Position numbers and translations under genes: made by a program. From assembly GCF_004345735.1 (NCBI RefSeq), contig NZ_SLXL01000001.1, positions 443,876 to 507,875 on the forward strand: a DNA stretch of 64,000 bases. Direction: 5' to 3'. Position 1 is the first letter of the stretch. Each line of letters opens with the position of its first letter. Shown here piece after piece: positions 1 to 64,000 of this stretch. The stretch comes from Rhodovulum adriaticum (lineage in GTDB: Bacteria; Pseudomonadota; Alphaproteobacteria; Rhodobacterales; Rhodobacteraceae). The notes below the pieces were generated by a model, which worked only from the letters and a program-made list of their open reading frames with translations, made no database searches and was not told where the DNA came from.

Positions 1-135
1 GCAGGCATCGCAGACCAGCCCGGCGGCAAAGGGCGTCTGCCCCCAGCAGGGCAGACACAGGGCGAAATCCTGGGCCACGGTGTCCCCGCAGGAGACGCAG
101 CGGGGTGGATAGATTAGCCGCAGCGCGCTTTGCAT
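1..135 (-). CDS. comF: ComF family protein, N-terminal fragment
   Basis: The gene is cut by the left window edge; only its first 45 codons are visible. The protein begins MQSALRLIYPPRC and carries CVSCG, CLPC and CDAC pairs. This is the double zinc ribbon at the N-terminus of ComF-type proteins, ahead of a phosphoribosyltransferase-like domain that lies outside the window. ComF proteins are linked to DNA uptake and nucleotide salvage, but the role in this group is unproven. The start is the ATG reading leftward from 135. It is divergent from the methyltransferase gene that starts about 50 bases away, so the two probably share a promoter region. Identity rests on the zinc-ribbon cysteines and the neighbourhood. 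Confidence 0.8.
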   Translation of the reverse strand, partial: MQSALRLIYPPRCVSCGDTVAQDFALCLPCWGQTPFAAGLVCDAC

Positions 136-185
136 CACCTGGCAATCCCCCTATGTCTGCCCTTCGCCAACCAGCCGGACCGCCC

Positions 186-1028
186 ATGACCCGACCGCCC
201 GACCTGACCGACCGCCCTGCCCTCGCCCGCGCGCGCGCCCGTACCCGCCGCGCGCCCGCACTATTCCTGCACCACACAGTGGCGGACGAGGTTCAGGAAA
301 GGCTGGAAGAGGTTAACAGAAGCTTTACCGCCCCTGCGGTCGTCACCCCCTTTGCCCAGGTCTGGGCGCCGGCCCTGCCCGGCGCGCGGATCGTGCCCGA
401 TGCCGACATCCTGGACCTGGAACCGGGCGCACACGATCTTGTGATCCATGCGCTGGCCCTGCATTGGGCCAACGATCCGGTGGGCCAACTGGTGCAGTGC
501 CGCCGCGCGCTGCGCCCGGATGGGTTGTTTCTGGGCATTCTGTTCGGCGGCCGCAGCCTGCACGAATTGCGCGCCGCCCTGGCCGAGGCCGAGGTCGCCC
601 TGACCGGCGGCCTGTCCCCGCGCGTGCTGCCGATGGGGGAAATCCGCGATCTGGGCGCGCTGCTGCAAAGGGCGGGCTTTGCCCTGCCCGTGGCCGACAG
701 CGTGGTGCAAACCGTCAGTTATGAAACGCCTTTTCACCTGATGCGCGATCTGCGCGCGATGGGCGAAGCCAACGCGCTGGCCGCCCGCCATCGTCGCGCC
801 GCGCCCCGCAACCTGTTCGCCGAGGCCGCGCGCCGCTATGCACAGGCCCATGCCGGGCCGGATGGCCGCATTCCCGCAACGGCTGAAATGATCTACCTCA
901 CAGGGTGGGCCCCAGACGATAAACAGCAAAAACCTCTGCGCCCCGGCAGCGCCACGACCAGATTGGCCGACGCTCTGGGCACCGCCGAGGTCACATTGCC
1001 CGACAGGAAAAGTCGGGGATCAGATTGA
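186..1028 (+). CDS. SAM-dependent methyltransferase (BioC/NDUFAF5-like)
   Basis: A class I methyltransferase-like protein of about 280 residues. After a basic N-terminus (LARARAR) it has the segment HTVADEVQERLEEVNRSF. The conserved stretch DLVIHALALHWANDPVGQL, followed by RALRPDGLFLGILFGG, is typical of the BioC/NDUFAF5 methyltransferase branch. I chose the ATG at 186 because homologous proteins begin close to the LTDRPALARARAR stretch. In-frame starts at 105 and 153 exist, but they run into the divergent comF start. The substrate cannot be told from sequence. Relatives modify either a biotin precursor or a respiratory complex I subunit; the lack of bio genes nearby favours neither. Confidence 0.8.
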   Translation: MTRPPDLTDRPALARARARTRRAPALFLHHTVADEVQERLEEVNRSFTAPAVVTPFAQVWAPALPGARIVPDADILDLEPGAHDLVIHALALHWANDPVGQLVQCRRALRPDGLFLGILFGGRSLHELRAALAEAEVALTGGLSPRVLPMGEIRDLGALLQRAGFALPVADSVVQTVSYETPFHLMRDLRAMGEANALAARHRRAAPRNLFAEAARRYAQAHAGPDGRIPATAEMIYLTGWAPDDKQQKPLRPGSATTRLADALGTAEVTLPDRKSRGSD

Positions 1029-1047
1029 CCCCCGAGTAAATGCGTAT

Positions 1048-2193
1048 ATGTCCTTGAGGAATTCTAAATTGGACCCCAAAGACCAGCCCGGACCCGAGAT
1101 TATGTTCGATTCCAAGCAAGGTGCGGCCCTGAGCGAATCCGCAGCGGACACCGCCGAGTGCCCGGCCCATGCGCCTGCCGATCACCCGAAGATTCCGCGC
1201 GAAAAGGTTGGCATCCTGTTGGCCAACCTCGGCACGCCGGATAATTACGATTACTGGTCCATGCGCCGCTATCTGGGCGAATTTCTGTCCGACAAGCGGG
1301 TGATCGACTATTCGCCCTGGATCTGGCAGCCCCTTTTGCAACTGATCATCCTGACCAAGCGGCCGTTTTCCTCGGGCGAGGCGTACAAGTCGATCTGGAA
1401 CCACGAGGCCGGCGAAAGCCCGCTGATGACCATCACCAAGGACCAGACGCGCAAGATCCGCGAGACGATGCAGGCCGCCTATGGCGATAATGTCGTGGTC
1501 GATTACTGCATGCGCTATGGTAACCCCTCGACCAAGGCCAAGGTGCGCGCGCTGGTCGATCAGGGCTGCCGCAAGATCCTGTTCTTCCCGCTGTATCCGC
1601 AATATTCCGGCGCCACCTCGGCCACGGCCAACGACCATTTCTTCCGCGCGCTGATGGAGGAGAAATGGCAGCCCGAGGTTCGCACCGTGCCCGCCTATTT
1701 CGACCATCCCAACTATGTCGAGGCGCTGGCCGCATCGGTCAAGCGGGGCTATGACGCGCTGGAAAACAAGCCCGATATGCTGGTCTGTTCCTATCACGGG
1801 GTGCCGCAGCGTTATCTGACCGAGGGCGACCCGTATCATTGCCAGTGTGTCAAGACGACCCGCCTGCTGAAGGAAAAGCTGGGCTGGGACGACACGCAGA
1901 TCACCACGACCTTTCAGTCGCGCTTTGGCCCCGAGGAATGGCTGCAGCCCTACACTGTCGAAGAGGTGGCGCGCCTTGCCGAACGCGGCAAGAAGCGTAT
2001 TGCCGTGATCGCCCCGGCCTTTTCCGCCGACTGCATCGAGACCCTGGAAGAGATCAACGAAGAGATCCGGGAAAGCTTTGAAGAGGCGGGCGGCGAGGAA
2101 TTCACCTATATCCCCTGCCTGAACGACGACGACCAGCATGTCGCCGCATTGTCCGACGTGATTCGCGCCAACCTGCGCGGCTGGCTGGAATAG
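1048..2193 (+). CDS. hemH: Ferrochelatase (heme synthesis)
   Basis: Inserts Fe2+ into protoporphyrin IX, the last step of heme synthesis, at the cytoplasmic face of the membrane. The core opens with VGILLANLGTPDNYDYWSMR, continues with FFPLYPQYSGATSATAND, and has the metal-binding region CSYHGVPQRYLTEGDPYHC and the C-terminal DCIETLEEINEE. These are hallmark ferrochelatase segments. The N-terminus before residue 45 is variable and low in conservation. The ATG at 1102 (MFDSKQ) is therefore a realistic alternative to the one at 1048; neither has a clear Shine-Dalgarno. The gene ends at a strong hairpin shared with a convergent small gene. hemJ and hemW also occur in this window, but away from this locus. 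Confidence 0.93.
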   Translation: MSLRNSKLDPKDQPGPEIMFDSKQGAALSESAADTAECPAHAPADHPKIPREKVGILLANLGTPDNYDYWSMRRYLGEFLSDKRVIDYSPWIWQPLLQLIILTKRPFSSGEAYKSIWNHEAGESPLMTITKDQTRKIRETMQAAYGDNVVVDYCMRYGNPSTKAKVRALVDQGCRKILFFPLYPQYSGATSATANDHFFRALMEEKWQPEVRTVPAYFDHPNYVEALAASVKRGYDALENKPDMLVCSYHGVPQRYLTEGDPYHCQCVKTTRLLKEKLGWDDTQITTTFQSRFGPEEWLQPYTVEEVARLAERGKKRIAVIAPAFSADCIETLEEINEEIRESFEEAGGEEFTYIPCLNDDDQHVAALSDVIRANLRGWLE

Positions 2194-2230
2194 CGGCCGC
2201 GCCCGTCGCACAAGACACCCCGCACAAATG

Positions 2231-2266
2231 AAAAGGCGGTGGCCGAGGCCACCGCCTTTCTATTTT
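2231..2266. terminator. Bidirectional intrinsic terminator between hemH and small membrane protein gene
   Basis: A perfect inverted repeat (AAAGGCGGTGGCC / GGCCACCGCCTTT) with a GA centre is followed by CTATTTT on the + strand. On the minus strand it is followed by TCATTTG. It can stop both hemH (+) and the convergent small gene (-). Confidence 0.85.
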
Positions 2267-2282
2267 GTCCGCGTGGGAACGA

Positions 2283-2462
2283 TCAGTCGTTCAGCACGGC
2301 GGCGACCAGCACCAGGGCCACGATCGGGACCAGGATGCCAGCGGCCGAGGACGAGGTGTCTTCGACGATGATTTCCGGCTCGATCACGGGCTCGGAGTAG
2401 CCGCCGGCAAAGGCGGTGGTGGCGGCGACCGAAACGGCGGCGGCAAGGGCGATCTTTTTCAT
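2283..2462 (-). CDS. Small secreted/membrane protein of 59 residues, unknown function
   Basis: The peptide begins MKKIALAAAVSVAATTAFAGG, a clean Sec signal peptide with an AFA-G cleavage site. A short acidic stretch (EPVIEPEIIVED) follows, then SSSAAG and a hydrophobic C-terminal segment ILVPIVALVLVAAVL ending in ND. The mature product would be about 39 residues: an acidic tail plus one membrane span. The start is the ATG at 2462, preceded by AGGAGA; longer readings into upstream sequence lack a ribosome site. The hemH-linked position recalls small proteins I have seen in related Rhodobacterales. No function is known to me; an anchor or small regulatory subunit is possible. Confidence 0.7.
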   Translation of the reverse strand: MKKIALAAAVSVAATTAFAGGYSEPVIEPEIIVEDTSSSAAGILVPIVALVLVAAVLND

Positions 2463-2595
2463 TGCACTCTCCTGTGTCAAAGCGGGTGGATGGCCACGCT
2501 TCCTGAATGACATATCTGCATGGGATGTGTAGGGCAGATTTCCGCCGCATTGCAATCGGACGATTGGACCAGATGCCGCATCTGCCGCGATATCG

Positions 2596-3195
2596 TCAAA
2601 TTAGCAACACTTGCGTACCAACTTTCGCCAGCCCGAACAGTTCTGCGATATGTTCGTTGTACAGCCCGATGCAGCCGTTCGACGACCGGCGCCCGATCTT
2701 GCGCGTGTCGTGGGTGCCGTGGATACGGTAATAGGTCCAGCTCAGGTACAGCGCATGGGTGCCCAGCGGGTTGTTGGGGCCCGGCGGCACGTAGTCGGGC
2801 CATTCGGGATTGCGGATCTTCATCGCCGGGGTCGGTGCCCAGTCCGGGCCCTCGACCTTGCGGATCACGCTTGTCCGCCCGCGGCGCGTCAGATCCTCGG
2901 AAAGCGGAACCGAGGTCGGGTACAGCTTGTAGACACTGGAATCCTCGGACCAGAAATGCAGCGCGCGCGAGGTCGTATCGACCAGGATCGCCCCGTTGCG
3001 CAGGTTGGCGAAATAGGGCCGCCAGTCCAGCGCGCGGAAACTGGAGATGTTGCGCCGCACCGTATTGGTAATGTCCGGCTCGATCTCGATCGACTGGGCC
3101 AGCACGCTGGGCGCGGCCAGCGCACCGCTCAACGCCGCGCCACACGCCACGAAACCGCGCCGCGACAGCATCGTCTTGTCAGGTCTGCTCATCAT
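2596..3195 (-). CDS. L,D-transpeptidase family protein (YkuD), Tat-type signal
   Basis: A 199-residue exported enzyme predicted to form 3-3 crosslinks in peptidoglycan or attach proteins to it. The N-terminus LSRRGFVACGAALSGAL looks like a twin-arginine signal. The catalytic region is YYRIHGTHDTRK followed by RRSSNGCIGLYN, giving His159 and Cys175 as probable catalytic residues. The family consensus at the cysteine is SHGC, but here the residue is Asn (SNGC), as in several alphaproteobacterial members. A second ATG (MLSRRGF, residue 9) could be the start. It lies beside a CAP-domain lipoprotein and a second YkuD gene, which suggests an envelope-remodelling locus. Confidence 0.88.
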   Translation of the reverse strand: MMSRPDKTMLSRRGFVACGAALSGALAAPSVLAQSIEIEPDITNTVRRNISSFRALDWRPYFANLRNGAILVDTTSRALHFWSEDSSVYKLYPTSVPLSEDLTRRGRTSVIRKVEGPDWAPTPAMKIRNPEWPDYVPPGPNNPLGTHALYLSWTYYRIHGTHDTRKIGRRSSNGCIGLYNEHIAELFGLAKVGTQVLLI

Positions 3196-3359
3196 TCACT
3201 CCGTCACGCGGAAAGTTCCGTCACTTTCCTTAACTGTATGGCTTGCGCGCGACAGTCGCAAATCAAAGCGGCGTAACCCGCGCCCGAAACCCGCGCCGGG
3301 GGTTTGAAGTGCGTCGGCAGACGGGCTAGGAAAACACCGGGTAGCGAAAGGAAATTCCG

Positions 3360-3905
3360 GTGAAAACGCGTTCGTTCTGGATCGGTCTCGGCCTTGTGGC
3401 GGCTTTGTCGGCCTGCACCACCACGACAGAGGTTCGAATGGGCCCCGACGGCAAACCCCTGCCGCAGGTCTACCGCATTTCGCGCGCCGACAGTTCCAAG
3501 ATCCAGTTCCGGATGCTGGACGCAGTCAACGCCCTGCGCCAGGCCCGCGGCATGGCCGATCTGCAACTGGACTCGCGCCTGAACGCCGCCGCCGCCACCC
3601 ATTCGCGCGACATGTCGGTCCAGAACCGCCCCTGGCATTTCGGTTCGGACGGGTCGTCGCCGCTGGAACGGGTGCAGCGCGCCGGGTTCGGCGGCACCCT
3701 GCGGGGTGAAAACATCTCGGAAACCTACGAGACAGAGCTTGATACCCTCGCCGCCTGGATGGAACAGCCCGATACCCGTGACGTGATCCTGGACCCGCAG
3801 GCCACGCATCTGGGCTTTTCCTTCTTCCAGGAACCCAACGGCAAGATCTGGTGGACCCTGCTGACCGGCCGCAAGGCATCCCTGGCCGAGGCGCCCACCG
3901 GCTGA
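3360..3905 (+). CDS. CAP-domain (SCP/PR-1) lipoprotein
   Basis: A 181-residue lipoprotein. Translation starts at GTG 3360 (MKTRSFWIGLGLVAALSAC), giving a lipobox LSAC with the modified Cys at 19. The mature part is a CAP domain with ATHSRDMS (helix with conserved His), HFGSDGSSPLERVQRAGF, GENIS and the C-terminal TLAAWMEQPDTRDVIL, then HLGFSFF. Bacterial CAP proteins are periplasmic or outer-membrane associated and bind lipids or peptidoglycan; this one has no assigned activity. It stands alone on the + strand between two minus-strand L,D-transpeptidase genes and ends only 3 bases from the stop of the second one. Confidence 0.85.
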   Translation: MKTRSFWIGLGLVAALSACTTTTEVRMGPDGKPLPQVYRISRADSSKIQFRMLDAVNALRQARGMADLQLDSRLNAAAATHSRDMSVQNRPWHFGSDGSSPLERVQRAGFGGTLRGENISETYETELDTLAAWMEQPDTRDVILDPQATHLGFSFFQEPNGKIWWTLLTGRKASLAEAPTG

Positions 3906-3908
3906 CGC

Positions 3909-4403
3909 TCAGGGCAGGATGTCGATGACGGTGCCCTTGCGCACCATCGCATAGACGTCCTCGATCTCGCGGTCCTTGACCGAGATACAGCCCGCGGTCC
4001 AGTCACGCCCCTTGCCGCGATGCTTGCCCGCCCGCCCATGGATAAAGATGTCGCCGCCCGGGCTTTGCCCGGCTGCGCGGGCCACCTCTACGTCTTTAGT
4101 GTTCGGATAGGAAATACCCAGTGACAGGTGAAACTCGCTGTTCGGGTTCCGCCGGTCGATCACATAACGCCCCTCGGGGGTGCGCCCGTCCCCCTCTTGC
4201 CGCTTGTGCCCCTCGGGGGCAAAGCCCAGGTCAACGCGGTAATCCTTCAGCACCTTGTCGTGATGCAACAGGTACATGCGCCGCTGCGACTTCATCACGA
4301 CGACGCGCGTGACCTCGGGGCCGTCATAGCTTTTGAATTTCGATCCGCAGCCGGCCAGCGCCGCACATGCGGCAGCCCCCAGCATCACCCGGCGTGTCAT
4401 CAT
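3909..4403 (-). CDS. L,D-transpeptidase lipoprotein (YkuD)
   Basis: A short (164 residue) YkuD-domain protein carried as a lipoprotein: MMTRRVMLGAAACAALAGC has a lipobox LAGC with Cys19. Conserved elements are TPEGRYVIDRRNPNS, the HxLSLGISYP strand, DIFIHG (His122) and DWTAGCISVKD, with Cys139 the expected nucleophile in a TAGC variant of the usual SHGC. It resembles the ErfK/YbiS short enzymes that act on peptidoglycan stem peptides. Two consecutive ATG codons make the start ambiguous by one residue. It is separated from the ion channel gene upstream by only 6 bases, so it may be transcribed with it. Confidence 0.87.
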   Translation of the reverse strand: MMTRRVMLGAAACAALAGCGSKFKSYDGPEVTRVVVMKSQRRMYLLHHDKVLKDYRVDLGFAPEGHKRQEGDGRTPEGRYVIDRRNPNSEFHLSLGISYPNTKDVEVARAAGQSPGGDIFIHGRAGKHRGKGRDWTAGCISVKDREIEDVYAMVRKGTVIDILP

Positions 4404-4409
4404 GGGATG

Positions 4410-5249
4410 TTACCCGTTTCCTGCCCGTTCGTTGCCGCCATCATAGCCGGTTTTCGCGGCGCTGGCACCTGCGCCCTGCGCCCCCTCGGCGGCAATCAGC
4501 CGGGCCTCGATGGCCTCCAGCCGGGCCAGAACCTCGTCGCGGTAGGCATCGGTGCGCTGGTTGTCCTCTTCGTGGTGGGCGTCCTGCATGGAATTGACGA
4601 TCAGACCGACCAGCAGGTTCACCACCGCAAAAGTCGTGACCATGATGAAGGGCACGAAGAACACCCAAGCATAGGGGTAAACCTCCATCACCGGGCGCAC
4701 GATGCCCATCGACCAGCTTTCCAGCGTCATGATTTGGAACAGCGAATAGGCGCTGTCGCCCAGCGTACCGAACCAGTCGGGGAACGTATCGCCGAACAGC
4801 TTGGTCGCCATCACCGCCCCGATATAAAAGATCAGGCCCATCAGCATGAACACCGACCCCATCCCCGGCAGCGCGGTGATGAAACCCTCCACCACCCGGC
4901 GCAGGCGGGGTGCAACGGAAATCACCCGCAGAAGACGCAGGATGCGCAGCGCCCGCAGCACGCTGAGGGTCTGCGCCCCCGGCACCAGCGAGACGCCGAC
5001 GATCAGAAAATCAAAGATGTTCCACCCCGACCGGAAGAAGGCCATCCGGTGCGCCACCAGCTTGGCCGCGATTTCCGCCACGAAGATCGCCAGGCACACC
5101 ATGTCCAGCGCCACGATCAGGCCACCGGCCCGCGCCATCAGCGTGTCGGATGTTTCCATCCCCAGCAGAACCGCATTCACCAGGATCACGCCCATGATGG
5201 CATTCCGGGTCAGGGGCCGGTCCAGGATGCGGGCCAGTCTCTCTCTCAT
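4410..5249 (-). CDS. Voltage-gated sodium channel (NaChBac type)
   Basis: A 279-residue, single-domain six-helix channel. The S4 segment SVLRALRILRLLRVI has Arg99, 102, 105 and 108 at three-residue spacing. The pore loop reads FQIMTLESWSMG; TLESWS (175-180) is the selectivity filter of bacterial NaV channels (NaChBac TLESWA, NavMs TLESWS). S6 (TTFAVVNLLVGLIVNSM) leads into a charged C-terminal helix with a coiled-coil look (EVLARLEAIEARLIAAE), which is how these tetramers are stabilised. Expected to conduct Na+ into the cell on depolarisation; in marine bacteria such channels are linked to motility and pH homeostasis. It is the last but one gene of a long leftward run. Confidence 0.92.
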   Translation of the reverse strand: MRERLARILDRPLTRNAIMGVILVNAVLLGMETSDTLMARAGGLIVALDMVCLAIFVAEIAAKLVAHRMAFFRSGWNIFDFLIVGVSLVPGAQTLSVLRALRILRLLRVISVAPRLRRVVEGFITALPGMGSVFMLMGLIFYIGAVMATKLFGDTFPDWFGTLGDSAYSLFQIMTLESWSMGIVRPVMEVYPYAWVFFVPFIMVTTFAVVNLLVGLIVNSMQDAHHEEDNQRTDAYRDEVLARLEAIEARLIAAEGAQGAGASAAKTGYDGGNERAGNG

Positions 5250-5279
5250 CGCTTTTGTCCGTCGGGTTGGTTGCGGGTC

Positions 5280-6503
5280 TCAGGCGATATGGCCGCGCGA
5301 CAGCCGCGCTGCAAGCTCGACATGACCTGACCAGCGGAACTGATCGACCACCTGCACCCAATCCAGCCGGAACCCGGCCTGGGTCAGAACCCGCGCGTCG
5401 CGGGCGAAACTGACCGGGTTGCAGGACACCATGGCCACCACCGGCAGGGATGAGGCCGCGATTTGTGCCACCTGCGCCTCGGCCCCCGCGCGGGGCGGGT
5501 CGATCACGACGGCGTCAAAGGTTTTCAGCTCATCGGGCATAAGCGGGCGGCGGAACAGATCGCGCGCCTCTGTCGTTACGCGCTTCAGCCCCTGCGCCTG
5601 CCGCCATCCGGCATCCAGCGCGGCCAGCATGGCGGCCGACCCCTCTACCGCGTGGACCTGCGCGGTTTCGGCCAGCGGCAGGGCAAAGGTGCCGCAACCC
5701 GCGAACAGGTCGGCCACACGGGGCACATCGCCCAGGGCCGCGCGCACCGCATCGGTCAGGGCCGCCTGCCCCGCCTCTGTCGCCTGCAGGAACGCGCCGG
5801 GCGGGGGCACCACATGGGCGCGCCCCATCGTCTGGCGCGGCGGGCGGCGGGTGGCAAGCGTGTCGCCATTCCAGGTCAGACGGGCCAGATCGTGCCGCGC
5901 GGCCAGCACCGCCAGGTCGGCCAGCATAGGGCCATCGGCGGGCTTGGCCTGGGTCACAGTCAGGTCCACGCCATCCACCGACCGGGTCAGCGTCAGGCCT
6001 AGTTCACCCTTGCGCGACCCGCCCAGGACCGTGACCTCTTCGCAGGCGGGCAGGGCGGCCATCAGGTCGGGATGCAGCAGGCGGCAGTCGGGGATCGGCA
6101 CGATCACGTCCGAGGCGCGGGCATGGAACCCCACCAACGCCCCCTTTTTCGTGCGCCGCCCGGCCAGCACCGCGCGGCGCCGACTGGCCGGGGGCGAGGT
6201 CAGGATCGGGCGCATCGGTGCCTCCAGCCCCTGCCCCGCCAGCGCGCGGGCGACGACCTGCACCTTCCAATCGGCCACGAAATCGTCGCTGGCATGTTGC
6301 AGCGCACAGCCCCCGCAACGGGCGAAATGCGGACAGGGCGCGCGCACGCGGTCGGGGACCGGGGTCACGATGCGGGGGGCGGTAATCCGGCCCTCGACGA
6401 TCTCGCCCGTCACCTCTTCGCCCGGCAGGGCCAGGGGAACGGTCACGCCATCCGCGGTGATGCCCTCGCCGCGCAGGCTCAGCCGCTCGACGGTCAGGGT
6501 CAC
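5280..6503 (-). CDS. 23S rRNA (uracil-5)-methyltransferase family protein (RlmD/RumA-like)
   Basis: A 407-residue class I RNA methyltransferase. The N-terminal part (VERLSLRGEGIT ... LPGEEVTGEI) is a TRAM-like RNA-binding domain. The segment APCPHFARCGGCALQH supplies the cysteines of the [4Fe-4S] cluster. The SAM site is RVADLFAGCGTFALPLA, and the catalytic motifs are VIDPPRAGAE and MVSCNPVSFARD, whose Cys is the nucleophile attacking uracil C6. Predicted product is m5U in rRNA; the exact position (1939 or 747) cannot be told from sequence. The GTG start at 6503 overlaps the stop of the upstream ABC transporter gene by four bases (GTGA), which indicates coupling. Confidence 0.9.
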   Translation of the reverse strand: MTLTVERLSLRGEGITADGVTVPLALPGEEVTGEIVEGRITAPRIVTPVPDRVRAPCPHFARCGGCALQHASDDFVADWKVQVVARALAGQGLEAPMRPILTSPPASRRRAVLAGRRTKKGALVGFHARASDVIVPIPDCRLLHPDLMAALPACEEVTVLGGSRKGELGLTLTRSVDGVDLTVTQAKPADGPMLADLAVLAARHDLARLTWNGDTLATRRPPRQTMGRAHVVPPPGAFLQATEAGQAALTDAVRAALGDVPRVADLFAGCGTFALPLAETAQVHAVEGSAAMLAALDAGWRQAQGLKRVTTEARDLFRRPLMPDELKTFDAVVIDPPRAGAEAQVAQIAASSLPVVAMVSCNPVSFARDARVLTQAGFRLDWVQVVDQFRWSGHVELAARLSRGHIA

Positions 6504-8380
6504 TCTGCCGCCTCCGTCCCGATGAAGCCGCCGGATTGATGCGCCCAGAACCGGGCGTACAGGCCGTTTTGCGCCAGCAGTTCCGCATGGGTGCCCTGTT
6601 CCGCGATCTGCCCGTCATCCAGCACCACAATCCGGTCCATATGGGCGATGGTGGACAGCCGGTGCGCGATGGCGATCACCGTCTTGCCCTCCATCACGCC
6701 ATACAGGGTTTCCTGAATCGCGGCCTCGACCTCGGAATCCAGCGCGCTGGTTGCCTCGTCCAGAACCAGGATCGGCGCGTCCTTCAGGATCACGCGCGCC
6801 AGCGACACCCGCTGCCGCTGCCCGCCGGACAGTTTCACCCCCCGCTCGCCCACATGGGCATCATAGCCGCGCCGGCCCTGCGGATCCTCAAGGTCCAGAA
6901 TGAAATCATGCGCCTCGGCCCGTTTGGCGGCGGCGATCATCTCGTCCTCGCTGGCCTCAGGGCGGCCATACAGGATGTTGTCGCGGACAGAGCGGTGCAT
7001 CAGGCTGGCCTCTTGCCCGACCATGCCGATATGGCGGCGCAGGGATTCCTGGGTGACATGGGCGATGTCCTGCCCGTCGATCAGGATGCGCCCGCCCTCG
7101 GCGTCGTAGAACCGCAACAAGAGCTTGACCAACGTCGATTTCCCCGCGCCCGACCGGCCCACCAGACCGACCTTTTCGCCCGGTGCGATGGTCAGGTCCA
7201 GCGATTGCAGCCCGCCCGATCCGCGCCCGTAATGGTGGGTCAGCCCATCCAGCCGGATCCCGCCCTGGGCCAGGGTCAGCGGTCGCGCATCCGCCGCGTC
7301 GGTCAGGGCGATAGGCTGGGCGATGGTTTCCATCCCCTCGGCCACCACCCCAAGCGAGCGGAAGAAGCTGGACAGCGCCCACATGATCCAGCTGGTCATC
7401 GCGTTCAGCCGCAGGGTCAGCGCCGTTGCCGCCGCCACGATCCCCACGCTGGCGGCCCCCTGCATCCACAGGGCGATGGCCCAACCCACGACGCCGACGA
7501 TCAGAAACCCGTTCAGCAGTGTCAGGCCCACATCCATCCGGGTGAAAATGCGCATCTCGGCGGCAAAGGTTTCGCGCGTGCGGTCGATCGCCTCTTTCGC
7601 ATAGGCCAGTTCGCGGTCGTGATGGGCGAACAGTTTGACCGACTGCATGTTGGTATAGGCATCCACAACGCGGCCGGTGACCATGCTGCGCGCCTCGGAC
7701 GCGGCCTTGGAGGCCGGGCCGATCCGCTTGATCGTCCAGCGCACCAGCGCGGCATACATCACCAGCCAGATCACCAGCGGGATCGCCAGCCGGGGATCGG
7801 CCTGCCCCAGCAGGATCAGCGCGCCGGTGACATAGGCCGTGGCAAAGGTCAGCGCGTCAAAGACCTGGAACACCGCCTCGCCCGCGGCGGGGGGCGTCTG
7901 CATGATGCGGTTGGCAATGCGGCCGGCGAAGTCCTCCTCGAACCAGCCGACGGACTGGCGCAGCACATGGGCGTGCGAGCGCCAGCGGATCAGCGTGCCG
8001 AAATTGGGCATGATCGCGTTGTTTAGCAGGGCCACATCCAACCCCTGCAACAGCGGGCGCAGCACCAGCAGGAACACCGCCAGCCCGATCAGCGCCCAGC
8101 CGTGACTGTCCCAGACCTGTTCGGGCGTGCCCGTAGACAGCACATCCACCACCTGCCCCAGGGCATGGATCAGCCAAACCTCGACCCCGGCGACCAGCAC
8201 ACCCGCCACCAGCGACAGGACAAAGACACGGCTGAACGGCCGGGCATAGCCCCACAGGAACGGCAGCAACCGGCGGGGCGGCGTGTCGTTCTGGGCGTAG
8301 GGCGCGTAGGGATCGACAAGCGATTCAAAGAAGTCAAAGAAACGGGACAAGGGGGCGGGCCTTCTGGCTGGGTGGTTCAC
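6500..8380 (-). CDS. ABC exporter, fused membrane and ATPase domains
   Basis: A 626-residue half-transporter that would work as a homodimer in the inner membrane. The N-terminal half carries about six hydrophobic helices (PFSRVFVLSLVAGVLVAGV, ALIGLAVFLLVLRPLLQG, AYVTGALILLG, LLNGFLIVGVVGWAIALWM). The C-terminal ATPase has Walker A GRSGAGKSTLVKLL, Q-loop MVGQEASLMHRSV, signature LSGGQRQRVSLARVIL, Walker B APILVLDEATSALD and switch IAHRLST. It is of the lipid/multidrug exporter type; the substrate is unknown. It starts at GTG 8380. It sits between a LysE exporter and an RNA methyltransferase in one leftward operon. Confidence 0.93.
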   Translation of the reverse strand: MNHPARRPAPLSRFFDFFESLVDPYAPYAQNDTPPRRLLPFLWGYARPFSRVFVLSLVAGVLVAGVEVWLIHALGQVVDVLSTGTPEQVWDSHGWALIGLAVFLLVLRPLLQGLDVALLNNAIMPNFGTLIRWRSHAHVLRQSVGWFEEDFAGRIANRIMQTPPAAGEAVFQVFDALTFATAYVTGALILLGQADPRLAIPLVIWLVMYAALVRWTIKRIGPASKAASEARSMVTGRVVDAYTNMQSVKLFAHHDRELAYAKEAIDRTRETFAAEMRIFTRMDVGLTLLNGFLIVGVVGWAIALWMQGAASVGIVAAATALTLRLNAMTSWIMWALSSFFRSLGVVAEGMETIAQPIALTDAADARPLTLAQGGIRLDGLTHHYGRGSGGLQSLDLTIAPGEKVGLVGRSGAGKSTLVKLLLRFYDAEGGRILIDGQDIAHVTQESLRRHIGMVGQEASLMHRSVRDNILYGRPEASEDEMIAAAKRAEAHDFILDLEDPQGRRGYDAHVGERGVKLSGGQRQRVSLARVILKDAPILVLDEATSALDSEVEAAIQETLYGVMEGKTVIAIAHRLSTIAHMDRIVVLDDGQIAEQGTHAELLAQNGLYARFWAHQSGGFIGTEAAE

Positions 8381-8398
8381 GATATAGCGGCGATGGGC

Positions 8399-8986
8399 CT
8401 ACAGGAAAACCATTCCCGCCGACGCGGCCAGCGCCAGCGACATACCCCCCATGAACAGCCGCCATGCCCGTTCACTGGTCAGCAGGTAGGTCAGCAGCGA
8501 CCCGGCAAAGGACCAGAACAGGCAGACGAACAGGTTGATACCCGAAAAGGTGCTGCCCAGGCGCAGCGCCTCTTGCCACGGGGCCAGCCCGGCGGCGTAG
8601 CCGCTGGCCGCGGCCAGGGCGATGGCCCAGACCTTGGGGTTGACCCATTGGAACAGGACCGCCTGCACCAGGGTAAAGGGCCGGTCCACCGCAGCCCCCC
8701 GCGGCGCACGCGCGGCGGTCAGCAGCTTCCACGCCATCCACAGGATCCAGCCCGCCGCCAACACGCGCAGCCCCATCGCCAGCCCCGGCTGCGCCAGCAA
8801 CAGCGCGCCGATCCCCAACGCCGTCAGGCCAGAGGTCACGCCAACCCCGATCACCACGCCCGCCACATGGGGCAGGGTCCGACGGAACCCGAACCGCGCG
8901 CCCGAGGCCGTCAGCAGGACCACGTTCGGCCCCGGCGAAAACAGCCCGGCAAAGACGAACAGGTATAGCGGGTCCAGCCCGCTCAC
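8399..8986 (-). CDS. LysE/RhtB family translocator
   Basis: A 195-residue membrane protein of the amino-acid/metabolite exporter family. The family signature appears as GLFSPGPNVVLLTASGARFG near residues 14-33. It is followed by GVVIGVGVTSGLTALGIGALLL and further hydrophobic helices, with the conserved VNPKVWAIALAA near the middle. Members export basic amino acids, homoserine, threonine or similar small molecules by proton exchange; the substrate is not readable here. The GTG start at 8986 overlaps the cca stop (GTGA), and the next gene follows after 18 bases, so it is part of the 5-12 kb leftward operon. Confidence 0.88.
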   Translation of the reverse strand: MSGLDPLYLFVFAGLFSPGPNVVLLTASGARFGFRRTLPHVAGVVIGVGVTSGLTALGIGALLLAQPGLAMGLRVLAAGWILWMAWKLLTAARAPRGAAVDRPFTLVQAVLFQWVNPKVWAIALAAASGYAAGLAPWQEALRLGSTFSGINLFVCLFWSFAGSLLTYLLTSERAWRLFMGGMSLALAASAGMVFL

Positions 8987-10146
8987 GCCCCGCCCCCGTC
9001 GCCCAGCAGATCGTCCCGCGTCAGGGCAAAGCCAGATGCGATCCAGCGCGCCTCCAGCTCTTTCAAGCGGGCGCCCAGGGCGGGGCCGGACAGGGCAGGC
9101 ATCAGGTCGCGCGGGCGCACCGGGAATTCCGCCGCCGCGCCGCGCGCGATGGCGTCGCGCGCATCGGCCAGGAGCGGCGTTTCCAGCAGCGCGGCCCGCA
9201 GCAGCACCGCGTCCAGCGCCTGATCTACCCCCAGCCGATAGCCCAGCACGGCCGGGCTGTCGGCGCTGCCGATCGCGGCGCGCAAATGGTCCAGCTTGCG
9301 GGCCTCTGCCTTGCTCAGCCGCAGGCGGTCGGCGTGGTCCTGCCCGCCCAGGGCAGCCAGGCGCCGGATCGGGTCGGGCGCGATGCCCCAGCCGGTTTCC
9401 AGGTGCACCAGCACCGGCAGCGCCTTTGCCGCCGCGCCGGGCAGGGCACGGGCCAGCAGGCCGCTGGCCTCCATCGCGGCGACGCTTTGGCCCGGATCGG
9501 GGGCGGATAGCAGCTTCTTCAACTCTGCCCCCACCCGTTCGCGCGACAGGTTTTTCAGACCGTCCGCGTTCGACGCACAGGCCGCCAGCCCATCCGCGTC
9601 CAGCCCGCCCGCCGGATCGCCGTACCAGGCATGAAACCGGAAAAAGCGCAGGATGCGCAGGTAATCCTCGCGGATCCGCGCGTCGGCATCGTCGATGAAC
9701 CGCACCCGCCGTGCGATCAGATCGGGCAGTCCGCCCAGCGGATCGATCACCGTGCCATCGGGCGTGGCATAAAGCGCGTTCATGGTGAAATCGCGGCGGT
9801 GGGCGTCCTCTTGGGCCGTGTCGGCAAAGGCCACGACCGCGTGCCGGCCAAAGGTTTCCACATCGCGGCGAAAGGTTGTCACCTCATGCGGCAGGCCACC
9901 GGCCACCACGGTGATCGTGCCGTGATCGAACCCGGTGGGAACGGGCTTCAGCCCTGCAGCCGCGGCCAGATCCATCACCCGTTCGGGGCGGGCATCGGTG
10001 GCGATGTCGATATCGTTGACCGGCGCGCCCAGCAGGGCGTTGCGCACGCAACCGCCCACGAACAGCGCCTGATGCCCGGCATCGGTCAGCATCGCGCAAA
10101 CCGCCTGGGTGTGATCGGCAAAGAACCACTCGCCCGAAATCCGCAT
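8983..10146 (-). CDS. cca: CCA tRNA nucleotidyltransferase / poly(A) polymerase family
   Basis: Adds or repairs the 3'-CCA end of tRNAs. The N-terminal nucleotidyltransferase domain shows GGCVRNALLGAPVNDIDIATDA with the paired catalytic aspartates. The segments DFTMNALYATPDGTVIDPLGG and IREDYLRILRFFRFHAWYG are the class II signature regions. The C-terminal helical part is more divergent. 387 residues is the usual alphaproteobacterial length. The ATG at 10146 shares a base with the stop of the Nudix gene upstream (TGATG); a GTG one codon earlier is also possible. From sequence I cannot separate a true CCA-adding enzyme from poly(A) polymerase I, but no second candidate is present. Confidence 0.92.
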   Translation of the reverse strand: MRISGEWFFADHTQAVCAMLTDAGHQALFVGGCVRNALLGAPVNDIDIATDARPERVMDLAAAAGLKPVPTGFDHGTITVVAGGLPHEVTTFRRDVETFGRHAVVAFADTAQEDAHRRDFTMNALYATPDGTVIDPLGGLPDLIARRVRFIDDADARIREDYLRILRFFRFHAWYGDPAGGLDADGLAACASNADGLKNLSRERVGAELKKLLSAPDPGQSVAAMEASGLLARALPGAAAKALPVLVHLETGWGIAPDPIRRLAALGGQDHADRLRLSKAEARKLDHLRAAIGSADSPAVLGYRLGVDQALDAVLLRAALLETPLLADARDAIARGAAAEFPVRPRDLMPALSGPALGARLKELEARWIASGFALTRDDLLGDGGGA

Positions 10147-10742
10147 CACGCCACCCGGTCGGCCAGCGCGCGCAGGATGCGCGCGGTCGCCCCCCAGATG
10201 TAATAGGGGCCGTAGGGCACCGTGAAATAGCGTCGTGTCTGCCCGCGCCAGATCCGCGACTGCACGGCGAAATGCGCCTGCGTCATCACATGGGCAAAGG
10301 GCAGGTCGAACACCTCTTCGACCTCTCCGGCCTCTGGCACGGGGGTAAAGGCGCCGCGCACATGGCCCAGAACGGGCGTCACGGTGAACCCGGTGACGGT
10401 TTCGTGGGCTGGCAGGGTGCCCAGAACCTCGACGCTGTCGCGGGGCAGGCCGATTTCCTCTTCGGCCTCGCGCAGGGCGGCGCCCACCGGCCCGTCATCG
10501 CCCGGATCGACCTTGCCCCCCGGAAAGGCGATCTGGCCGGGATGGTGTTTCAGCCGCGACGACCGTTTCGTCAGGATCAGCCGCGTGCCGCGAGCCGTGG
10601 GCCAGACCGGCACCAATACCGCAGCATCGCGCAGCACGCGGCCCTGGGGCAATCGGAACCCGGGGTTCAGATCGTAATCCGAGGTCTCGCCCCCCGAACG
10701 GGCCAGCGCGGCGCGCAGGGGGGCGATCGGATCAGTCGTCAT
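10146..10742 (-). CDS. Nudix hydrolase, coenzyme A pyrophosphatase type
   Basis: A 198-residue Nudix enzyme of the CoA-diphosphatase (NudL/YeaB) group. The Nudix box reads GKVDPGDDGPVGAALREAEEEIGL, split here as GKVDPGDDGPVG then AALREAEEEIGL, with the catalytic REAEEE helix. Just upstream lie LTKRSSRLKHHPGQIAFPGG, the CoA-pyrophosphatase signature region. It would cleave CoA or oxidised CoA to phosphopantetheine and 3',5'-ADP. It begins inside the end of hslO (11-base overlap) and ends at the cca start, so the three genes are translationally linked. Confidence 0.9.
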   Translation of the reverse strand: MTTDPIAPLRAALARSGGETSDYDLNPGFRLPQGRVLRDAAVLVPVWPTARGTRLILTKRSSRLKHHPGQIAFPGGKVDPGDDGPVGAALREAEEEIGLPRDSVEVLGTLPAHETVTGFTVTPVLGHVRGAFTPVPEAGEVEEVFDLPFAHVMTQAHFAVQSRIWRGQTRRYFTVPYGPYYIWGATARILRALADRVA

Positions 10743-11730
10743 CCCCGTCTTTCCCGGCCTCGAAGCCCAGCGTCGCCGGGTCCAGTTCGTAATGCGCCCC
10801 GCAGAACTGGCAATCGGCGGTCACGATGCCCTCTTCCGTGGTCATGTGGGCGATATCCTTGGCCGAATAGATCGACAGGCTTTGCCGCACGCGGTCCTCG
10901 GAACAGGTGCAGCCGAACTGCACCCGCTGGGGGTCAAAAACGCGCGGCCGCTCTTCGTGGAACAGGCGCACCAGCAGTTGGGTGGCCTCTACGCTGGGGC
11001 CGATCAGCTCCATCTCTTCGACCGTGTCCAACAGGGTGTTGGCGCGGGTCCAGCTTTCGGCCTCGTCACCGTCAAGGATGTCATCGGCTTGCAACAGCCC
11101 GGCATCGCCGGTGCCGCCCTCGCCCGCTGCGTGCGGGGATGCCTCTGGCATCATCTGCAACATCACACCACCGGCGCGCCAGCGTTCCCCCTGCCCCGCC
11201 AGCCGCGACCGGCCAAAGGCCAGCGCGAACCGCGTGGGCAACTGTTCGGACTGGGCGAAATAGGTTTCGGCACAGGCCGACAGCGACCCGCCCGCAATCG
11301 GCGTGATCCCCTGATAGGGCACCATGTCCCGCCCCTGGTCGATCAGCACGGCGAAATAGCCCTTGCCGATCTGGCCGAACGGGTCGGCGCCCGGTTGCAG
11401 GCGGTCGGCGTCGAAACTGGCATAGGCGCGGATGCGGGCCGGGGCGCCCTCGGCCTCGGGCGCGTAGTAATCGGTGGCGATCAGGCGCACCGGGCCGTCG
11501 CCGCGCACCTGCAGGCTGAGTTTCCAGCGCAGCTTGATCGTCTGGCCGATCATCGCGGTCAGCAGGGCGGCCTCGGCCACCAGGGCCTCGATCTCTGGCG
11601 GGTAATCGTGTTGGGACAGCACCTGTTCCAGCACGCCGTCCAGACGGGCGACGCGGCCGCGAATATCGCTGCGGTCCAGCTGAAAGGGCAGGACGGTATC
11701 GTCCCAGGCGATCTGCGATCCGAGTGACAT
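10732..11730 (-). CDS. hslO: Redox-regulated chaperone Hsp33
   Basis: A 332-residue holdase that is activated when oxidation releases its zinc. The C-terminal zinc-binding cysteines are in place: FGCTCSED (Cys274, Cys276) and DCQFCGAHYELD (Cys307, Cys310), the C-x-C / C-x-x-C arrangement of the family. The N-terminal domain contains the RGRVARLDGVLEQVL stretch and the GGSLSACAETYFAQSEQLPT region. The start is the ATG at 11730 (MSLGSQIAWDD); the longer open frame above it has no support. It is the promoter-proximal gene of the leftward run and lies divergent from a Nudix gene across about 75 bases. Confidence 0.94.
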   Translation of the reverse strand: MSLGSQIAWDDTVLPFQLDRSDIRGRVARLDGVLEQVLSQHDYPPEIEALVAEAALLTAMIGQTIKLRWKLSLQVRGDGPVRLIATDYYAPEAEGAPARIRAYASFDADRLQPGADPFGQIGKGYFAVLIDQGRDMVPYQGITPIAGGSLSACAETYFAQSEQLPTRFALAFGRSRLAGQGERWRAGGVMLQMMPEASPHAAGEGGTGDAGLLQADDILDGDEAESWTRANTLLDTVEEMELIGPSVEATQLLVRLFHEERPRVFDPQRVQFGCTCSEDRVRQSLSIYSAKDIAHMTTEEGIVTADCQFCGAHYELDPATLGFEAGKDGDDD

Positions 11731-11805
11731 GGGGTTTCCTTGTGCCGAAAGGCTTGGCATACCCGCGTTATATAGGGGCCGGCAACCAAGCACAAAGGGG
11801 ACGGG

Positions 11806-12249
11806 ATGATCAGGCGATTTGGCGAGCCGGTCCGGGCGGACCAACGCTATCGGTTGCGGCCCGGGGCCTATGCGGTGCTGGCCCGCGGTACCGATCTGCT
11901 GGTCACCCATCAGGCCGAACCCGTACCGGAATTCCAGCTGCCCGGCGGCGGGATCGACCCCGGCGAATCCCCCCTGCAGGCCCTGCACCGCGAGGTGTAC
12001 GAGGAAACCGGCTGGCACATCGCCGCGCCCCGGCGGCTGGGGGCGTTCCGGCGGTTCACCTACATGCCGGAATACGATCTGTGGGCGGAAAAGCTGTGCG
12101 TGATCTATCTGGCCCGCCCGGTGCGCCCCTACGGCCCGCCGCTGGAACCGGGGCACACCGCTCTGTGGATGCCGGGCGAAGAGGCCGCCCATCGGCTGGG
12201 CAATTCCGGCGATCGGCATTTCGTGGCGCGCTGGCTGGGCTGGGGCTAG
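11806..12249 (+). CDS. Nudix hydrolase of unknown substrate
   Basis: A 147-residue Nudix protein. The box is GGGIDPGESPLQALHREVYEETGW, seen as GGGIDPGESPLQALHRE then VYEETGW, with every consensus residue (G-x5-E-x7-REVYEETGW). The rest (FRRFTYMPEYDLWAEKLCVIYLARPV) matches the general fold and gives no substrate hint. Single gene, divergent from hslO. It ends in the tetranucleotide CTAG, which is at the same time the stop of the convergent phosphatase gene, so the two coding regions overlap by four bases. Confidence 0.87.
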   Translation: MIRRFGEPVRADQRYRLRPGAYAVLARGTDLLVTHQAEPVPEFQLPGGGIDPGESPLQALHREVYEETGWHIAAPRRLGAFRRFTYMPEYDLWAEKLCVIYLARPVRPYGPPLEPGHTALWMPGEEAAHRLGNSGDRHFVARWLGWG

Positions 12250-13502
12250 GAAAACTCCAGCAGCACGGCGGATATGTCGTCAGCCAGCCCCGCGCTGCCT
12301 GCATGATCGCGCGCCCCGGCCAGGATGGCGTCCAGCGCTTCCGGCCCGGATCGCCCGGACTGTGCCCCCAGGATGCGGATCACCCCGGCATCGCCCAGTT
12401 GCGCGCCGTTCGGGCCAGCGCATTCGCTCAGCCCGTCGGATGCGATCAATACCCGGTCACCGGGGGCCAGATGCAGCGTATCGCCCTCAAACTCTGCCCC
12501 CGGCAGCAGGCCGACGGGCAGCCCGCCCCGGCCCGAAACCTCTATCCCGCCGCTGGCGCGCTGGACCACCGGGTGCGGATGCCCCGCCTGGCAATAGCGC
12601 ACCGCCCCGCTGTCCAGATCGACCACCGCCAGCAGCAGGGTAAAGTAATGCTCGGTCTCGATCTCGTCCAGCAGCAGGCCGTTCAGATCGGCGACCACGG
12701 CCTCGGGCGGGCGGACGGCCACGCCGCCATCGGGCGCGGGCGCCAGCGCCAGATTCTGATCGACCGAGGGCGAGGATAGCAAGCCCGCCAGCCGCGCCGT
12801 GACCATCGCCGCGCTGATGCCGTGGCCCGAGACATCCACCGCGAACAGACCCAGCCGCCCCGGACCCGCCGGGAAATAGCCCACCAGATCGCCGCCCACC
12901 CGGCCCGCCGGCTGCATCAGCAGCGAGACCCACGCGCGCCCGAATCGTCGGCTGCGTTCGCTGACCAGCGATTGTTGCAGCTTTTCGGCCGCAGCCAGGT
13001 CACGGTCGATCGCATCATAAAGGGATTGCAATTCCGACAGGGTGTGGCTGACCAGCCGGTTCTTGTCGCGCAATTCCCGTTCCATCCGCAGGATACGTTC
13101 GCCAGACGCGATCCGCGCCCGTAATTCGCTGGCGTTCACCGGCTTGGTCAGGAATTCGTCGGCACCGTTATCCAGCCCGTTCACCATCTCGCCGGTTTCC
13201 GATTTCGAGGTCAGCAGGATGAAATAGCCGTAGCTTTCCCGTTCCAGCGCGCGAAAGGCGCGGCAGAAATCCAGCCCGCTCATCCCCGGCATGATCCAGT
13301 CGCTGATGATCAGGTCCACCGGCTGGGTGCGGCAGATATCCAGCGCCTCTTCGCCGGTGCCGCATTCCAGCACCCGATAGCCCCAGCGTTCCAGCGAAGC
13401 GCGCAGAATGCGCCGTTGCAGGCGGCTGTCGTCAACCAGCAGCACCGCCCGGATCAGCGGCGGCGCGCCATCGGCGGGGTCTGGGGATGTCTGCGGTTGC
13501 AC
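12246..13502 (-). CDS. Response regulator with SpoIIE-type PP2C phosphatase output (RbaY-like)
   Basis: A 418-residue two-domain protein. The receiver (about 17-140) has AVLLVDDSRLQRR, phospho-acceptor LIISDWIMPGMSG (Asp68), LLTSKSE and LTKPVNASEL. A coiled linker (LSELQSLYDAIDRDLAAAEKLQQSL) joins it to a PP2C/SpoIIE domain with GGDLVGYFP, GLFAVDVSGHGISAAMV, AGHPHPVV and DRVLIASDGLSE. This is the architecture of RbaY, the phosphatase of the RbaV-RbaW partner-switching system that affects gene transfer agent production in Rhodobacter capsulatus. No anti-sigma pair is adjacent here. I chose GTG 13502 because a GAGGG precedes it; the frame stays open upstream only as the antisense of the Hpt gene, so the exact start is uncertain. 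Confidence 0.82.
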   Translation of the reverse strand: MQPQTSPDPADGAPPLIRAVLLVDDSRLQRRILRASLERWGYRVLECGTGEEALDICRTQPVDLIISDWIMPGMSGLDFCRAFRALERESYGYFILLTSKSETGEMVNGLDNGADEFLTKPVNASELRARIASGERILRMERELRDKNRLVSHTLSELQSLYDAIDRDLAAAEKLQQSLVSERSRRFGRAWVSLLMQPAGRVGGDLVGYFPAGPGRLGLFAVDVSGHGISAAMVTARLAGLLSSPSVDQNLALAPAPDGGVAVRPPEAVVADLNGLLLDEIETEHYFTLLLAVVDLDSGAVRYCQAGHPHPVVQRASGGIEVSGRGGLPVGLLPGAEFEGDTLHLAPGDRVLIASDGLSECAGPNGAQLGDAGVIRILGAQSGRSGPEALDAILAGARDHAGSAGLADDISAVLLEFS

Positions 13503-13545
13503 GGCGCCCTCGCTCAGCTTCGCAACCGGGCTACGGCGCGAATCG

Positions 13546-13560
13546 TTAACGTTAGGTGAA
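13546..13560. promoter_or_regulatory. CtrA-like box between RbaY-like gene and Hpt gene
   Basis: The sequence TTAACGTTAGGTGAA fits TTAA-N7-TTAA with one mismatch in the second half (TGAA). It lies 44 bases upstream of the GTG of the phosphatase gene and about 100 bases upstream of the Hpt gene. Binding is inferred. Confidence 0.4.
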
Positions 13561-13662
13561 ACCGCAATTTCGATGCAGATCGGCCGGGACCGGAAAGGAT
13601 TGCTTAACCCCTTGGGGCACACCCTGTCCGGGTAAAAGGTAATCGGTTTGATGGAGGGCGCC

Positions 13663-13992
13663 ATGATCGACTGGGCGCGTGTCACGGATTTGCGCACCGA
13701 GGTTGGGGAGACAGCCTTTTCCGAGGTGCTGGAACTGTTTCTGGAAGAGATGGACGACGCCATGGCCCGCCTTGCGGGCCGGGTGGAGCAGGCAGCCATG
13801 GCAGATGAGCTGCATTTCGCACGCGGCGCGGCGCTGAACCTGGGCCTGCGCGAATTTTCCACCCTGTGCCAGCGGCTGGAACATGCCGCGCGCACGGGGC
13901 AACAGATCGACCTGGCCCCGCTGCGGGCCTGTTACGACCAGTCCCGCCAGGTACTGCTGGGCGAACGGGGCATCGCCCCCGAGGGGGCCTAG
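13663..13992 (+). CDS. Histidine phosphotransfer (Hpt) domain protein
   Basis: A stand-alone Hpt protein of about 109 residues. The phospho-acceptor segment is ELHFARGAALNLGLREFS, with His51 in the position of the conserved HxLKGxxxNLG motif, followed by LCQRLEHAAR. It would pass phosphate between a sensor kinase and a receiver. The obvious partner is the receiver of the divergent RbaY-like phosphatase, 160 bases away. The start is ATG 13663 with GGAGGG five bases upstream; a second ATG at 13651 overlaps that ribosome site. The gene ends in CTAG, sharing bases with the convergent ilvA stop. Confidence 0.82.
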   Translation: MIDWARVTDLRTEVGETAFSEVLELFLEEMDDAMARLAGRVEQAAMADELHFARGAALNLGLREFSTLCQRLEHAARTGQQIDLAPLRACYDQSRQVLLGERGIAPEGA

Positions 13993-15236
13993 ATCAGGAA
14001 ATCGGCCAGGGTCGTGTCCTCGGTAATGTCGCGATAGGCCAGACCGTGGCTGTCCATCCGCGCCAGAAGGGCCGGAAAATTCTGCGCCTGGCGGGTTTCG
14101 ATCCCGATCAGCACCGTGCCAAAGTTCCGCGCCGACTTCTTCAGGTATTCAAAGCGCGCGACATCGTCCTCTGGCCCCAGCAGGTCCAGAAATTCGCGCA
14201 ACGCGCCCGGACGTTGGGGCAGGCGCAGGATGAAGTACTTCTTCACCCCCGAATAGCGCTGCGCGCGCTCCTTGACCTCGGGCAGGCGTTCGAAATCGAA
14301 ATTGCCGCCCGAGGTGACGCAGATCACCGACTTGCCGCGTATATCCTCGGCCATTTCGGGCAACACATCCACCGCCAGCGCGCCGGCGGGTTCCAGCACG
14401 ATGCCCTCGACATTCAGCATTTCCAGCATTGTTGTGCAAATCCGGTCCTCTGGCGCCAGCATCACGTCGGCAGACGCAATCCCGCGCAGCCGGTCAAAGG
14501 TGCGTGCGCCGACCCGGGCCACCGCCGCGCCATCGACAAAGGTGTCCACGCCGGGCAGCGTGACCGGCGCGCCCGCCTGAACCGCCGCTTTCAGCGATGC
14601 CCCACCGGCCGGTTCGACGAACTTGAACGCGATTTCCGGCGCGGCCTGGCGCATATAGGACACCACCCCCGCGGCCAGCCCGCCGCCGCCCACGGGCAGG
14701 ATCACCAGGTCGGGTGTGTGATACAGCACCGACAGGATTTCCACCGCGACCGAGGCCTGCCCCTCGATCACGTCCGCATCGTCAAAGGGGGCCAGGAAAT
14801 GCGCACCCACCTGCGCGCAATAGGCCTGGGCAGAGGCCAGCGTATCGTCGAAATAGTCCCCCGTCAGGCGGATCTCGATATTCTCGCCGCCAAAGGTGCG
14901 GGTCTTGTCGATCTTTTGCTGCGGCGTCGTGACCGGCATGAAGATCACGCCGCGCACATCGAAATGCCGACAGGCAAAGGCCACGCCTTGGGCATGGTTG
15001 CCCGCGCTGGCAGCGACGAACACCTTTTGGTCGGGCTGGGCGGCGATCACCTTGCGCATGGCGTTGAAGGCACCGCGCAGCTTGTAGGATCGCACCGGCG
15101 TCAGATCCTCGCGCTTCAGCCAGATATCGGCGCCGTAGCGTTCGGACAGGTGCACGTTGCGTTGCAGCGGCGTGGGCGGGAACAACCGGCGCATCGCCAC
15201 CTCGGCGGCGCGGGCCTTTTCGACAAAATCGCTCAT
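13989..15236 (-). CDS. ilvA: Threonine ammonia-lyase (threonine dehydratase)
   Basis: A 415-residue PLP enzyme that deaminates threonine to 2-oxobutanoate, the entry to isoleucine. PLP lysine region [29 protein letters not shown]; glycine-rich phosphate loop [12 protein letters not shown]; and [13 protein letters not shown] before the C-terminal domain. That domain ([19 protein letters not shown]) is the short ACT-like regulatory unit of the compact IlvA type. The start is ATG 15236 (MSDFVEKAR). It is transcribed away from argG across about 110 bases, and its stop overlaps that of the Hpt gene. Feedback by isoleucine is likely from family knowledge, not from this sequence. Confidence 0.94.
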
Positions 15237-15345
15237 CCGATCAGCTTTGGACTGTCCTGCGCGCCAGTGCAAGCGGCCCTCCCTTGCCCCGGGGGGCAAA
15301 ACCGGCTATCCGCCGCCCGTTACCCGAAAGACGAAAGGGGACCAA

Positions 15346-16566
15346 ATGTCCGCGCCCAAGAAAGTCGTCCTGGCCTATTCCGGCGGCCTCGATACCTCGA
15401 TCATCCTGAAATGGTTGCAGACCGAGTATGGCTGCGAGGTCGTCAGCTTTACCGCCGACCTGGGCCAAGGGGAGGAGCTGGAGCCCGCCCGCAAGAAGGC
15501 CGAGATGCTGGGCGTCAAGGAAATCTATATCGAGGACCTGCGCGAGGAATTCGTGCGCGACTTCGTCTTTCCGATGTTCCGGGCCAACGCGGTCTATGAG
15601 GGGCTGTATCTGCTGGGCACCTCGATTGCCCGCCCGCTGATTTCCAAGCGGTTGATCGAGATCGCGGCAGAAACCGGCGCCGACGCCATCGCCCACGGTG
15701 CCACCGGCAAGGGCAACGACCAGGTGCGGTTCGAACTGGCGGCCTATGCGCTGAACCCCGAAATCAAGGTGATCGCGCCTTGGCGGGAATGGGATCTGAC
15801 CAGCCGGACCAAGCTGATCGATTTCGCCGAAAAGAACCAGATCCCGATCGCCAAGGACAAGCGTGGCGAGGCCCCGTTCAGCGTGGATGCGAACCTGCTG
15901 CACACCTCGTCCGAGGGCAAGGTGCTGGAGGATCCGGCGGTCGAAGCCCCCGATTACGTCTATCAGCGCACCGTTCACCCCGAGGATGCCCCGAACGACC
16001 CCGAATTCATCGAGGTGACGTTCGAAAAGGGCGACGCGGTCGCGATCAACGGCCAGGCGATGTCGCCCGCCACGATCCTGACCAAGCTGAACGAGCTGGG
16101 CGGCAAGCACGGCATCGGCCGTCTGGACCTGGTCGAGGGCCGCTTCGTCGGCATGAAATCGCGCGGCATCTACGAAACCCCCGGTGGCACCATCCTGCTG
16201 GAGGCACACCGCGGCATCGAACAGATCACGCTGGACCGGGGTGCGGCGCACCTGAAAGACCAGATCATGCCGCAATACGCAGAGCTGATTTATAACGGCT
16301 TCTGGTTCAGCCCCGAACGCGAAATGCTGCAAGCCCTGATCGACAAATCGCAAGAGCACGTCACCGGCACCGTCCGGCTGAAGCTGTACAAAGGGTCCGT
16401 GCGCACCGTGGGCCGCTGGTCCGATCACTCGCTTTACTCTGAGGAGCACGTGACGTTCGAGGATGACGCCGGCGCCTATGACCAGAAGGATGCCCAGGGC
16501 TTCATCCAGTTGAACGCGCTGCGGCTGCGGCTGATCGCGATGCGCAACCGTCGGCTGGGCGGCTGA
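15346..16566 (+). CDS. argG: Argininosuccinate synthase
   Basis: Joins citrulline and aspartate with ATP in the arginine pathway. The 406-residue protein opens [19 protein letters not shown], where SGGLDTS is the ATP-pyrophosphatase P-loop. It continues with [45 protein letters not shown] and [19 protein letters not shown], all family signatures. Start ATG 15346 follows a GGGG-rich ribosome site. It is a single gene, divergent from ilvA, followed by about 195 bases without genes that carry several hairpins. Length and motifs match standard bacterial ArgG. Confidence 0.96.
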
Positions 16567-16584
16567 CGCGGGCGCCAAATAAAG

Positions 16585-16616
16585 ATGGGGGGCCCCGCCG
16601 AACCGGAACCCCCCAT
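16585..16616 (+). terminator. GC-rich hairpin downstream of argG
   Basis: ATGGGGGG pairs with CCCCCCAT across a 16-base loop, starting 18 bases after the argG stop. There is no T-run, so it may be a weak or Rho-assisted terminator, or an mRNA end protector. Confidence 0.45.
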
Positions 16617-16660
16617 CCACCCACGTGCACCCTGCGCACCACACGTGAAAGCAAAACTGT

Positions 16661-16687
16661 AAGGGCCGGCCATCCTGGCGGGCCCTT
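16661..16687 (-). terminator. Probable terminator of the DUF2853 gene
   Basis: AAGGGCC pairs with GGCCCTT, with an inner GCC/GGC step and an ATCCT loop. Read on the minus strand it is followed by ACAGTTTTGC, about 75 bases beyond the stop of the minus-strand gene. Confidence 0.55.
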
Positions 16688-16762
16688 GTAGATTAGCGCA
16701 GGCCGATACCCCGCGCAAAACCGCAATAGACGGCATTCGTTTCAAATGCCGCGCGGTTCAGA

Positions 16763-17104
16763 TCAGCCGTAGACGCTTTCCTTGCCGAAATGCTTGGTCA
16801 GCAGATAGTAGACCACGGCGCGATACTTGTTCCGCTCGGACCGGCCATAGGTTTCGATGACCTTGTCGATGGCCTCCATCAGGTCCGGCCCGTCCGGCAG
16901 CCCCAGCTTCTTCATCAGAAAGTTGGTTTTGACCGTTTCCAGTTCCCCCGGCTGGCTGGAGGCCACGGTTTCCGCATCCGCGTCATAGATCGCAGGACCG
17001 CAGCCGATGGTGACCTTGGTCAGCAGGTCCATATCCGGTTCCACACCGCATTTCTGGCTGAGGTCGTTGGCGTATTTCTGGATCAGTTCGTCACGTTTTC
17101 CCAT
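16763..17104 (-). CDS. DUF2853 family protein
   Basis: A 113-residue, soluble, mostly helical protein beginning [15 protein letters not shown]. It has the features I associate with the DUF2853 family: [28 protein letters not shown] and [17 protein letters not shown]. No catalytic motif can be named and no function is known to me. The ATG at 17104 is preceded by GGGAGCG; an in-frame ATG seven codons upstream is less likely. It is divergent from the trpB-like gene, and the spacer of about 170 bases must hold both promoters. Confidence 0.75.
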
Positions 17105-17272
17105 CGTTCGCTCCCTTTCACGCAAGACACCCGTTCCTGTCGGGTCAAGCCTAGGGGCAAAACAGACCCGGACAAAGGGAAAACCCCGCCTCCTGTGTCG
17201 CTTTCGCGCGTTGAGCCGCGGAACGGATGGGCGTCAAATTCGCCGCGAAGGATCAGGAGAAAGGGCAAAAGC

Positions 17273-18478
17273 ATGAGCGCGTATCTGAAAAGCACCCCCG
17301 ACGCGAACGGGTATTTCGGCGACTACGGGGGCGCGATGCTGCCGCCCCCGCTGGAACCGCATTTCAAGGAAATCCGCGAGGCCTATCAGACCATTTCCAA
17401 ATCGGCCGATTTCATCAGGGAACTGCGCTATATCCGCAGGCATTTTCAGGGCCGCCCGACCCCGGTGTCGCACTTCAGGAACCTGTCCGAAATCTGCGGC
17501 GGCGCGCAGATCTATGCCAAGCGCGAGGATCTGAACCACACCGGCGCGCACAAGCTGAACCACTGCATGGCAGAGGGTCTGCTGGCAAAATTCATGGGCA
17601 AGACCAAGCTGATGGCCGAAACCGGCGCTGGCCAGCACGGCGTGGCGCTGGCCACGGCGGCGGCCTATTTCGGCATGGAATGCGAAATCCACATGGGCGA
17701 GATCGACATCGCCAAAGAGGCGCCCAACGTCACGCGGATGAAACTGCTGGGCGCGCAGGTGGTACCGGTGTCCTTTGGCGGGCGGTCGCTGAAAGAGGCG
17801 GTGGATTCCTGTTTCGGCAGCTACCTGGAACAGGCCGACACGGCCCTGTTCGCCATCGGGTCCGTCGTGGGGCCGCATCCCTTTCCGATGATGGTGCGCA
17901 ATTTTCAGCATGTCGTGGGCGTCGAGGCGCGCGAACAGTTCATGGAAATGACCGGCGAACTGCCCGACATGGTTGCCGCCTGCGTCGGCGGCGGGTCGAA
18001 CGCGATGGGGCTGTTTTCCGGCTTCATCGACGATGACGTGGCGCTGTACGGCGTGGAACCGCATGGCACGTCCTCCAACCTGGGCGATCACGCGGCGACA
18101 ATCACCTATGGCCATGACGGGGATATCCACGGTTTCCGCACGCTGGTCCTGACGGATGAGGCAGGCGAACCCGCCCCGGTGCATACCGTCGCCTCGGGAC
18201 TGGATTACCCCGGTGTGGGACCGGAGCACGCCCATCTGCACAAGACCGGGCGCGTTACCTATACCTCCGCCGATGACAAGGAGGCGCTAAAGGCGTTCTA
18301 CGCCCTGTCGCGGCACGAGGGGATCATTCCCGCGCTGGAAAGCGCCCACGCCGTCGGCTTTGCCATGCGCGAGGCGGCAAACCATCCGGGCAAGTCGATC
18401 CTGATCAACCTGTCCGGCCGGGGCGACAAGGATATCGACTACGTGGTCGACACCTTCGGCCTGGGCGAGGGGCTGTAA
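17273..18478 (+). CDS. trpB: Tryptophan synthase beta-like PLP enzyme, outside any trp operon
   Basis: A 401-residue protein with the main TrpB residues: [11 protein letters not shown] with PLP Lys94, [13 protein letters not shown] with catalytic Glu116, [11 protein letters not shown] as phosphate loop and [15 protein letters not shown]. The N-terminus ([20 protein letters not shown]) and the region [25 protein letters not shown] differ from what I expect of the trpF-linked TrpB in alphaproteobacteria. Neither trpA nor trpF is adjacent. It may be a stand-alone paralogue that condenses indole or another nucleophile with serine. The symbol marks the family; it may not be the housekeeping enzyme. 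AGGAGA lies upstream of ATG 17273. Confidence 0.82.
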
Positions 18479-18491
18479 CCCGTTACTCGGG

Positions 18492-18532
18492 CGCTGCCCG
18501 GCGTAAACGCCGGGCGGGACATCCGGGCAGCG
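18492..18532 (+). terminator. Overlapping alternative hairpins after trpB-like gene
   Basis: GCCCGGCG-TAAA-CGCCGGGC (18496-18515) can form, or CGCTGCCCGG (18492-18501) can pair with CCGGGCAGCG (18523-18532). The two structures share bases and exclude each other. No T-run follows. Confidence 0.4.
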
Positions 18533-18568
18533 TTCCGATCCTGACCCCACGCCAATGATCCAAAAGAA

Positions 18569-18610
18569 AACCGCCGCCCGGGATGCCCCGGACGGCGGTT
18601 CCTGTTTTCA
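18569..18610. terminator. Bidirectional terminator between trpB-like gene and ahcY
   Basis: AACCGCCG pairs with CGGCGGTT around a GC-rich loop that can pair further. It is flanked by CAAAAGAA on the left and CCTGTTTT on the right, so it can serve the convergent genes on both strands. Confidence 0.75.
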
Positions 18611-18620
18611 TAGCCGCGTT

Positions 18621-20015
18621 TTAGTAGCGGTAATGTTCCGGCTTGAACGGCCCCTCGGGGGTCACGCCGATATAGGCGGCCTGCTCGGGGGACAGCTTGG
18701 TCAGTTTCACGCCGATCTTGTCCAAGTGCAGGCGCGCGACCTTTTCATCCAGATGCTTGGGCAGGATGTAGACCTTGTTTTCGTACTGGTCACCCTTGGT
18801 GAACAGCTCGATCTGGGCCAGCACCTGGTTGGTGAACGACGCCGACATCACGAAGGACGGGTGGCCGGTGGCGTTGCCGAGGTTCAGCAGGCGGCCTTCG
18901 GACAGCAGGATGATCCGGCTGCCGCTGGGCATCTCGATCATGTCCACCTGGTCCTTGATGTTGGTCCATTTGTGGTTCTTCAGCGCGGCAACCTGAATTT
19001 CGTTGTCGAAATGGCCAATATTGCCAACGATCGCCATGTCCTTCATCGCGCGCATATGCTCGATGCGGATCACGTCCTTGTTGCCGGTGGTGGTGATGAA
19101 GATGTCGGCATCCCCGATCACATCCTCCAGCAGCACCACCTCGAACCCGTCCATCGCGGCCTGCAGGGCGCAGATCGGGTCGGCCTCGGTCACCTTGACC
19201 CGGGCGCCCGCACCGGCCAGCGACGCGGCGCTGCCCTTGCCCACATCGCCATAGCCGCAGACCACGGCGACCTTGCCAGCCATCATCGTGTCCGTGGCGC
19301 GGCGGATACCGTCGACCAGCGATTCCTTGCAGCCGTACTTGTTGTCGAATTTCGACTTGGTCACGCTGTCGTTGACGTTGATCGCCGGGAAGGGCAGCAG
19401 GCCCTTGTTCATCAGTTCATACAGGCGATGAACGCCGGTGGTGGTTTCCTCGGACACGCCTTGGATCATGTCGCGCTGTTTCGTGAACCAGCCGGGGGAT
19501 TCGGCCATGCGCTTGCGGATCTGGGCGAACAGGGCCTCTTCCTCTTCGCTGGTGGGCACGGCGATCAGATCTTCCTCGCCATTTTCCACGCGGGCGCCCA
19601 GCAGGATGTACAGCGTTGCGTCGCCGCCATCGTCCAGGATCATGTTCGCGCCGCCCTCGGGGAACTGGAAGATGCGGTCGGCGTAGTCCCAGTATTCCTC
19701 CAGCGTTTCGCCCTTGACGGCAAAGACCGGAACGCCCGCCTCGGCGATCGCGGCGGCGGCGTGGTCCTGGGTGGAGAAGATGTTGCACGACGCCCAGCGC
19801 ACATCCGCGCCCAGCGCGGTCAGCGTCTCGATCAGAACGGCGGTCTGGATCGTCATGTGCAGGCTGCCCGCGATGCGCGCGCCTTTCAGCGGCTTGTCCT
19901 CGCCGAATTCCGCGCGACAGGCCATCAGGCCCGGCATCTCGGTCTCGGCGATGTCCAGCTCTTTGCGGCCGAACGCGGCCAGAGAAATATCTTTGACGAT
20001 GTAGTCCTGCGCCAT
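18621..20015 (-). CDS. ahcY: Adenosylhomocysteinase
   Basis: Hydrolyses S-adenosylhomocysteine to adenosine and homocysteine, keeping methylation reactions running. It is 464 residues long. Signatures include [31 protein letters not shown], the NAD-binding [16 protein letters not shown], the [14 protein letters not shown] stretch and the C-terminal [10 protein letters not shown]. Translation starts at ATG 20015 after CAGGAGA; the long open frame upstream is the antisense of the HD gene. A promoter candidate lies about 35 bases upstream, leaving a leader too short for an SAH riboswitch. Divergent from the HD-domain gene and convergent with the trpB-like gene. Confidence 0.96.
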
Positions 20016-20051
20016 TGCGCCGCTCTCCTGATACTCTTTCACTTGGGGCTG

Positions 20052-20080
20052 CACATAGCACCGCGCGCGCGGCTCGACAA
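20052..20080 (-). promoter_or_regulatory. Candidate ahcY promoter
   Basis: On the minus strand TTGTCG, 17 bases, TATGTG. The -35 matches 4 of 6 and the -10 matches 3 of 6 of the sigma-70 consensus. The implied leader is about 30 bases. Confidence 0.35.
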
Positions 20081-20123
20081 TGCGCGCCGCCCGTGGCATC
20101 CGGGCGCCGCAAGGGAGAGACCG

Positions 20124-20714
20124 ATGAAACAACCCCGCGCCTGGCAACGCATGCTGTCCGGCCGCAGGCTGGACCTGCTGGACCCGACGCCGGTGGATAT
20201 AGAGATCGAGGATATCGCCCACGGGCTGGCCTTCGTCGCGCGCTGGAACGGGCAGACGCGCGGGGATTACGCCTATTCCGTGGCTGAACATTGCCTGCTG
20301 GTCGAGGAAATCTATGGCCGCCTGGTGCCGCAGGCCCTCGCGAAATGGCGGCTGGCCGCGCTGCTGCACGACGCGCCGGAATACGTGATCGGCGACATGA
20401 TTTCCCCGGTCAAGGCGGCGGTCGGGCCGGGCTATGGGCAGTTGGACGATCGGCTGGCGACGGCGATCCATATCCGGTTCGGACTGCCCGCCAAGGTGCC
20501 CGTGACCGTCAAGCAAAAGATCAAGCGTGCCGACAAGGTCTCCGCCTGGCTGGAGGCCACCCAGATCGCCGGGTTCGAGATCACCGAGGCCAACCGCTTT
20601 TTCGGCAAGCCAAAGCCCGAGGTGACCGAGGGTCTGACCATCCGCCTGCGCCCGCCGGTCGAGGTGCGCGCCGCCTATACCGCGCGGCATGCTGAACTGC
20701 TGGCGCAGCTATGA
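20124..20714 (+). CDS. HD-domain phosphohydrolase (YfbR-like)
   Basis: A 196-residue protein with HD-superfamily metal ligands: [14 protein letters not shown] supplies the first His, [19 protein letters not shown] is the HD motif, and [14 protein letters not shown] and [10 protein letters not shown] give the later Asp. This resembles YfbR-type 5'-nucleotidases that act on deoxynucleoside monophosphates. The actual substrate is uncertain. The start is ATG 20124 with GGGAGAG upstream. The stop overlaps the start of the acetyltransferase gene (ATGA), so the two form a pair. Confidence 0.83.
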
Positions 20715-21196
20715 TCGCCGTTCGCCCCGCGCAGGCAGCGGATGCGCCGCAGATCGCGGCGCTGCTGAACGCGATCATCGCGGCGGGCGGGACCACGGCC
20801 ATGGAAACACCGCTGAAAGAGGCCGGGCTGGCAAAACGGATCGTCGCCACGCCCGACCGATCCTGCTGGCACGTGGCCCAGGACGGGACGGGGCGCCTTG
20901 TGGGCGTTCAATGGGCCGAGCCGCACCCGGGCCTGCCCGCCGACATGGCCGATATCGCGACCTTTACCCGGATCGGGATGACCGGCTGCGGGATCGGCAC
21001 GGCGCTGTTTCAGGCGACGCAGGCGGCCTGCCGGGCGCGCGGCTATCGCGCGCTGAATGCGGCGATCCGGGCGGAAAATATCGGCGGGCTGCGGTTTTAT
21101 GAAAGCCTGGGCTTTACCGACTGGCAAGTCGCGCATGATGCGCGTCTGGCGTCGGGAAAGGTGACGGGAAAATGGTTCAAGCGGATCGATCTTTGA
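20711..21196 (+). CDS. GNAT family N-acetyltransferase
   Basis: A 161-residue acetyl-CoA-dependent transferase. It begins [20 protein letters not shown], and the central strand ATFTRIGMTGCGIGTALFQAT contains the Q/R-x-x-G-x-G/A pyrophosphate-binding pattern in the form TGCGIGTAL. The C-terminal NAAIRAENIGGLRFYESLGF is the classic GNAT ending. The acceptor is unknown. Coupled to the HD-domain gene through an ATGA overlap; seven bases separate its stop from the convergent lipoprotein gene. Confidence 0.85.
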   Translation: MIAVRPAQAADAPQIAALLNAIIAAGGTTAMETPLKEAGLAKRIVATPDRSCWHVAQDGTGRLVGVQWAEPHPGLPADMADIATFTRIGMTGCGIGTALFQATQAACRARGYRALNAAIRAENIGGLRFYESLGFTDWQVAHDARLASGKVTGKWFKRIDL

Positions 21197-21202
21197 CCGC
21201 GC

Positions 21203-21532
21203 TCAGGTGCAAACCTGTCCGGCAGATGCCCCGTCCTGCCGCCAGCCCACGAATTGCACGTCGGTAAAGGTCAGTTCCAACCCGCCCCAGCGCAGGCGCT
21301 GCGCGATCCCCTCGGGACAATTGGCAAGCGGCAGGCCATCGGGCGGCCCCATCTCACGGGCCAGTGGCGCGATCACCCCGGCGGGCGCGCGCCCGAAATC
21401 GACGCGCTGCCCGGTTTCAGGCACGGACAACCCGCCCGCATCGGGACGAAAGGAAACGCCGCCCTTGTCGGGCGGCGCCGGAGCGCAGGCGGCCAGCCCC
21501 GCAAGGGCCAGCGCGGCGGCGCCCCGCCTCAA
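21203..21532 (-). CDS. Small lipoprotein of unknown function downstream of regA
   Basis: A 109-residue protein with MRRGAAALALAGLAAC at the N-terminus, a lipobox LAAC for attachment to a membrane. The mature part includes SFRPDAGGLSVPETGQRVDFGRAPAGVI and ends with LELTFTDVQFVGWRQD and QVCT. I do not recognise a domain. The start is inferred as TTG 21532, which overlaps the regA stop (TTGA) and implies coupling to the redox regulator. The alternative frame upstream reads through regA and is not credible. Because it is co-transcribed with regA it may have an envelope role under the same conditions. Confidence 0.6.
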   Translation of the reverse strand: MRRGAAALALAGLAACAPAPPDKGGVSFRPDAGGLSVPETGQRVDFGRAPAGVIAPLAREMGPPDGLPLANCPEGIAQRLRWGGLELTFTDVQFVGWRQDGASAGQVCT

Positions 21533-22083
21533 CGCGGGCTGCGCTTGGCCAGGATGCGCTGCAGGGTCCGACGGTGCATGTTCAGGCGCCGGGCCGTTTC
21601 CGACACGTTGCGGTCGCACTGTTCATAGACCCGCTGGATGTGTTCCCAGCGCACGCGGTCGGCCGACATCGGGTTTTCCGGCGGCGGCGGCAGGCTTTCG
21701 CCATCGGACAGCAGCGCGGCGGTCACGTCGTTGGCATCGGCGGGCTTGGACAGATAGTCGGTCGCCCCCACCTTGACCGCGGCGACGGCGGTGGCGATGG
21801 CGCCATAGCCGGTCAGCACCACGATCTTGGCATCGGGCCGCTTTTCGCGCAGCACCTCGACCACGTCCAGGCCGCTGCCATCCTCCAGTCTCAGGTCGAC
21901 CACCGCATAGGCGGGCGGGCGTCCGGTGGCGATGGCCTTGCCGGCTGCGACGGTTTCGGCGGTCTCGACCTCGAACCCGCGTTTTTCCATGGCGCGCGAC
22001 AGGCGGCGCAGGAACGGCTCGTCATCGTCCACGATCAGCAGAGAGGGATCGTCCCCGATCTCGGTCTCGGTGCTGTCGGCCAT
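21529..22083 (-). CDS. regA: Redox response regulator RegA/PrrA/ActR
   Basis: A 184-residue DNA-binding regulator of photosynthesis, nitrogen, carbon and respiration genes. The receiver has LLIVDDDEPFLRRLSRAM, phospho-acceptor AVVDLRLEDGSG (Asp63), VVLTGYGAI and YLSKPADAND. A proline-rich linker (SLPPPPENP) leads to a Fis-type helix-turn-helix (CDRNVSETARRLNMHRRTLQ). This short receiver-linker-HTH design is characteristic of RegA. Start ATG 22083, preceded by GGAGGAAG. It lies directly behind senC, with regB divergent: the standard regB-senC-regA locus. Confidence 0.95.
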   Translation of the reverse strand: MADSTETEIGDDPSLLIVDDDEPFLRRLSRAMEKRGFEVETAETVAAGKAIATGRPPAYAVVDLRLEDGSGLDVVEVLREKRPDAKIVVLTGYGAIATAVAAVKVGATDYLSKPADANDVTAALLSDGESLPPPPENPMSADRVRWEHIQRVYEQCDRNVSETARRLNMHRRTLQRILAKRSPR

Positions 22084-22151
22084 GGGCTTCCTCCGGCTTA
22101 CGGTCATGTTGTTGCAGTATTAGGGTGTTACGCGCGGACGGTCAATTTACC

Positions 22152-22775
22152 TCATAGCGAATCGACGAAACATGCGATCCTGTCCGCCATGTCCGCGGGC
22201 GTGACGTCGCGCTTGAAGTGTTCGACAAACCCGATTTCCGGAAAAACCAGATAGCTCAGCGTGGAATGGTCGATGAGGTAGAATTCCTCTTCGGGGTCTT
22301 GCACGCTGTAAAACGTGCGATAGGCCCGGCTGGCGGCGGCCACCTGCTCGGGTGTGCCGGTCAGGCCGATCATGCGCGGATGCATGTATTCCGTGAACTG
22401 GGCCAGCAATTCCGGCGTGTCCCGCCCCGGATCGATAGAGATGAAGACCGGCGTCACGTCATAGCCCCGCTCATCCAGCAGATAGACGGCCTGCGCGTTG
22501 CGCGTGTTGTCCAGCGGGCAGACATCGGGGCAGAACGTATAGCCGAAATAGATCAGTGTCGGCCCGGTCACGATGTCCGCATCGGTCACCGTTTCCCCGG
22601 TTTCGCTGACCAGGGTAAAGGGGCCGCCGATCTGCGATCCGCCCAACGCCGTTTGATCCGTGCGGCATTGCGCGAAACGGTCGGGGGCCGGGGCGGGCGA
22701 CCGGATCAGGTAGAGGGCGACGCCCCCGGCCAGTAGGGCCAACAGGGCGAGAACGGCAAAAAGGCTGCGTTTCAT
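22152..22775 (-). CDS. senC: SCO1/SenC/PrrC copper chaperone
   Basis: A 207-residue membrane-anchored thioredoxin-fold protein needed to assemble the CuA or CuB centre of cytochrome oxidase. An N-terminal helix (LFAVLALLALLAGGVALYLI) anchors it. The periplasmic domain has YFGYTFCPDVCPLDN with Cys82 and Cys86, and YLIDHSTLSY with the third copper ligand, His. The start is ATG 22775 (MKRSLFAV). In Rhodobacter the gene also modulates signalling to RegB. It is divergent from regB across about 83 bases and followed by regA. Confidence 0.94.
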   Translation of the reverse strand: MKRSLFAVLALLALLAGGVALYLIRSPAPAPDRFAQCRTDQTALGGSQIGGPFTLVSETGETVTDADIVTGPTLIYFGYTFCPDVCPLDNTRNAQAVYLLDERGYDVTPVFISIDPGRDTPELLAQFTEYMHPRMIGLTGTPEQVAAASRAYRTFYSVQDPEEEFYLIDHSTLSYLVFPEIGFVEHFKRDVTPADMADRIACFVDSL

Positions 22776-22858
22776 GGCATCGCTCCTGGCCGGGCTTTGC
22801 GCATTGATCGACCGAATGGCCCGGATTAACAAGGGAAAACCCTGCAAAAGGTGCCCAC

Positions 22859-24253
22859 ATGCCCAAAACTGCCGGCCTTCTGCCGCCGAAAGAGCGCAGC
22901 CACTGGATACGTCTGCGCACGCTGACGACGCTTCGCTGGGCGGCGGTCCTCGGCCAGCTGGGCGCCATCGCCGTGGCAGAGCTTTATTTTGGCTTCCGGC
23001 TGGAACTGGGGCTGTGCCTGCTGGTGGTCGCCGCAGCGGTGCTGGCCAATATCGTCGCCGCGGCGATCTATCCGGAAAACCGGCGCCTGTCGGAAACCGA
23101 AACGATGCTGACGCTGCTGTTCGACGTGACGCAGTTGGCGATCCTGCTGGGACTGACCGGGGGGCTGAACAACCCGTTCACCCTGCTGATCCTGACGCCG
23201 GTGACGATCTCTGCCACCGCGCTTGGGTCGCGTTCGACCCTGTTCCTGGCGCATGTGGCCTATGTCTTTGTCACGATCATCGCGTTCTATCACCTGCCGC
23301 TGGTCACCGCCGACGGGCAGGTTCTGGAACTGCCGGACCTGTTCCAGTTCGGGTTCTGGGTGGCCATCGTGATCGGGATTTCCTTCCTCAGCCTTTATGC
23401 CAGCCGGGTGACCTCGGAAATGAACAAGATGTCCGATGCGCTGCTGGCCACGCAGATGGCCCTGTCGCGCGAGCAAAAGCTGACCGACCTGGGCGGCGTG
23501 GTCGCGGCCTATGCGCATGAGCTGGGCACGCCTCTGGCCACGATCAAGCTGGTCAGTTCGGAACTGATGGAGGAGGTCGAGGACAAGCCCGACCTGCGCG
23601 ACGACGTTGCCCTGATCCGCGATCAGGCCGACCGCTGCCGCGACATCCTGCGGTCGATGGGCCGGGCGGGCAAGGACGACCTGCACATGCACACCGCCCC
23701 GCTGGAGGCCGTGGTGAATGAGGCCGCGGACCCCCACCGCGACCGCGGCAAAGAGGTGATCTTTACCGCCGAACCCATCCACGGCGGCGCCGAGCGGATG
23801 CCGGTGATCCGCCGCCGCCCCGAGATCATCCACGGGCTGCGCAACCTGGTGCAGAACGCCGTCGATTTCGCCGAGGCCCGCGTCTGGGTCGTGGCGCAAT
23901 GGTCCCCCGACGAAATCACCGTGCGCATCATGGATGACGGCCCCGGCTATCCGCCGCATCTGCTGGGCCGGATCGGCGACCCCTTCGTGCGCAAGCGCCG
24001 CCCCGGCGCGCCCCCGCAAAAGGAACGCCCGGAATACGAGGGCATGGGCCTGGGCCTGTTCATCGCCAAGACCCTGCTGGAACGCTCTGGCGCGCAGCTG
24101 AGCTTTGCCAACGGCACGGACCCGCTGCTGAGCGAGAGCGGCCGCAGCGAACGGCGCGGCGCCGTGGTCGAGGTCGCCTGGCCGATGGACCGGATCGCCC
24201 TGGCCCCAGAGGAGCAGGGCGCCCTGGGCGAAAACCGCCTGTTCGAGGCCTAA
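22859..24253 (+). CDS. regB: Redox sensor histidine kinase RegB/PrrB/ActS
   Basis: A 464-residue membrane kinase that phosphorylates RegA when the quinone pool or oxygen signal is reduced. Six hydrophobic helices fill the first 190 residues. Between them sits GGLNNPF, the conserved quinone-binding heptad. The H-box is AAYAHELGTPLATIK with His220. DRCRDILRSMG carries the redox-active Cys260 that forms disulfides in RegB of Rhodobacter capsulatus. HATPase motifs are LVQNAVDFA, MDDGPGYPP and EGMGLGLFIAKTLLE. ATG 22859 is the start. The gene is immediately followed by the PAS-protein gene and its CtrA box. Confidence 0.96.
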   Translation: MPKTAGLLPPKERSHWIRLRTLTTLRWAAVLGQLGAIAVAELYFGFRLELGLCLLVVAAAVLANIVAAAIYPENRRLSETETMLTLLFDVTQLAILLGLTGGLNNPFTLLILTPVTISATALGSRSTLFLAHVAYVFVTIIAFYHLPLVTADGQVLELPDLFQFGFWVAIVIGISFLSLYASRVTSEMNKMSDALLATQMALSREQKLTDLGGVVAAYAHELGTPLATIKLVSSELMEEVEDKPDLRDDVALIRDQADRCRDILRSMGRAGKDDLHMHTAPLEAVVNEAADPHRDRGKEVIFTAEPIHGGAERMPVIRRRPEIIHGLRNLVQNAVDFAEARVWVVAQWSPDEITVRIMDDGPGYPPHLLGRIGDPFVRKRRPGAPPQKERPEYEGMGLGLFIAKTLLERSGAQLSFANGTDPLLSESGRSERRGAVVEVAWPMDRIALAPEEQGALGENRLFEA

Positions 24254-24308
24254 CCGCCCCCGCAACTCTGCCAGAGGGCGAGTTTGCCTCACGCGATATA
24301 ACCCTGGG

Positions 24309-24323
24309 TTAACCTGGGGTTAA
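24309..24323. promoter_or_regulatory. Perfect CtrA box upstream of the PAS-protein gene
   Basis: TTAACCTGGGGTTAA matches TTAA-N7-TTAA without mismatch and also the longer TTAAC-N5-GTTAAC form. It lies 46 bases before the chosen ATG at 24370. CtrA is the alphaproteobacterial cell-cycle and gene-transfer-agent regulator. Confidence 0.75.
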
Positions 24324-24369
24324 CCATTTCTCCGCCCAGATGACCCCACGATCTGGGTACGGGGACGGC

Positions 24370-25890
24370 ATGGCATTCGACTGGAGTTTCGCACTGGTGC
24401 TGGCGGCGACATCGTTGGGGTCGGTTGTGGCGGCGCTGTTCCTGCTGCCCTTCCTGCCGGGCACGCGCCCGCCGCCCCCCACGCAGGAGGCACCGCAGGA
24501 TGACAACCTGGTCTTCCTCTTCGACAACGAAACCCTGCTGGACGTCACCGCGCCCGGCCGCGCCTTTCTGGACGGGGCGGGCGGCGGCCTGTCCGATTGG
24601 CAGCGGTTATGCGCCCGGCTGGAACCGCGCTTTCCGGGGTTTCAGGACCGCCTGTCGCGGCTGGCCCAGACCGGCAGCATCGCCCTGACAGAGGCGGGCG
24701 GAACCGCGCAGCTTGCCGCGACGTGGATGCATGGCGTTGCCCGGATCACCCTGCACCTGGGCGGCAGCGATGGCGCGGCCCACGCCGACAGCGCGATGAT
24801 GCACGAACTGACCAGCAACCGCGCGGTGATCGACGCCCTGCCGATCCCGGCCTGGCGCTGCGGGCCGGACGGCGCGATCGGCTGGGCCAACCGGGCCTAT
24901 ATCGACCTGATCCGCGAGGGCACGAACGGCCCCCTGACATGGCCCCTGCCCGCGCTGTTTCCCGAGGGGGCGGCCACGCCGCATCGTGTGCTGCGCGGCC
25001 CCGACGGGCAGGATCGCTGGTTCGATTGCTCCACCGCCGGGGTAGAGGGCGACGCAATCCATTTCGCCGTGCCCGCCGATGCGGCCGTGCGCGCGGAAAC
25101 CACCCTGCAAAGCTTTATGCAGACGCTGACCAAGACATTCGCCGAACTGCCCATCGGCCTGGCGGTGTTCAACCGCACGCGCGAACTGGTCCTGTTCAAC
25201 CCCGCCATGTCGGAACTGTTCAACCTGGACCCCGAATTCCTGATCGCGCGCCCGACCCTGCGCAACGTCCTGGACCGCCTGCGCGAAGACAGGATGATGC
25301 CCGAACCCAAGGATTATCGCGCCTGGCGGCAGGCAATCGAACGGCTGGAGCGCGATGCCGAAAACGGGATCTATGCCGATACCTGGACGCTGCCCTCGGG
25401 CGCGGTCTATCGGGTGACGGGGCGGCCTCACCCCGACGGCGCCGTGGCCTTCCTGTTCGAGGATATCAGCGCCGAGATGTCGCTGACCCGCCGTTTCCGC
25501 GGCGAGCTGGAAACCGGGCAGGCCGTTCTGGACACATTGGAAGAGGCCATCGCGGTCTTTTCCAATGGTGGCATGCTGACCCTGTCCAATTCCGCCTATG
25601 CGGCGCTGTGGGGGGATGACCCCACGCTGTTGATGGGCCCCGGCGACATCGCCGGGGCCACCGCGCAATGGCAGGCCCAGTGCCTGACGCTGGAGGATGC
25701 CGCCCATCCCCCCGACCTTGCCCGCCACATCCGGCAGCGCACGCGCTGGATCGGGGAACTGGTGCATTGCGACGGGCACCGCCTGGCGTGCCGCATCGCA
25801 CCCATCGCGGGTGGGGCGGTTCTGGTCGGCTTTCGCCGCCTGGCGCGCAGCGCCCATCCCGCACCAGAGGTTTCCTTCGCCTCGGGGTGA
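24370..25890 (+). CDS. PAS-domain protein without kinase domain, DivL-like
   Basis: A 506-residue protein with one N-terminal membrane helix (FALVLAATSLGSVVAALFLL), then three PAS-like segments: around 150-230 (RAVIDALPIPAWRCGPDGAI), 255-370 (ELPIGLAVFNRTRELVLFNPA) and 385-480 (LDTLEEAIAVFSNGGMLTL). No H-box or ATP-binding domain follows; it ends soon after the third PAS. A PAS protein of this build, linked to tsaE and the reg genes, corresponds to DivL in Rhodobacterales, which controls CtrA phosphorylation and gene transfer agent production in Rhodobacter capsulatus. The perfect CtrA box upstream supports this. The symbol is left blank because the homology is by architecture and context only. 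Start ATG 24370; 24340 is an alternative. Confidence 0.85.
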   Translation: MAFDWSFALVLAATSLGSVVAALFLLPFLPGTRPPPPTQEAPQDDNLVFLFDNETLLDVTAPGRAFLDGAGGGLSDWQRLCARLEPRFPGFQDRLSRLAQTGSIALTEAGGTAQLAATWMHGVARITLHLGGSDGAAHADSAMMHELTSNRAVIDALPIPAWRCGPDGAIGWANRAYIDLIREGTNGPLTWPLPALFPEGAATPHRVLRGPDGQDRWFDCSTAGVEGDAIHFAVPADAAVRAETTLQSFMQTLTKTFAELPIGLAVFNRTRELVLFNPAMSELFNLDPEFLIARPTLRNVLDRLREDRMMPEPKDYRAWRQAIERLERDAENGIYADTWTLPSGAVYRVTGRPHPDGAVAFLFEDISAEMSLTRRFRGELETGQAVLDTLEEAIAVFSNGGMLTLSNSAYAALWGDDPTLLMGPGDIAGATAQWQAQCLTLEDAAHPPDLARHIRQRTRWIGELVHCDGHRLACRIAPIAGGAVLVGFRRLARSAHPAPEVSFASG

Positions 25891-25932
25891 TCGGCCCTTG
25901 CGGGGGCGCGCGGGGGCGATAAAACTGCCCCC

Positions 25933-26433
25933 ATGCCGCGCACCCTGTCCCTGACCCTGCCTACCGAGGATGCGACCCGGTCGCTGGCCTGCGGCCTGGC
26001 CGGGGTGCTGGGGCCGGGCGATACCGTGTTGCTGGCGGGGCCGATCGGCGCGGGCAAGACCGCCCTGGCCCGCGCCCTGATCCAGGCCGCGCAGGAAACC
26101 GCGGGCGCCGCGCCAGAGGACGTGCCCTCGCCCACCTTCACGCTGGTACAGACCTATGCAGCGGGCGATCTGGAGGTCTGGCACGCCGACCTTTACCGCC
26201 TGACCCACCCCGACGAAGTGCTGGAACTGGGCCTGGATGAGGCGTTTTCCACCGCCCTGTGCCTGATCGAATGGCCCGACCGGCTGGGCAGCCTGGCCCC
26301 GCACGGGGCGCTGACAATCACGCTGACCCCCGGTGAGGCCGAACAGACGCGCGAGGCGCGGTTCACCTTTGCCGATCCGGCCTGGGCCGCGCGCCTGGCC
26401 CCGGTCCTGTCGCAAGGGGCGCAGGATGGCTGA
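25933..26433 (+). CDS. tsaE: tRNA t6A synthesis ATPase
   Basis: A 166-residue ATPase that works with TsaB, TsaD and TsaC to make threonylcarbamoyl-adenosine at tRNA position 37. It has Walker A AGPIGAGKTALARAL (GPIGAGKT at 36-43), the switch region DVPSPTFTLVQTY, EVWHADLYRL and the C-terminal IEWPDRLG, the classic YjeE signatures. ATG 25933 follows the PAS gene by 42 bases. The last eight bases overlap the amgK start. Its partner tsaD is found at the right edge of the window, 37 kb away. Confidence 0.95.
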   Translation: MPRTLSLTLPTEDATRSLACGLAGVLGPGDTVLLAGPIGAGKTALARALIQAAQETAGAAPEDVPSPTFTLVQTYAAGDLEVWHADLYRLTHPDEVLELGLDEAFSTALCLIEWPDRLGSLAPHGALTITLTPGEAEQTREARFTFADPAWAARLAPVLSQGAQDG

Positions 26434-27439
26434 GCGGAACGCAGATGCCTTTCTGTCCGGCGCAGGCTGGGGCGCGGCACAGCGCGCGCCTTTGGCAGGC
26501 GATGCCTCCAACCGCCGATATGAACGGCTGACCGGCGGGCCGGATGGGGCGGGTGCGGTTCTGATGGACGCCCCCCCACAGCGTGGGGAGGACGTGCGCC
26601 CCTTTACCGCCATCGCGCGCCACCTGTCGGGGCTGGGCCTGTCGGCCCCCGCGATCCTGGCAGAGGATGCGGAAAACGGGTTCCTGCTGCTGGAGGATCT
26701 GGGCGACGCCCTGTTCGCCCGTGTGATCCCGCGCCACCCCGCGCTGGAACCGACGCTGTATGCCGCCGCCGTGGATCTGCTGGCCGATCTGCACCGCGCG
26801 CCGCCGCCCGGCATCCTGCCCGCCTATGACGCGGACCTGATGGCCGATCTGGCCTGCCTGCCGTTCGACTGGTATCTGCCCGCCCTGGGCCGTCCCGCCC
26901 CGGCCGGTGCGAAACAGGCCTTCGCCGCGGCGATCCGGGCGCAACTGGCCCGCCACGCGCCCCCCTCTGTGCTGGTGCTGCGCGACTATCACGCGGAAAA
27001 CCTGATCTGGCTGCCCAGCCGGACCGGCACGGCCCGCGTGGGGCTGCTGGATTTTCAGGACGCGATGGTGGGCCACCCCGCCTATGATCTGGTCTCGCTG
27101 CTGGAGGATGCCCGCCGCGACGTGCCCCCGCCCCTGCAGGCGCACATGCTGGACCGCTACATCGCGGCCAGCGGCGCCGATGCGGGCGCGTTCCGCCGTG
27201 CCTATGCCCTGCTGGGCGCGCAGCGCAACCTGCGTATCCTGGGCGTCTTTGCCCGGCTGTGCCTGCGGGACGGCAAGCCCAGCTATCTGCCGCTGATGCC
27301 GCGCGTCTGGGGGCACTTGATGCACGATCTGTCCCACCCCGCGCTGGCCGGTCTGCGCAGCCTGGTGCTGCGCCACTTGCCCGAACCCACCCCTGCCCTT
27401 TGCCACCGGATCGCCCGCCGATGCAGCCCCAGGCCCTGA
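26426..27439 (+). CDS. amgK: N-acetylmuramate/N-acetylglucosamine kinase
   Basis: An aminoglycoside-phosphotransferase-fold kinase of 337 residues that phosphorylates MurNAc or GlcNAc at C1 in cell-wall sugar recycling. Conserved parts are LAGDASNRRYERLTG, FLLLEDLGDALFAR, the catalytic VLRDYHAENLIWL and LLDFQDAMVGHPAYDLVSL with the metal-binding Asp. Start ATG 26426 lies inside the end of tsaE. The next gene starts 19 bases before its stop and encodes the uridylyltransferase MurU. This AmgK-MurU pair lets cells bypass de novo UDP-MurNAc synthesis, as shown in Pseudomonas and Caulobacter. Confidence 0.87.
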   Translation: MAERNADAFLSGAGWGAAQRAPLAGDASNRRYERLTGGPDGAGAVLMDAPPQRGEDVRPFTAIARHLSGLGLSAPAILAEDAENGFLLLEDLGDALFARVIPRHPALEPTLYAAAVDLLADLHRAPPPGILPAYDADLMADLACLPFDWYLPALGRPAPAGAKQAFAAAIRAQLARHAPPSVLVLRDYHAENLIWLPSRTGTARVGLLDFQDAMVGHPAYDLVSLLEDARRDVPPPLQAHMLDRYIAASGADAGAFRRAYALLGAQRNLRILGVFARLCLRDGKPSYLPLMPRVWGHLMHDLSHPALAGLRSLVLRHLPEPTPALCHRIARRCSPRP

Positions 27440-28113
27440 TGCTGTTTGCCGCCGGGTTCGGCACGCGGATGGGGGATTTGACCCGCAGCCGCCCGAAACC
27501 GCTGATCCCGGTGGCCGGGCGGCCGCTGATCGATCACGCGCTGGACCTGTGCGACGCGGCAGGCGTGGGCCGTGTGGTGGTCAACACCCATTACCTGGCC
27601 GATCAGATCCACACCCACCTGTCCGGGCGGCCCGGCATCGCGATTTCGCACGAAGCGCCGGACATCCTGGATACCGGCGGCGGGCTGCGCCATGCCTTGC
27701 CCCTGCTGGGGGCAGGGCCGGTGTTTAGCCTGAACAGCGATGCGGTCTGGACCGGGCCGAACCCGCTGGATCAGTTGCGCGCGGAATGGGATGGCGCGCG
27801 GATGGACGGGCTGTTGCTGTTGGTGCCGCGGGACCGGGCGCGTGGGCATGGGGGGACAGGCGATTTCATCCCCGATGCGGCAGGGCGGCTGACGCGCGGC
27901 CCCGGCGCGGTCTATTCCGGGGCACAGATCCTGAAACCCGACCTGCTGGCCGATATCCGCGACAGTGCCTTTTCCCTGAACCGGCTGTGGGACAGCATGC
28001 TGGCCCAGGGGCGGCTATACGGTGTGCTGCACCGGGGCGGCTGGTGCGATGTGGGCCACCCCGGCGGCATCACCCAGGCAGAGGCCATGCTGGCAGAGGC
28101 CCGCGATGACTGA
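27421..28113 (+). CDS. murU: N-acetylmuramate 1-phosphate uridylyltransferase
   Basis: A 230-residue nucleotidyltransferase making UDP-MurNAc from MurNAc 1-phosphate. It begins MQPQALMLFAAGFGTRMGDLT; the LFAAGFGTRM loop, SRPKPLIPVAGRPLIDHALD, DTGGGLRHALPLLG and FSLNSDAVWTG form the sugar-nucleotidyltransferase site. The start is ATG 27421; a shorter reading from MLFAAG is possible. It overlaps amgK by 19 bases and addB by 8 (ATGACTGA). The pairing with the kinase makes the assignment firm even though the fold alone would allow other sugar phosphates. Confidence 0.86.
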   Translation: MQPQALMLFAAGFGTRMGDLTRSRPKPLIPVAGRPLIDHALDLCDAAGVGRVVVNTHYLADQIHTHLSGRPGIAISHEAPDILDTGGGLRHALPLLGAGPVFSLNSDAVWTGPNPLDQLRAEWDGARMDGLLLLVPRDRARGHGGTGDFIPDAAGRLTRGPGAVYSGAQILKPDLLADIRDSAFSLNRLWDSMLAQGRLYGVLHRGGWCDVGHPGGITQAEAMLAEARDD

Positions 28114-31045
28114 CGCGCCCAAACTGTTCGGCCTGCCCCCCGGCGTGGATTTCCCCCGCGCCCTGCTGGACGGGCTGGCCGCGCATATGGAGGATGCGCC
28201 GCCCGAGGCCATGGCCCGGGTCGAGCTGTGGGTAAACACCCAGCGGATGCGCCGGCGCCTGCACGAACTGCTGGCCGAGGGGTCGCCGCGCCTGTGGCCG
28301 CGCATCCGGCTGATTACCGACCTGGCCCGGCACCCCGTGCTGGCCGATCTGCCCCCGCCCGTGCCGCCCCTGCGCCGCCGGCTGGAACTGGCGCAACTGG
28401 TCGCTGCGCTGCTGGACCGCGCGCCCGACCTGGCCCCGCGCAGCGCCCTGTTCGACCTGGCCGACAGCCTGGCCGCCCTGATGGATGAGATGCAGGCCGA
28501 GGGCGTGGCCCCGCAAACCCTGCACGATCTGGACGTGGGCAACCTGTCGGCCCACTGGGCGCGGGCGCGGGCCTTCGTCACGCTGGTAGAGGAATATCTG
28601 GGCCCCGAGATGGACCAGAACCCCGGCGCAGGCGCACGCCAACGGATCGCGGTTCAGCGTCTGGCCGCGCAGTGGCGCAGCGACCCGCCCGACCACCCGG
28701 TGATCGTGGCCGGATCGACCGGGTCGCGGGGGGCGACGGCGCTGTTCATGGCGGCGGTGGCGCGCCTGCCGCAGGGCGCGGTGGTGCTGCCCGGTTTCGA
28801 TTTCGACATGCCCGCGCCGGTCTGGGCCGGGCTTAACGATGCGCTGGCCGCCGAGGATCACCCGCAATACCGCTTTCGCCGGATCATGGACATGCTGGAC
28901 AGCGGCCCCGATGCGGTGCGCCCCTGGCCCGCCGCGCCCGCGCCCCCCAGCCGCGAACGGAACCGGCTGGTCTCGCTTGCGCTGCGGCCGGCGCCCGTCA
29001 CCGATCAGTGGCTGCAAGAGGGGCCCGCCCTGCCGCCCCTGGCCCCCGCCACGCAAGACCTGACATTGGTCGAGGCGCCCTCACCCCGGGCTGAGGCCAG
29101 CGCCATCGCCCTGATCCTGCGCGAGGCGGTTGAAACCGGCACGCGCGCCGCGCTGATTACCCCCGACCGGATGCTGACCCGGCAGGTCACCGCCGCGCTG
29201 GACCGTTGGGGCATCCGCCCCGATGACAGCGCCGGGCTGCCGCTGCCGCTGTCCCCGCCGGGCCGGCTCCTGCGGCAGGTGGCGGCGCTGTTCGGACAGC
29301 CGCTGACCGTGGGCGCGCTGCTGGCGCTGCTGAAACATCCGCTGGCGGCCTCGGGCGGCGGGGCGCGCGGGCCGCACCTGTTGTGGACACGTGAACTGGA
29401 ACTGCACCTGCGCCGCCATGGCCCGGCCTTTCCCGATGGGGCGGCGTTGCGCGACTGGGCCGGGGGCGGGCCGCAGGACGGGCGCGCGGACTGGGCCGAC
29501 TGGCTGGCCGACACGCTGGACGGGCTGGACCGCGCTGGCACCGTGCCGCTGACCGCCCATGTCGCGCGGCACCTGTCGCTGACCGAACGGCTCGCCGCCG
29601 GGCCGGGCGGCGCGGACACCGGCGCGCTGTGGACCGGCACCGCCGGGGAACAGGCCCGCGCCGCCTGCGATGCCCTGATGGCCGAGGCTGCGGCAGGGGG
29701 TGAGATGTCGCCCGCCGACTATGCCGATCTGCTGCACAGCGTGTTGCAGGATGGCGAGGTGCGCGACGCCATCGCCCCCCATCCCGACGTCATGATCTGG
29801 GGCACGCTGGAGGCCCGCGTTCAGGGCGCCGATCTGGTGATCCTGGCCGGCTTGAACGAGGGCAGTTGGCCCGCCATGCCCGCCCCCGACCCCTGGCTGA
29901 ACCGGCAGATGCGGGCGCAGGCCGGTCTGCTGCTGCCGGAACGTCAGATCGGGCTGGCCGCCCATGATTTTCAGCAGGCCATCGCCGCGCCCCGCGTGGT
30001 GCTGACCCGCGCGATCCGCGATGCCGAGGCGCAGACCGTTCCCGCCCGCTGGCTGAACCGGCTGACCAACCTGATGGCGGGCCTGCCCGGCCCCGGCGGC
30101 CCGGACGCATTGCAGGCGATGCGCGACCGCGGGCAGCGGTGGCTGGACATGGCCGCCGCGCTGGACCGGCCCGACCGTGCGGTGCCCCGCGCGCCCCGCC
30201 CCGCCCCGTGCCCGCCGGTTGCCGACCGGCCCGGCGGGCTGTCGGTCACCGGGGTGGAACGGCTGATCCGCGATCCCTACGCGGTCTATGCGCGCTACAT
30301 CCTGCGCCTGCGCCCGCTGGACCCACTAGAGCAAGAGGCCGACGCCCCCCTGCGCGGCACCATCCTGCACAAGGTGCTAGAGGCGTTCCTGGACCAACCG
30401 ATCGAGCCCGACCCCGCGCAGGCCCAGGCCCGGCTGATGGCGCTGACCGATGCGGTGTTGCAGGACCACGCCCCCTGGCCCGCCGCGCGGGTGTTGTGGC
30501 GCGCCCGCATGGCCCGCGCCGCGCCAGATTTCATCGCCGGGGAAATCGCGCGGCAGGCGCAGGCCCGGTGCCTGGCGCGCGAGCGCGACGGGCGGGTCAC
30601 GCTGCCCGACGGCTTTACCCTGTCGGCGCAGGCCGACCGGATCGATCAGCGCGGCGATGGCGGCCTGGTGGTCTATGACTACAAGACCGGCACGCCCCCG
30701 ACCCTGAAAACGATGGAACTGTTCGACAAGCAATTGCTGCTGGAGGCCTGCATCGCCGAACGCGGCGGGTTTCAGGACATCGCCGCCGCGCCGGTGGATC
30801 ATGTCGCCTATATCGGGCTGGGCAATCCGCCGAAAACGGTCATGAACCCGCTGGAAAACGACCTGACCACCCAGACCTGGGACGATCTGGTGCGCCTGGT
30901 CGCCCGTTATGGGGATCGCGAGCAGGGCTATACCGCCCGCGCCCGCGTGCAGCGGCGCGAGGACGTGACCGATTACGACCTGCTGTCGCGCCATGGCGAG
31001 TGGGATGAAACCGACGCGCCCGAACCGCAGGAGGTCGGGGAATGA
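28106..31045 (+). CDS. addB: Double-strand break repair protein AddB, alphaproteobacterial type
   Basis: The 979-residue partner of AddA in the helicase-nuclease that resects DNA ends for RecA. N-terminal helicase-like parts (LWPRIRLITDLARHP, VIVAGSTGSRG) lack an intact Walker lysine, as expected for the alphaproteobacterial form. The middle contains VMIWGTLEARVQGADLVILAGLNEG, the typical AddB/RecC-like motif. The C-terminal PD-(D/E)XK nuclease has LSAQADRIDQ and VVYDYKTGTPPT (around 855-865). ATG 28106 overlaps murU; addA starts at the stop by ATGA. Confidence 0.94.
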   Translation: MTDAPKLFGLPPGVDFPRALLDGLAAHMEDAPPEAMARVELWVNTQRMRRRLHELLAEGSPRLWPRIRLITDLARHPVLADLPPPVPPLRRRLELAQLVAALLDRAPDLAPRSALFDLADSLAALMDEMQAEGVAPQTLHDLDVGNLSAHWARARAFVTLVEEYLGPEMDQNPGAGARQRIAVQRLAAQWRSDPPDHPVIVAGSTGSRGATALFMAAVARLPQGAVVLPGFDFDMPAPVWAGLNDALAAEDHPQYRFRRIMDMLDSGPDAVRPWPAAPAPPSRERNRLVSLALRPAPVTDQWLQEGPALPPLAPATQDLTLVEAPSPRAEASAIALILREAVETGTRAALITPDRMLTRQVTAALDRWGIRPDDSAGLPLPLSPPGRLLRQVAALFGQPLTVGALLALLKHPLAASGGGARGPHLLWTRELELHLRRHGPAFPDGAALRDWAGGGPQDGRADWADWLADTLDGLDRAGTVPLTAHVARHLSLTERLAAGPGGADTGALWTGTAGEQARAACDALMAEAAAGGEMSPADYADLLHSVLQDGEVRDAIAPHPDVMIWGTLEARVQGADLVILAGLNEGSWPAMPAPDPWLNRQMRAQAGLLLPERQIGLAAHDFQQAIAAPRVVLTRAIRDAEAQTVPARWLNRLTNLMAGLPGPGGPDALQAMRDRGQRWLDMAAALDRPDRAVPRAPRPAPCPPVADRPGGLSVTGVERLIRDPYAVYARYILRLRPLDPLEQEADAPLRGTILHKVLEAFLDQPIEPDPAQAQARLMALTDAVLQDHAPWPAARVLWRARMARAAPDFIAGEIARQAQARCLARERDGRVTLPDGFTLSAQADRIDQRGDGGLVVYDYKTGTPPTLKTMELFDKQLLLEACIAERGGFQDIAAAPVDHVAYIGLGNPPKTVMNPLENDLTTQTWDDLVRLVARYGDREQGYTARARVQRREDVTDYDLLSRHGEWDETDAPEPQEVGE

Positions 31046-34000
31046 AACGCGATCCGGCCAGCGAACGGCAGGTGCAGGCCGCCGATCCCGGCAATTCGAC
31101 CTGGCTGGGGGCGAATGCGGGGTCCGGCAAGACGCGGGTGCTGACCGACCGGGTGGCCCGGCTGTTGCTGGACGGGGTGGCGCCCCAGCGCATCCTGTGC
31201 CTGACCTATACCAAGGCCGCCGCCAGCGAGATGCAGAACCGCCTGTTCCAGCGGCTGGGCGGATGGGCCATGCTGGACGATGCGGCGCTGCGGGACGAGT
31301 TGCACAAGCTGGGGTTGGACGGCGCCATCGCCCCCGACACCCTGCGCGAGGCGCGGCGCCTGTTTGCCCGTGCGATCGAAACGCCGGGCGGGCTGAAGAT
31401 CCAGACGATCCACTCTTTCTGCGCGGGGCTGCTGCGGCGCTTTCCGCTGGAATCGGGGGTGTCGCCGCAGTTCACGGAAATGGACGACCGCGCCGCCAAA
31501 CGCCTGCGCGCCGATATCGTTCAGGACATCGCCGACGGCCCGGATCGCGACGCACTGGCCGGGCTGGCGGCGCTTTATACCGGGGCGGATCTGGACGCGC
31601 TGACCGGGGAAATCGTGCGCCACCGCGACGCGATCCCCCTGCCCCCGGATGCCGATGCGATCTGGTCCAGCCTGGGCCTGCCACGCGGCATGGACGCAGC
31701 CGCGATCCTGCGCGGCGTGTTCACCGCCGATGTGGCGCCCCTGATGGCGCGGGTGATCCCGGCCTTACAGGCCGGATCGACCAATGACCACAAGGCCGCG
31801 GCGAAACTGGCCCCGCTGGATTTCACCGCCCCCGACATGGCCACACTGGCGGCGCTGGAGGGGCCGTTGCTGTTCGCCTCTGGCGCCAAGGCCGGGCAGG
31901 CCAAGATCGGCAGCTTCCCCACCAAGGACACGCGCACAGCCCTTGGCCCCGATCTGCCCGCGCTGGAGGATCTGATGCAGCGCGTCGAAACCGCCCGCAC
32001 GCAGCGGCTGGCACTGGCCGCGGCAGAACGCACGCTGGCGCTGCACAGGTTCGCCGCGGCCTTCTTGCCGCGTTATGCGGCGCGCAAACAGGCCCTTGGC
32101 TGGCTGGATTTCGACGACCTGATCCTGCGCGCCCGCGACCTGCTGACCGATCCGGGCGTCGCGCAATGGGTACTGTTCCGGCTGGACGGCGGGCTGGACC
32201 ATATCCTGGTGGACGAGGCGCAGGATACCAGCCCCCCGCAATGGGCGGTGATCGAGTTGCTGGCGCAGGAATTCACCGCCGGTCAGGGCGCGCGCGCGGA
32301 TGTTGAACGCACGATCTTTGTCGTGGGCGACAAGAAACAGTCGATCTATTCGTTTCAGGGGGCCGATCCGGGCGGGTTCGACCGGATGAAGGATCTGTTC
32401 GCCGACCGGCTGGGCGCCATCGGCCGGGACTTGAACGCACTGAGCCTGGAATATTCCTTCCGCTCGGCCCCGGCGATCCTGTCGCTGGTCGACGAAACCT
32501 TTCCCCCCGGGGCGCGCGACGGGCTGGACCCGCAGATGACGCACCGCGCCTTTCACGCGGATCTGCCGGGGCGGGTGGATCTGTGGCCGCTGATCGAAAA
32601 GACGCCCGATCCCGATCCCGGCCATTGGGCCGACCCGGTGGACAGCCGCGCCGATACCCATCACAGCGTGCAACTGGCCCGCCGGGTGGCCGGGGAAATC
32701 CGCGCGATGATCGACCGGGGCGAAACCCTGGCGCGCAAGGATCGCGACGGCCAACTGATCCGCCGCAGGGTAAGCGAAGGCGACATCCTGATCCTGGTGC
32801 AGCGCCGATCTGCCCTGTTTCACGAGATCATCCGCGCCTGCAAATCCGAGGGGCTGGAGGTCGCCGGCGCCGACCGGCTGAAGATCGGCGGCGAACTGGC
32901 GGTGCGCGACCTGACCGCGCTGCTGTCCTGGCTGGCCCTGCCAGAGGATGACCTGTCGCTGGCCTGCGCGCTGCGCTCGCCCTTGTTCGGCTGGGATGAG
33001 GGCACGCTGTACCGGCTGGCGGCGAAACGGTCCGAACGCCACCTGGCCCAGGCCCTGCGCAACGCCGAATGGGCCTGCGCCGATACGGTGGCAATCCTGG
33101 ACGATCTGCGGGGAGAGGCGGATTTCCTGCGGCCCTACGAAATGCTGGATCGTATCCTGACCCGCCATGACGGGCGGCGGCGGCTGGTGGCGCGCCTGGG
33201 CGAAGAGGCCGAAGACGGGATCGACGCGCTGCTGTCCCAGGCGCTGGCCTATGAACGGCTAGAGGTGCCCTCGCTGACCGGGTTCCTGGCCTGGATCGCC
33301 CGCGAAGAGGTCGAAATAAAACGCCAGCTGGATTCCGGCGGTGACCGGCTGCGGGTGATGACGGTGCATGGCGCCAAGGGGCTGGAGGCGCCCATCGTCA
33401 TCCTGCCCGACACCGCCAAGCGCGACATCCGCATCCGGGACGAATTGTATGACCTGCCCGGCCTGGGCATGGCGTGGAAGACGCCCTCGGACGCCCGCCC
33501 GCCCGCGCTGGAGGCTGCGCACCAGACCCGCGTCGCGCGTGAACGCCAGGAACGCGCGCGGCTGTTATACGTTGCCATGACGCGGGCGGAACAATGGCTG
33601 ATCGTGGCGGCCGCGGGCGAACTGTCGAAAGAGGACGACGACTGGTACAGCCAGGTGCAGGCCGGGATGGGCCGCTGCGGTGCGGGCGGGCACGATTTCG
33701 CCTTTGGCCGCGGGCTGCGGCTGGAACAGGGCGATTGGGATGGCCCCGCGCAGGCCACGGACACCACCGCCCCGCAGCGACCGGCCCCCCTGCCCGGCTG
33801 GGCGCGCGCCCCGGCCCCCACACCTGCCCGGCCACCCGCGCTGCTGAGCCCGTCCGATCTGGGCGGCGCCAAGGTGCTGGCGGGTGAGTCCGACGGGCTG
33901 GCCGCCGAGGCCGCGATGGCGCGGGGCACCTGGCTGCACCTGCTGCTGGAACACCTGCCCGGCACCGACCCGGCAGACCGTCCCGCGCTGGCCCGCGCCC

Positions 34001-34419
34001 TGCTGGCCGCCTGCGACCCGCCCGCACCAGAGGCCCAGCACGCCCCCCTGCTGGCAGAGGCGACCGCCCTGCTGGACGATCCCGCGCTGACCCATGTCTT
34101 TGCCCCTGGCACCCTGGCCGAGGTGGACCTGCACGCCCCCATCGCCGGGCGCACCTTGCGCGGCACGGTGGACCGGCTGATCGTGGATGCGGACCGGGTG
34201 CTGGCGGTGGACTTCAAGACCAACGCCCTGGTCCCCGACACCCCCGCCGATTGCCCCGAGGGCCTGTTGCGGCAGATGGGGGCCTATGCCGCCGCGCTGG
34301 CGCAGGTTTATAGGGGCCGAGAGATCGAAACCGCGATCCTATGGACACGGACCGGGCGGCTGATGACGATCCCGTGCACCCTGGGGGCCGAGGCGCTGGC
34401 CCGGGCAGCCCTGCCTTGA
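31042..34419 (+). CDS. addA: Double-strand break repair helicase-nuclease AddA
   Basis: A UvrD-family helicase with a C-terminal nuclease, 1125 residues. Motif I is GANAGSGKTRVLTDRVARL (Walker A at 25-31), Ia LCLTYTKAAASEM, motif II DHILVDEAQDTSPPQW, III VVGDKKQSIYSFQGADP, V TVHGAKGLEAPIV and VI LLYVAMTRAEQWLIV. The C-terminal nuclease keeps LRGTVDRLIVDAD and LAVDFKTNA. It forms the AddAB complex with the upstream product and is coupled to it by an ATGA overlap. The operon tsaE-amgK-murU-addB-addA is continuous. Confidence 0.96.
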   Translation: MKRDPASERQVQAADPGNSTWLGANAGSGKTRVLTDRVARLLLDGVAPQRILCLTYTKAAASEMQNRLFQRLGGWAMLDDAALRDELHKLGLDGAIAPDTLREARRLFARAIETPGGLKIQTIHSFCAGLLRRFPLESGVSPQFTEMDDRAAKRLRADIVQDIADGPDRDALAGLAALYTGADLDALTGEIVRHRDAIPLPPDADAIWSSLGLPRGMDAAAILRGVFTADVAPLMARVIPALQAGSTNDHKAAAKLAPLDFTAPDMATLAALEGPLLFASGAKAGQAKIGSFPTKDTRTALGPDLPALEDLMQRVETARTQRLALAAAERTLALHRFAAAFLPRYAARKQALGWLDFDDLILRARDLLTDPGVAQWVLFRLDGGLDHILVDEAQDTSPPQWAVIELLAQEFTAGQGARADVERTIFVVGDKKQSIYSFQGADPGGFDRMKDLFADRLGAIGRDLNALSLEYSFRSAPAILSLVDETFPPGARDGLDPQMTHRAFHADLPGRVDLWPLIEKTPDPDPGHWADPVDSRADTHHSVQLARRVAGEIRAMIDRGETLARKDRDGQLIRRRVSEGDILILVQRRSALFHEIIRACKSEGLEVAGADRLKIGGELAVRDLTALLSWLALPEDDLSLACALRSPLFGWDEGTLYRLAAKRSERHLAQALRNAEWACADTVAILDDLRGEADFLRPYEMLDRILTRHDGRRRLVARLGEEAEDGIDALLSQALAYERLEVPSLTGFLAWIAREEVEIKRQLDSGGDRLRVMTVHGAKGLEAPIVILPDTAKRDIRIRDELYDLPGLGMAWKTPSDARPPALEAAHQTRVARERQERARLLYVAMTRAEQWLIVAAAGELSKEDDDWYSQVQAGMGRCGAGGHDFAFGRGLRLEQGDWDGPAQATDTTAPQRPAPLPGWARAPAPTPARPPALLSPSDLGGAKVLAGESDGLAAEAAMARGTWLHLLLEHLPGTDPADRPALARALLAACDPPAPEAQHAPLLAEATALLDDPALTHVFAPGTLAEVDLHAPIAGRTLRGTVDRLIVDADRVLAVDFKTNALVPDTPADCPEGLLRQMGAYAAALAQVYRGREIETAILWTRTGRLMTIPCTLGAEALARAALP

Positions 34420-34444
34420 CGGGGCGGGGCACGCTACTTACCTT
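34416..34444 (+). promoter_or_regulatory. Candidate trxA promoter at the addA stop
   Basis: TTGACG, 17 bases, TACCTT. The -35 is 5 of 6 but overlaps the addA stop codon, and the -10 is weak (3 of 6). It would allow trxA to be made independently of the repair operon. Confidence 0.3.
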
Positions 34445-34479
34445 CCGGCATCGAATTCAGGTTCCCAAGGAGAGACCAG

Positions 34480-34800
34480 ATGGCAACCCAAGCCGTGAGC
34501 GACGACACCTTCGACGCCGAGGTGCGCAATTCCGACATCCCCGTCGTCGTCGATTTCTGGGCCGAGTGGTGCGGCCCCTGCAAGCAGATCGGCCCGGCAC
34601 TGGAAGAGCTGTCGGACGAACTGGCGGGCAAGGTCAAGATCGTCAAGGTCAACGTGGACGAGAACCCCTCCAGCCCCGCCCAGATGGGCGTGCGCGGCAT
34701 CCCGGCGCTGTTCATGTTCAAGGACGGTCAGGTGGTTTCCAGCAAGATCGGCGCCGCGCCCAAGGCCGCGCTGCAAAGCTGGATCGAGGAATCGATCTGA
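34480..34800 (+). CDS. trxA: Thioredoxin
   Basis: The 106-residue general disulfide reductant. The active site is [17 protein letters not shown], with WCGPC at 30-34, then [22 protein letters not shown] containing the cis-proline (GIPALFMF). The C-terminal [12 protein letters not shown] is standard. AGGAGAGACC precedes ATG 34480. It stands 60 bases downstream of addA and ends before a strong terminator, so it is probably transcribed both with the repair operon and from its own promoter. Confidence 0.96.
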
Positions 34801-34823
34801 TCCGCCTGTCACAAGACTGAGAC

Positions 34824-34852
34824 AAAGGGGCGCCATCGGCGCCCCTTTTTGT
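34824..34852 (+). terminator. Strong intrinsic terminator after trxA
   Basis: AAAGGGGCGCC - ATC - GGCGCCCCTTT with a run of TTTTT then GTT. This is the best terminator in the window and cleanly ends the tsaE-to-trxA transcript. Confidence 0.93.
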
Positions 34853-34860
34853 TGCGCGCC

Positions 34861-34888
34861 TTGTGGGGCAGCATTCGCTGCATATATC
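34861..34888 (+). promoter_or_regulatory. Candidate hslV promoter, possibly heat-shock type
   Basis: TTGTGG, 16 bases, TATATC. The wider context CCTTGTGG and CATATAT also resembles RpoH-type promoters. It ends 28 bases before the hslV ATG. Confidence 0.45.
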
Positions 34889-34916
34889 GGCCCGGACGGA
34901 TATCAGGGGGACCCAC

Positions 34917-35477
34917 ATGGCGGAAAACGACTTTCCCGGCTGGCACGGCACCACGATCATCGGCGTGAAACGCGGCGATCAGGTGGTCATCGCAGGTGAC
35001 GGACAGGTCAGCCTGGGCAACACCGTCATCAAGGGCACCGCGCGCAAGGTGCGGCGCCTGTCGCCCGGCGGCTATGACGTGGTGGCGGGGTTCGCCGGGT
35101 CCACCGCGGATGCCTTTACCCTGCTGGAGCGGCTGGAGGCCAAGCTGGAGGCCATGCCCGGCCAGTTGCAGCGCGCCGCCGTGGACCTGGCCAAGGACTG
35201 GCGCACCGACAAGTACCTGCAAAAGCTGGAGGCGATGCTGATCGTCAGCGACGGCGCGGAGCTGTATGTGATCACCGGCGCGGGCGACGTGCTCGCCCCG
35301 GAACATGACGTGGCCGCCATCGGGTCGGGCGGCAATTTCGCCCTGGCCGCGGCGCGCGGGCTGATGGAGAAGACCGAGCTGTCGGCCGAAGAGATCGCAC
35401 GAAAGGCGATGGCGATCGCGGCCGATATCTGCGTCTACACGAACGGCAACCTGACGGTGGAGACGATTTCGAAATGA
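34917..35477 (+). CDS. hslV: ATP-dependent protease HslUV, peptidase subunit
   Basis: A 186-residue threonine peptidase forming two stacked six-membered rings capped by HslU. The N-terminus [19 protein letters not shown] is processed before the catalytic Thr at residue 12 (HG-TT). [21 protein letters not shown] and the C-terminal [17 protein letters not shown] complete the family signature. Start ATG 34917. It ends at an ATGA that is also the start of the NYN-like gene, which separates it from hslU. Confidence 0.95.
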
Positions 35478-36064
35478 CAAAAGTCCATATTATTTGGGAC
35501 AACTCAAACATACTCTGGTCAGGCCGTGACTACTGTAAGAGGCGCGAGTGGCGGGAAGCGCAGTTCAGGATCTATTTCCCAAATCTGATTGATCTTGCTG
35601 CAGACGGTCGTCCCGTTGAGCAAGTGTTCTGCGTGGGCTCTGTTCCGCCTCGGTCCGATCCTGTTTGGGGGCATATAGAAGCAATTACAGGGCGGAAACC
35701 CGAAACGTATGAGCGAGGCGCACAATCCGGAAAAGAACAGGCAGTCGACCAAGCACTTCAGACACGTATGCTTCGGCTTGGGTACGATTATCCACCCGAA
35801 ACGCTTGTTCTTCTGACGGGCGATGGCAAAGGTGCCGACGAAGGAGTTGGTTTCTTTGCAGATGCGCAGAGACTTCACAAAATCGGTTGGAGCGTAGAGG
35901 TGGTGGCTTGGCGTGACAACTGTGCACGTCAAATGCGGGAGTGGACAGAAGAGAATGGCGTATTTGTTGACCTTGGGGACTTCTACACAGAGGTAACATT
36001 TCTTGAAGGCGGCGACCGAAACGCGAGCGTACTCGATCTGACCAAGAGGCCCAGAGCAAAATGA
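35474..36064 (+). CDS. NYN/PIN-like nuclease-domain protein inserted between hslV and hslU
   Basis: A 196-residue protein that I read as a NYN-type (PIN-fold) ribonuclease. [13 protein letters not shown] gives Asp9 and Asn12, [16 protein letters not shown] matches the K-x-x-V-D helix (Asp92), and [16 protein letters not shown] gives Asp117 with a second acidic pair (Asp122, Glu123) where the family usually has [13 protein letters not shown] is the following strand. The metal site is thus present but altered. Hand counts of four 60-base rows give 52-57% GC, against 70% in a hslV row. Codons such as ATA, AGG, ACA and TCA are used that neighbours avoid. It overlaps hslV and hslU by ATGA at both ends. 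Function unknown; recent transfer is likely. Confidence 0.78.
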
Positions 36065-37371
36065 CCGACCTCACCCCCCGCGAAATCGTATCCGAGCTGG
36101 ACCGTTTCATCATCGGGCAGGCGGATGCCAAGCGCGCCGTGGCCGTGGCCCTGCGCAACCGCTGGCGGCGCAAGCAATTGCCCGACGACCTGCGCGAAGA
36201 GGTATACCCCAAGAACATCCTGATGATCGGCCCCACCGGCGTCGGCAAAACCGAGATTTCCCGCCGGCTGGCGAAACTGGCCCGCGCCCCCTTTATCAAG
36301 GTCGAGGCGACCAAGTTCACCGAGGTCGGCTATGTCGGCCGTGACGTGGAACAGATCATCCGCGACCTGGTCGAGGCCGCGATAAACCAGACCCGCGATT
36401 ACATGCGCGAAGAGGTCAAGGCCGCCGCGCACCAGGCCGCCGAGGATCGCGTGATCGAGGCCATCGCCGGAACGGATGCGCGCGAACAGACGCGCGAGAT
36501 GTTCCGGACCAAGCTGAAGAAGGGCGAGCTGGACGACAAGGTGATCGAGCTGGAGCTGACCGATACGTCCAACCCCATGCCGATGATGGAAATCCCGGGC
36601 ATGCCGCCGGGCCAGCAGGGCGGGATGATGAATCTGGGCGATCTGTTCGGCAAGGCGTTCGGCGGCCGGACGATCAAGAAGAAGCTGACCGTCGCCGACA
36701 GCTATGACGTTCTGATCGAGGAAGAGGCCGACAAGCTGCTGGACGACGAGGCGGTGACGCGCACGGCGCTGGACTCGGTTCAGGAAAACGGCATCGTCTT
36801 TCTGGACGAGATCGACAAGGTTTGCGCCCGCAGCGATGCCCGCGGCGGCGAGGTCAGCCGCGAGGGCGTGCAGCGCGACCTGCTGCCCCTGATCGAGGGC
36901 ACGACCGTATCCACGAAATACGGCCCGGTGAAAACCGACCATATCCTGTTCATCGCAAGCGGCGCCTTTCACATCGCCAAGCCGTCCAACCTGCTGCCCG
37001 AATTGCAGGGCCGCCTGCCGATCCGGGTGGAACTGCGTGGCCTGACAGAGGCCGATTTCGTCCGCATCCTGGCCGAAACCGACAACGCCCTGACCCGGCA
37101 ATATACCGCGCTGATGGGCACCGAAACGGTCAACGTCACCTTTACCGAGGACGGGATCGCCGCCCTGGCCCGCATCGCCGCGCAGGTCAACGAAAGCGTC
37201 GAAAACATTGGCGCGCGGCGTCTTTACACGGTGATGGAGCGGGTTTTCGAGGAACTCAGCTTTACCGCGCCGGATCGGGGCGGCGAGGCAGTTGAAGTGA
37301 ACGCGGATTTCGTCGAAAAGAATCTGGGGGAACTGACGCGTTCGGCCGACATGACGCGCTATATCCTCTGA
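36061..37371 (+). CDS. hslU: ATP-dependent protease HslUV, ATPase subunit
   Basis: A 436-residue AAA+ unfoldase. It begins [20 protein letters not shown], with Walker [21 protein letters not shown], the pore-loop region [17 protein letters not shown], an I-domain that includes [20 protein letters not shown], and Walker [15 protein letters not shown]. The C-terminal sensor and the tail ADMTRYIL match the segment that inserts into HslV. The ATG at 36061 overlaps the stop of the NYN-like gene, so hslU translation now depends on ribosomes finishing that inserted gene. Confidence 0.96.
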
Positions 37372-37398
37372 TCCTGGGGTTCCCATCGGGGGCGTGCC

Positions 37399-38502
37399 GT
37401 GCGCCGCGTGTTCTTGGTTCTGATCGTGGTGGCGCTGGCCGCCTGTGCCCCGCGGGGCGGTATCGTCGTCGTGCCCGCGGCCGCGCCAGAGGCCGACCTG
37501 CACACGGTCTTCATGGCGACCACCCGCACCCCGACCGAAAGCGTCGATTTCTCGAACGAGCGGAACCCCGACCTGACCTTTGGCGCCTATACGGTCGCGA
37601 TTCCGCCGGATCGGCAGCCCGGCACCGTGCGCTATCCACGGGCCAACCCCGACCTGCGCGAGGAATTCGTAACCGTTTCGGCCGATCTGTACGACGCGCC
37701 GCGCGCCTTTACCGCCGCGCTGTCGCGCGAGTTGCGGCAACGCCCCCCCGGCAAGCGGGGCGTGGTGGTGTTCGTACACGGATTCAACACGAATTTTGCC
37801 GAAGGGCTGTATCGCACCGCGCAGCTGACCCACGATTTCGGCATCGAAAGCGTGCCGCTGCATTATTCTTGGCCCAGTTCGGCCAATCCCCTTGGCTATG
37901 CCCATGACCGCGACAGCACCCTGTTCGCCCGGTCCGGTTTTGCCAGCTATCTGGACAGCGTTATTGCCGCCGGTCCCGAAGAGGTGTTGATCGTCGCGCA
38001 TTCCATGGGATCGCTGCTGACGATGGAAACCCTGCGCACCATGTCGCTGGAACGGCCCGGCCGTGTCGCGCGGGATATCGACGGGCTGGTGCTGTTTTCC
38101 CCCGACATCGATATTCAGGTGTTCCGCAGCCAGGTTCGCGATATCGCCCGGATGCCGCGCGACGTGATCGTATTCACGTCAAAGCGGGACCGGGCGCTGC
38201 AACTGTCGGCGCGGCTGTCGGGGGATCAGCGGCGGTTGGGCAATGTCGGCGATATCGACGACGTGGCCGACCTGGACATCACGATCCTGGACGTGACCGA
38301 ATTTTCGCGCGGTTTGGGGCATTTCACGCCCGGCACCTCGCCGGAACTGATCCGCGTGCTGTCCAACATCCCCAGCCTAGAACGCGCCCTGAACGAGGGC
38401 GCGCAGGTCAATCCCGGCCTGCTGCCCGGCACGGTGCTGACCGTTCAGAACGCAACCGCGGTCATCCTGTCGCCGCTGACCGCCCTGTCCGCACAGCCCT
38501 AA
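37399..38502 (+). CDS. Alpha/beta hydrolase lipoprotein (DUF900 family)
   Basis: A 367-residue serine-hydrolase-like lipoprotein. GTG 37399 gives MRRVFLVLIVVALAACAP with lipobox LAAC (Cys16). The domain contains VVVFVHGFNTNFAEGLYR (oxyanion strand), LHYSWPSS and the nucleophile elbow VLIVAHSMGSLLTMETL, then DGLVLFSPDIDIQVFR. This is the DUF900 arrangement. The substrate is unknown; an esterase on the periplasmic side is likely. It follows hslU by 27 bases and ends in CTAA, sharing bases with the convergent smr gene. Confidence 0.83.
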   Translation: MRRVFLVLIVVALAACAPRGGIVVVPAAAPEADLHTVFMATTRTPTESVDFSNERNPDLTFGAYTVAIPPDRQPGTVRYPRANPDLREEFVTVSADLYDAPRAFTAALSRELRQRPPGKRGVVVFVHGFNTNFAEGLYRTAQLTHDFGIESVPLHYSWPSSANPLGYAHDRDSTLFARSGFASYLDSVIAAGPEEVLIVAHSMGSLLTMETLRTMSLERPGRVARDIDGLVLFSPDIDIQVFRSQVRDIARMPRDVIVFTSKRDRALQLSARLSGDQRRLGNVGDIDDVADLDITILDVTEFSRGLGHFTPGTSPELIRVLSNIPSLERALNEGAQVNPGLLPGTVLTVQNATAVILSPLTALSAQP

Positions 38503-39083
38503 CCCTGGCGCGGCTTGCGCAGATAGACATACAACGCGCCCTCGCCCCCGTGGCGTCGGTGGGCGGGCGCCGTTTGCAGCACCGCAGCGGACAGGGGCGC
38601 CTGGGTCAGCCAATGGGGCACTTGCCTGCGCAGCACGCCGCGTCGTTCGGGGATCGGGCCGTCATCGTCCCCCGACCTGCCCTTGCCGGTAATGACCAGC
38701 ACCAGCCGCCGCCCCTGGCCCTGGCTGGACAGGATGAACCGGGTCAGCGCCGGGTGCGCCTGCGCCAGGGTCATGCCGTGCAGGTCGATGCGGGCCTCGG
38801 GCTTCAGCTTGCCGCCTTTCAGCCGGGTATAGGCCCGCCGGTCCATACGCACGGGCGGATCTGAGGGCGCGGTCCTGGGCTGGGTATCCTGCGCGCGCGC
38901 CCCAATGGTAAAGGGCGCAAGCGGCGGCGGCGCCGGCAGATCTGCCGGCGGGTCGTCGGGCATGGGGGCGGTTTTCTGGGGTTTGGCCTTGGGGCGGCGC
39001 GGGTGCAATGGCTGCACCTGCCGGGCGACATGGTCCCACAAGGCCCGCTCTTCGGGGGACAGGGTTTTGCGCCGCCGGGCCAT
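38499..39083 (-). CDS. Smr-domain protein
   Basis: A 194-residue protein whose C-terminal half is an Smr (small MutS-related) domain: RIDLHGMTLAQAHPALTRF, then LVLVITGKGRS, GVLRRQVPHWL and the last strand HGGEGALYVYLRK. Such domains nick DNA or RNA. The N-terminal half is a proline-rich, low-complexity linker (PPADLPAPPPLAP) of no recognisable fold. It lies in a leftward set with mltA and the Tim44 gene, 3 bases after mltA ends, an order I associate with this bacterial group. Confidence 0.85.
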   Translation of the reverse strand: MARRRKTLSPEERALWDHVARQVQPLHPRRPKAKPQKTAPMPDDPPADLPAPPPLAPFTIGARAQDTQPRTAPSDPPVRMDRRAYTRLKGGKLKPEARIDLHGMTLAQAHPALTRFILSSQGQGRRLVLVITGKGRSGDDDGPIPERRGVLRRQVPHWLTQAPLSAAVLQTAPAHRRHGGEGALYVYLRKPRQG

Positions 39084-39086
39084 GGA

Positions 39087-40124
39087 TCAGCCCGCCCCGG
39101 TCAGGGCCAGCGCGCGGTCGATCGGCAGCAGCACAACCATTCGCCCGCGGTCGCGTACGGCGCCCGCAACCCGCCCGGCGGCCTCTCCCGTGCCATAAAA
39201 GATGTCCGCCCGCTGCGGCCCCTTGATCGCCGATCCGGTATCCTGCGCCACCATCAGCCGGTGCAGGGGCGTGCCGCCGCCCTTTTCGATCCAGACGGGG
39301 GCGCCAAGGGGGGTAAAGGCCGGGTCGACCGCCACCGTGCGCATCGCCGTGATGGACCGGTTCATCGCCCCCAACGGTCCCTTATCGGCGGGCACGTTGC
39401 CGATTTCGCGGAAAAACACGTAGGACGGATTGTGCCACAACAAGTCCTGCCCGGCCTGCGGGTTCCGCCGCACCCAGGACCGGATCACCTGCGCCGACAC
39501 CTGATGCGGCCGGTAAATTCCCCGGCGCACCAGTTCCTGCCCGACGGAACGGTAATCATGCCCGTTCTTGCCGCCATAGCCGACGCGCAGCGCGCTGCCA
39601 TCGCGCAGGCGGATACGGCCCGACCCCTGCACCTGTAGAAAGAACAGCTCCACCGGATCTTCCAGCCAGGCGATTTCCAGGCCCCTGCCCTTTAGCAGGC
39701 CCTGTTCCTCGATCTCGCGGCGAGTGTGCCAGCGGGTGCCGGGGCGCAATTCTGGCGGCTTGCGGTAAATCGGATAGCGAAAGCGGGCATCGGGACGGCG
39801 CGCGCCCTGCAACTCGGGCTCATAATAACCAGTGAACAGCGCCGGTGTTCCGCTGCCGACCAGGACCGGGCGGAACAGCAATTCAAAGAACTGGCGCGCG
39901 CTGCTGTTATCCTGCTGGCTGGCCAGCGCACAGACCGATTTCCATTCGGGCGCATCAAGGTCCGGGCAGGTTTCGCGAAAAACCGAAAGGGCCGCCCCGT
40001 GATCGTCGGCGGCCCACCCCTTCAGATCCTCGAAGGACAGCAATCGCACCGGCTGGTCGGCATGTGCCCCTGCCCCGCCCATCGCGAGCCCAAGACAGAG
40101 CGCGGCAACCAGCCTGCGGCTCAT
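39087..40124 (-). CDS. mltA: Membrane-bound lytic murein transglycosylase A
   Basis: A 345-residue peptidoglycan lytic enzyme that cuts between MurNAc and GlcNAc to leave anhydro-muropeptides. The signal peptide MSRRLVAALCLGLAMGGAGAHA has no lipobox cysteine, so here the enzyme is soluble in the periplasm. Family motifs are FTGYYEPELQGARR, VELFFLQVQGSGRIRL and MVAQDTGSAIKGPQRADIFY with the catalytic Asp. Its products could feed the AmgK-MurU recycling path seen at 26-28 kb. The ATG at 40124 overlaps the Tim44-gene stop. Confidence 0.93.
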   Translation of the reverse strand: MSRRLVAALCLGLAMGGAGAHADQPVRLLSFEDLKGWAADDHGAALSVFRETCPDLDAPEWKSVCALASQQDNSSARQFFELLFRPVLVGSGTPALFTGYYEPELQGARRPDARFRYPIYRKPPELRPGTRWHTRREIEEQGLLKGRGLEIAWLEDPVELFFLQVQGSGRIRLRDGSALRVGYGGKNGHDYRSVGQELVRRGIYRPHQVSAQVIRSWVRRNPQAGQDLLWHNPSYVFFREIGNVPADKGPLGAMNRSITAMRTVAVDPAFTPLGAPVWIEKGGGTPLHRLMVAQDTGSAIKGPQRADIFYGTGEAAGRVAGAVRDRGRMVVLLPIDRALALTGAG

Positions 40125-40789
40125 TCGCCGGTGGCGACCAGTTGCCAGTTCGGATCGTCCACGCCCATACGGCGGGCAAAGGTCCAGACATCGCGCTGGC
40201 GGCGGATCTGGTCGGGGTTGCCCTCGATCACGTCGCCGGCCTTGTTGCGCACGACCGAGATCAGCTCGCCCACGAATTTCACGGTCAGCTCTGCCTCGCC
40301 GGTTTCCCGGTCGTAGGTGGCATCCTTCAGCACAACCTCGCGCACGCCGACGAAACTGGCGTCGACCGTCAGGCCCTGATCCTCGCGCAGCTTCACAACC
40401 TCGGCAAAGCTGTCGCGGATATCGGGCGCGAGGAAGGGGTTCACCTCGTCCAGTGTGCCCTTTTCAAAGGCCATCAGGATCATCTCATACGCACCGCGCG
40501 CGCCGTGCAGAAACTCACCCACGGCAAAGCCCGGCTCGGCCAGCTTCATCGCGGCCAGGGCCTTGGCGGCCTCGCTGCCATCGGGGACGTGATCGGTGAT
40601 GTCGGTATCCACCCCGCCTTCGATGACCTCGAACCCGTGCCGGTCGCTGTTCCGGCGGGCGGCGGGATCGGGCATCGAAACGGGCGGCTTTTCAAAACCC
40701 TCGCGCGTGCCCAGGACAGAACGCAGGCGCAGGATCAGGAACACCGCGATCCCGGCAAGAACCAGAAGCTGGATGATGGCAGAACTCAT
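40121..40789 (-). CDS. Tim44/TimA-domain inner-membrane protein
   Basis: A 222-residue protein with an N-terminal helix (AIIQLLVLAGIAVFLILRL) and a soluble Tim44-like domain (LHGARGAYEMILMAFEKGTLDEVNPFLAPDI, DRETGEAELTVKFVGELISV and DVWTFARRMG). It resembles the bacterial TimA relatives of the mitochondrial import motor subunit. The start is the second ATG of the frame (40789, MSSAIIQ); an earlier start at 40810 would add seven residues. Its role is unclear; it is divergent from fxsA and near secB, both linked to the envelope. Confidence 0.88.
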   Translation of the reverse strand: MSSAIIQLLVLAGIAVFLILRLRSVLGTREGFEKPPVSMPDPAARRNSDRHGFEVIEGGVDTDITDHVPDGSEAAKALAAMKLAEPGFAVGEFLHGARGAYEMILMAFEKGTLDEVNPFLAPDIRDSFAEVVKLREDQGLTVDASFVGVREVVLKDATYDRETGEAELTVKFVGELISVVRNKAGDVIEGNPDQIRRQRDVWTFARRMGVDDPNWQLVATGE

Positions 40790-40896
40790 TGGAACCTCGC
40801 GCCGCGCCATTGGGTTTGTATCGGATCGTCACCGCACATATGTAAGGCAGGGCCGGGGTCAAGTCTACCGGCCCTGCCCGGCGAAAGAGGTTTCCC

Positions 40897-41385
40897 ATGT
40901 GGCTTTTCCTGTTGCTTCTGGCGACACCGCTGATTGAAATCGCACTGTTCATCCAGGTTGGCGGGGTGATCGGCCTGTGGTCGACGCTGGCCATTGTGGT
41001 GCTGACCGCGGCCCTGGGCACGATGATGCTGCGCCAGCAGGGCGCACGGGCCATGGACCAGTTGCGCCGATCCTTTCAGGAACTGCGCGATCCGGCGGAA
41101 CCGTTGGCCCATGGCGCGATGATCCTGTTTTCCGGCGCGCTGTTGCTGACGCCGGGCTTTTTCACCGATGCCATCGGGTTTGCCCTGTTGATCCCGGCTG
41201 TGCGCGCCGCGGCCTATCGCTGGCTGTCGCGCCGGATGGTGGTGCAGACGGCAACCTTTACCAGCACGGGCGCCGGGCCGCGCCGCCCCGATCCGCATGG
41301 CCCCGACATCATCGAGGGCGACTTTGAGGAACTGGACCGCACCCGGCCGCGCAATGACGGGCCCTCGGGCTGGACACAGCATTGA
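40897..41385 (+). CDS. fxsA: FxsA family membrane protein
   Basis: A 162-residue protein with helices WLFLLLLATPLIEIALFIQVGG, LWSTLAIVVLTAALGTMML and a third region GAMILFSGALLLTPGFFTDAIGF, which carries the LTPGFxTD signature of FxsA. The C-terminal tail (HGPDIIEGDFEELD) is acidic and cytoplasmic. FxsA of E. coli counteracts exclusion of phage T7 by F plasmids; the general function is unknown. ATG 40897 is preceded by AGAGG. secB follows within 60 bases. Confidence 0.86.
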   Translation: MWLFLLLLATPLIEIALFIQVGGVIGLWSTLAIVVLTAALGTMMLRQQGARAMDQLRRSFQELRDPAEPLAHGAMILFSGALLLTPGFFTDAIGFALLIPAVRAAAYRWLSRRMVVQTATFTSTGAGPRRPDPHGPDIIEGDFEELDRTRPRNDGPSGWTQH

Positions 41386-41442
41386 GGGCTGTCGGCCAAG
41401 ATGCTAAAGCAACGCCCGACGCAACCCCGGCAGGAGCATGCC

Positions 41443-41949
41443 ATGAGCGAGACCGAACCCAAGGGCGCCGCTGAACAGCAATCGCAGGTAAAGCTGCGCA
41501 TCGTCACCCAGTTCATTCGCGACCTTTCCTTTGAAAACATCGCCGCGCAGAAGAACCTGCAGGGCGACGTGACCCCGGAACTGGCCGTCGAAATCGGAAT
41601 GGACGTGCGCAAGCGCCCGACCGACGATCAGTACGAGATCGTGAACAAGTACAAGGTGTCGTCCAAGAACAAGGCCGACGGCACCCCCATCTTTCTGCTG
41701 GAAGTGGATTACGCCGGCATCTTCCACGTCGAGAACGTGCCCGAAGATCAGCTGCACCCCTTCTTGCTGATCGAATGCCCGCGCATGCTGTTCCCCTATG
41801 TACGCCGCATCGTGTCGGACATGACCCGCGACGGCGGCTTCCCGCCCGTCAACCTGGAGCCGGTGGATTTCGTCGCCCTGTACCGCCAGGAAATCCTGCG
41901 CCGCGCCCAACAACAACAGCAGCAGCAACAGCCCTCGGGCAACGTCTAG
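41443..41949 (+). CDS. secB: Protein-export chaperone SecB
   Basis: A 168-residue tetrameric chaperone that keeps exported proteins unfolded for SecA. MSETEPKGAAEQQSQVKLRIV, DLSFENIAAQKNLQG, TPIFLLEVDYAGIFHVENV, LIECPRMLFPYVRRIVSD and GGFPPVNLEPVDFVALY match the family closely. The end is unusual: eight glutamines in a row (RRAQQ...QPSGNV), encoded by a CAA/CAG repeat. The start is ATG 41443 after AGGAG; the frame above belongs to the spacer. It converges on dnaQ with a 3-base gap. Confidence 0.95.
   Translation: MSETEPKGAAEQQSQVKLRIVTQFIRDLSFENIAAQKNLQGDVTPELAVEIGMDVRKRPTDDQYEIVNKYKVSSKNKADGTPIFLLEVDYAGIFHVENVPEDQLHPFLLIECPRMLFPYVRRIVSDMTRDGGFPPVNLEPVDFVALYRQEILRRAQQQQQQQQPSGNV
41908..41931 (+). 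repeat. CAA/CAG repeat at the secB 3' end
   Basis: Eight in-frame glutamine codons (CAA x3, CAG x3, CAA, CAG). The stretch could vary in length by polymerase slippage. Confidence 0.8.
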
Positions 41950-41952
41950 CGC

Positions 41953-42690
41953 TCAGTCGAACTCGCTCCACAGCGCGCTGTCGCCCATGCCCTGAACAAA
42001 GGCGGCGTGGGCGGCGGCCTCGTCCTGTGTGATGCGCGGGGGCAGGGGGTTGGGCCGTGGACGCGGGCGCCACTCGGGTTCGCCCCCGGCGGCTGATGTG
42101 CCGCCGCCATGCCCGCCGGTTGCCAGCGCGAAATCGGGCTGTCGACCGCCGATCAGTTCCAGATAGACCTCGGCCAAGATTTCCGAGTCCAGCAACGCCC
42201 CGTGCTTGTCCCGGGCAGAGTTGTCCACCCCGAACCGGCGGCACAGCGCATCCAGCGTCGCGGGCGAACCGGGGAATTTCTGCCGGGCCATGGCCAGCGT
42301 GTCGGTCGCCTGTTGCATCGGCAGTTGCGGCAACCCCACCCAGGACAGTTCCGCGTTCAGAAATTTCATGTCGAAACTGGCGTTGTGGATCACCAGCCGC
42401 GCATCGGTGACAAAATCCAGAAACGATTGCGCCACGGCGCGAAAGACCGGCTTGTCCTTCAGCGTGACCTCACCGGGTTTCGGCGGACGCGGGGCGGGCA
42501 GCAGGTCGGGGCCGATGCCATGCACGCCGAACGCCTCTTCGGGCATGTCGCGTTCGGGGTTGATATAGACGTGATAGGTCTTGCCGGTGGGCAGGTGGTT
42601 CCACAGCTCCAGCGCGCCGATTTCCACGATACGGTGGCCCTCGGACGGCTCAAATCCTGTGGTTTCCGTATCCAGAACGATTTCACGCAT
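41953..42690 (-). CDS. dnaQ: DNA polymerase III epsilon subunit (proofreading exonuclease)
   Basis: A 245-residue 3'-5' exonuclease of the replicative polymerase. Exo I MREIVLDTETTGFEPSEG, Exo II VIHNASFDMKFLNAEL and Exo III DKHGALLDSEILAEVYLEL give the DEDDh set with the His in RDKHGALLD. The C-terminal tail (around 200-245) carries the segment for binding the polymerase subunit. It is the last gene of the leftward maf-aroE-coaE-dnaQ operon next to the origin and overlaps coaE by 8 bases. Confidence 0.95.
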   Translation of the reverse strand: MREIVLDTETTGFEPSEGHRIVEIGALELWNHLPTGKTYHVYINPERDMPEEAFGVHGIGPDLLPAPRPPKPGEVTLKDKPVFRAVAQSFLDFVTDARLVIHNASFDMKFLNAELSWVGLPQLPMQQATDTLAMARQKFPGSPATLDALCRRFGVDNSARDKHGALLDSEILAEVYLELIGGRQPDFALATGGHGGGTSAAGGEPEWRPRPRPNPLPPRITQDEAAAHAAFVQGMGDSALWSEFD

Positions 42691-43282
42691 TTTCTGCCCT
42701 CAGCTTGTCGACCAAGGCTTGCACCGCGGCGCGGGTCTGTTCAAGGGACCGGGTTTCAATCACGAAATCGGCGCGCGCGCGCTTTTCCGCATCCGGCATC
42801 TGCTTGGCCAGTATCGCGTCGAACTGGGCCGCTGTCATGCCGGGGCGGGCCAGGACGCGGGCGCGCTGATCCTGTGCCGGGGCGGTGACAACCAGAACCG
42901 CATCCATCTCATCCTGCGCGCCGGTTTCAAAGAGCAGGGGAATATCCAGCACGATCAGCGGGGTATCGGGATGGGCGGCGATGAAATCGGCCCGGTCGCG
43001 GGCGACCAGGGGATGCACCACAGCCTCGATCCGCGCCAGGGCGTCGGGATCGCGGGCGATCCACTCTTTCAGCGCGGCGCGATCAACGGCCCCATCCTGT
43101 ACGGCATCGGGGCATAGCGCGGCGATTTCGGGCACCGCCGCACCGTCGGGGGCGTACATCCGGTGCACAGCCGCGTCCGCATCCCAGACCGGCACGCCCA
43201 GGTCACGGAAAAACCCGGCGGTGGTGGACTTACCCATGCCGATGGACCCGGTCAGCCCCAGCAGAAAGGGCCGCGCGGTCAT
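42683..43282 (-). CDS. coaE: Dephospho-CoA kinase
   Basis: Phosphorylates the ribose 3'-OH of dephospho-CoA, the last step of CoA synthesis. 199 residues. The P-loop is LGLTGSIGMGKSTTAGFFRD, followed by VWDADAAVHRMYA and VLDIPLLFETGAQDEMD, with RARVLARPGMTAAQFDAILAKQ near the C-terminus, all CoaE signatures. It overlaps aroE upstream by ATGA and dnaQ downstream by eight bases. Confidence 0.95.
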   Translation of the reverse strand: MTARPFLLGLTGSIGMGKSTTAGFFRDLGVPVWDADAAVHRMYAPDGAAVPEIAALCPDAVQDGAVDRAALKEWIARDPDALARIEAVVHPLVARDRADFIAAHPDTPLIVLDIPLLFETGAQDEMDAVLVVTAPAQDQRARVLARPGMTAAQFDAILAKQMPDAEKRARADFVIETRSLEQTRAAVQALVDKLRAENA

Positions 43283-44112
43283 TCCCCCAGAACCACCGCG
43301 CGGGCGGCTGCATCCACCTCTGGCCGCAGACCGAACCAGCGTTCGAACCCGGGCGCGGCCTGGTGCAGCAACATGCCCAGACCGTCCACGGTGACACAGC
43401 CCCGCGCGCGGGCCTCTTTCAACAGGGCGGTTTCCAACGGCGCGTAGACGATATCGGTCACCACCGCGTCCGGGGACAGCCCGTCCAGCGGCACGCGGAA
43501 TTCCGGTTTTCCAACCATCCCCAGCGAGGTTGTATTTACCACGGTCGCCGCGCCCTCGATCATGTTGCCGGCCTGAACCCAGTCATAGACGACAATCTTG
43601 GGGCCGAACTCGGCGCGCAGCGCCTCGGCCCGGGCGCGGGTGCGGTTGGACAGGCGGATTTCGCGCACGCCCTGTTCGGCCAGCGCGGACACCACCGCGC
43701 GCGCCGCACCACCCGCACCCAGAACAGCCGCAGGTCCGGCCGCCGGATCCCAGCCCGGCGCGCCCTGGCGCAGGTTGTCGGTGAACCCGACGCCATCGGT
43801 ATTATCGGCATGCACCTTGCCGTCGGCGCGAAAGATCAGCGTATTCGCGGCCCCGATCAGCGCGGCGCGATCCGATACCAGATCGGCCAGGCCCAGCACC
43901 GCCTCTTTGTGCGGAATCGTCACATTCAGCCCCACGAAACCCATCCGGGGCAGGGTGGCCAGCGCATCGCGCAGGTCGTCACGCGATACATCCATGGGGA
44001 TGTAATATCCCGCGATGCCATAGCGTTTCAGCCAATGACCATGCAGGGCAGGGGATTTGGAATGGGCGACCGGCGATCCGATCACGCCGGCCAGCGGTAT
44101 CCTGTCTGTCAT
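43279..44112 (-). CDS. aroE: Shikimate dehydrogenase
   Basis: A 277-residue NADP-dependent enzyme of aromatic amino-acid synthesis. N-terminal substrate site IPLAGVIGSPVAHSKSPALH and NVTIPHKEAVLGL (catalytic Lys), then NTDGVGF (catalytic Asp). The Rossmann loop is AVLGAGGAARAVVSALAE, followed by LSNRTRARAEAL. The C-terminal VTVDGLGMLLHQAAPGFERW is standard. Overlaps maf by ATGA and coaE by ATGA, so it is in the middle of a coupled four-gene operon. Confidence 0.95.
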   Translation of the reverse strand: MTDRIPLAGVIGSPVAHSKSPALHGHWLKRYGIAGYYIPMDVSRDDLRDALATLPRMGFVGLNVTIPHKEAVLGLADLVSDRAALIGAANTLIFRADGKVHADNTDGVGFTDNLRQGAPGWDPAAGPAAVLGAGGAARAVVSALAEQGVREIRLSNRTRARAEALRAEFGPKIVVYDWVQAGNMIEGAATVVNTTSLGMVGKPEFRVPLDGLSPDAVVTDIVYAPLETALLKEARARGCVTVDGLGMLLHQAAPGFERWFGLRPEVDAAARAVVLGE

Positions 44113-44708
44113 GCCTCCAGCACTCCGCGTGTTGTCAGAAAGGTCAGCAGCGGCAACAAGGGCAGGCCCAGCACGTCGAAATAGTCGCCCTCGATCGCGG
44201 AAAACAGGCGAACGCCTTCTTCCTCCAGCTTGTAGGCACCGACGGCCTGGCGCACGCTGTCCCAGTTTCGTTCCAGGTAATGATCCAGGAATGTATCTGA
44301 AAACGGCCGCATCGTCAGCGTTACCCGCCCGACATGCCGCCAGAGCGGTTGCAGATCGTCGTAGATCACCACCGCGGACAGCAGTTCGTGTTTACCGCCG
44401 CGCAGGCGGCGCAGTTGCGCGCGGGCCTCTTCCACCGTTTCGGGTTTGGCCAGGATTGCGCCCCGATGGGCCAACACCTGATCGCACCCGATCACCAGGG
44501 CCTGCGGGTCTTTTTCGGCAACGCGCTGCGCCTTGAAGGCGGCCAGCGCCTCGGCAATCTCTTCGGGTGTGGCGTTTTCCGCCTGCATGCCGTTTCGGAT
44601 CGCGTCCTCATCCACGCGGGCAGGTATCACGTCGAAATCCAGATGCGCCTGTTGCAGCAGATGCCGCCGGATCGGCGAGCCCGAGGCCAGGACGATACGT
44701 TGACTCAT
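44109..44708 (-). CDS. maf: Maf-type nucleoside triphosphate pyrophosphatase
   Basis: A 199-residue house-cleaning enzyme that hydrolyses modified (d)NTPs. It opens MSQRIVLASGSPIRRHLLQQ, the SAS/GSPxR signature. The central ALVIGCDQVLAHRGAILAKPE includes the catalytic Asp of the C/A-D-Q-V motif. GGKHELLSAVVIYDD and VGAYKLEEEGVRLFSAIEGDYFDVLGLPL complete it. The start is ATG 44708; upstream the frame runs into the origin region. First gene of the leftward operon and the left border of the presumed origin. Confidence 0.92.
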   Translation of the reverse strand: MSQRIVLASGSPIRRHLLQQAHLDFDVIPARVDEDAIRNGMQAENATPEEIAEALAAFKAQRVAEKDPQALVIGCDQVLAHRGAILAKPETVEEARAQLRRLRGGKHELLSAVVIYDDLQPLWRHVGRVTLTMRPFSDTFLDHYLERNWDSVRQAVGAYKLEEEGVRLFSAIEGDYFDVLGLPLLPLLTFLTTRGVLEA

Positions 44709-44856
44709 GTCGGGACAACCCTGTGGACAGGACGATGACAAACCGGGGATGAAATGGAACAAACCCGACCTTTACTGCCGGGGTGCCGGGCACGCGACAA
44801 AAAGTCAAGCCAAGCCCCGGATTCCACCCCAAGGGACAAGTGAACCGCATCGCTGT

Positions 44857-44885
44857 GAACGACTCGCCCCCAGACCGAGTCGTTC
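44857..44885. repeat. Perfect inverted repeat inside the presumed origin
   Basis: GAACGACTCG and CGAGTCGTTC, 10 of 10 bases, separated by nine bases. On the + strand AGTTTT follows, so it could act as a weak terminator; it could also be a protein site. Confidence 0.75.
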
Positions 44886-44889
44886 AGTT

Positions 44890-44898
44890 TTACCCACA
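44890..44898. promoter_or_regulatory. DnaA box
   Basis: TTACCCACA, one mismatch to TTATCCACA. It lies just left of the AT-rich segment. Confidence 0.6.
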
Positions 44899-44900
44899 GA

Positions 44901-44952
44901 GTGTTAAGAACAAAAATCCTTGTAAAATATTGATTATATTATGATAATTTAG
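44901..44952. other. AT-rich segment, candidate unwinding element
   Basis: The 30 bases 44921-44950 contain only three G or C. This is far below the surrounding genome and next to two DnaA boxes. Confidence 0.6.
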
Positions 44953-44986
44953 GTAGCGGGCGATCTTGACGAAGTTTTCACCAGAT

Positions 44987-44995
44987 TGATCCACA
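44987..44995. promoter_or_regulatory. DnaA box
   Basis: TGATCCACA, one mismatch to the consensus. Confidence 0.6.
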
Positions 44996-45041
44996 GGCGC
45001 CCAGCCCGTGTGCAGAACGCTGGATAACCCGATAATCCCCA

Positions 45042-45050
45042 CTATCCACA
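45042..45050. promoter_or_regulatory. DnaA box
   Basis: CTATCCACA, one mismatch to the consensus, followed by GG. A weaker box (TAATCCCCA) lies immediately upstream at 45033-45041. Confidence 0.6.
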
Positions 45051-45133
45051 GGCCCTACCAAAACATCATCTCTTTTCTTTTCTTTTTATTTTTTCATAGA
45101 AGAGCAGGACATTGCCCAAGAGCGAGGCCCCCG

Positions 45134-45595
45134 ATGTTCGATCCGATCCTAGATTTCCTGGCCGCGGCCTATCCCTGGACGAAATCCCTGCACATCATCG
45201 CGGTTCTGACCTGGATGGCCGGGCTGTTCTATCTGCCGCGCATCTTCGTCTATCACGTCGAGCGGGTAGAGGTCGGGGACAAGACCGACGAGATCTTTCA
45301 GGTGATGGAGATGAAGCTGTACCGCTACATCATGAACCCGTCGCTGATCGCGGTCTGGATCTTTGGGCTGATGCTGGTCTTTACGCCCGGCATCGTCGAT
45401 TGGTTCACCATCTGGCCCTATACCAAGGGCGCGGCGATCATCGCGATGACCTGGTTCCATATGTGGCTGGGCCTGCGCCGCAAGGAATTCATCGCCGGAA
45501 CCAACACGCGCAGCGGCAAGGCCTATCGCATGATGAACGAGCTGCCGACGCTGCTGATGCTGGTCATCGTGTTTTCCGTGATCTTCAAGTTCTGA
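45134..45595 (+). CDS. hemJ: Protoporphyrinogen oxidase HemJ
   Basis: A 153-residue inner-membrane enzyme that oxidises protoporphyrinogen IX, one step before ferrochelatase. It has four helices. The first, WTKSLHIIAVLTWMAGLFYL, carries the conserved His; the segment LPRIFVYHVE follows, then TWFHMWLGLRRKEF with the conserved His and Lys/Arg pair. Start ATG 45134. The T-rich tract of the origin lies just upstream and may be part of its leader. It is the first gene right of the origin; hemH lies 43 kb to the left. Confidence 0.9.
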   Translation: MFDPILDFLAAAYPWTKSLHIIAVLTWMAGLFYLPRIFVYHVERVEVGDKTDEIFQVMEMKLYRYIMNPSLIAVWIFGLMLVFTPGIVDWFTIWPYTKGAAIIAMTWFHMWLGLRRKEFIAGTNTRSGKAYRMMNELPTLLMLVIVFSVIFKF

Positions 45596-45612
45596 GCGAT
45601 TGACACGACTCG

Positions 45613-45658
45613 GCCCCGCGATTATTCAGCGGGGTCAACGCGGGCCGTCCGGCCCGCG
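45613..45658 (+). terminator. Tandem hairpins in the hemJ-rho spacer
   Basis: GGCCCCGC-GATTATTCA-GCGGGGTC (one G-T pair) is followed by CGCGGGCC-GTCC-GGCCCGCG, both between the hemJ stop and the rho ATG. They may end hemJ transcription or act in rho autoregulation. No T-run follows. Confidence 0.45.
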
Positions 45659-45715
45659 ATTTCCCTGTTCATGCCAGGCCGCGCCATTCCTGCGCCCCCG
45701 TTCGCAAAGCATCCC

Positions 45716-46987
45716 ATGATACAAGACAGCCTGAACCTCGCCGATCTCAAGGCGAAAAGCCCCAAGGACCTCCTCGCCATGGCTGAGGAGTTGGAGATCG
45801 AGAACGCCTCGACCATGCGTAAGGGCGACATGATGTTCGCCATCCTGAAAGAGCGCGCCGAAGATGGCTGGGAGGTTGCCGGCGACGGCGTGCTTGAGGT
45901 CTTGCAAGACGGGTTCGGGTTCCTGCGCTCGCCCGAGGCCAACTATCTGCCGGGCCCCGACGATATCTACGTCTCGCCCGACATGATCCGCCAGCATTCC
46001 CTGCGCACCGGCGACACGGTCGAGGGCGTGATGCATGCCCCGCGCGAGAATGAGCGTTACTTCGCGATCACCAAGGTCACCGCGATCAATTTCCAGGAAC
46101 CGGAAAAGGCGCGGCACAAGATCAACTTCGATAACCTGACGCCGCTTTACCCCGATGAGCGGCTGAAGATGGAAATCGAGGATCCGACGATCAAGGACCG
46201 TTCGGCCCGGATCATCGACCTGGTCGCCCCGATCGGCAAGGGCCAGCGCGCCCTGATCGTGGCGCCGCCGCGCACGGGTAAGACCGTGCTGCTGCAAAAC
46301 ATCGCCCATTCGATCGAGACCAACCACCCGGAATGCTATCTGATCGTCCTGCTGATCGACGAGCGCCCCGAAGAGGTGACCGACATGCAGCGCTCGGTGA
46401 AGGGGGAGGTGATTTCCTCGACCTTCGACGAACCGGCGACGCGGCACGTTGCGGTGTCGGAAATGGTCATCGAAAAGGCCAAGCGCCTGGTCGAACACAA
46501 GCGCGACGTTGTGATCCTGCTGGACTCGATCACCCGTCTGGGCCGGGCCTATAACACGGTGGTTCCGTCCTCGGGCAAGGTGCTGACCGGCGGTGTGGAC
46601 GCCAACGCCCTGCAACGGCCCAAACGGTTCTTTGGCGCCGCGCGGAACATCGAAGAGGGCGGTTCGCTGACCATCATCGCCACCGCCCTGATCGACACCG
46701 GCAGCCGGATGGACGAGGTGATTTTCGAGGAATTCAAGGGTACCGGGAACAGCGAAATCGTGCTGGACCGCAAGGTCGCGGACAAGCGTGTATTCCCGGC
46801 GATGGACATCCTGAAATCCGGCACCCGGAAAGAGGATCTGCTGGTCGACAAGGGCGATCTGCAAAAGACCTTTGTTCTGCGTCGCATCCTGAACCCGATG
46901 GGGACGACCGACGCGATCGAGTTCCTGATTTCCAAGCTGAAACAGACCAAGACGAATTCCGAGTTCTTCGATTCCATGAACACCTGA
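45716..46987 (+). CDS. rho: Transcription termination factor Rho
   Basis: A 423-residue hexameric RNA helicase that ends transcripts without hairpins. The N-terminal helical part ([20 protein letters not shown]) leads to the cold-shock-like RNA-binding domain ([39 protein letters not shown]). The ATPase has [20 protein letters not shown] as P-loop, [36 protein letters not shown] as Walker B and the Q/R-loop region. ATG 45716 follows a leader of about 120 bases with two hairpins. Few strong intrinsic terminators are visible here, which fits heavy use of Rho. Confidence 0.96.
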
Positions 46988-47011
46988 GGCGCCCGCGCCC
47001 GAGGATGAGCG

Positions 47012-48301
47012 GTGGACACGATCTTTGCCCTTGCCACGGCGCGCGGGAAGGCTGGCGTCGCCGTTATCCGCCTGTCCGGGTCGCGCGCGGCTGAGGCCGG
47101 GCAGGCGCTGGCCGGCGGTTTGCCCACGCCGCGCGCTGCGGGGCTGCGCCGCCTGACCGATCCTGACGGTGTGTTGCTGGACGAGGCGCTGGTTCTGCGT
47201 TTTGAAAAAGGCGCCAGTTTCACCGGCGAAGAGGTGGTGGAACTGCATTGTCACGGCAGCCCGGCCACCGTCGCCGCAGTTCTGGACGTACTGGGCCGGA
47301 TGCCGGGCCTGCGCCTGGCCGAACCGGGCGAATTCACCCGCCGCGCGCTGGAAAACGGCGTTCTGGACCTGGCTCAGGTCGAGGGTTTGGGCGATCTGCT
47401 GGAGGCAGAGACAGAAGCACAGCGGCGACAGGCGCTGCGCGTTCTGTCCGGCGCCCTGGGCGTGCGGGCGGAAAGCTGGCGCACGCGCCTGATCCGCGCC
47501 GCGGCGTTGCTGGAGGCCACAATAGATTTCGCCGACGAAGAGGTGCCCGTGGACGTAACGCCCGAGGTCGGCACCCTGTTGGATGGGGTATCCGGGGAAC
47601 TGTCCGGGGAAATCGATGGCGTCGCCGTGGCCGAACGCATCCGCGAGGGGTTCGAGGTTGCCATTGTCGGGCCGCCCAACGCGGGGAAATCTACGCTGCT
47701 CAACCATTTGGCGGGACGAGAGGCGGCGATTACCTCGGAACACGCGGGCACCACGCGGGATGTGATCGAGGTGCGGATGGACCTGCATGGCCTGCCGGTC
47801 ACGATTCTGGACACCGCCGGGCTGCGCGACAGCGTGGATGCGGTGGAAACCATCGGCATTACGCGCGCCATCGAACGGGCGCAGGCGGCGGATTTGCGGG
47901 TGTTCCTGCTGGATGAGCGTGGTGAAACCCAGGGGTTGCGGCCCGGCCCGGATGACATCGTGGTGCATGGCAAGGCCGATCTGGGCGGCGCGTCCGGTCT
48001 GGCGGTGTCGGGCAAGACGGGGCAGGGGGTTGCGGAACTGGTGGCGCGCATTACCTCGGTTCTGGAAACACGGGCCGCACGGGCAGAGACAGCGACGCGG
48101 CAACGCCATCGACAAGCTATGATCGGCGCGCGGGCGGCTATCGGGGACGCGCAGAATCAGCTATCGCTGGGGATGGAGGCCGCGGAACTGGCGGCCGAGG
48201 ATCTGCGCCGGGCGATCCGGGGGCTGGATTCCCTAGTGGGCCGCGTCGATGTCGAGCATGTGCTGGACGAGATATTCGCAAGCTTCTGCCTGGGCAAATG
48301 A
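47012..48301 (+). CDS. mnmE: tRNA uridine-5-carboxymethylaminomethyl synthesis GTPase MnmE
   Basis: A 429-residue GTPase that modifies the wobble uridine of certain tRNAs with MnmG. It starts at GTG 47012: [23 protein letters not shown] is the folate-binding N-domain. Then [21 protein letters not shown], the G domain P-loop [20 protein letters not shown], the switch TTRDVIEV and [10 protein letters not shown]. The C-terminal FASFCLGK keeps the Cys-x-Gly-Lys that the enzyme needs. It ends at 48301, just before mnmG and its embedded parS site. Confidence 0.95.
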
Positions 48302-48304
48302 GGA

Positions 48305-50179
48305 TTGTTTCACGTGGAACATCGCACCTTTGATGTCGTTGTCGTGGGGGGCGGCCATGCTGGGGCTGAGGCCGCCCACGCCGCCGCACGCATGGGGGCG
48401 CGCACCGCGCTGGTAACCCTGCGGCACGGCGATATCGGCGTGATGTCCTGTAATCCGGCGATTGGCGGGCTGGGCAAGGGCCATCTGGTCCGCGAAATCG
48501 ACGCACTGGATGGCGTGATGGGGCAGGCGGCGGATCGTGCGGGCATCCAGTTCCGCCTGCTGAACCGGCGCAAGGGACCAGCCGTGCAAGGCCCGCGCGC
48601 CCAGGCCGATCGCAAACTTTACGCCCAAGCGATGCAGGATTTCATGGCCGATGCGCCGAACCTACAGGTCATCGAGGGCGAGGTTGCCGATCTGATCGAC
48701 GAGGGCGGGCGCATTGCCGGGGTGGCTCTGGCCGACGGTACGCAAATTGCCGCCTGCGCCGTGATCCTGACGACCGGCACCTTCTTGAACGGGGTCATTC
48801 ATATCGGTGATCGCCAGATCGCGGGCGGGCGCATGGGTGACCGTCCATCGATTCGCCTGGCGGATCGCATCCGCGACTTCGCCCTGCCGCTGGGGCGCCT
48901 GAAAACCGGCACGCCGCCGCGCCTGGACGGGCGGACCATCGACTGGGATCGGCTGGAGGATCAGCCCGGCGACGATGATCCGGTGCTGTTTTCGTTCCTG
49001 TCCAAGGGGGTGTTCGTTCGACAGGTGGCCTGCGGGATCACCCACACCAACCCCCGCACCCATGCGATCATCCGCGAAAACCTGGATCGCTCTGCCATGT
49101 ATGGCGGCCATATAGAGGGCGTCGGCCCGCGCTATTGCCCCTCGATCGAGGACAAGATCGTGCGGTTCGCCGACAAGGAGTCCCACCAGATTTTCCTGGA
49201 ACCCGAGGGGCTGGACGATCCGACTGTCTATCCCAACGGTATTTCGACCTCTCTGCCCGAAGAGGTGCAACAGGCCTATGTGCAGTCCATCGTCGGGTTG
49301 GAACAGGTGAAAATCCTGCAACCGGGCTATGCCATCGAATACGACTATATCGATCCGCGCGCGCTGTCGGCCACGCTGGAACTGCGCGATGTCCCGGGCC
49401 TGTGGCTGGCCGGGCAGATCAACGGCACCACAGGTTATGAAGAGGCCGCGGCCCAGGGTCTGGTGGCCGGGCTGAACGCGGCCCGGCACGCGGCGGGGCA
49501 GGGGCCCGTGACCTTTGGCCGGACCGACAGCTATATCGGCGTGATGATCGACGATCTGGTGACGCGGGGCGTTTCGGAACCCTATCGCATGTTCACCTCG
49601 CGCGCAGAATTCCGCCTGTCGCTGCGGGCGGACAACGCGGACCAGCGGCTGACGCCCAAGGGAATCGAACTGGGCTGCGTGGGCGAAACCCGGCGGACCG
49701 TGTTCGAGGACAAGATGTCGCGAATCGCCGCGGGCCGCGCGCGGCTGGAGGCGCTGTCACTAACCCCGCGCCAGATCGCAGGGGCGGGGATTCGCGTCAG
49801 CGCCGACGGCAACCGCCGAACCGGAATGGATGTGCTGGCCTTTCCCGATGTGGGCTTTGCCGATCTGCTGGCGCTGGACCCAGAGCTTGCCCAGGTCGAT
49901 CCAGAGGCGCGCGCCCAGATCGAACGGGACGCGCTTTATGCGAACTACATCAAGCGGCAGGAACAGGATGTCGCCGCCATGCGCCGGGATGAGGCGCAGG
50001 TTCTGCCCGCGGACTTCCCCTATGACCGGATCGAGGGGCTGTCGAACGAGCTAAAGGCCAAGCTGACCGCCGCCCGCCCCGAAACGCTGGCCCAGGCGGG
50101 GCGCATTGATGGGATGACACCGGCGGCCCTGACCCTGATCCTGGCGCGCCTGCGCCAGATGGAGCGGCGGACCGCATGA
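48305..50179 (+). CDS. mnmG: tRNA uridine-5-carboxymethylaminomethyl synthesis FAD enzyme MnmG
   Basis: The 624-residue FAD/NADH partner of Mnm[22 protein letters not shown] is the FAD-binding loop. [62 protein letters not shown] and the Cys-bearing [13 protein letters not shown] are GidA signatures. The start is unclear: TTG 48305 lies directly after the GAGGA ribosome site, while GTG 48314 has a better 9-base spacing and would drop three residues. The first codons are part of a parS site. rsmG starts inside its stop (ATGA). Confidence 0.95.
48306..48321 (-). other. parS centromere site in the mnmG start
   Basis: On the minus strand this reads TGTTCCACGTGAAACA, matching the ParB-binding consensus TGTTNCACGTGAAACA at every fixed position. 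It overlaps the mnmG start codons. Confidence 0.88.
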
Positions 50180-50784
50180 CCGTCACGCGCGATGTTCCAC
50201 GTGAAACATCCGAAAGGCTGTCCGCCTACGCGGCGCTGCTGCGCAAATGGAACCCGGCGATCAACCTGGTGTCGCGCAGCACGCTGAAGGATCTGGAAAC
50301 CCGGCATATCGCCGATTCGGCCCAACTGTTCGACCTGGCCCCGAAAAATGCAGCACATTGGGTGGATCTGGGCAGCGGCGGCGGTTTTCCCGGTCTGGTG
50401 ATTGCGATCCTGGCCGCAGACGCAGCCCCGCAGATGCGCGTGACCCTGATCGAGAGCGATCTGCGCAAGGCAACGTTCCTGCGCACGGCGGCGCGCGAAC
50501 TGGGATTGGAAAACACCAATGTCCTGAGCCAGCGAATCGAGGCCGCGCCACCGCAGGGCGCGGATGTGTTGTCGGCGCGCGCGCTGGCGCCGTTGACCGA
50601 CCTGTTGTCCTTTGCAACCCGCCATCTGGCGCCTGATGGCGTTGCCCTGTTCCCCAAGGGCGCGCGCCATGATCAGGAACTGGAGGCAGCGCTTGCAACC
50701 TGGCGGTTCACGGTCCAGAAAATCCCCAGCACGACAGATCCCCAGGCCGTCATCCTGCAAATCGGAGGCATAGCCCGTGTCTGA
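50176..50784 (+). CDS. rsmG: 16S rRNA (guanine-527-N7) methyltransferase
   Basis: A 202-residue SAM-dependent enzyme that modifies G527 of 16S rRNA. The SAM site is [21 protein letters not shown], followed by [23 protein letters not shown] and [17 protein letters not shown], typical GidB/RsmG motifs. Start ATG 50176 overlaps the mnmG stop (ATGA). Codons 6-11 (Asp-Val-Pro-Arg-Glu-Thr) are dictated by an embedded parS site. The last eight bases contain the GTG start of parA. Confidence 0.94.
50193..50208 (+). other. parS centromere site in the rsmG start
   Basis: TGTTCCACGTGAAACA, a full match to the ParB site consensus. It is identical to the site in mnmG but points the other way, 1.9 kb apart. 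The parA-parB pair begins about 570 bases downstream. Confidence 0.92.
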
Positions 50785-51586
50785 TCCCACTCGCCCCGCC
50801 GGGCCAAAGATTGTCGCCATCGCCAACCAAAAGGGGGGCGTGGGGAAAACCACCACCGCGATCAACCTTGCTGCCGCCCTGGTCGAAGAGGGCCGGCGCG
50901 TGCTGATCGTCGATATCGACCCGCAGGGCAATGCCTCGACCGGGTTGGGGATCGAGGCAGAGCAGCGCACCCACACGACCTATGACCTGTTGCTGGAGGA
51001 TGCGCCGCTGCAAGAAGTGATTCGCCCCACCTCGATCGACGGCCTGCTGATCGCGCCCGCGACAACGGATCTGAGTTCCGCAGATATCGAAATGGTCTCG
51101 ACCGAAAAGCGCAGTTTCCTGTTGCACGATGCGCTGCGGCAACCGGCGATCGACGATTACAAGCTGGATTATGTCCTGATCGATTGCCCCCCGGCCCTGG
51201 GGCTGCTGACGGTCAACGCCATGGTCGCCGCGCATTCCGTGCTGGTCCCCCTGCAAAGCGAGTTTTTCGCGCTGGAGGGGCTGTCGCAGCTGATGCTGAC
51301 GGTGCGCGAATTGCGGCAGAGCGCCAATCCGGGCCTGCGGATCGAGGGCGTGGTCCTGACCATGGCGGATCGCCGCAACAACCTGTCGCAACAGGTCGAA
51401 AACGATGCGCGGGCCTATCTGGGCGATCTGGTGTTCCAGACCGTGATTCCCCGCAACGTGCGCCTGTCCGAGGCGCCCTCTTTCGCGATGCCGGTCCTGG
51501 AATACGATCCCGCGTCCAAGGGGTCACAGGCCTATCGCGCCCTGGCGCGCGAGATGCTGCAATCCAAGGTTCCTGCGACGGCGTAA
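50777..51586 (+). CDS. parA: Chromosome partitioning ATPase ParA
   Basis: A 269-residue deviant-Walker ATPase that moves the ParB-parS complex during segregation. KIVAIANQKGGVGKTTTAINLA contains the deviant Walker A (KGGVGKT), and RRVLIVDIDPQGNASTGLG and YVLIDCPPALGLLTVNAM follow with the Walker A' and B parts. The start is GTG 50777 with GGAGG eleven bases upstream, overlapping the rsmG end by eight bases. parB follows after 12 bases. Confidence 0.95.
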   Translation: MSDPTRPAGPKIVAIANQKGGVGKTTTAINLAAALVEEGRRVLIVDIDPQGNASTGLGIEAEQRTHTTYDLLLEDAPLQEVIRPTSIDGLLIAPATTDLSSADIEMVSTEKRSFLLHDALRQPAIDDYKLDYVLIDCPPALGLLTVNAMVAAHSVLVPLQSEFFALEGLSQLMLTVRELRQSANPGLRIEGVVLTMADRRNNLSQQVENDARAYLGDLVFQTVIPRNVRLSEAPSFAMPVLEYDPASKGSQAYRALAREMLQSKVPATA

Positions 51587-51598
51587 GAAGGGCAGAAC

Positions 51599-52513
51599 AT
51601 GGCAAGCAAGAAACCGGAAAAACGCGGTCTGGGGCGGGGTCTGTCCGCGCTGATGGCAGATGTGAACCTGACGCCCGAGGATACCGCTGGCACCGTCACC
51701 GCGCCTGCGCGCGCGGATCAGGTGGTTGCACTGGACCAACTGGAACCCAACCCCGACCAGCCCCGCCGCCAGTTTTCCGAAGAGGCGCTGAAGGAACTGG
51801 CCGATTCGATCCGGGCCAAGGGTGTGATCCAACCGCTGATTGTCCGCCCCAGCCCGCGAAACCAGGGCCGGTATGAAATCGTCGCGGGCGAACGTCGCTG
51901 GCGTGCCGCGCAGATGGCCCAACGGCACGAGGTGCCCATCCTTGTGCGCAGCCTCGACGATACCGAGGTGCTGGAAATCGCCATCATTGAAAATATCCAG
52001 CGGGCCGATCTGAACCCGGTGGAAGAGGCGATGGGCTATCGCCAGTTGATGGATCGATTCGGCCATACTCAGGAAAAACTGGCAGAGGCCTTGGGCAAGA
52101 GCCGCAGCCATGTGGCGAACCTGTTGCGGCTGTTGCAATTGCCGGACGAGGTGCAGGCCTATCTGCGGGATGGACAGCTGAGCATGGGCCACGCCCGCGC
52201 ATTGGTCAGCACCGAGGATCCCGCCGCGCTGGCCCGCAGGGTGATCCAGGGCGGGCTGTCCGTGCGCGAAACCGAGAAGCTGGCCAAGGCCGGGACGGAC
52301 GCCGAAAAACCTGCGCCGCGCCGCAAGACCCCGCAAAAGGATGCCGATACCCGCGCGTTGGAACAGGATCTGTCCGCAAGCCTGGGTATGGGCGTGTCGA
52401 TTGAGCACAGCACGGACGGATCGGGCCGGGTGGTCATCGCCTACAAGGATCTGGACGCCCTGGACCGCCTGTGCGGGGTGCTGGGAAATACACCGTCCGG
52501 CAGTTTCGATTGA
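51599..52513 (+). CDS. parB: Chromosome partitioning protein ParB
   Basis: A 304-residue CTP-dependent DNA clamp that loads at parS and spreads. The N-terminal CTPase domain has VVALDQLEPNPDQPRRQF, ADSIRAKGVIQPLIVR and YEIVAGERRWRAAQMA (GERR motif). Then come ENIQRADLNPVEEAMGYRQL and the helix-turn-helix EALGKSRSHVANLLRLLQLP. The C-terminal dimer domain ends near CGVLGNTPSGSFD. ATG 51599. Its targets are the parS sites in mnmG and rsmG. Ends seven bases from the convergent hemW stop. Confidence 0.95.
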   Translation: MASKKPEKRGLGRGLSALMADVNLTPEDTAGTVTAPARADQVVALDQLEPNPDQPRRQFSEEALKELADSIRAKGVIQPLIVRPSPRNQGRYEIVAGERRWRAAQMAQRHEVPILVRSLDDTEVLEIAIIENIQRADLNPVEEAMGYRQLMDRFGHTQEKLAEALGKSRSHVANLLRLLQLPDEVQAYLRDGQLSMGHARALVSTEDPAALARRVIQGGLSVRETEKLAKAGTDAEKPAPRRKTPQKDADTRALEQDLSASLGMGVSIEHSTDGSGRVVIAYKDLDALDRLCGVLGNTPSGSFD

Positions 52514-52519
52514 CCGGGT

Positions 52520-53683
52520 TCAATCGGGCAGCAACTCTCGCAGAATGGCGTTCAGCAGGCTGCGGCCCCTTGCGGTTGCGCGCAGGGTATCGCCGTCGGT
52601 TTCAAGCAACCCTAAACCCTGCAAGCCATTGATTTTATTTGGTTCTATAGGATCGCCAGTAATCCCGCGATAGCGAGAGAGCGATACACCCTCTGCCAGA
52701 CGCAGGCCCATCAGCAGGTATTCGACCCCGTGGTCGGCGGCACTCAGGGCGTTGCGGGTGGACTCTCCACTCCCCGTTTGTGTGACGCGGGTCAGCCATT
52801 GGGCCGGTGCCAGTGGCGTGTCGGTGGCCCATCGGGTGCCGTTCAGGGTCAACCGCCCATGGGCGCCGGGGCCGATGCCCGCGTAATCGCCGGACCGCCA
52901 ATAGACCAGATTGTGCCGGGATTCCGCGCCGGGGCGCGCGTGGTTCGACACCTCGTAGGGGGGCAGGCCGGCGGATTCGCAAATCTCTTGCGTCGCGGCG
53001 TACAGATCGGCGCCCAGATCGTCGTTAGGCAGGCCGCGCAGACCCCCGCGCGCCAGCCGGTCGCCAAAGGCGGTGCCCGGTTCGATCGTCAATTGATACA
53101 GCGACAGGTGATCCACGGCCATGGCCAGCGCCTGGCCCAATTCCGCGCGCCAGGCATCCATCGATTGATCCTGCCGGGCGTAGATCAGGTCGAAACTGAC
53201 CCGCTGAAACTGCGCGCGGGCGATGTCATAGGCGGCGCGCGCCTCGGCCGCCGTGTGCATCCGCCCCAACCGGCGCAGATCGTCATCGTTCAGCGCCTGC
53301 ACCCCCAGGGAAACGCGGTTGACCCCGGCCTGTGCGTATCCGGCGAACCGTCCCGCCTCGACCGAGGTTGGGTTGGCCTCTAGCGTGACCTCCAGGTCAT
53401 TGGCGCAGGGCCATGTGGCGCGGACCTCTGTCAGGATGGCATCGACCAGGTCGGGCGACATCAGGCTGGGCGTGCCGCCGCCGAAAAACACGCTGTTCAG
53501 AATGCGTGGGCCGGTTTCAGCGCCGACCCGGCGGATTTCGGACAGGTAGGCGGCCTGCCATGCGTCCATGTCGATGTCCGCCGCGACATGGCTGTTGAAA
53601 TCGCAATAGGGGCATTTAGCCAGGCAAAACGGCCAATGCAGGTACAGGCCAAAGCCGCCCGCGCGCCAATCCTCAGCGGTCAA
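52520..53683 (-). CDS. hemW: Radical SAM heme chaperone / CPO-like HemW
   Basis: A 387-residue radical-SAM protein. FGLYLHWPFCLAKCPYCDFNSH holds the CxxxCxxC cluster ligands, and SVFFGGGTPSLMSPDLVDAI and LEVTLEANPTSVEAGRFA follow. The family was long annotated as oxygen-independent coproporphyrinogen oxidase, but close homologues (HemW) are heme chaperones; residues that would prove oxidase activity cannot be judged here. I chose TTG 53683 (MTAEDWRAGGF), preceded by GGTGGAG. It overlaps the end of rdgB by eleven bases; longer starts run back into rdgB. Confidence 0.88.
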   Translation of the reverse strand: MTAEDWRAGGFGLYLHWPFCLAKCPYCDFNSHVAADIDMDAWQAAYLSEIRRVGAETGPRILNSVFFGGGTPSLMSPDLVDAILTEVRATWPCANDLEVTLEANPTSVEAGRFAGYAQAGVNRVSLGVQALNDDDLRRLGRMHTAAEARAAYDIARAQFQRVSFDLIYARQDQSMDAWRAELGQALAMAVDHLSLYQLTIEPGTAFGDRLARGGLRGLPNDDLGADLYAATQEICESAGLPPYEVSNHARPGAESRHNLVYWRSGDYAGIGPGAHGRLTLNGTRWATDTPLAPAQWLTRVTQTGSGESTRNALSAADHGVEYLLMGLRLAEGVSLSRYRGITGDPIEPNKINGLQGLGLLETDGDTLRATARGRSLLNAILRELLPD

Positions 53684-54281
53684 AGATCTCCACCAGCTTG
53701 GCAAAGGCGCGGGCGCGGTGGCTGATCTTGTTCTTTTCCCATCGGTCCATCTCGCCAAAGGTCACATCATATCCCTCGGGCTGAAAGATCGGGTCGAACC
53801 CGTGCCCCTGATCGCCACGCATGGGCCAGACGATGCGGCCGGGCATGCGGCCTTCGAACACCTCGTCCTGGCCGTCGGGCCAGGCCATGACAAAGGTGCA
53901 GCAAAACGCGGCGCGGCGCGGTTCGGGGGCGCTCGCAGCCTCCAGCTCGCGCCAGACGCGTTCCATCGCCATGGGAAAGTCGCGGCCATTGCCGGTTTCG
54001 GCCCAGTCGGCGGTATAGACGCCCGGTGCGCCGCCCAGGGCCTCGACCTCCAGCCCGCTGTCATCGGCCAGCGCGGGCAGGCCGGTGGCGGTGGCGGCGG
54101 CGTGGGCCTTGATCCGGGCGTTGCCGACGAAGGTGGTCTCGGTCTCGTCCGGTTCGGGCAGGTTCATGTCACCCGCGCCGACGACCGACACGCCGAAGGG
54201 CTGCAACAGATGCGCGATCTCTTCCAGTTTGCCCTTGTTATGGGTCGCCACCAGCAGCCGGTCGCCGGAAAACCGCCGCAT
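53673..54281 (-). CDS. rdgB: XTP/dITP pyrophosphatase (RdgB/HAM1)
   Basis: A 202-residue enzyme that removes inosine and xanthosine triphosphates. Signatures: LLVATHNKGKLEEIAHLLQ, ARIKAHAAATATGLPALADDSGLEVEALGG, GVYTADWAE and HGFDPIFQPEGYDVTFGEM. Start ATG 54281 (MRRFSGDR), directly after the rph stop (4-base gap). It overlaps hemW downstream. The rph-rdgB-hemW order is a common alphaproteobacterial operon. Confidence 0.94.
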   Translation of the reverse strand: MRRFSGDRLLVATHNKGKLEEIAHLLQPFGVSVVGAGDMNLPEPDETETTFVGNARIKAHAAATATGLPALADDSGLEVEALGGAPGVYTADWAETGNGRDFPMAMERVWRELEAASAPEPRRAAFCCTFVMAWPDGQDEVFEGRMPGRIVWPMRGDQGHGFDPIFQPEGYDVTFGEMDRWEKNKISHRARAFAKLVEIFDR

Positions 54282-54285
54282 CGCG

Positions 54286-55002
54286 TCAGCCCCCGACCGC
54301 GGCCTGTTGCGCGGCAACCAGTTCGCCCACGCCCTTTTCGGCCAGGTCCATCAGGGCGTTCATCTGGTCGCGGGTATAGGTGCCGCCCTCGGCGGACATC
54401 TGCACCTCGATCAGGCGGCCCGATCCTGTCATCACGAAATTGCCGTCAACGCCGGCCTCGCTGTCCTCGGGGTAATCAAGGTCCAGTACGGGTTGCCCGG
54501 CATAGATCCCGCAGGACACCGCCGCCACCGGGTCAATCAGCGGGTCAGAGGTGATCTCGCCCGCCTTCATCAGTTTGTTCACCGCCAGACGCAGCGCGAC
54601 CCAGCCGCCGGTGATGGACGCACAGCGCGTGCCACCATCGGCCTGAATCACGTCGCAATCGACAGTGATCTGACGTTCGCCCAGGGCCACGCGATCCACG
54701 CCCGCGCGCAGGCTGCGCCCGATCAGGCGCTGAATTTCCACGGTGCGGCCGCCCTGCTTGCCGGCGGTTGCCTCGCGCCGCATGCGGGTTGTGGTGGCGC
54801 GCGGCAGCATGCCGTATTCGGCGGTGACCCATCCCAGGCCCGAGTTTTTCAGGAACGGCGGCACGCGCGGTTCCAGCGAGGCGGTGCACAGAACATGGGT
54901 ATCGCCGATGCGGATCATGCACGATCCTTCGGCATGTTTGGTCACGCCGGTTTCAATTGAAACCTTGCGCATTTCGCTTACATCACGTCCAGAGGGGCGC
55001 AT
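54286..55002 (-). CDS. rph: Ribonuclease PH
   Basis: A 238-residue phosphorolytic 3' exoribonuclease that trims tRNA and rRNA ends. It begins [19 protein letters not shown] and contains [56 protein letters not shown] and [19 protein letters not shown], all standard RNase PH motifs. Divergent from hrcA across about 120 bases. First gene of the rph-rdgB-hemW operon. Confidence 0.96.
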
Positions 55003-55124
55003 GGGATTTCCTTTCTGCGGCTTGGCGCTTTGCTCACATGACGGGCGCGCCGATGCAACCCCGATTGACCTGCGGAAATCCTGGCCTTTAACTGCCCCGC
55101 GCCCCGTGGTGGAGAGCGAGCGAC

Positions 55125-56195
55125 GTGAACGAGAGTTCGAAGATCCTCGAAGAGATGAACGACCGGAGCCGAGAGGTCTTTCGCCGGGTGGTGGAGGGCT
55201 ATCTTGCCTCTGGCGATCCGGTGGGGTCGCGCACGCTGACGCGGTCGATGTCCGAAAAGGTCAGCGCCGCGACGATCCGCAACGTGATGCAGGATCTGGA
55301 GTTTCTGGGCCTGCTGGACAGTCCGCATGTTTCCGCCGGGCGGGTGCCGACGCAGCTGGGACTGCGGATGTTCGTCGATGGCCTGCTGGAAGTGCAGGAA
55401 CTGGAAATCGAGGATCGGGAAAAGATCGACGCGACCCTGGGCAGCAATGCCGGCGATGTCGGGTCGATGCTGGACCGGATCGGCGCGGCCCTGTCGGGCG
55501 TAACCCACGGCGCCAGCCTGGTCCTGGCGCCCAAGCACGAGGCCCCGATCAAGCATATCGATTTTGTCAGCCTCAGCCACGACCGGGCGCTGGCGGTTCT
55601 GGTCTTTGCCGATGGGCACCTTGAAAACCGCGTGTTCCGGCCCGCGCCGGGTCAGACGCCGTCATCCATGCGGGAGGCGGCGAATTTCCTGAATGCCCTG
55701 GCAGAGGGCCGCACCCTCAGCGAACTGCGCGAGGTGATGAGCCACGAGATCACCCGCCGCCGCCAGGAACTGGACGAGCTGGCCCGAACGATGGTGCAGG
55801 CGGGCATCGCCGCCTGGGAAAACGAGGGCGAGGCGCCCGCCCGGCTGATCGTGCGGGGACGGGCGAATCTGCTGGAGGACAGCGCCGAGGCCGAGGAACT
55901 GGACCGCATCCGAACCCTGTTCGACGACCTGGAACGCAAGCGCGATATCGTCGATTTCCTGGAACGCGCCGAGGAAGGCGAGGGCGTGCGCATTTTCATC
56001 GGGTCGGAGAACAAGCTTTTTTCACTTTCGGGTTCCTCTCTGGTCGTCTCTCCTTATATGAACGCGGACCGTAAGATCATCGGCGCCGTAGGCGTGATCG
56101 GCCCGACGCGGCTGAATTACGGGCGGATCGTGCCGATCGTGGATTACACGGCGCAGGTGGTTGGCAAACTCATTTCTGACCGGGGCAAGGGATAA
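55125..56195 (+). CDS. hrcA: Heat-inducible transcription repressor HrcA
   Basis: A 356-residue repressor of chaperone genes that binds CIRCE operators. N-terminal winged helix: [50 protein letters not shown] and [17 protein letters not shown]. The C-terminal [21 protein letters not shown] and [17 protein letters not shown] are the inducer-binding/dimer parts. The GTG at 55125 is the start; a downstream ATG (MNDRSR) is possible. No CIRCE element is visible in the spacer. grpE follows after three bases. Confidence 0.93.
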
Positions 56196-56198
56196 ACC

Positions 56199-56759
56199 AT
56201 GGCGGAAGCTGACAAGAAAGAGATCGAGATCGAGACCCCCGAAGAGGCGCTTGCCGAGGATCCGGCCGCGGCGCAGCCTGAAACCCCGCCCGAGGATGTC
56301 GACGCCCTGCGTGCCGAGCGGGACGAACTGCGCGACCGCTTCATGCGGGCGCTGGCCGATGCCGAAAACGCCCGCAAGCGCAGCGAACGCGACCGGCGCG
56401 AGGCCGAGAACTACGGCGGGTCCAAGCTGGCCCGGGACATCCTGCCCGTCTACGACAACCTTGCGCGCGCGCTGGAAATCGTGACCGACGAACAGCGCGA
56501 GGCGAACAAGGCGTTTCTGGAAGGGGTGGAACTGACCCTGCGCGAATTGCTGAACGTGTTTTCCAAGCACGGGATCGAACGCATCGCGCCCGAGGTCGGC
56601 GACCCGTTCGACCCGCAGCACCACCAGGCGATGTTCGAGGCCCCGGTGCCCGACACCAAGGCGGGCGATATCATCCAGGTGATGGCCGTGGGCTTCATGC
56701 TGCATGACCGGCTGTTGCGGCCCGCGCAGGTGGGCGTGTCGTCCACGCCCGCGTCCTAA
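56199..56759 (+). CDS. grpE: Nucleotide exchange factor GrpE
   Basis: A 186-residue cochaperone that releases ADP from DnaK. An acidic N-terminus ([18 protein letters not shown]) leads to the long coiled-coil [22 protein letters not shown], then [35 protein letters not shown] and [16 protein letters not shown] in the beta wing. Stop TAA overlaps the convergent mutS stop in a shared CTAA. Transcribed with hrcA. Confidence 0.95.
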
Positions 56760-59422
56760 TCCGCGCGGCTCAGCGCCTTCAGTTCGTACAGCAGGTCCAG
56801 CGCCTGTTTCGGTGACAGCTCGTCGGGGTGAATCCCGGCGAGCTTTTCTTCGGCCGGTGAGGGGCCAGCCGGTGTGGGGGCAGGGGCCGGCGCCGCCTCT
56901 GTCGCGGCGGAAAACAGCGGCAGATCGTCGATCAGGGTCTTTTGCGGGCGCCCGCCCTCGCGCTCGCCCTTTTCCAGGGCTTCCAGCACGACCCGCGCCC
57001 GTTCCACGACGGATGCGGGCAGCCCGGCCAGCCGCGCCACCTGCACTCCGTAGGATCGGTCGGCCGCGCCCTTGCGCACCTCGTGCAGGAAGATCACCTC
57101 GCCCTGCCATTCCTTGACCGCGACGGTGGCGTTTTCCACGCCTGCCAGTTTATGGGCCAGTGCCGTCATCTCATGGTAATGGGTGGCGAACAGCGCCCGG
57201 CAGCGGTTCACGTCGTGCAGATGTTCCAGCGTGGCCCAGGCGATCGACAGCCCGTCATAGGTCGCCGTGCCGCGCCCGATTTCATCCAGGATCACCAGCG
57301 CGCGGTCATCGGCCTGGTTCAGGATCGCGGCGGTTTCCACCATTTCCACCATAAAGGTGGACCGCCCCCGCGCCAGATCGTCAGACGCGCCCACCCGGCT
57401 GAACAGTTGCGACACCAGTCCGATCTGGGCGCGGGCTGCGGGCACGAAACTGCCCGCCTGGGCCAGCAGGGCGATCAACGCGTTCTGCCGCAGGAAGGTG
57501 GATTTCCCGGCCATGTTCGGCCCGGTCAGCAGCCAGATCGCGGCACTCTCCGCCCCGCTGGACAGGTCGCAATCATTGGCGACAAAGGGTCCGGTGCCCT
57601 GCGCGCGCAAGCTGGCCTCGACCACCGGGTGGCGGCCGCCCTGGATGGCAAAGGCGCGGCTGTCATCCACCTGCGGTTCGCACCAGTCGGCCTCGCGCGC
57701 CAGATCGGCCAGCGCGGCGGACAGGTCGATTTCCGCCAGCGCGGCGGCGGCCTGCCCGATGGGGCCAGCGCGGTCCAGAACGGCCGCGCGCAGGCGTTCG
57801 AACAGGTGCTTTTCGATTTCCAGCGCGCGGTTGCCCGCGTTCAGGATGCGAGTTTCCAGATCGGACAGTTCCACCGTGGTGAAGCGCAGGGCGTTTGCCG
57901 TGGTCTGCCGGTGGATGAAGGTTTCCGACAGCGGCGGCGACAGCATCTTGTCCGCGTGGGTGGCGGTGACCTCGATGAAATAGCCCAGCACGTTGTTGTG
58001 CTTGATCTTCAGCGAGGAAATCCCGGTCTGCGCCGAAAACTCTGCCTGCATTCCAGCGATCACGCAGCGCCCCTCGTCGCGCAGGGTGCGGGCCTCGTCC
58101 AGATCGGCATCGAACCCCGGCGCGATCACGCCCCCGTCGCGCAGCATCAGTGGCGGTTCGGCCACCAGCGCCTGATCCAGCAGGTCCAGCATGTCGTCAT
58201 GGCCGGTCAGCGCGGCGCGGGCCGTGGCGATCCCGTCAGGCAGGTCGTCGCGGGCCAGCAGATCGGCCAGCGCCCCGGCCTGGGTCAGCCCGCCGCGGAT
58301 CGCCGCCAGATCGCGCGGGCCGCCCCGGTCCAGCGACAGACGCGACAGGGCCCGGTCCATGTCGGGGCATTTGCGCAACGCACCGCGCAACGCATCACAC
58401 AGCGCGCCATCGTCCACCAGCGCACGCACCGCGGCCAGCCGTTCCCGGATCGTGGCCAGATCGCGCGAGGGGCTGGAAATCCGCCGTTCCAGCAGACGCG
58501 CGCCCGGCGCGGTCACGGTGCGGTCGATCGCGGCCAGCAGGCTGCCCGCGCGCGCGCCCGACAGGCTGGCCGTCAGTTCCAGGTTGCGCCGGGTGGCCGC
58601 GTCGATCTGGACCGTGGCGCCGGTGGATTCCCGCACGGGTGCGCGCAGCAGGGGCAGTTTGCCCTTTTGCGTGATCTCCAGGTAATCGACGATGGCGCCC
58701 ATCGCCGACATCTCGGCCCGGGTGAAGGTTGCAAACCCCTCCAGCGTGTCCACCCCGAACAGGCCCGTCAGGCGCGCCTCTGCCGAGGTGCTGTCGAAAC
58801 TGGCGCGTGACAGGGGCGTCAGCGCAGCGCCCGTGTCCGTGACGGTTTCGGCCCAATCGGTTTCCTGCGCCTCGGACAGCAGCACCTCACGCGGGCTTAG
58901 GCGGGCCAGTTCGGGGCCGAACCGCACAGGCGGGCAGGGCATCACGCGGAACGCGCCGGTGGAAATGTCCACCCAGGCCAGCGCGCCCTGATCGCGCACC
59001 ACGCAAAATGCGGCCAGGAAATTGTGGCGCCGGGCCTCCAGCAGGGAATCCTCGGTCAGCGTGCCGGGGGTGACCAGCCGCACCACGCCGCGTTTGACCA
59101 CCGTCTTGGACCCGCGCTTTTTCGCCTCGGCGGGATCTTCCAGCTGTTCGCAGACGGCCACGCGGAACCCCTTGCGGATCAGGGTCAGCAGATAGCTTTC
59201 GGCCGCGTGCACCGGCACGCCGCACATCGGGATATCCTCGCCCTGATGCTTGCCGCGTTTGGTCAGGGCGATGTCCAGCGCGGTGGCCGCCGCCACCGCG
59301 TCGTCAAAGAACATCTCGTAGAAATCGCCCATCCGGTAGAACAGCAGCGCGCCGGGATGCGCCTGCTTGATCTCCAGGTATTGCGCCATCATCGGTGTGA
59401 CGGATCCGCTGGTCCCGCTCAC
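56756..59422 (-). CDS. mutS: DNA mismatch repair protein MutS
   Basis: An 888-residue mismatch recognition ATPase. [19 protein letters not shown] carries the F-x-E mismatch wedge (DFYEMF). The clamp region is followed by the ATPase with Walker [42 protein letters not shown], Walker [20 protein letters not shown] and the helix [11 protein letters not shown]. The start is taken as GTG 59422 ([10 protein letters not shown]); ATG ten residues later is an alternative. Divergent from maeB. Length and motifs fit the standard MutS1 family. Confidence 0.95.
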
Positions 59423-59499
59423 GCCTTGCCCCCCTGTTTTTTGGTCCGGCGACCTTACAAACCGCGCCGGTTGGCGAAAAGCGACAATTCCCAATTCTG

Positions 59500-59528
59500 T
59501 TGAGGCTTGCGCCCCCGCCGGTTATGAC
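59500..59528 (+). promoter_or_regulatory. Candidate maeB promoter
   Basis: TTGAGG, 17 bases, TATGAC. Each box is 4 of 6 to sigma-70, and the -10 ends 30 bases before the ATG at 59559. Confidence 0.45.
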
Positions 59529-59558
59529 GCGAACAAGCATCAGGAGAACACCCGCGAC

Positions 59559-61817
59559 ATGGCCGACAATTCGAAGATCACCCCCGAAGAGGCGCTGAGC
59601 TATCACATCGACCCGGTTCCGGGGAAATACGAGATCGTCGCGACCAAGCCGATGACCACGCAGCGCGACCTGAGCCTGGCCTATTCGCCCGGTGTCGCCG
59701 TTCCGGTCGAGGCCATCGCCGATACGCCCGAGGCCGCCTATGACTATACCACCAAGGGCAACATGGTGGCGGTGGTGTCCAACGGCACCGCGATCCTGGG
59801 GCTGGGCAACCTGGGCGCGCTGGCCTCCAAGCCGGTGATGGAGGGCAAGTCGGTCCTGTTCAAACGCTTCGCGGACGTGAACGCCGTCGATATCGAGCTG
59901 GACACCGAAGACCCCGAAGAGATCATCAAGGCGGTGCGCCTGATGGGGCCGACCTTTGGCGGTGTGAACCTTGAGGACATCAAGGCCCCGGAATGTTTCA
60001 TCATCGAGCAGCGGCTCAAGGAAGAGATGGACATTCCCGTCTTTCACGACGACCAGCACGGGACGGCGGTGATCTGCGCGGCGGGTCTGATCAACGCGCT
60101 GCATATTTCCGGCAAGAAGATCGAGGATTGCAAGATCGTGCTGAACGGCGCGGGGGCCGCCGGGATCGCCTGTCTGGAGCTGATCAAGGCGATGGGCGCC
60201 AAGCACGACAACTGCATCGCCTGCGATTCCAAGGGCGTGATCTACCAGGGCCGCACCGAGGGGATGAACCAGTGGAAATCGGCCCACGCCGCCCAGACCG
60301 ATGCCCGTACGCTGGAGGACGCGATGAAGGGCGCCGATGTGTTCCTGGGCGTGTCGGTCAAGGGCGCGGTCACCCCGGAAATGGTGGCCAGCATGGGCGA
60401 CAATCCGGTGATCTTCGCCATGGCGAACCCCGACCCCGAGATTACGCCCGAAGAGGCCCACGCCGTGCGTGCGGACGCAATCGTGGCGACGGGGCGCAGC
60501 GACTATCCCAACCAGGTGAACAACGTTCTGGGCTTTCCCTACCTCTTCCGCGGGGCGCTGGACATCCACGCCCGCGCCATCAACGACGAGATGAAAATCG
60601 CCTGCGCCGAGGCCCTGGCCGAACTGGCCCGCGAGGATGTGCCGGATGAGGTCGCGATGGCCTACGGCAAAAAGCTGGCCTTTGGCCGCGATTACATCAT
60701 CCCCACACCGTTCGACCCGCGGCTGATCTACACCATCCCGCCTGCGGTGGCGCGTGCGGGCATGGAAACCGGCGCCGCGCGCCGCCCCATCGTGGACATG
60801 GAGGGGTATCAGCACACGCTGAAGGCCCGGATGGACCCCACCGCATCGGTGCTGTCGGGGATCGCCGCACGCGCCAAGGCCGCGCAGGCGCGCATGATCT
60901 TTGCCGAGGGCGACGACGAACGCGTGCTGCGTGCCGCCGTCAGCTATCAGCGGGCGGGCTATGGCAAGGCGATGGTCGTGGGCCGCGAACAGGACGTTAA
61001 GGAAAAGCTGGAACAGGCTGGCCTTGGCGATGCCTTCCGCGAGCTGGAGGTGGTCAACGCCGCCAAGACCCGGCACCTGGAGGCGTACCGTTCCTTCCTT
61101 TACCAACGCTTGCAGCGCAAGGGGTTCGATGCCCATGACATCAACCGCCTGGCACAGCGGGACCGGCATGTCTTTTCCGCGTTGATGCTGGCCCATGGGC
61201 ATGGCGACGCGCTGGTCACCGGGGCCACGCGCAAATCGGCCCATGTTCTGGAACTGATCAACCACGTCTTTGACGCCAAGGCACAGGACGGGGCGGTCGG
61301 CGTGACCGCGCTGCTGCACAAGGGGCGGATCGTGTTCATCGCCGACACGCTGGTCCACGAATGGCCCGAGGAAGAGGACCTGGCCAACATCGCCGAACGC
61401 GCCGCAGCGGTCGCCCGCAGCCTGGGGATCGAACCGCGCGTGGCCTTCCTGTCGTTCTCGACCTTCGGTTATCCGGTCAGCGAACGCGCCATCAAGATGC
61501 ACCAGGCCTCGGCGGTGCTGGACAAGCGCGGGGCGGATTTCGAATACGACGGCGAAATGACCGTGGACGTTGCGCTGAACCCCACGGCGATGGCGAAATA
61601 TCCGTTCTGCCGCCTGACGGGCCCGGCGAATATCCTGGTCGTGCCGGCGCGGCACTCGGCCTCGATCTCGGTCAAGCTGATGCAGGAAATGGCAGGCGCC
61701 ACGGTGATCGGTCCGATCCTGGCGGGCGTGGATAAGCCGATCCAGATCTGCGGCACGGTGTCCACCGTGAACGACATCCTGAACATGGCGCTGCTGGCCG
61801 CCTGCGAGGTGGGATAA
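59559..61817 (+). CDS. maeB: NADP-dependent malic enzyme with phosphotransacetylase-like domain
   Basis: A 752-residue fusion. The N-terminal half is the malic enzyme: DLSLAYSPGVAVPVEAIAD, KSVLFKRFADVNAVDIEL, FHDDQHGTAVICAAGL, VLNGAGAAGIACLELIKAMG and VIFAMANPDPEITPEE. The C-terminal half (from about residue 430, ARMIFAEGDDERVLRAAVS) is phosphotransacetylase-like, ending NILVVPARHSASISVKLMQEM; in MaeB this part usually binds acetyl-CoA and regulates. The enzyme makes pyruvate and NADPH from malate. ATG 59559 after CAGGAGA. Single gene; a candidate promoter lies 30 bases upstream. Confidence 0.95.
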   Translation: MADNSKITPEEALSYHIDPVPGKYEIVATKPMTTQRDLSLAYSPGVAVPVEAIADTPEAAYDYTTKGNMVAVVSNGTAILGLGNLGALASKPVMEGKSVLFKRFADVNAVDIELDTEDPEEIIKAVRLMGPTFGGVNLEDIKAPECFIIEQRLKEEMDIPVFHDDQHGTAVICAAGLINALHISGKKIEDCKIVLNGAGAAGIACLELIKAMGAKHDNCIACDSKGVIYQGRTEGMNQWKSAHAAQTDARTLEDAMKGADVFLGVSVKGAVTPEMVASMGDNPVIFAMANPDPEITPEEAHAVRADAIVATGRSDYPNQVNNVLGFPYLFRGALDIHARAINDEMKIACAEALAELAREDVPDEVAMAYGKKLAFGRDYIIPTPFDPRLIYTIPPAVARAGMETGAARRPIVDMEGYQHTLKARMDPTASVLSGIAARAKAAQARMIFAEGDDERVLRAAVSYQRAGYGKAMVVGREQDVKEKLEQAGLGDAFRELEVVNAAKTRHLEAYRSFLYQRLQRKGFDAHDINRLAQRDRHVFSALMLAHGHGDALVTGATRKSAHVLELINHVFDAKAQDGAVGVTALLHKGRIVFIADTLVHEWPEEEDLANIAERAAAVARSLGIEPRVAFLSFSTFGYPVSERAIKMHQASAVLDKRGADFEYDGEMTVDVALNPTAMAKYPFCRLTGPANILVVPARHSASISVKLMQEMAGATVIGPILAGVDKPIQICGTVSTVNDILNMALLAACEVG

Positions 61818-61823
61818 GGGCCG

Positions 61824-62237
61824 CTACAGCCCGCCCATTTCGCAGACGATGCGCCATTCCTCGTCCGTGACCGGCTGAACCGACAGGCGCGAGTTGTTGA
61901 CCAGCACCATGTCGGCCAGCCGCGGCTCGGCCTTGCACATGTCCAGCGTCACGGGGTTTGGCATCGGTTCAACGGCCTTGATGTCGACGCATTCCCAGCG
62001 GGGATCGTCGGTGGTGCTGTCCGGGTGCGCCTCGGCGATCACCTCGACGATGCCGACGATCGCCTTTTCCTTGAGCGAATGGTAGAAAAAGCCGCGATCG
62101 CCCAGCTTCATCGCGCGCATGTTGTTGCGCGCCTGATAGTTGCGCACGCCGTCCCATTCCTCGCCTGCCGCGCCCTTGGCCGCCTGGTCGTCCCAGCCCC
62201 AGGTGTTGGGTTCGGATTTGAACAGCCAGTAGGCCAT
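61824..62237 (-). CDS. EVE (PUA-fold) domain protein
   Basis: A 137-residue EVE protein: MAYWLFKSEPNTWGWDDQ, EWDGVRNYQARNNMRAM, GDRGFFYHSLKEKAIVGIVEV and WECVDIKAVEPMPNPVTL are the domain signatures. EVE domains bind modified bases in RNA or DNA and are often linked to YciI-like and other small genes. ATG 62237 shares one base with the stop of the YciI-like gene (TGATG), so the two are coupled. Confidence 0.88.
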   Translation of the reverse strand: MAYWLFKSEPNTWGWDDQAAKGAAGEEWDGVRNYQARNNMRAMKLGDRGFFYHSLKEKAIVGIVEVIAEAHPDSTTDDPRWECVDIKAVEPMPNPVTLDMCKAEPRLADMVLVNNSRLSVQPVTDEEWRIVCEMGGL

Positions 62238-62512
62238 CAGCCGACCACCCGTTTCCACGCCTGAATGGTGACATCCTCGAACAGCCCGGCCTTGGCATAG
62301 GGGTCGTTCGCGGCCCATCCTTCGGCGGCGGCCTTGTCGGCCACGTCGATCACCACCAGCGATCCGCACATCGCGCCCGCGTCGTCCAGAAACGGCCCGG
62401 CCAGTGTGACCACGCCGGTTTCGGCGACATAGTCCAGATGCGCCTGTCGGTTGGCGGTGCGGGTGTCCAGGTGGCCGGGCTTGTCCCGGCAGATCAGGGC
62501 GTAAAGGGGCAT
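62237..62512 (-). CDS. YciI-like protein
   Basis: A 91-residue YCII-related protein with PLYALICRDKPGHLDTRTAN, HLDYVAETGVVTLAGPFLDD and the C-terminal DPYAKAGLFEDVTIQAWKRV. The His-Asp pair of the family is in HLDYV and DPYAKAG. A ferredoxin-like small enzyme with no known substrate. Starts one base before the gpsA stop at 62514, coupled to gpsA and to the EVE gene. Confidence 0.83.
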   Translation of the reverse strand: MPLYALICRDKPGHLDTRTANRQAHLDYVAETGVVTLAGPFLDDAGAMCGSLVVIDVADKAAAEGWAANDPYAKAGLFEDVTIQAWKRVVG

Positions 62513-62513
62513 G

Positions 62514-63479
62514 TCATTCCTCTTTCAATGGGCGGGACAGCAGGGTTGTTACAGCCTCGGCAATGCTGCGCTGGCCGTCAATCACCTGCGCCACGCTTTG
62601 GGTCACGGGCATGTCGATGCCGCGGGCCTGTGCGATGGCGGCGACGGCGCGGGCGGTTGCCGCCCCCTCGACCGTGATCTGGGGGTCGAAATACGCGCCT
62701 TGCCCCAATGCCGCGCCATAGCGGAAGTTGCGCGACTGGGTGCTGGTGCAGGTCAGCACCAGATCGCCAAAACCCGACAGCCCCGCCAGTGTTTCGGCCT
62801 CTGCCCCCTGCGCGCGGGCAAAGCGCTGCATTTCCGCGAAACCGCGGGTCATCAGCGCGGCGCGCGCACTGTCACCCAGGCCCGCGCCGATCACGATGCC
62901 GGCGGCGATGGCCATGATGTTCTTCAACGCGCCGCCCAGTTCGGCACCTACCGGATCGCCGCTGCGATACAGCCGCAGGGTGGGCGTGGACAGCCGTTCC
63001 TGCAACGCGGTGCCATGGTCGGGATCGACACAGGCCAGCGTCAGCGCGGTGGGCAGGCCGCGTGCGATATCGGCGGCAAAGCTGGGGCCGGTCAGCACGG
63101 CGGGAACGGCAGTCGGGCAGGCCCCGGCGATGATGGCCGTCGGGCCGCGCCCGGTGGTCATATCCACCCCCTTGCAACAGGCGACCAGCGCGCGGCCATC
63201 CAGGGTGGCGGCAGCGTCACGCAGGAACCCGGCCAGCGCCTGCATCGGCACGGACAGCAGGACCGGGTCGCAGATGCGCAGCGCATCCAGATCGGCGGTC
63301 ACTGTCACGTTTTCGGGCAGGGGAACGCCGGGCAGGCGGAGGTTTTCGCGGGTTTTGACCATGTCCCGGGCCGCATCGCAGTTGCGCGCCCACAGGGTGA
63401 CGGGCCGACCGGCCTGGGCCAGGGTCACGGCCAGCGCCGTGCCAAAGGCGCCCGCCCCGGCGATTGCAATCCTGCTCAT
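62514..63479 (-). CDS. gpsA: Glycerol-3-phosphate dehydrogenase, NAD(P)-dependent
   Basis: A 321-residue enzyme giving glycerol 3-phosphate for phospholipids. [20 protein letters not shown] is the NAD loop. The active-site region includes [41 protein letters not shown] with catalytic Lys and [14 protein letters not shown], then [21 protein letters not shown]. Start ATG 63479 overlaps the tsaD stop by four bases. Next gene downstream is the YciI-like one, one base away. Confidence 0.95.
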
Positions 63480-64000
63480 GCCTTGGCTCCTTTCTTGCCG
63501 GTGCCCAGCAAGGCCGGGCTGGTGCGATCCAGTGGCCAGCGCGGGCGTGCGGCCAGGGTCATGTCGTCGCGATGGCCCAGCCGGAACCGTTCCAGCCCCG
63601 CCCAGGCGATCATCGCGGCGTTGTCGGTGCACAGCCGCAGCGGCGGCGCGACAAAGGGCAGGCCGGCCTCTGCCGCGACCTCTTGCAGCGCGGCGCGGAT
63701 GCTGCGGTTGGCAGCGACCCCCCCGGCGACGGCCAGCGCGCTCAGCCCCTCGGGGGCGGCGGCGATGGCGCGCCGGGCCTTGCCCGCCAGAACGTCGCGC
63801 ACGGCGGCCTGAAAGCCTGCGCACAGATCGGTGCGGTCCTGCACCGGGATGCCGCCCTTTTCGGCGATGATGCTGTCGCGGGCGCGCAGCAGGGCGGTTT
63901 TCAACCCCGAAAAGGACATGTCGCAGCCGGGCCGGTCCATCAGCGGGCGGGGGAAGGTAAACCGTTTCGCGTCGCCCTTTCCGGCCTCGGCCTCGACCGC
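63476..64000 (-). CDS. tsaD: tRNA N6-adenosine threonylcarbamoyltransferase TsaD, C-terminal part
   Basis: The gene is cut by the right window edge; its last 174 codons are seen. The visible part reads [20 protein letters not shown], then [58 protein letters not shown] and [20 protein letters not shown] with the metal-binding Asp of the DNAAMIA motif, all hallmarks of TsaD/YgjD. With TsaE (25.9 kb), TsaB and TsaC it makes t6A in tRNA. It overlaps the gpsA start by four bases. Confidence 0.93.

Follow-up and report, generated by a model that had tools for sequence, protein, structure and literature searches.

A predicted chromosomal replication origin between maf and hemJ in Rhodovulum adriaticum and its conserved core in Rhodobacterales

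The window analyzed here is a 64,000-nucleotide stretch of the draft genome of Rhodovulum adriaticum (3.35 Mb in 36 contigs), corresponding to positions 443876-507875 of the 721,196-bp contig C1. It contains a 425-bp intergenic gap (44709-45133 of the window; C1:488584-489008) from which maf and hemJ diverge, as an earlier note on this DNA had described. The maf ATG is at 44708 on the minus strand and the hemJ ATG at 45134 on the plus strand, and homologues align from these positions. On the hemJ side the gap is followed by hemJ, rho, mnmE, mnmG, rsmG, parA, and parB, and on the maf side by maf, aroE, coaE, and dnaQ, and then by a divergent secB (names given without a Pfam call reflect a reading of the open reading frame sequences). 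The hemJ product belongs to family UPF0093 (HemJ) and is 95% identical to the HemJ of Rhodovulum bhavnagarense. The absence of hemE from the window was confirmed, the single hemE found being located on contig C9. The description of the gap as the longest in the window is consistent with the data and unproven, as a crude gene caller gave four longer gaps, each containing a long open reading frame, and the maf/hemJ gap itself shrinks to 245 bp under the longest-ORF starts of that caller. Elsewhere in the window, positions 7001-10000, over part of an ABC transporter gene and its neighbors, carry a strong AT skew (+0.22).

Table 1. Features in and around the maf/hemJ gap, in window coordinates
Feature	Position	Strand	Basis
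maf	44109-44708	-	Pfam Maf
Predicted oriC, intergenic	44709-45133	none	boxes, stability, conservation, skew
DnaA-box-like, 2 mismatches; relatives have conserved CCCTGTGGA there	44722-44730	-	alignment
Inverted repeat, 9 bp, 9-nt loop	44858-44884	none	fold, genome search, alignment
DnaA box TTACCCACA, 8 of 9	44890-44898	+	conserved alignment columns
Least stable 40-mer of window, AT-rich	44912-44951	none	stability calculation
IHF-type consensus, exact match (YAANNNNTTGATW on + strand)	44923-44935	-	motif match
DnaA box TGATCCACA, 8 of 9	44987-44995	+	motif match
DnaA-box-like, 2 mismatches	45009-45017	-	motif match
DnaA-box-like, 2 mismatches	45019-45027	-	motif match
DnaA box TAATCCCCA, 2 mismatches, first of abutting pair	45033-45041	+	motif match
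DnaA box CTATCCACA, 8 of 9, second of abutting pair	45042-45050	+	motif match
GC spacer GGCC, 4 nt	45051-45054	none	
Trinucleotide-repeat segment CTA CCA AAA CAT CAT C	45055-45070	+	periodicity in relatives
Pyrimidine tract, in second unstable segment	45070-45095	+	sequence, stability
hemJ	45134-45595	+	Pfam UPF0093
rho	45671-46987	+	longest ORF; real start possibly further in
parS, exact, at mnmG start	48306-48321	+	sequence match
parS, exact, at rsmG start	50193-50208	+	sequence match
parA	50777-51586	+	
parB	51599-52513	+	

The arrangement of maf, gap, and hemJ is retained in 77 of 80 loci around hemJ from named relatives; of the exceptions, L014 and L067 stop near a contig end, and different genes occupy the place of maf in L070 (Paracoccus thiocyanatus). 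Together with the window, these loci provide 78 gaps of 333-452 bp with a mean GC content of 0.47, compared with 0.66 in the window. The 78 gaps contain 242 DnaA boxes at no more than one mismatch (9.2 in shuffled sequences), and box columns are seen throughout their alignment. The three boxes matching eight of nine positions that the earlier note had listed in the R. adriaticum gap were recovered (starting at 44890, 44987, and 45042, all on the plus strand) and make up three of the seven one-mismatch matches in the entire window. Shuffling of the gap gave a mean of 0.09 such boxes, with none of 1000 shuffles reaching three; at up to two mismatches the gap holds seven boxes against a shuffle mean of 1.21, and none of 1000 shuffles reached seven. 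The only other three-box cluster in 524 kb of sequence from this genome (C1:262-300, L086) includes an inverted pair, lies directly 3' of an msrP/msrQ-like gene pair, and has no match to the core model described below.

Several further motifs were surveyed. The exact match in the gap to an IHF-type consensus has counterparts with at most one mismatch in 40 of the 78 gaps (7.4 in a locally shuffled control) and exact counterparts in 11 (0.45 in the control); the motif was not found at that place in 38 of the 78, including the closest relative (L002). The inverted repeat at 44858-44884 is perfect, forms 11 pairs including flanks when folded (DNA fold z -6.2), occurs once in the genome, and falls in alignment columns left empty by most relatives. 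Each of its arms carries one GANTC, a motif that is not enriched in the gaps (mean of 1.05 per gap versus 1.48 in shuffled sequences; three in the R. adriaticum gap). No DnaA box with a nearby TTATCC was found in the genome. Two weak matches to RNA families were rejected, their scores being far under the gathering thresholds.

The AT-rich stretch of the earlier note is present as described, with 27 of 30 positions being A or T at 44922-44951 (the AT-richest 30-mer of the window), and it proved to share its instability with a second segment: the window's two least stable 40-mers start at 44912 and 45060. The pyrimidine tract reported earlier was also found, in the second of these segments. A possible view of the origin is that melting begins at the AT-rich 44912-44951 and not at the repeat and pyrimidine block, in keeping with the position of the window's least stable 40-mer, with the finding that the region near the AT-rich stretch is the least stable in 36 of the 78 gaps, and with a figure legend that puts unwinding in the AT-rich region in Caulobacter (PMC8959179). 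This is nevertheless unlikely, given that the least stable 40-mer lies near the hemJ-side tract in 42 of the 78 gaps, that conservation in the alignment peaks at 45032-45085 (i.e., in the box, repeat, and pyrimidine block at 45033-45095, and not in the AT stretch), that the AT stretch bears the IHF-type motif, and that the order of box, spacer, and repeat matches that of published unwinding modules. The preferred reading is that of the repeat and pyrimidine block, in which the pyrimidine tract is proposed as the unwinding region and the segment 45055-45070 as the putative single-strand contact of DnaA.

The exact 16-mer TATCCACAGGCCCTAC was present in just four of 196 Rhodobacterales genomes, and a profile was therefore used instead. 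This sequence-only core model (R1; 90 positions, built from 65 hemJ-flanked sequences) spans the tandem DnaA boxes, GC spacer, trinucleotide repeat, and pyrimidine tract. At E<=0.01, R1 matched 183 of the 196 genomes, with a single match in 182 of them and two matches in G184; the remaining 13 gave no match at this threshold, and a second match was not found in the R. adriaticum genome (E<=0.01). Among the best 150 matches per list, core and hemJ could be paired in 134 genomes, in all of which the core precedes hemJ by 13-61 bp in the same orientation, a position that is partly given by construction because R1 came from hemJ-flanked sequences. In 16 genomes the core was among the matches listed and hemJ was not; of the 12 that were inspected, three contain hemJ and nine lack it (tblastn, E<=1e-6) and retain the core between maf and rho. 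The placement of the locus beside hemJ is thus right for R. adriaticum, while hemJ is not the defining neighbor. Of three R1-negative genomes with hemJ that were inspected, two have a weak match in the gap, which measures 2.3 kb in one of them, and the third has none. At two loci (L235 in G141 and L236 in G110), maf and hemJ are ~2.3 kb apart and the core match is absent or weak; the origins at these loci may have been interrupted or moved.

The gap might be a mere promoter region for maf and hemJ, in which DnaA boxes regulate transcription. The orientation of the two genes agrees with such a role, as does a single sigma-70-like match (44920-44948; 0.4 expected). However, the core outlives the loss of hemJ and also that of maf, as seen in P. 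thiocyanatus, where hemJ is preceded, in the absence of maf, by an element of similar length that has DnaA boxes and ends in the same block (L070:3590-3994). In addition, the core is single-copy in all but one of the Rhodobacterales genomes that match it, recurs beside hemE or COG1806 in other families, and coincides with a skew minimum and with parS sites, as detailed below, making a promoter region alone a highly improbable explanation. The genes that occupy the place of maf in P. thiocyanatus are oxygenase/reductase-like.

GC skew was sampled on contig C1 in 24 stretches, 23 of them 20 kb long and the other 1.2 kb. A skew minimum had been predicted at ~44.9 kb of the window, and this was borne out for the sampled contig: when summed from 400 kb, cumulative skew reaches its minimum (-0.157) at 490 kb, where the 480-490 kb bin holding the gap comes to an end. 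Positive skew is absent from all 10 stretches sampled before 400 kb. To the right the minimum is shallow, and the sum stays low to 560 kb (still -0.140) before rising. KOPS-like sequences were tallied, giving counts too small for use. Sequences within one mismatch of parS occur exactly twice in the 3.35 Mb genome, both of them in the window, 3.2 and 5.1 kb off the gap. The dnaA and dnaN genes are ~127 kb from the gap (dnaA at C1 ~616-617 kb), and the predicted origin is therefore not beside dnaA. In Paracoccus ferrooxidans (L291:1-1344) and P. denitrificans (L293), dnaA is carried on a replicon of 1.5-1.7 Mb labeled as a plasmid, accompanied in P. ferrooxidans (L291) by a gene for the DNA polymerase III beta subunit.

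Among four relatives, the agreement between skew and locus was sharp in one, offset by 60-140 kb in two, and unclear in one. The minimum bin of Sedimentitalea nanhaiensis (2.49-2.50 Mb) contains the gap (near 2.499 Mb); in Maritimibacter sp. HL-12 the gap is at 1.56 Mb and the sum falls through 1.66 Mb (the sample end), with positive skew at 1.70 Mb; the single-contig genome G019 changes skew sign at 170-230 kb and has its core at 293 kb (60-120 kb apart); and Pseudooceanicola batsensis has no clear switch at the locus. These offsets, the draft state of the genome, and the distance of dnaA-dnaN would fit a real origin elsewhere (e.g., beside dnaA or on another contig), with the gap as a relic. 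There is very little probability in this account: no further R1 match was found in the genome (E<=0.01), the 20 kb around dnaA have positive skew on both sides with no switch, and the core is retained by 183 of 196 Rhodobacterales genomes.

The origin of Caulobacter and Rickettsia is located between hemE and COG1806 (Brassinga et al., cited in PMC1914354). When R1 was run over 142 genomes of the class Alphaproteobacteria, 52 matched (E<=0.01), many of them weakly, and four of the best matches have hemE on one side and the COG1806/Kinase-PPPase gene (Pfam) on the other. The model was rebuilt with five class loci (R2), and this version matched 81 of 387 class genomes, with no match in the other 306 (E<=0.001). 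Twenty-eight of its best 30 matches are in an origin context, the exceptions being L271 and L290, and 20 of 22 best matches remain so when three own-family and five training loci are removed. Of the 27 best matches from outside Rhodobacterales, 25 are beside hemE, COG1806, maf, or rho, with gene orders such as COG1806-core-hemE-hemJ, maf-core-hemE, and COG1806-core-rho. At six named hemE loci R2 gave no match, and the core is therefore not claimed for the whole class. By eye, two sphingomonad hemE gaps contain short runs of the trinucleotide CNA, and no CNA repeat adjoining hemE was seen in the gaps of Rhizobiaceae and Methylobacterium. COG1806 was not found in any of the five genomes searched for it. 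The gene orders suggest that an ancestral COG1806-origin-hemE-hemJ-rho arrangement has lost COG1806 and hemE in the R. adriaticum lineage, which would be why hemJ now touches the gap.

The combination of C1 skew, the pair of parS sites, order-wide conservation, and the occurrence of the core at the hemE/COG1806 position elsewhere supports the earlier proposal of a chromosome origin. The gap is very probably the origin of the chromosome and the orthologue of the hemE/COG1806 origin known from other Alphaproteobacteria. According to the mechanism proposed from these sequence features, DnaA would occupy the boxes that flank an IHF-induced bend, and a DnaA filament would run from the abutting boxes (45033-45050) over the GC spacer to capture one strand of the repeat at 45055-45070, three bases per protomer. 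The duplex would then open into the pyrimidine tract, where helicase would be loaded; two forks would depart, and the copies would be segregated by ParB bound to the two parS sites at a distance of 3-5 kb. CtrA would exert no direct gating of the origin.

Comparison with described origins indicates that this one is ordinary in kind, and that the new lead is a deviant trinucleotide repeat together with an altered DnaA residue. The oriC of E. coli is laid out as unwinding element, box R1, and IHF site (PMC10316083). It likewise has an unwinding region beside a box and an IHF site between box groups, and its repeat sequence and neighbors differ from those of the gap. In Rhodobacteraceae, oriC has been assigned in 101 genomes (Kopejtka et al. 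2019, PMC6699656), and the gap shows the features used there, namely a DnaA-box cluster in an intergenic low-GC region, a GC-disparity minimum (here on contig C1), and proximity to parAB/parS; the conserved core and the history of the flanks are described here and do not appear in the accessible part of that work. Origin regions of Rhodobacter sphaeroides have similarly been placed by skew and a search for replication and partition loci (PMC6315104). With the origin of Caulobacter and Rickettsia, as described in PMC1914354, the gap shares orthologous position, DnaA boxes, an IHF-type motif, and high AT content. A Caulobacter-type Cori is matched by the gap in its IHF site (as a sequence match), and not in its hemE/COG1806 flanks. 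The full CtrA site (TTAA-N7-TTAA) does not occur in the R. adriaticum gap at up to one mismatch; the 78 gaps hold 38 sites compared with 25.7 in locally shuffled sequences, a slight excess not counted as enrichment, and three exact sites compared with 1.6.

With the basal unwinding system (BUS), which consists of DnaA boxes plus DnaA-trios (PMC8287927 and PMC10721633), the gap shares tandem boxes, a short GC spacer, a trinucleotide repeat, the polarity of these elements, and a repeat starting with a 3'-GAT-5' unit; it differs in that the middle base of the repeat is unfixed in relatives. The published pattern (at least three 3'-NAN-5' within 16 nt of a box; PMC8287927) was not found in the window, and occurs somewhere in 56 of the 78 gaps (17-31 in shuffles), often away from the core. 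The gap should therefore be filed neither as a Caulobacter-type, CtrA-gated origin nor as a BUS by the published rule, and the origin probably works like a BUS.

The periodicity of the repeat was measured as lag-3 identity in the 21 nt past the spacer. Across 25 out-of-order cores that represent 17 families this is 0.576, compared with 0.314 after shuffling, and in the 21 nt upstream of the boxes it is 0.262 versus 0.274 (17 rows long enough). The value is 0.613 versus 0.335 in 20 non-training cores and 0.61 with one core per family (13 cores), with 0 of 2000 shuffles reaching it in either case; for 65 Rhodobacterales cores it is 0.532 versus 0.317. The repeat unit is CNA. Its middle base is T in roughly 50% of cases at the first two units and more rarely later, and otherwise A or C and seldom G. 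Runs of at least three CNA units occur in 13 of the 25 out-of-order cores (0.23 in shuffles), while the published middle-adenine rule describes nine of them (7.7 in shuffles). The R. adriaticum core has two consecutive CNA units and no more. DnaA-trios lacking the middle adenine have been suspected to exist (PMC8287927), and no description of the core or of a CNA-type trio in Alphaproteobacteria was found in the titles and abstract openings of the open-licence papers listed in literature searches.

In the structure of B. subtilis DnaA, the middle adenine is contacted by Asn187 and the guanine by Arg202 and Glu228; these residues are not universally conserved, though their properties are generally maintained (PMC10721633). 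Twelve DnaA rows were aligned to 8BTG, eight of them alphaproteobacterial (seven from records labeled as plasmid). At the Asn187 position, all eight alphaproteobacterial proteins carry an aromatic residue or His: Tyr is found in R. adriaticum and in both Paracoccus sequences, Phe in the Sphingomonas protein, Trp in those of Shinella, Sinorhizobium meliloti, and Rhizobium johnstonii, and His in a Rickettsiales protein that is possibly a paralogue. E. coli has Gln there, and B. subtilis, Priestia, and Acetoanaerobium have Asn. Eleven of the 12 rows retain Glu228, the R. johnstonii reading frame not reaching it, and Arg202 is replaced by Lys in seven of the eight alphaproteobacterial proteins and in E. 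coli. We tentatively suggest that many Alphaproteobacteria, including R. adriaticum, may open their chromosome by a deviant trio that reads CNA on the strand of the boxes and is captured as 3'-GNT-5', and that DnaA and the origin may have co-evolved a relaxed base-capture code. The guanine and Glu228 would be kept under this suggestion, held with somewhat less than even confidence, and the middle adenine and Asn187 (now Tyr, Phe, Trp, or His) would not. The coupling of DnaA and repeat is a hypothesis because the Trp of Rhizobiaceae is not accompanied by a clear CNA repeat and because E. coli, too, has a residue other than Asn.

For Rhodobacterales, in which the usual software often yields several candidate origins per genome (PMC8116508 and PMC6699656), the gap would provide a fixed origin and a searchable 90-bp core. 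Sequence similarity of Wolbachia-related origins is described as confined to close relatives (PMC1914354); the core gives the predicted Rhodobacterales origin a sequence link to its hemE/COG1806 counterpart in other families. Finally, the CNA repeat is a concrete candidate for the trio without a middle adenine that was suspected in PMC8287927, and it comes with a matching change in DnaA.
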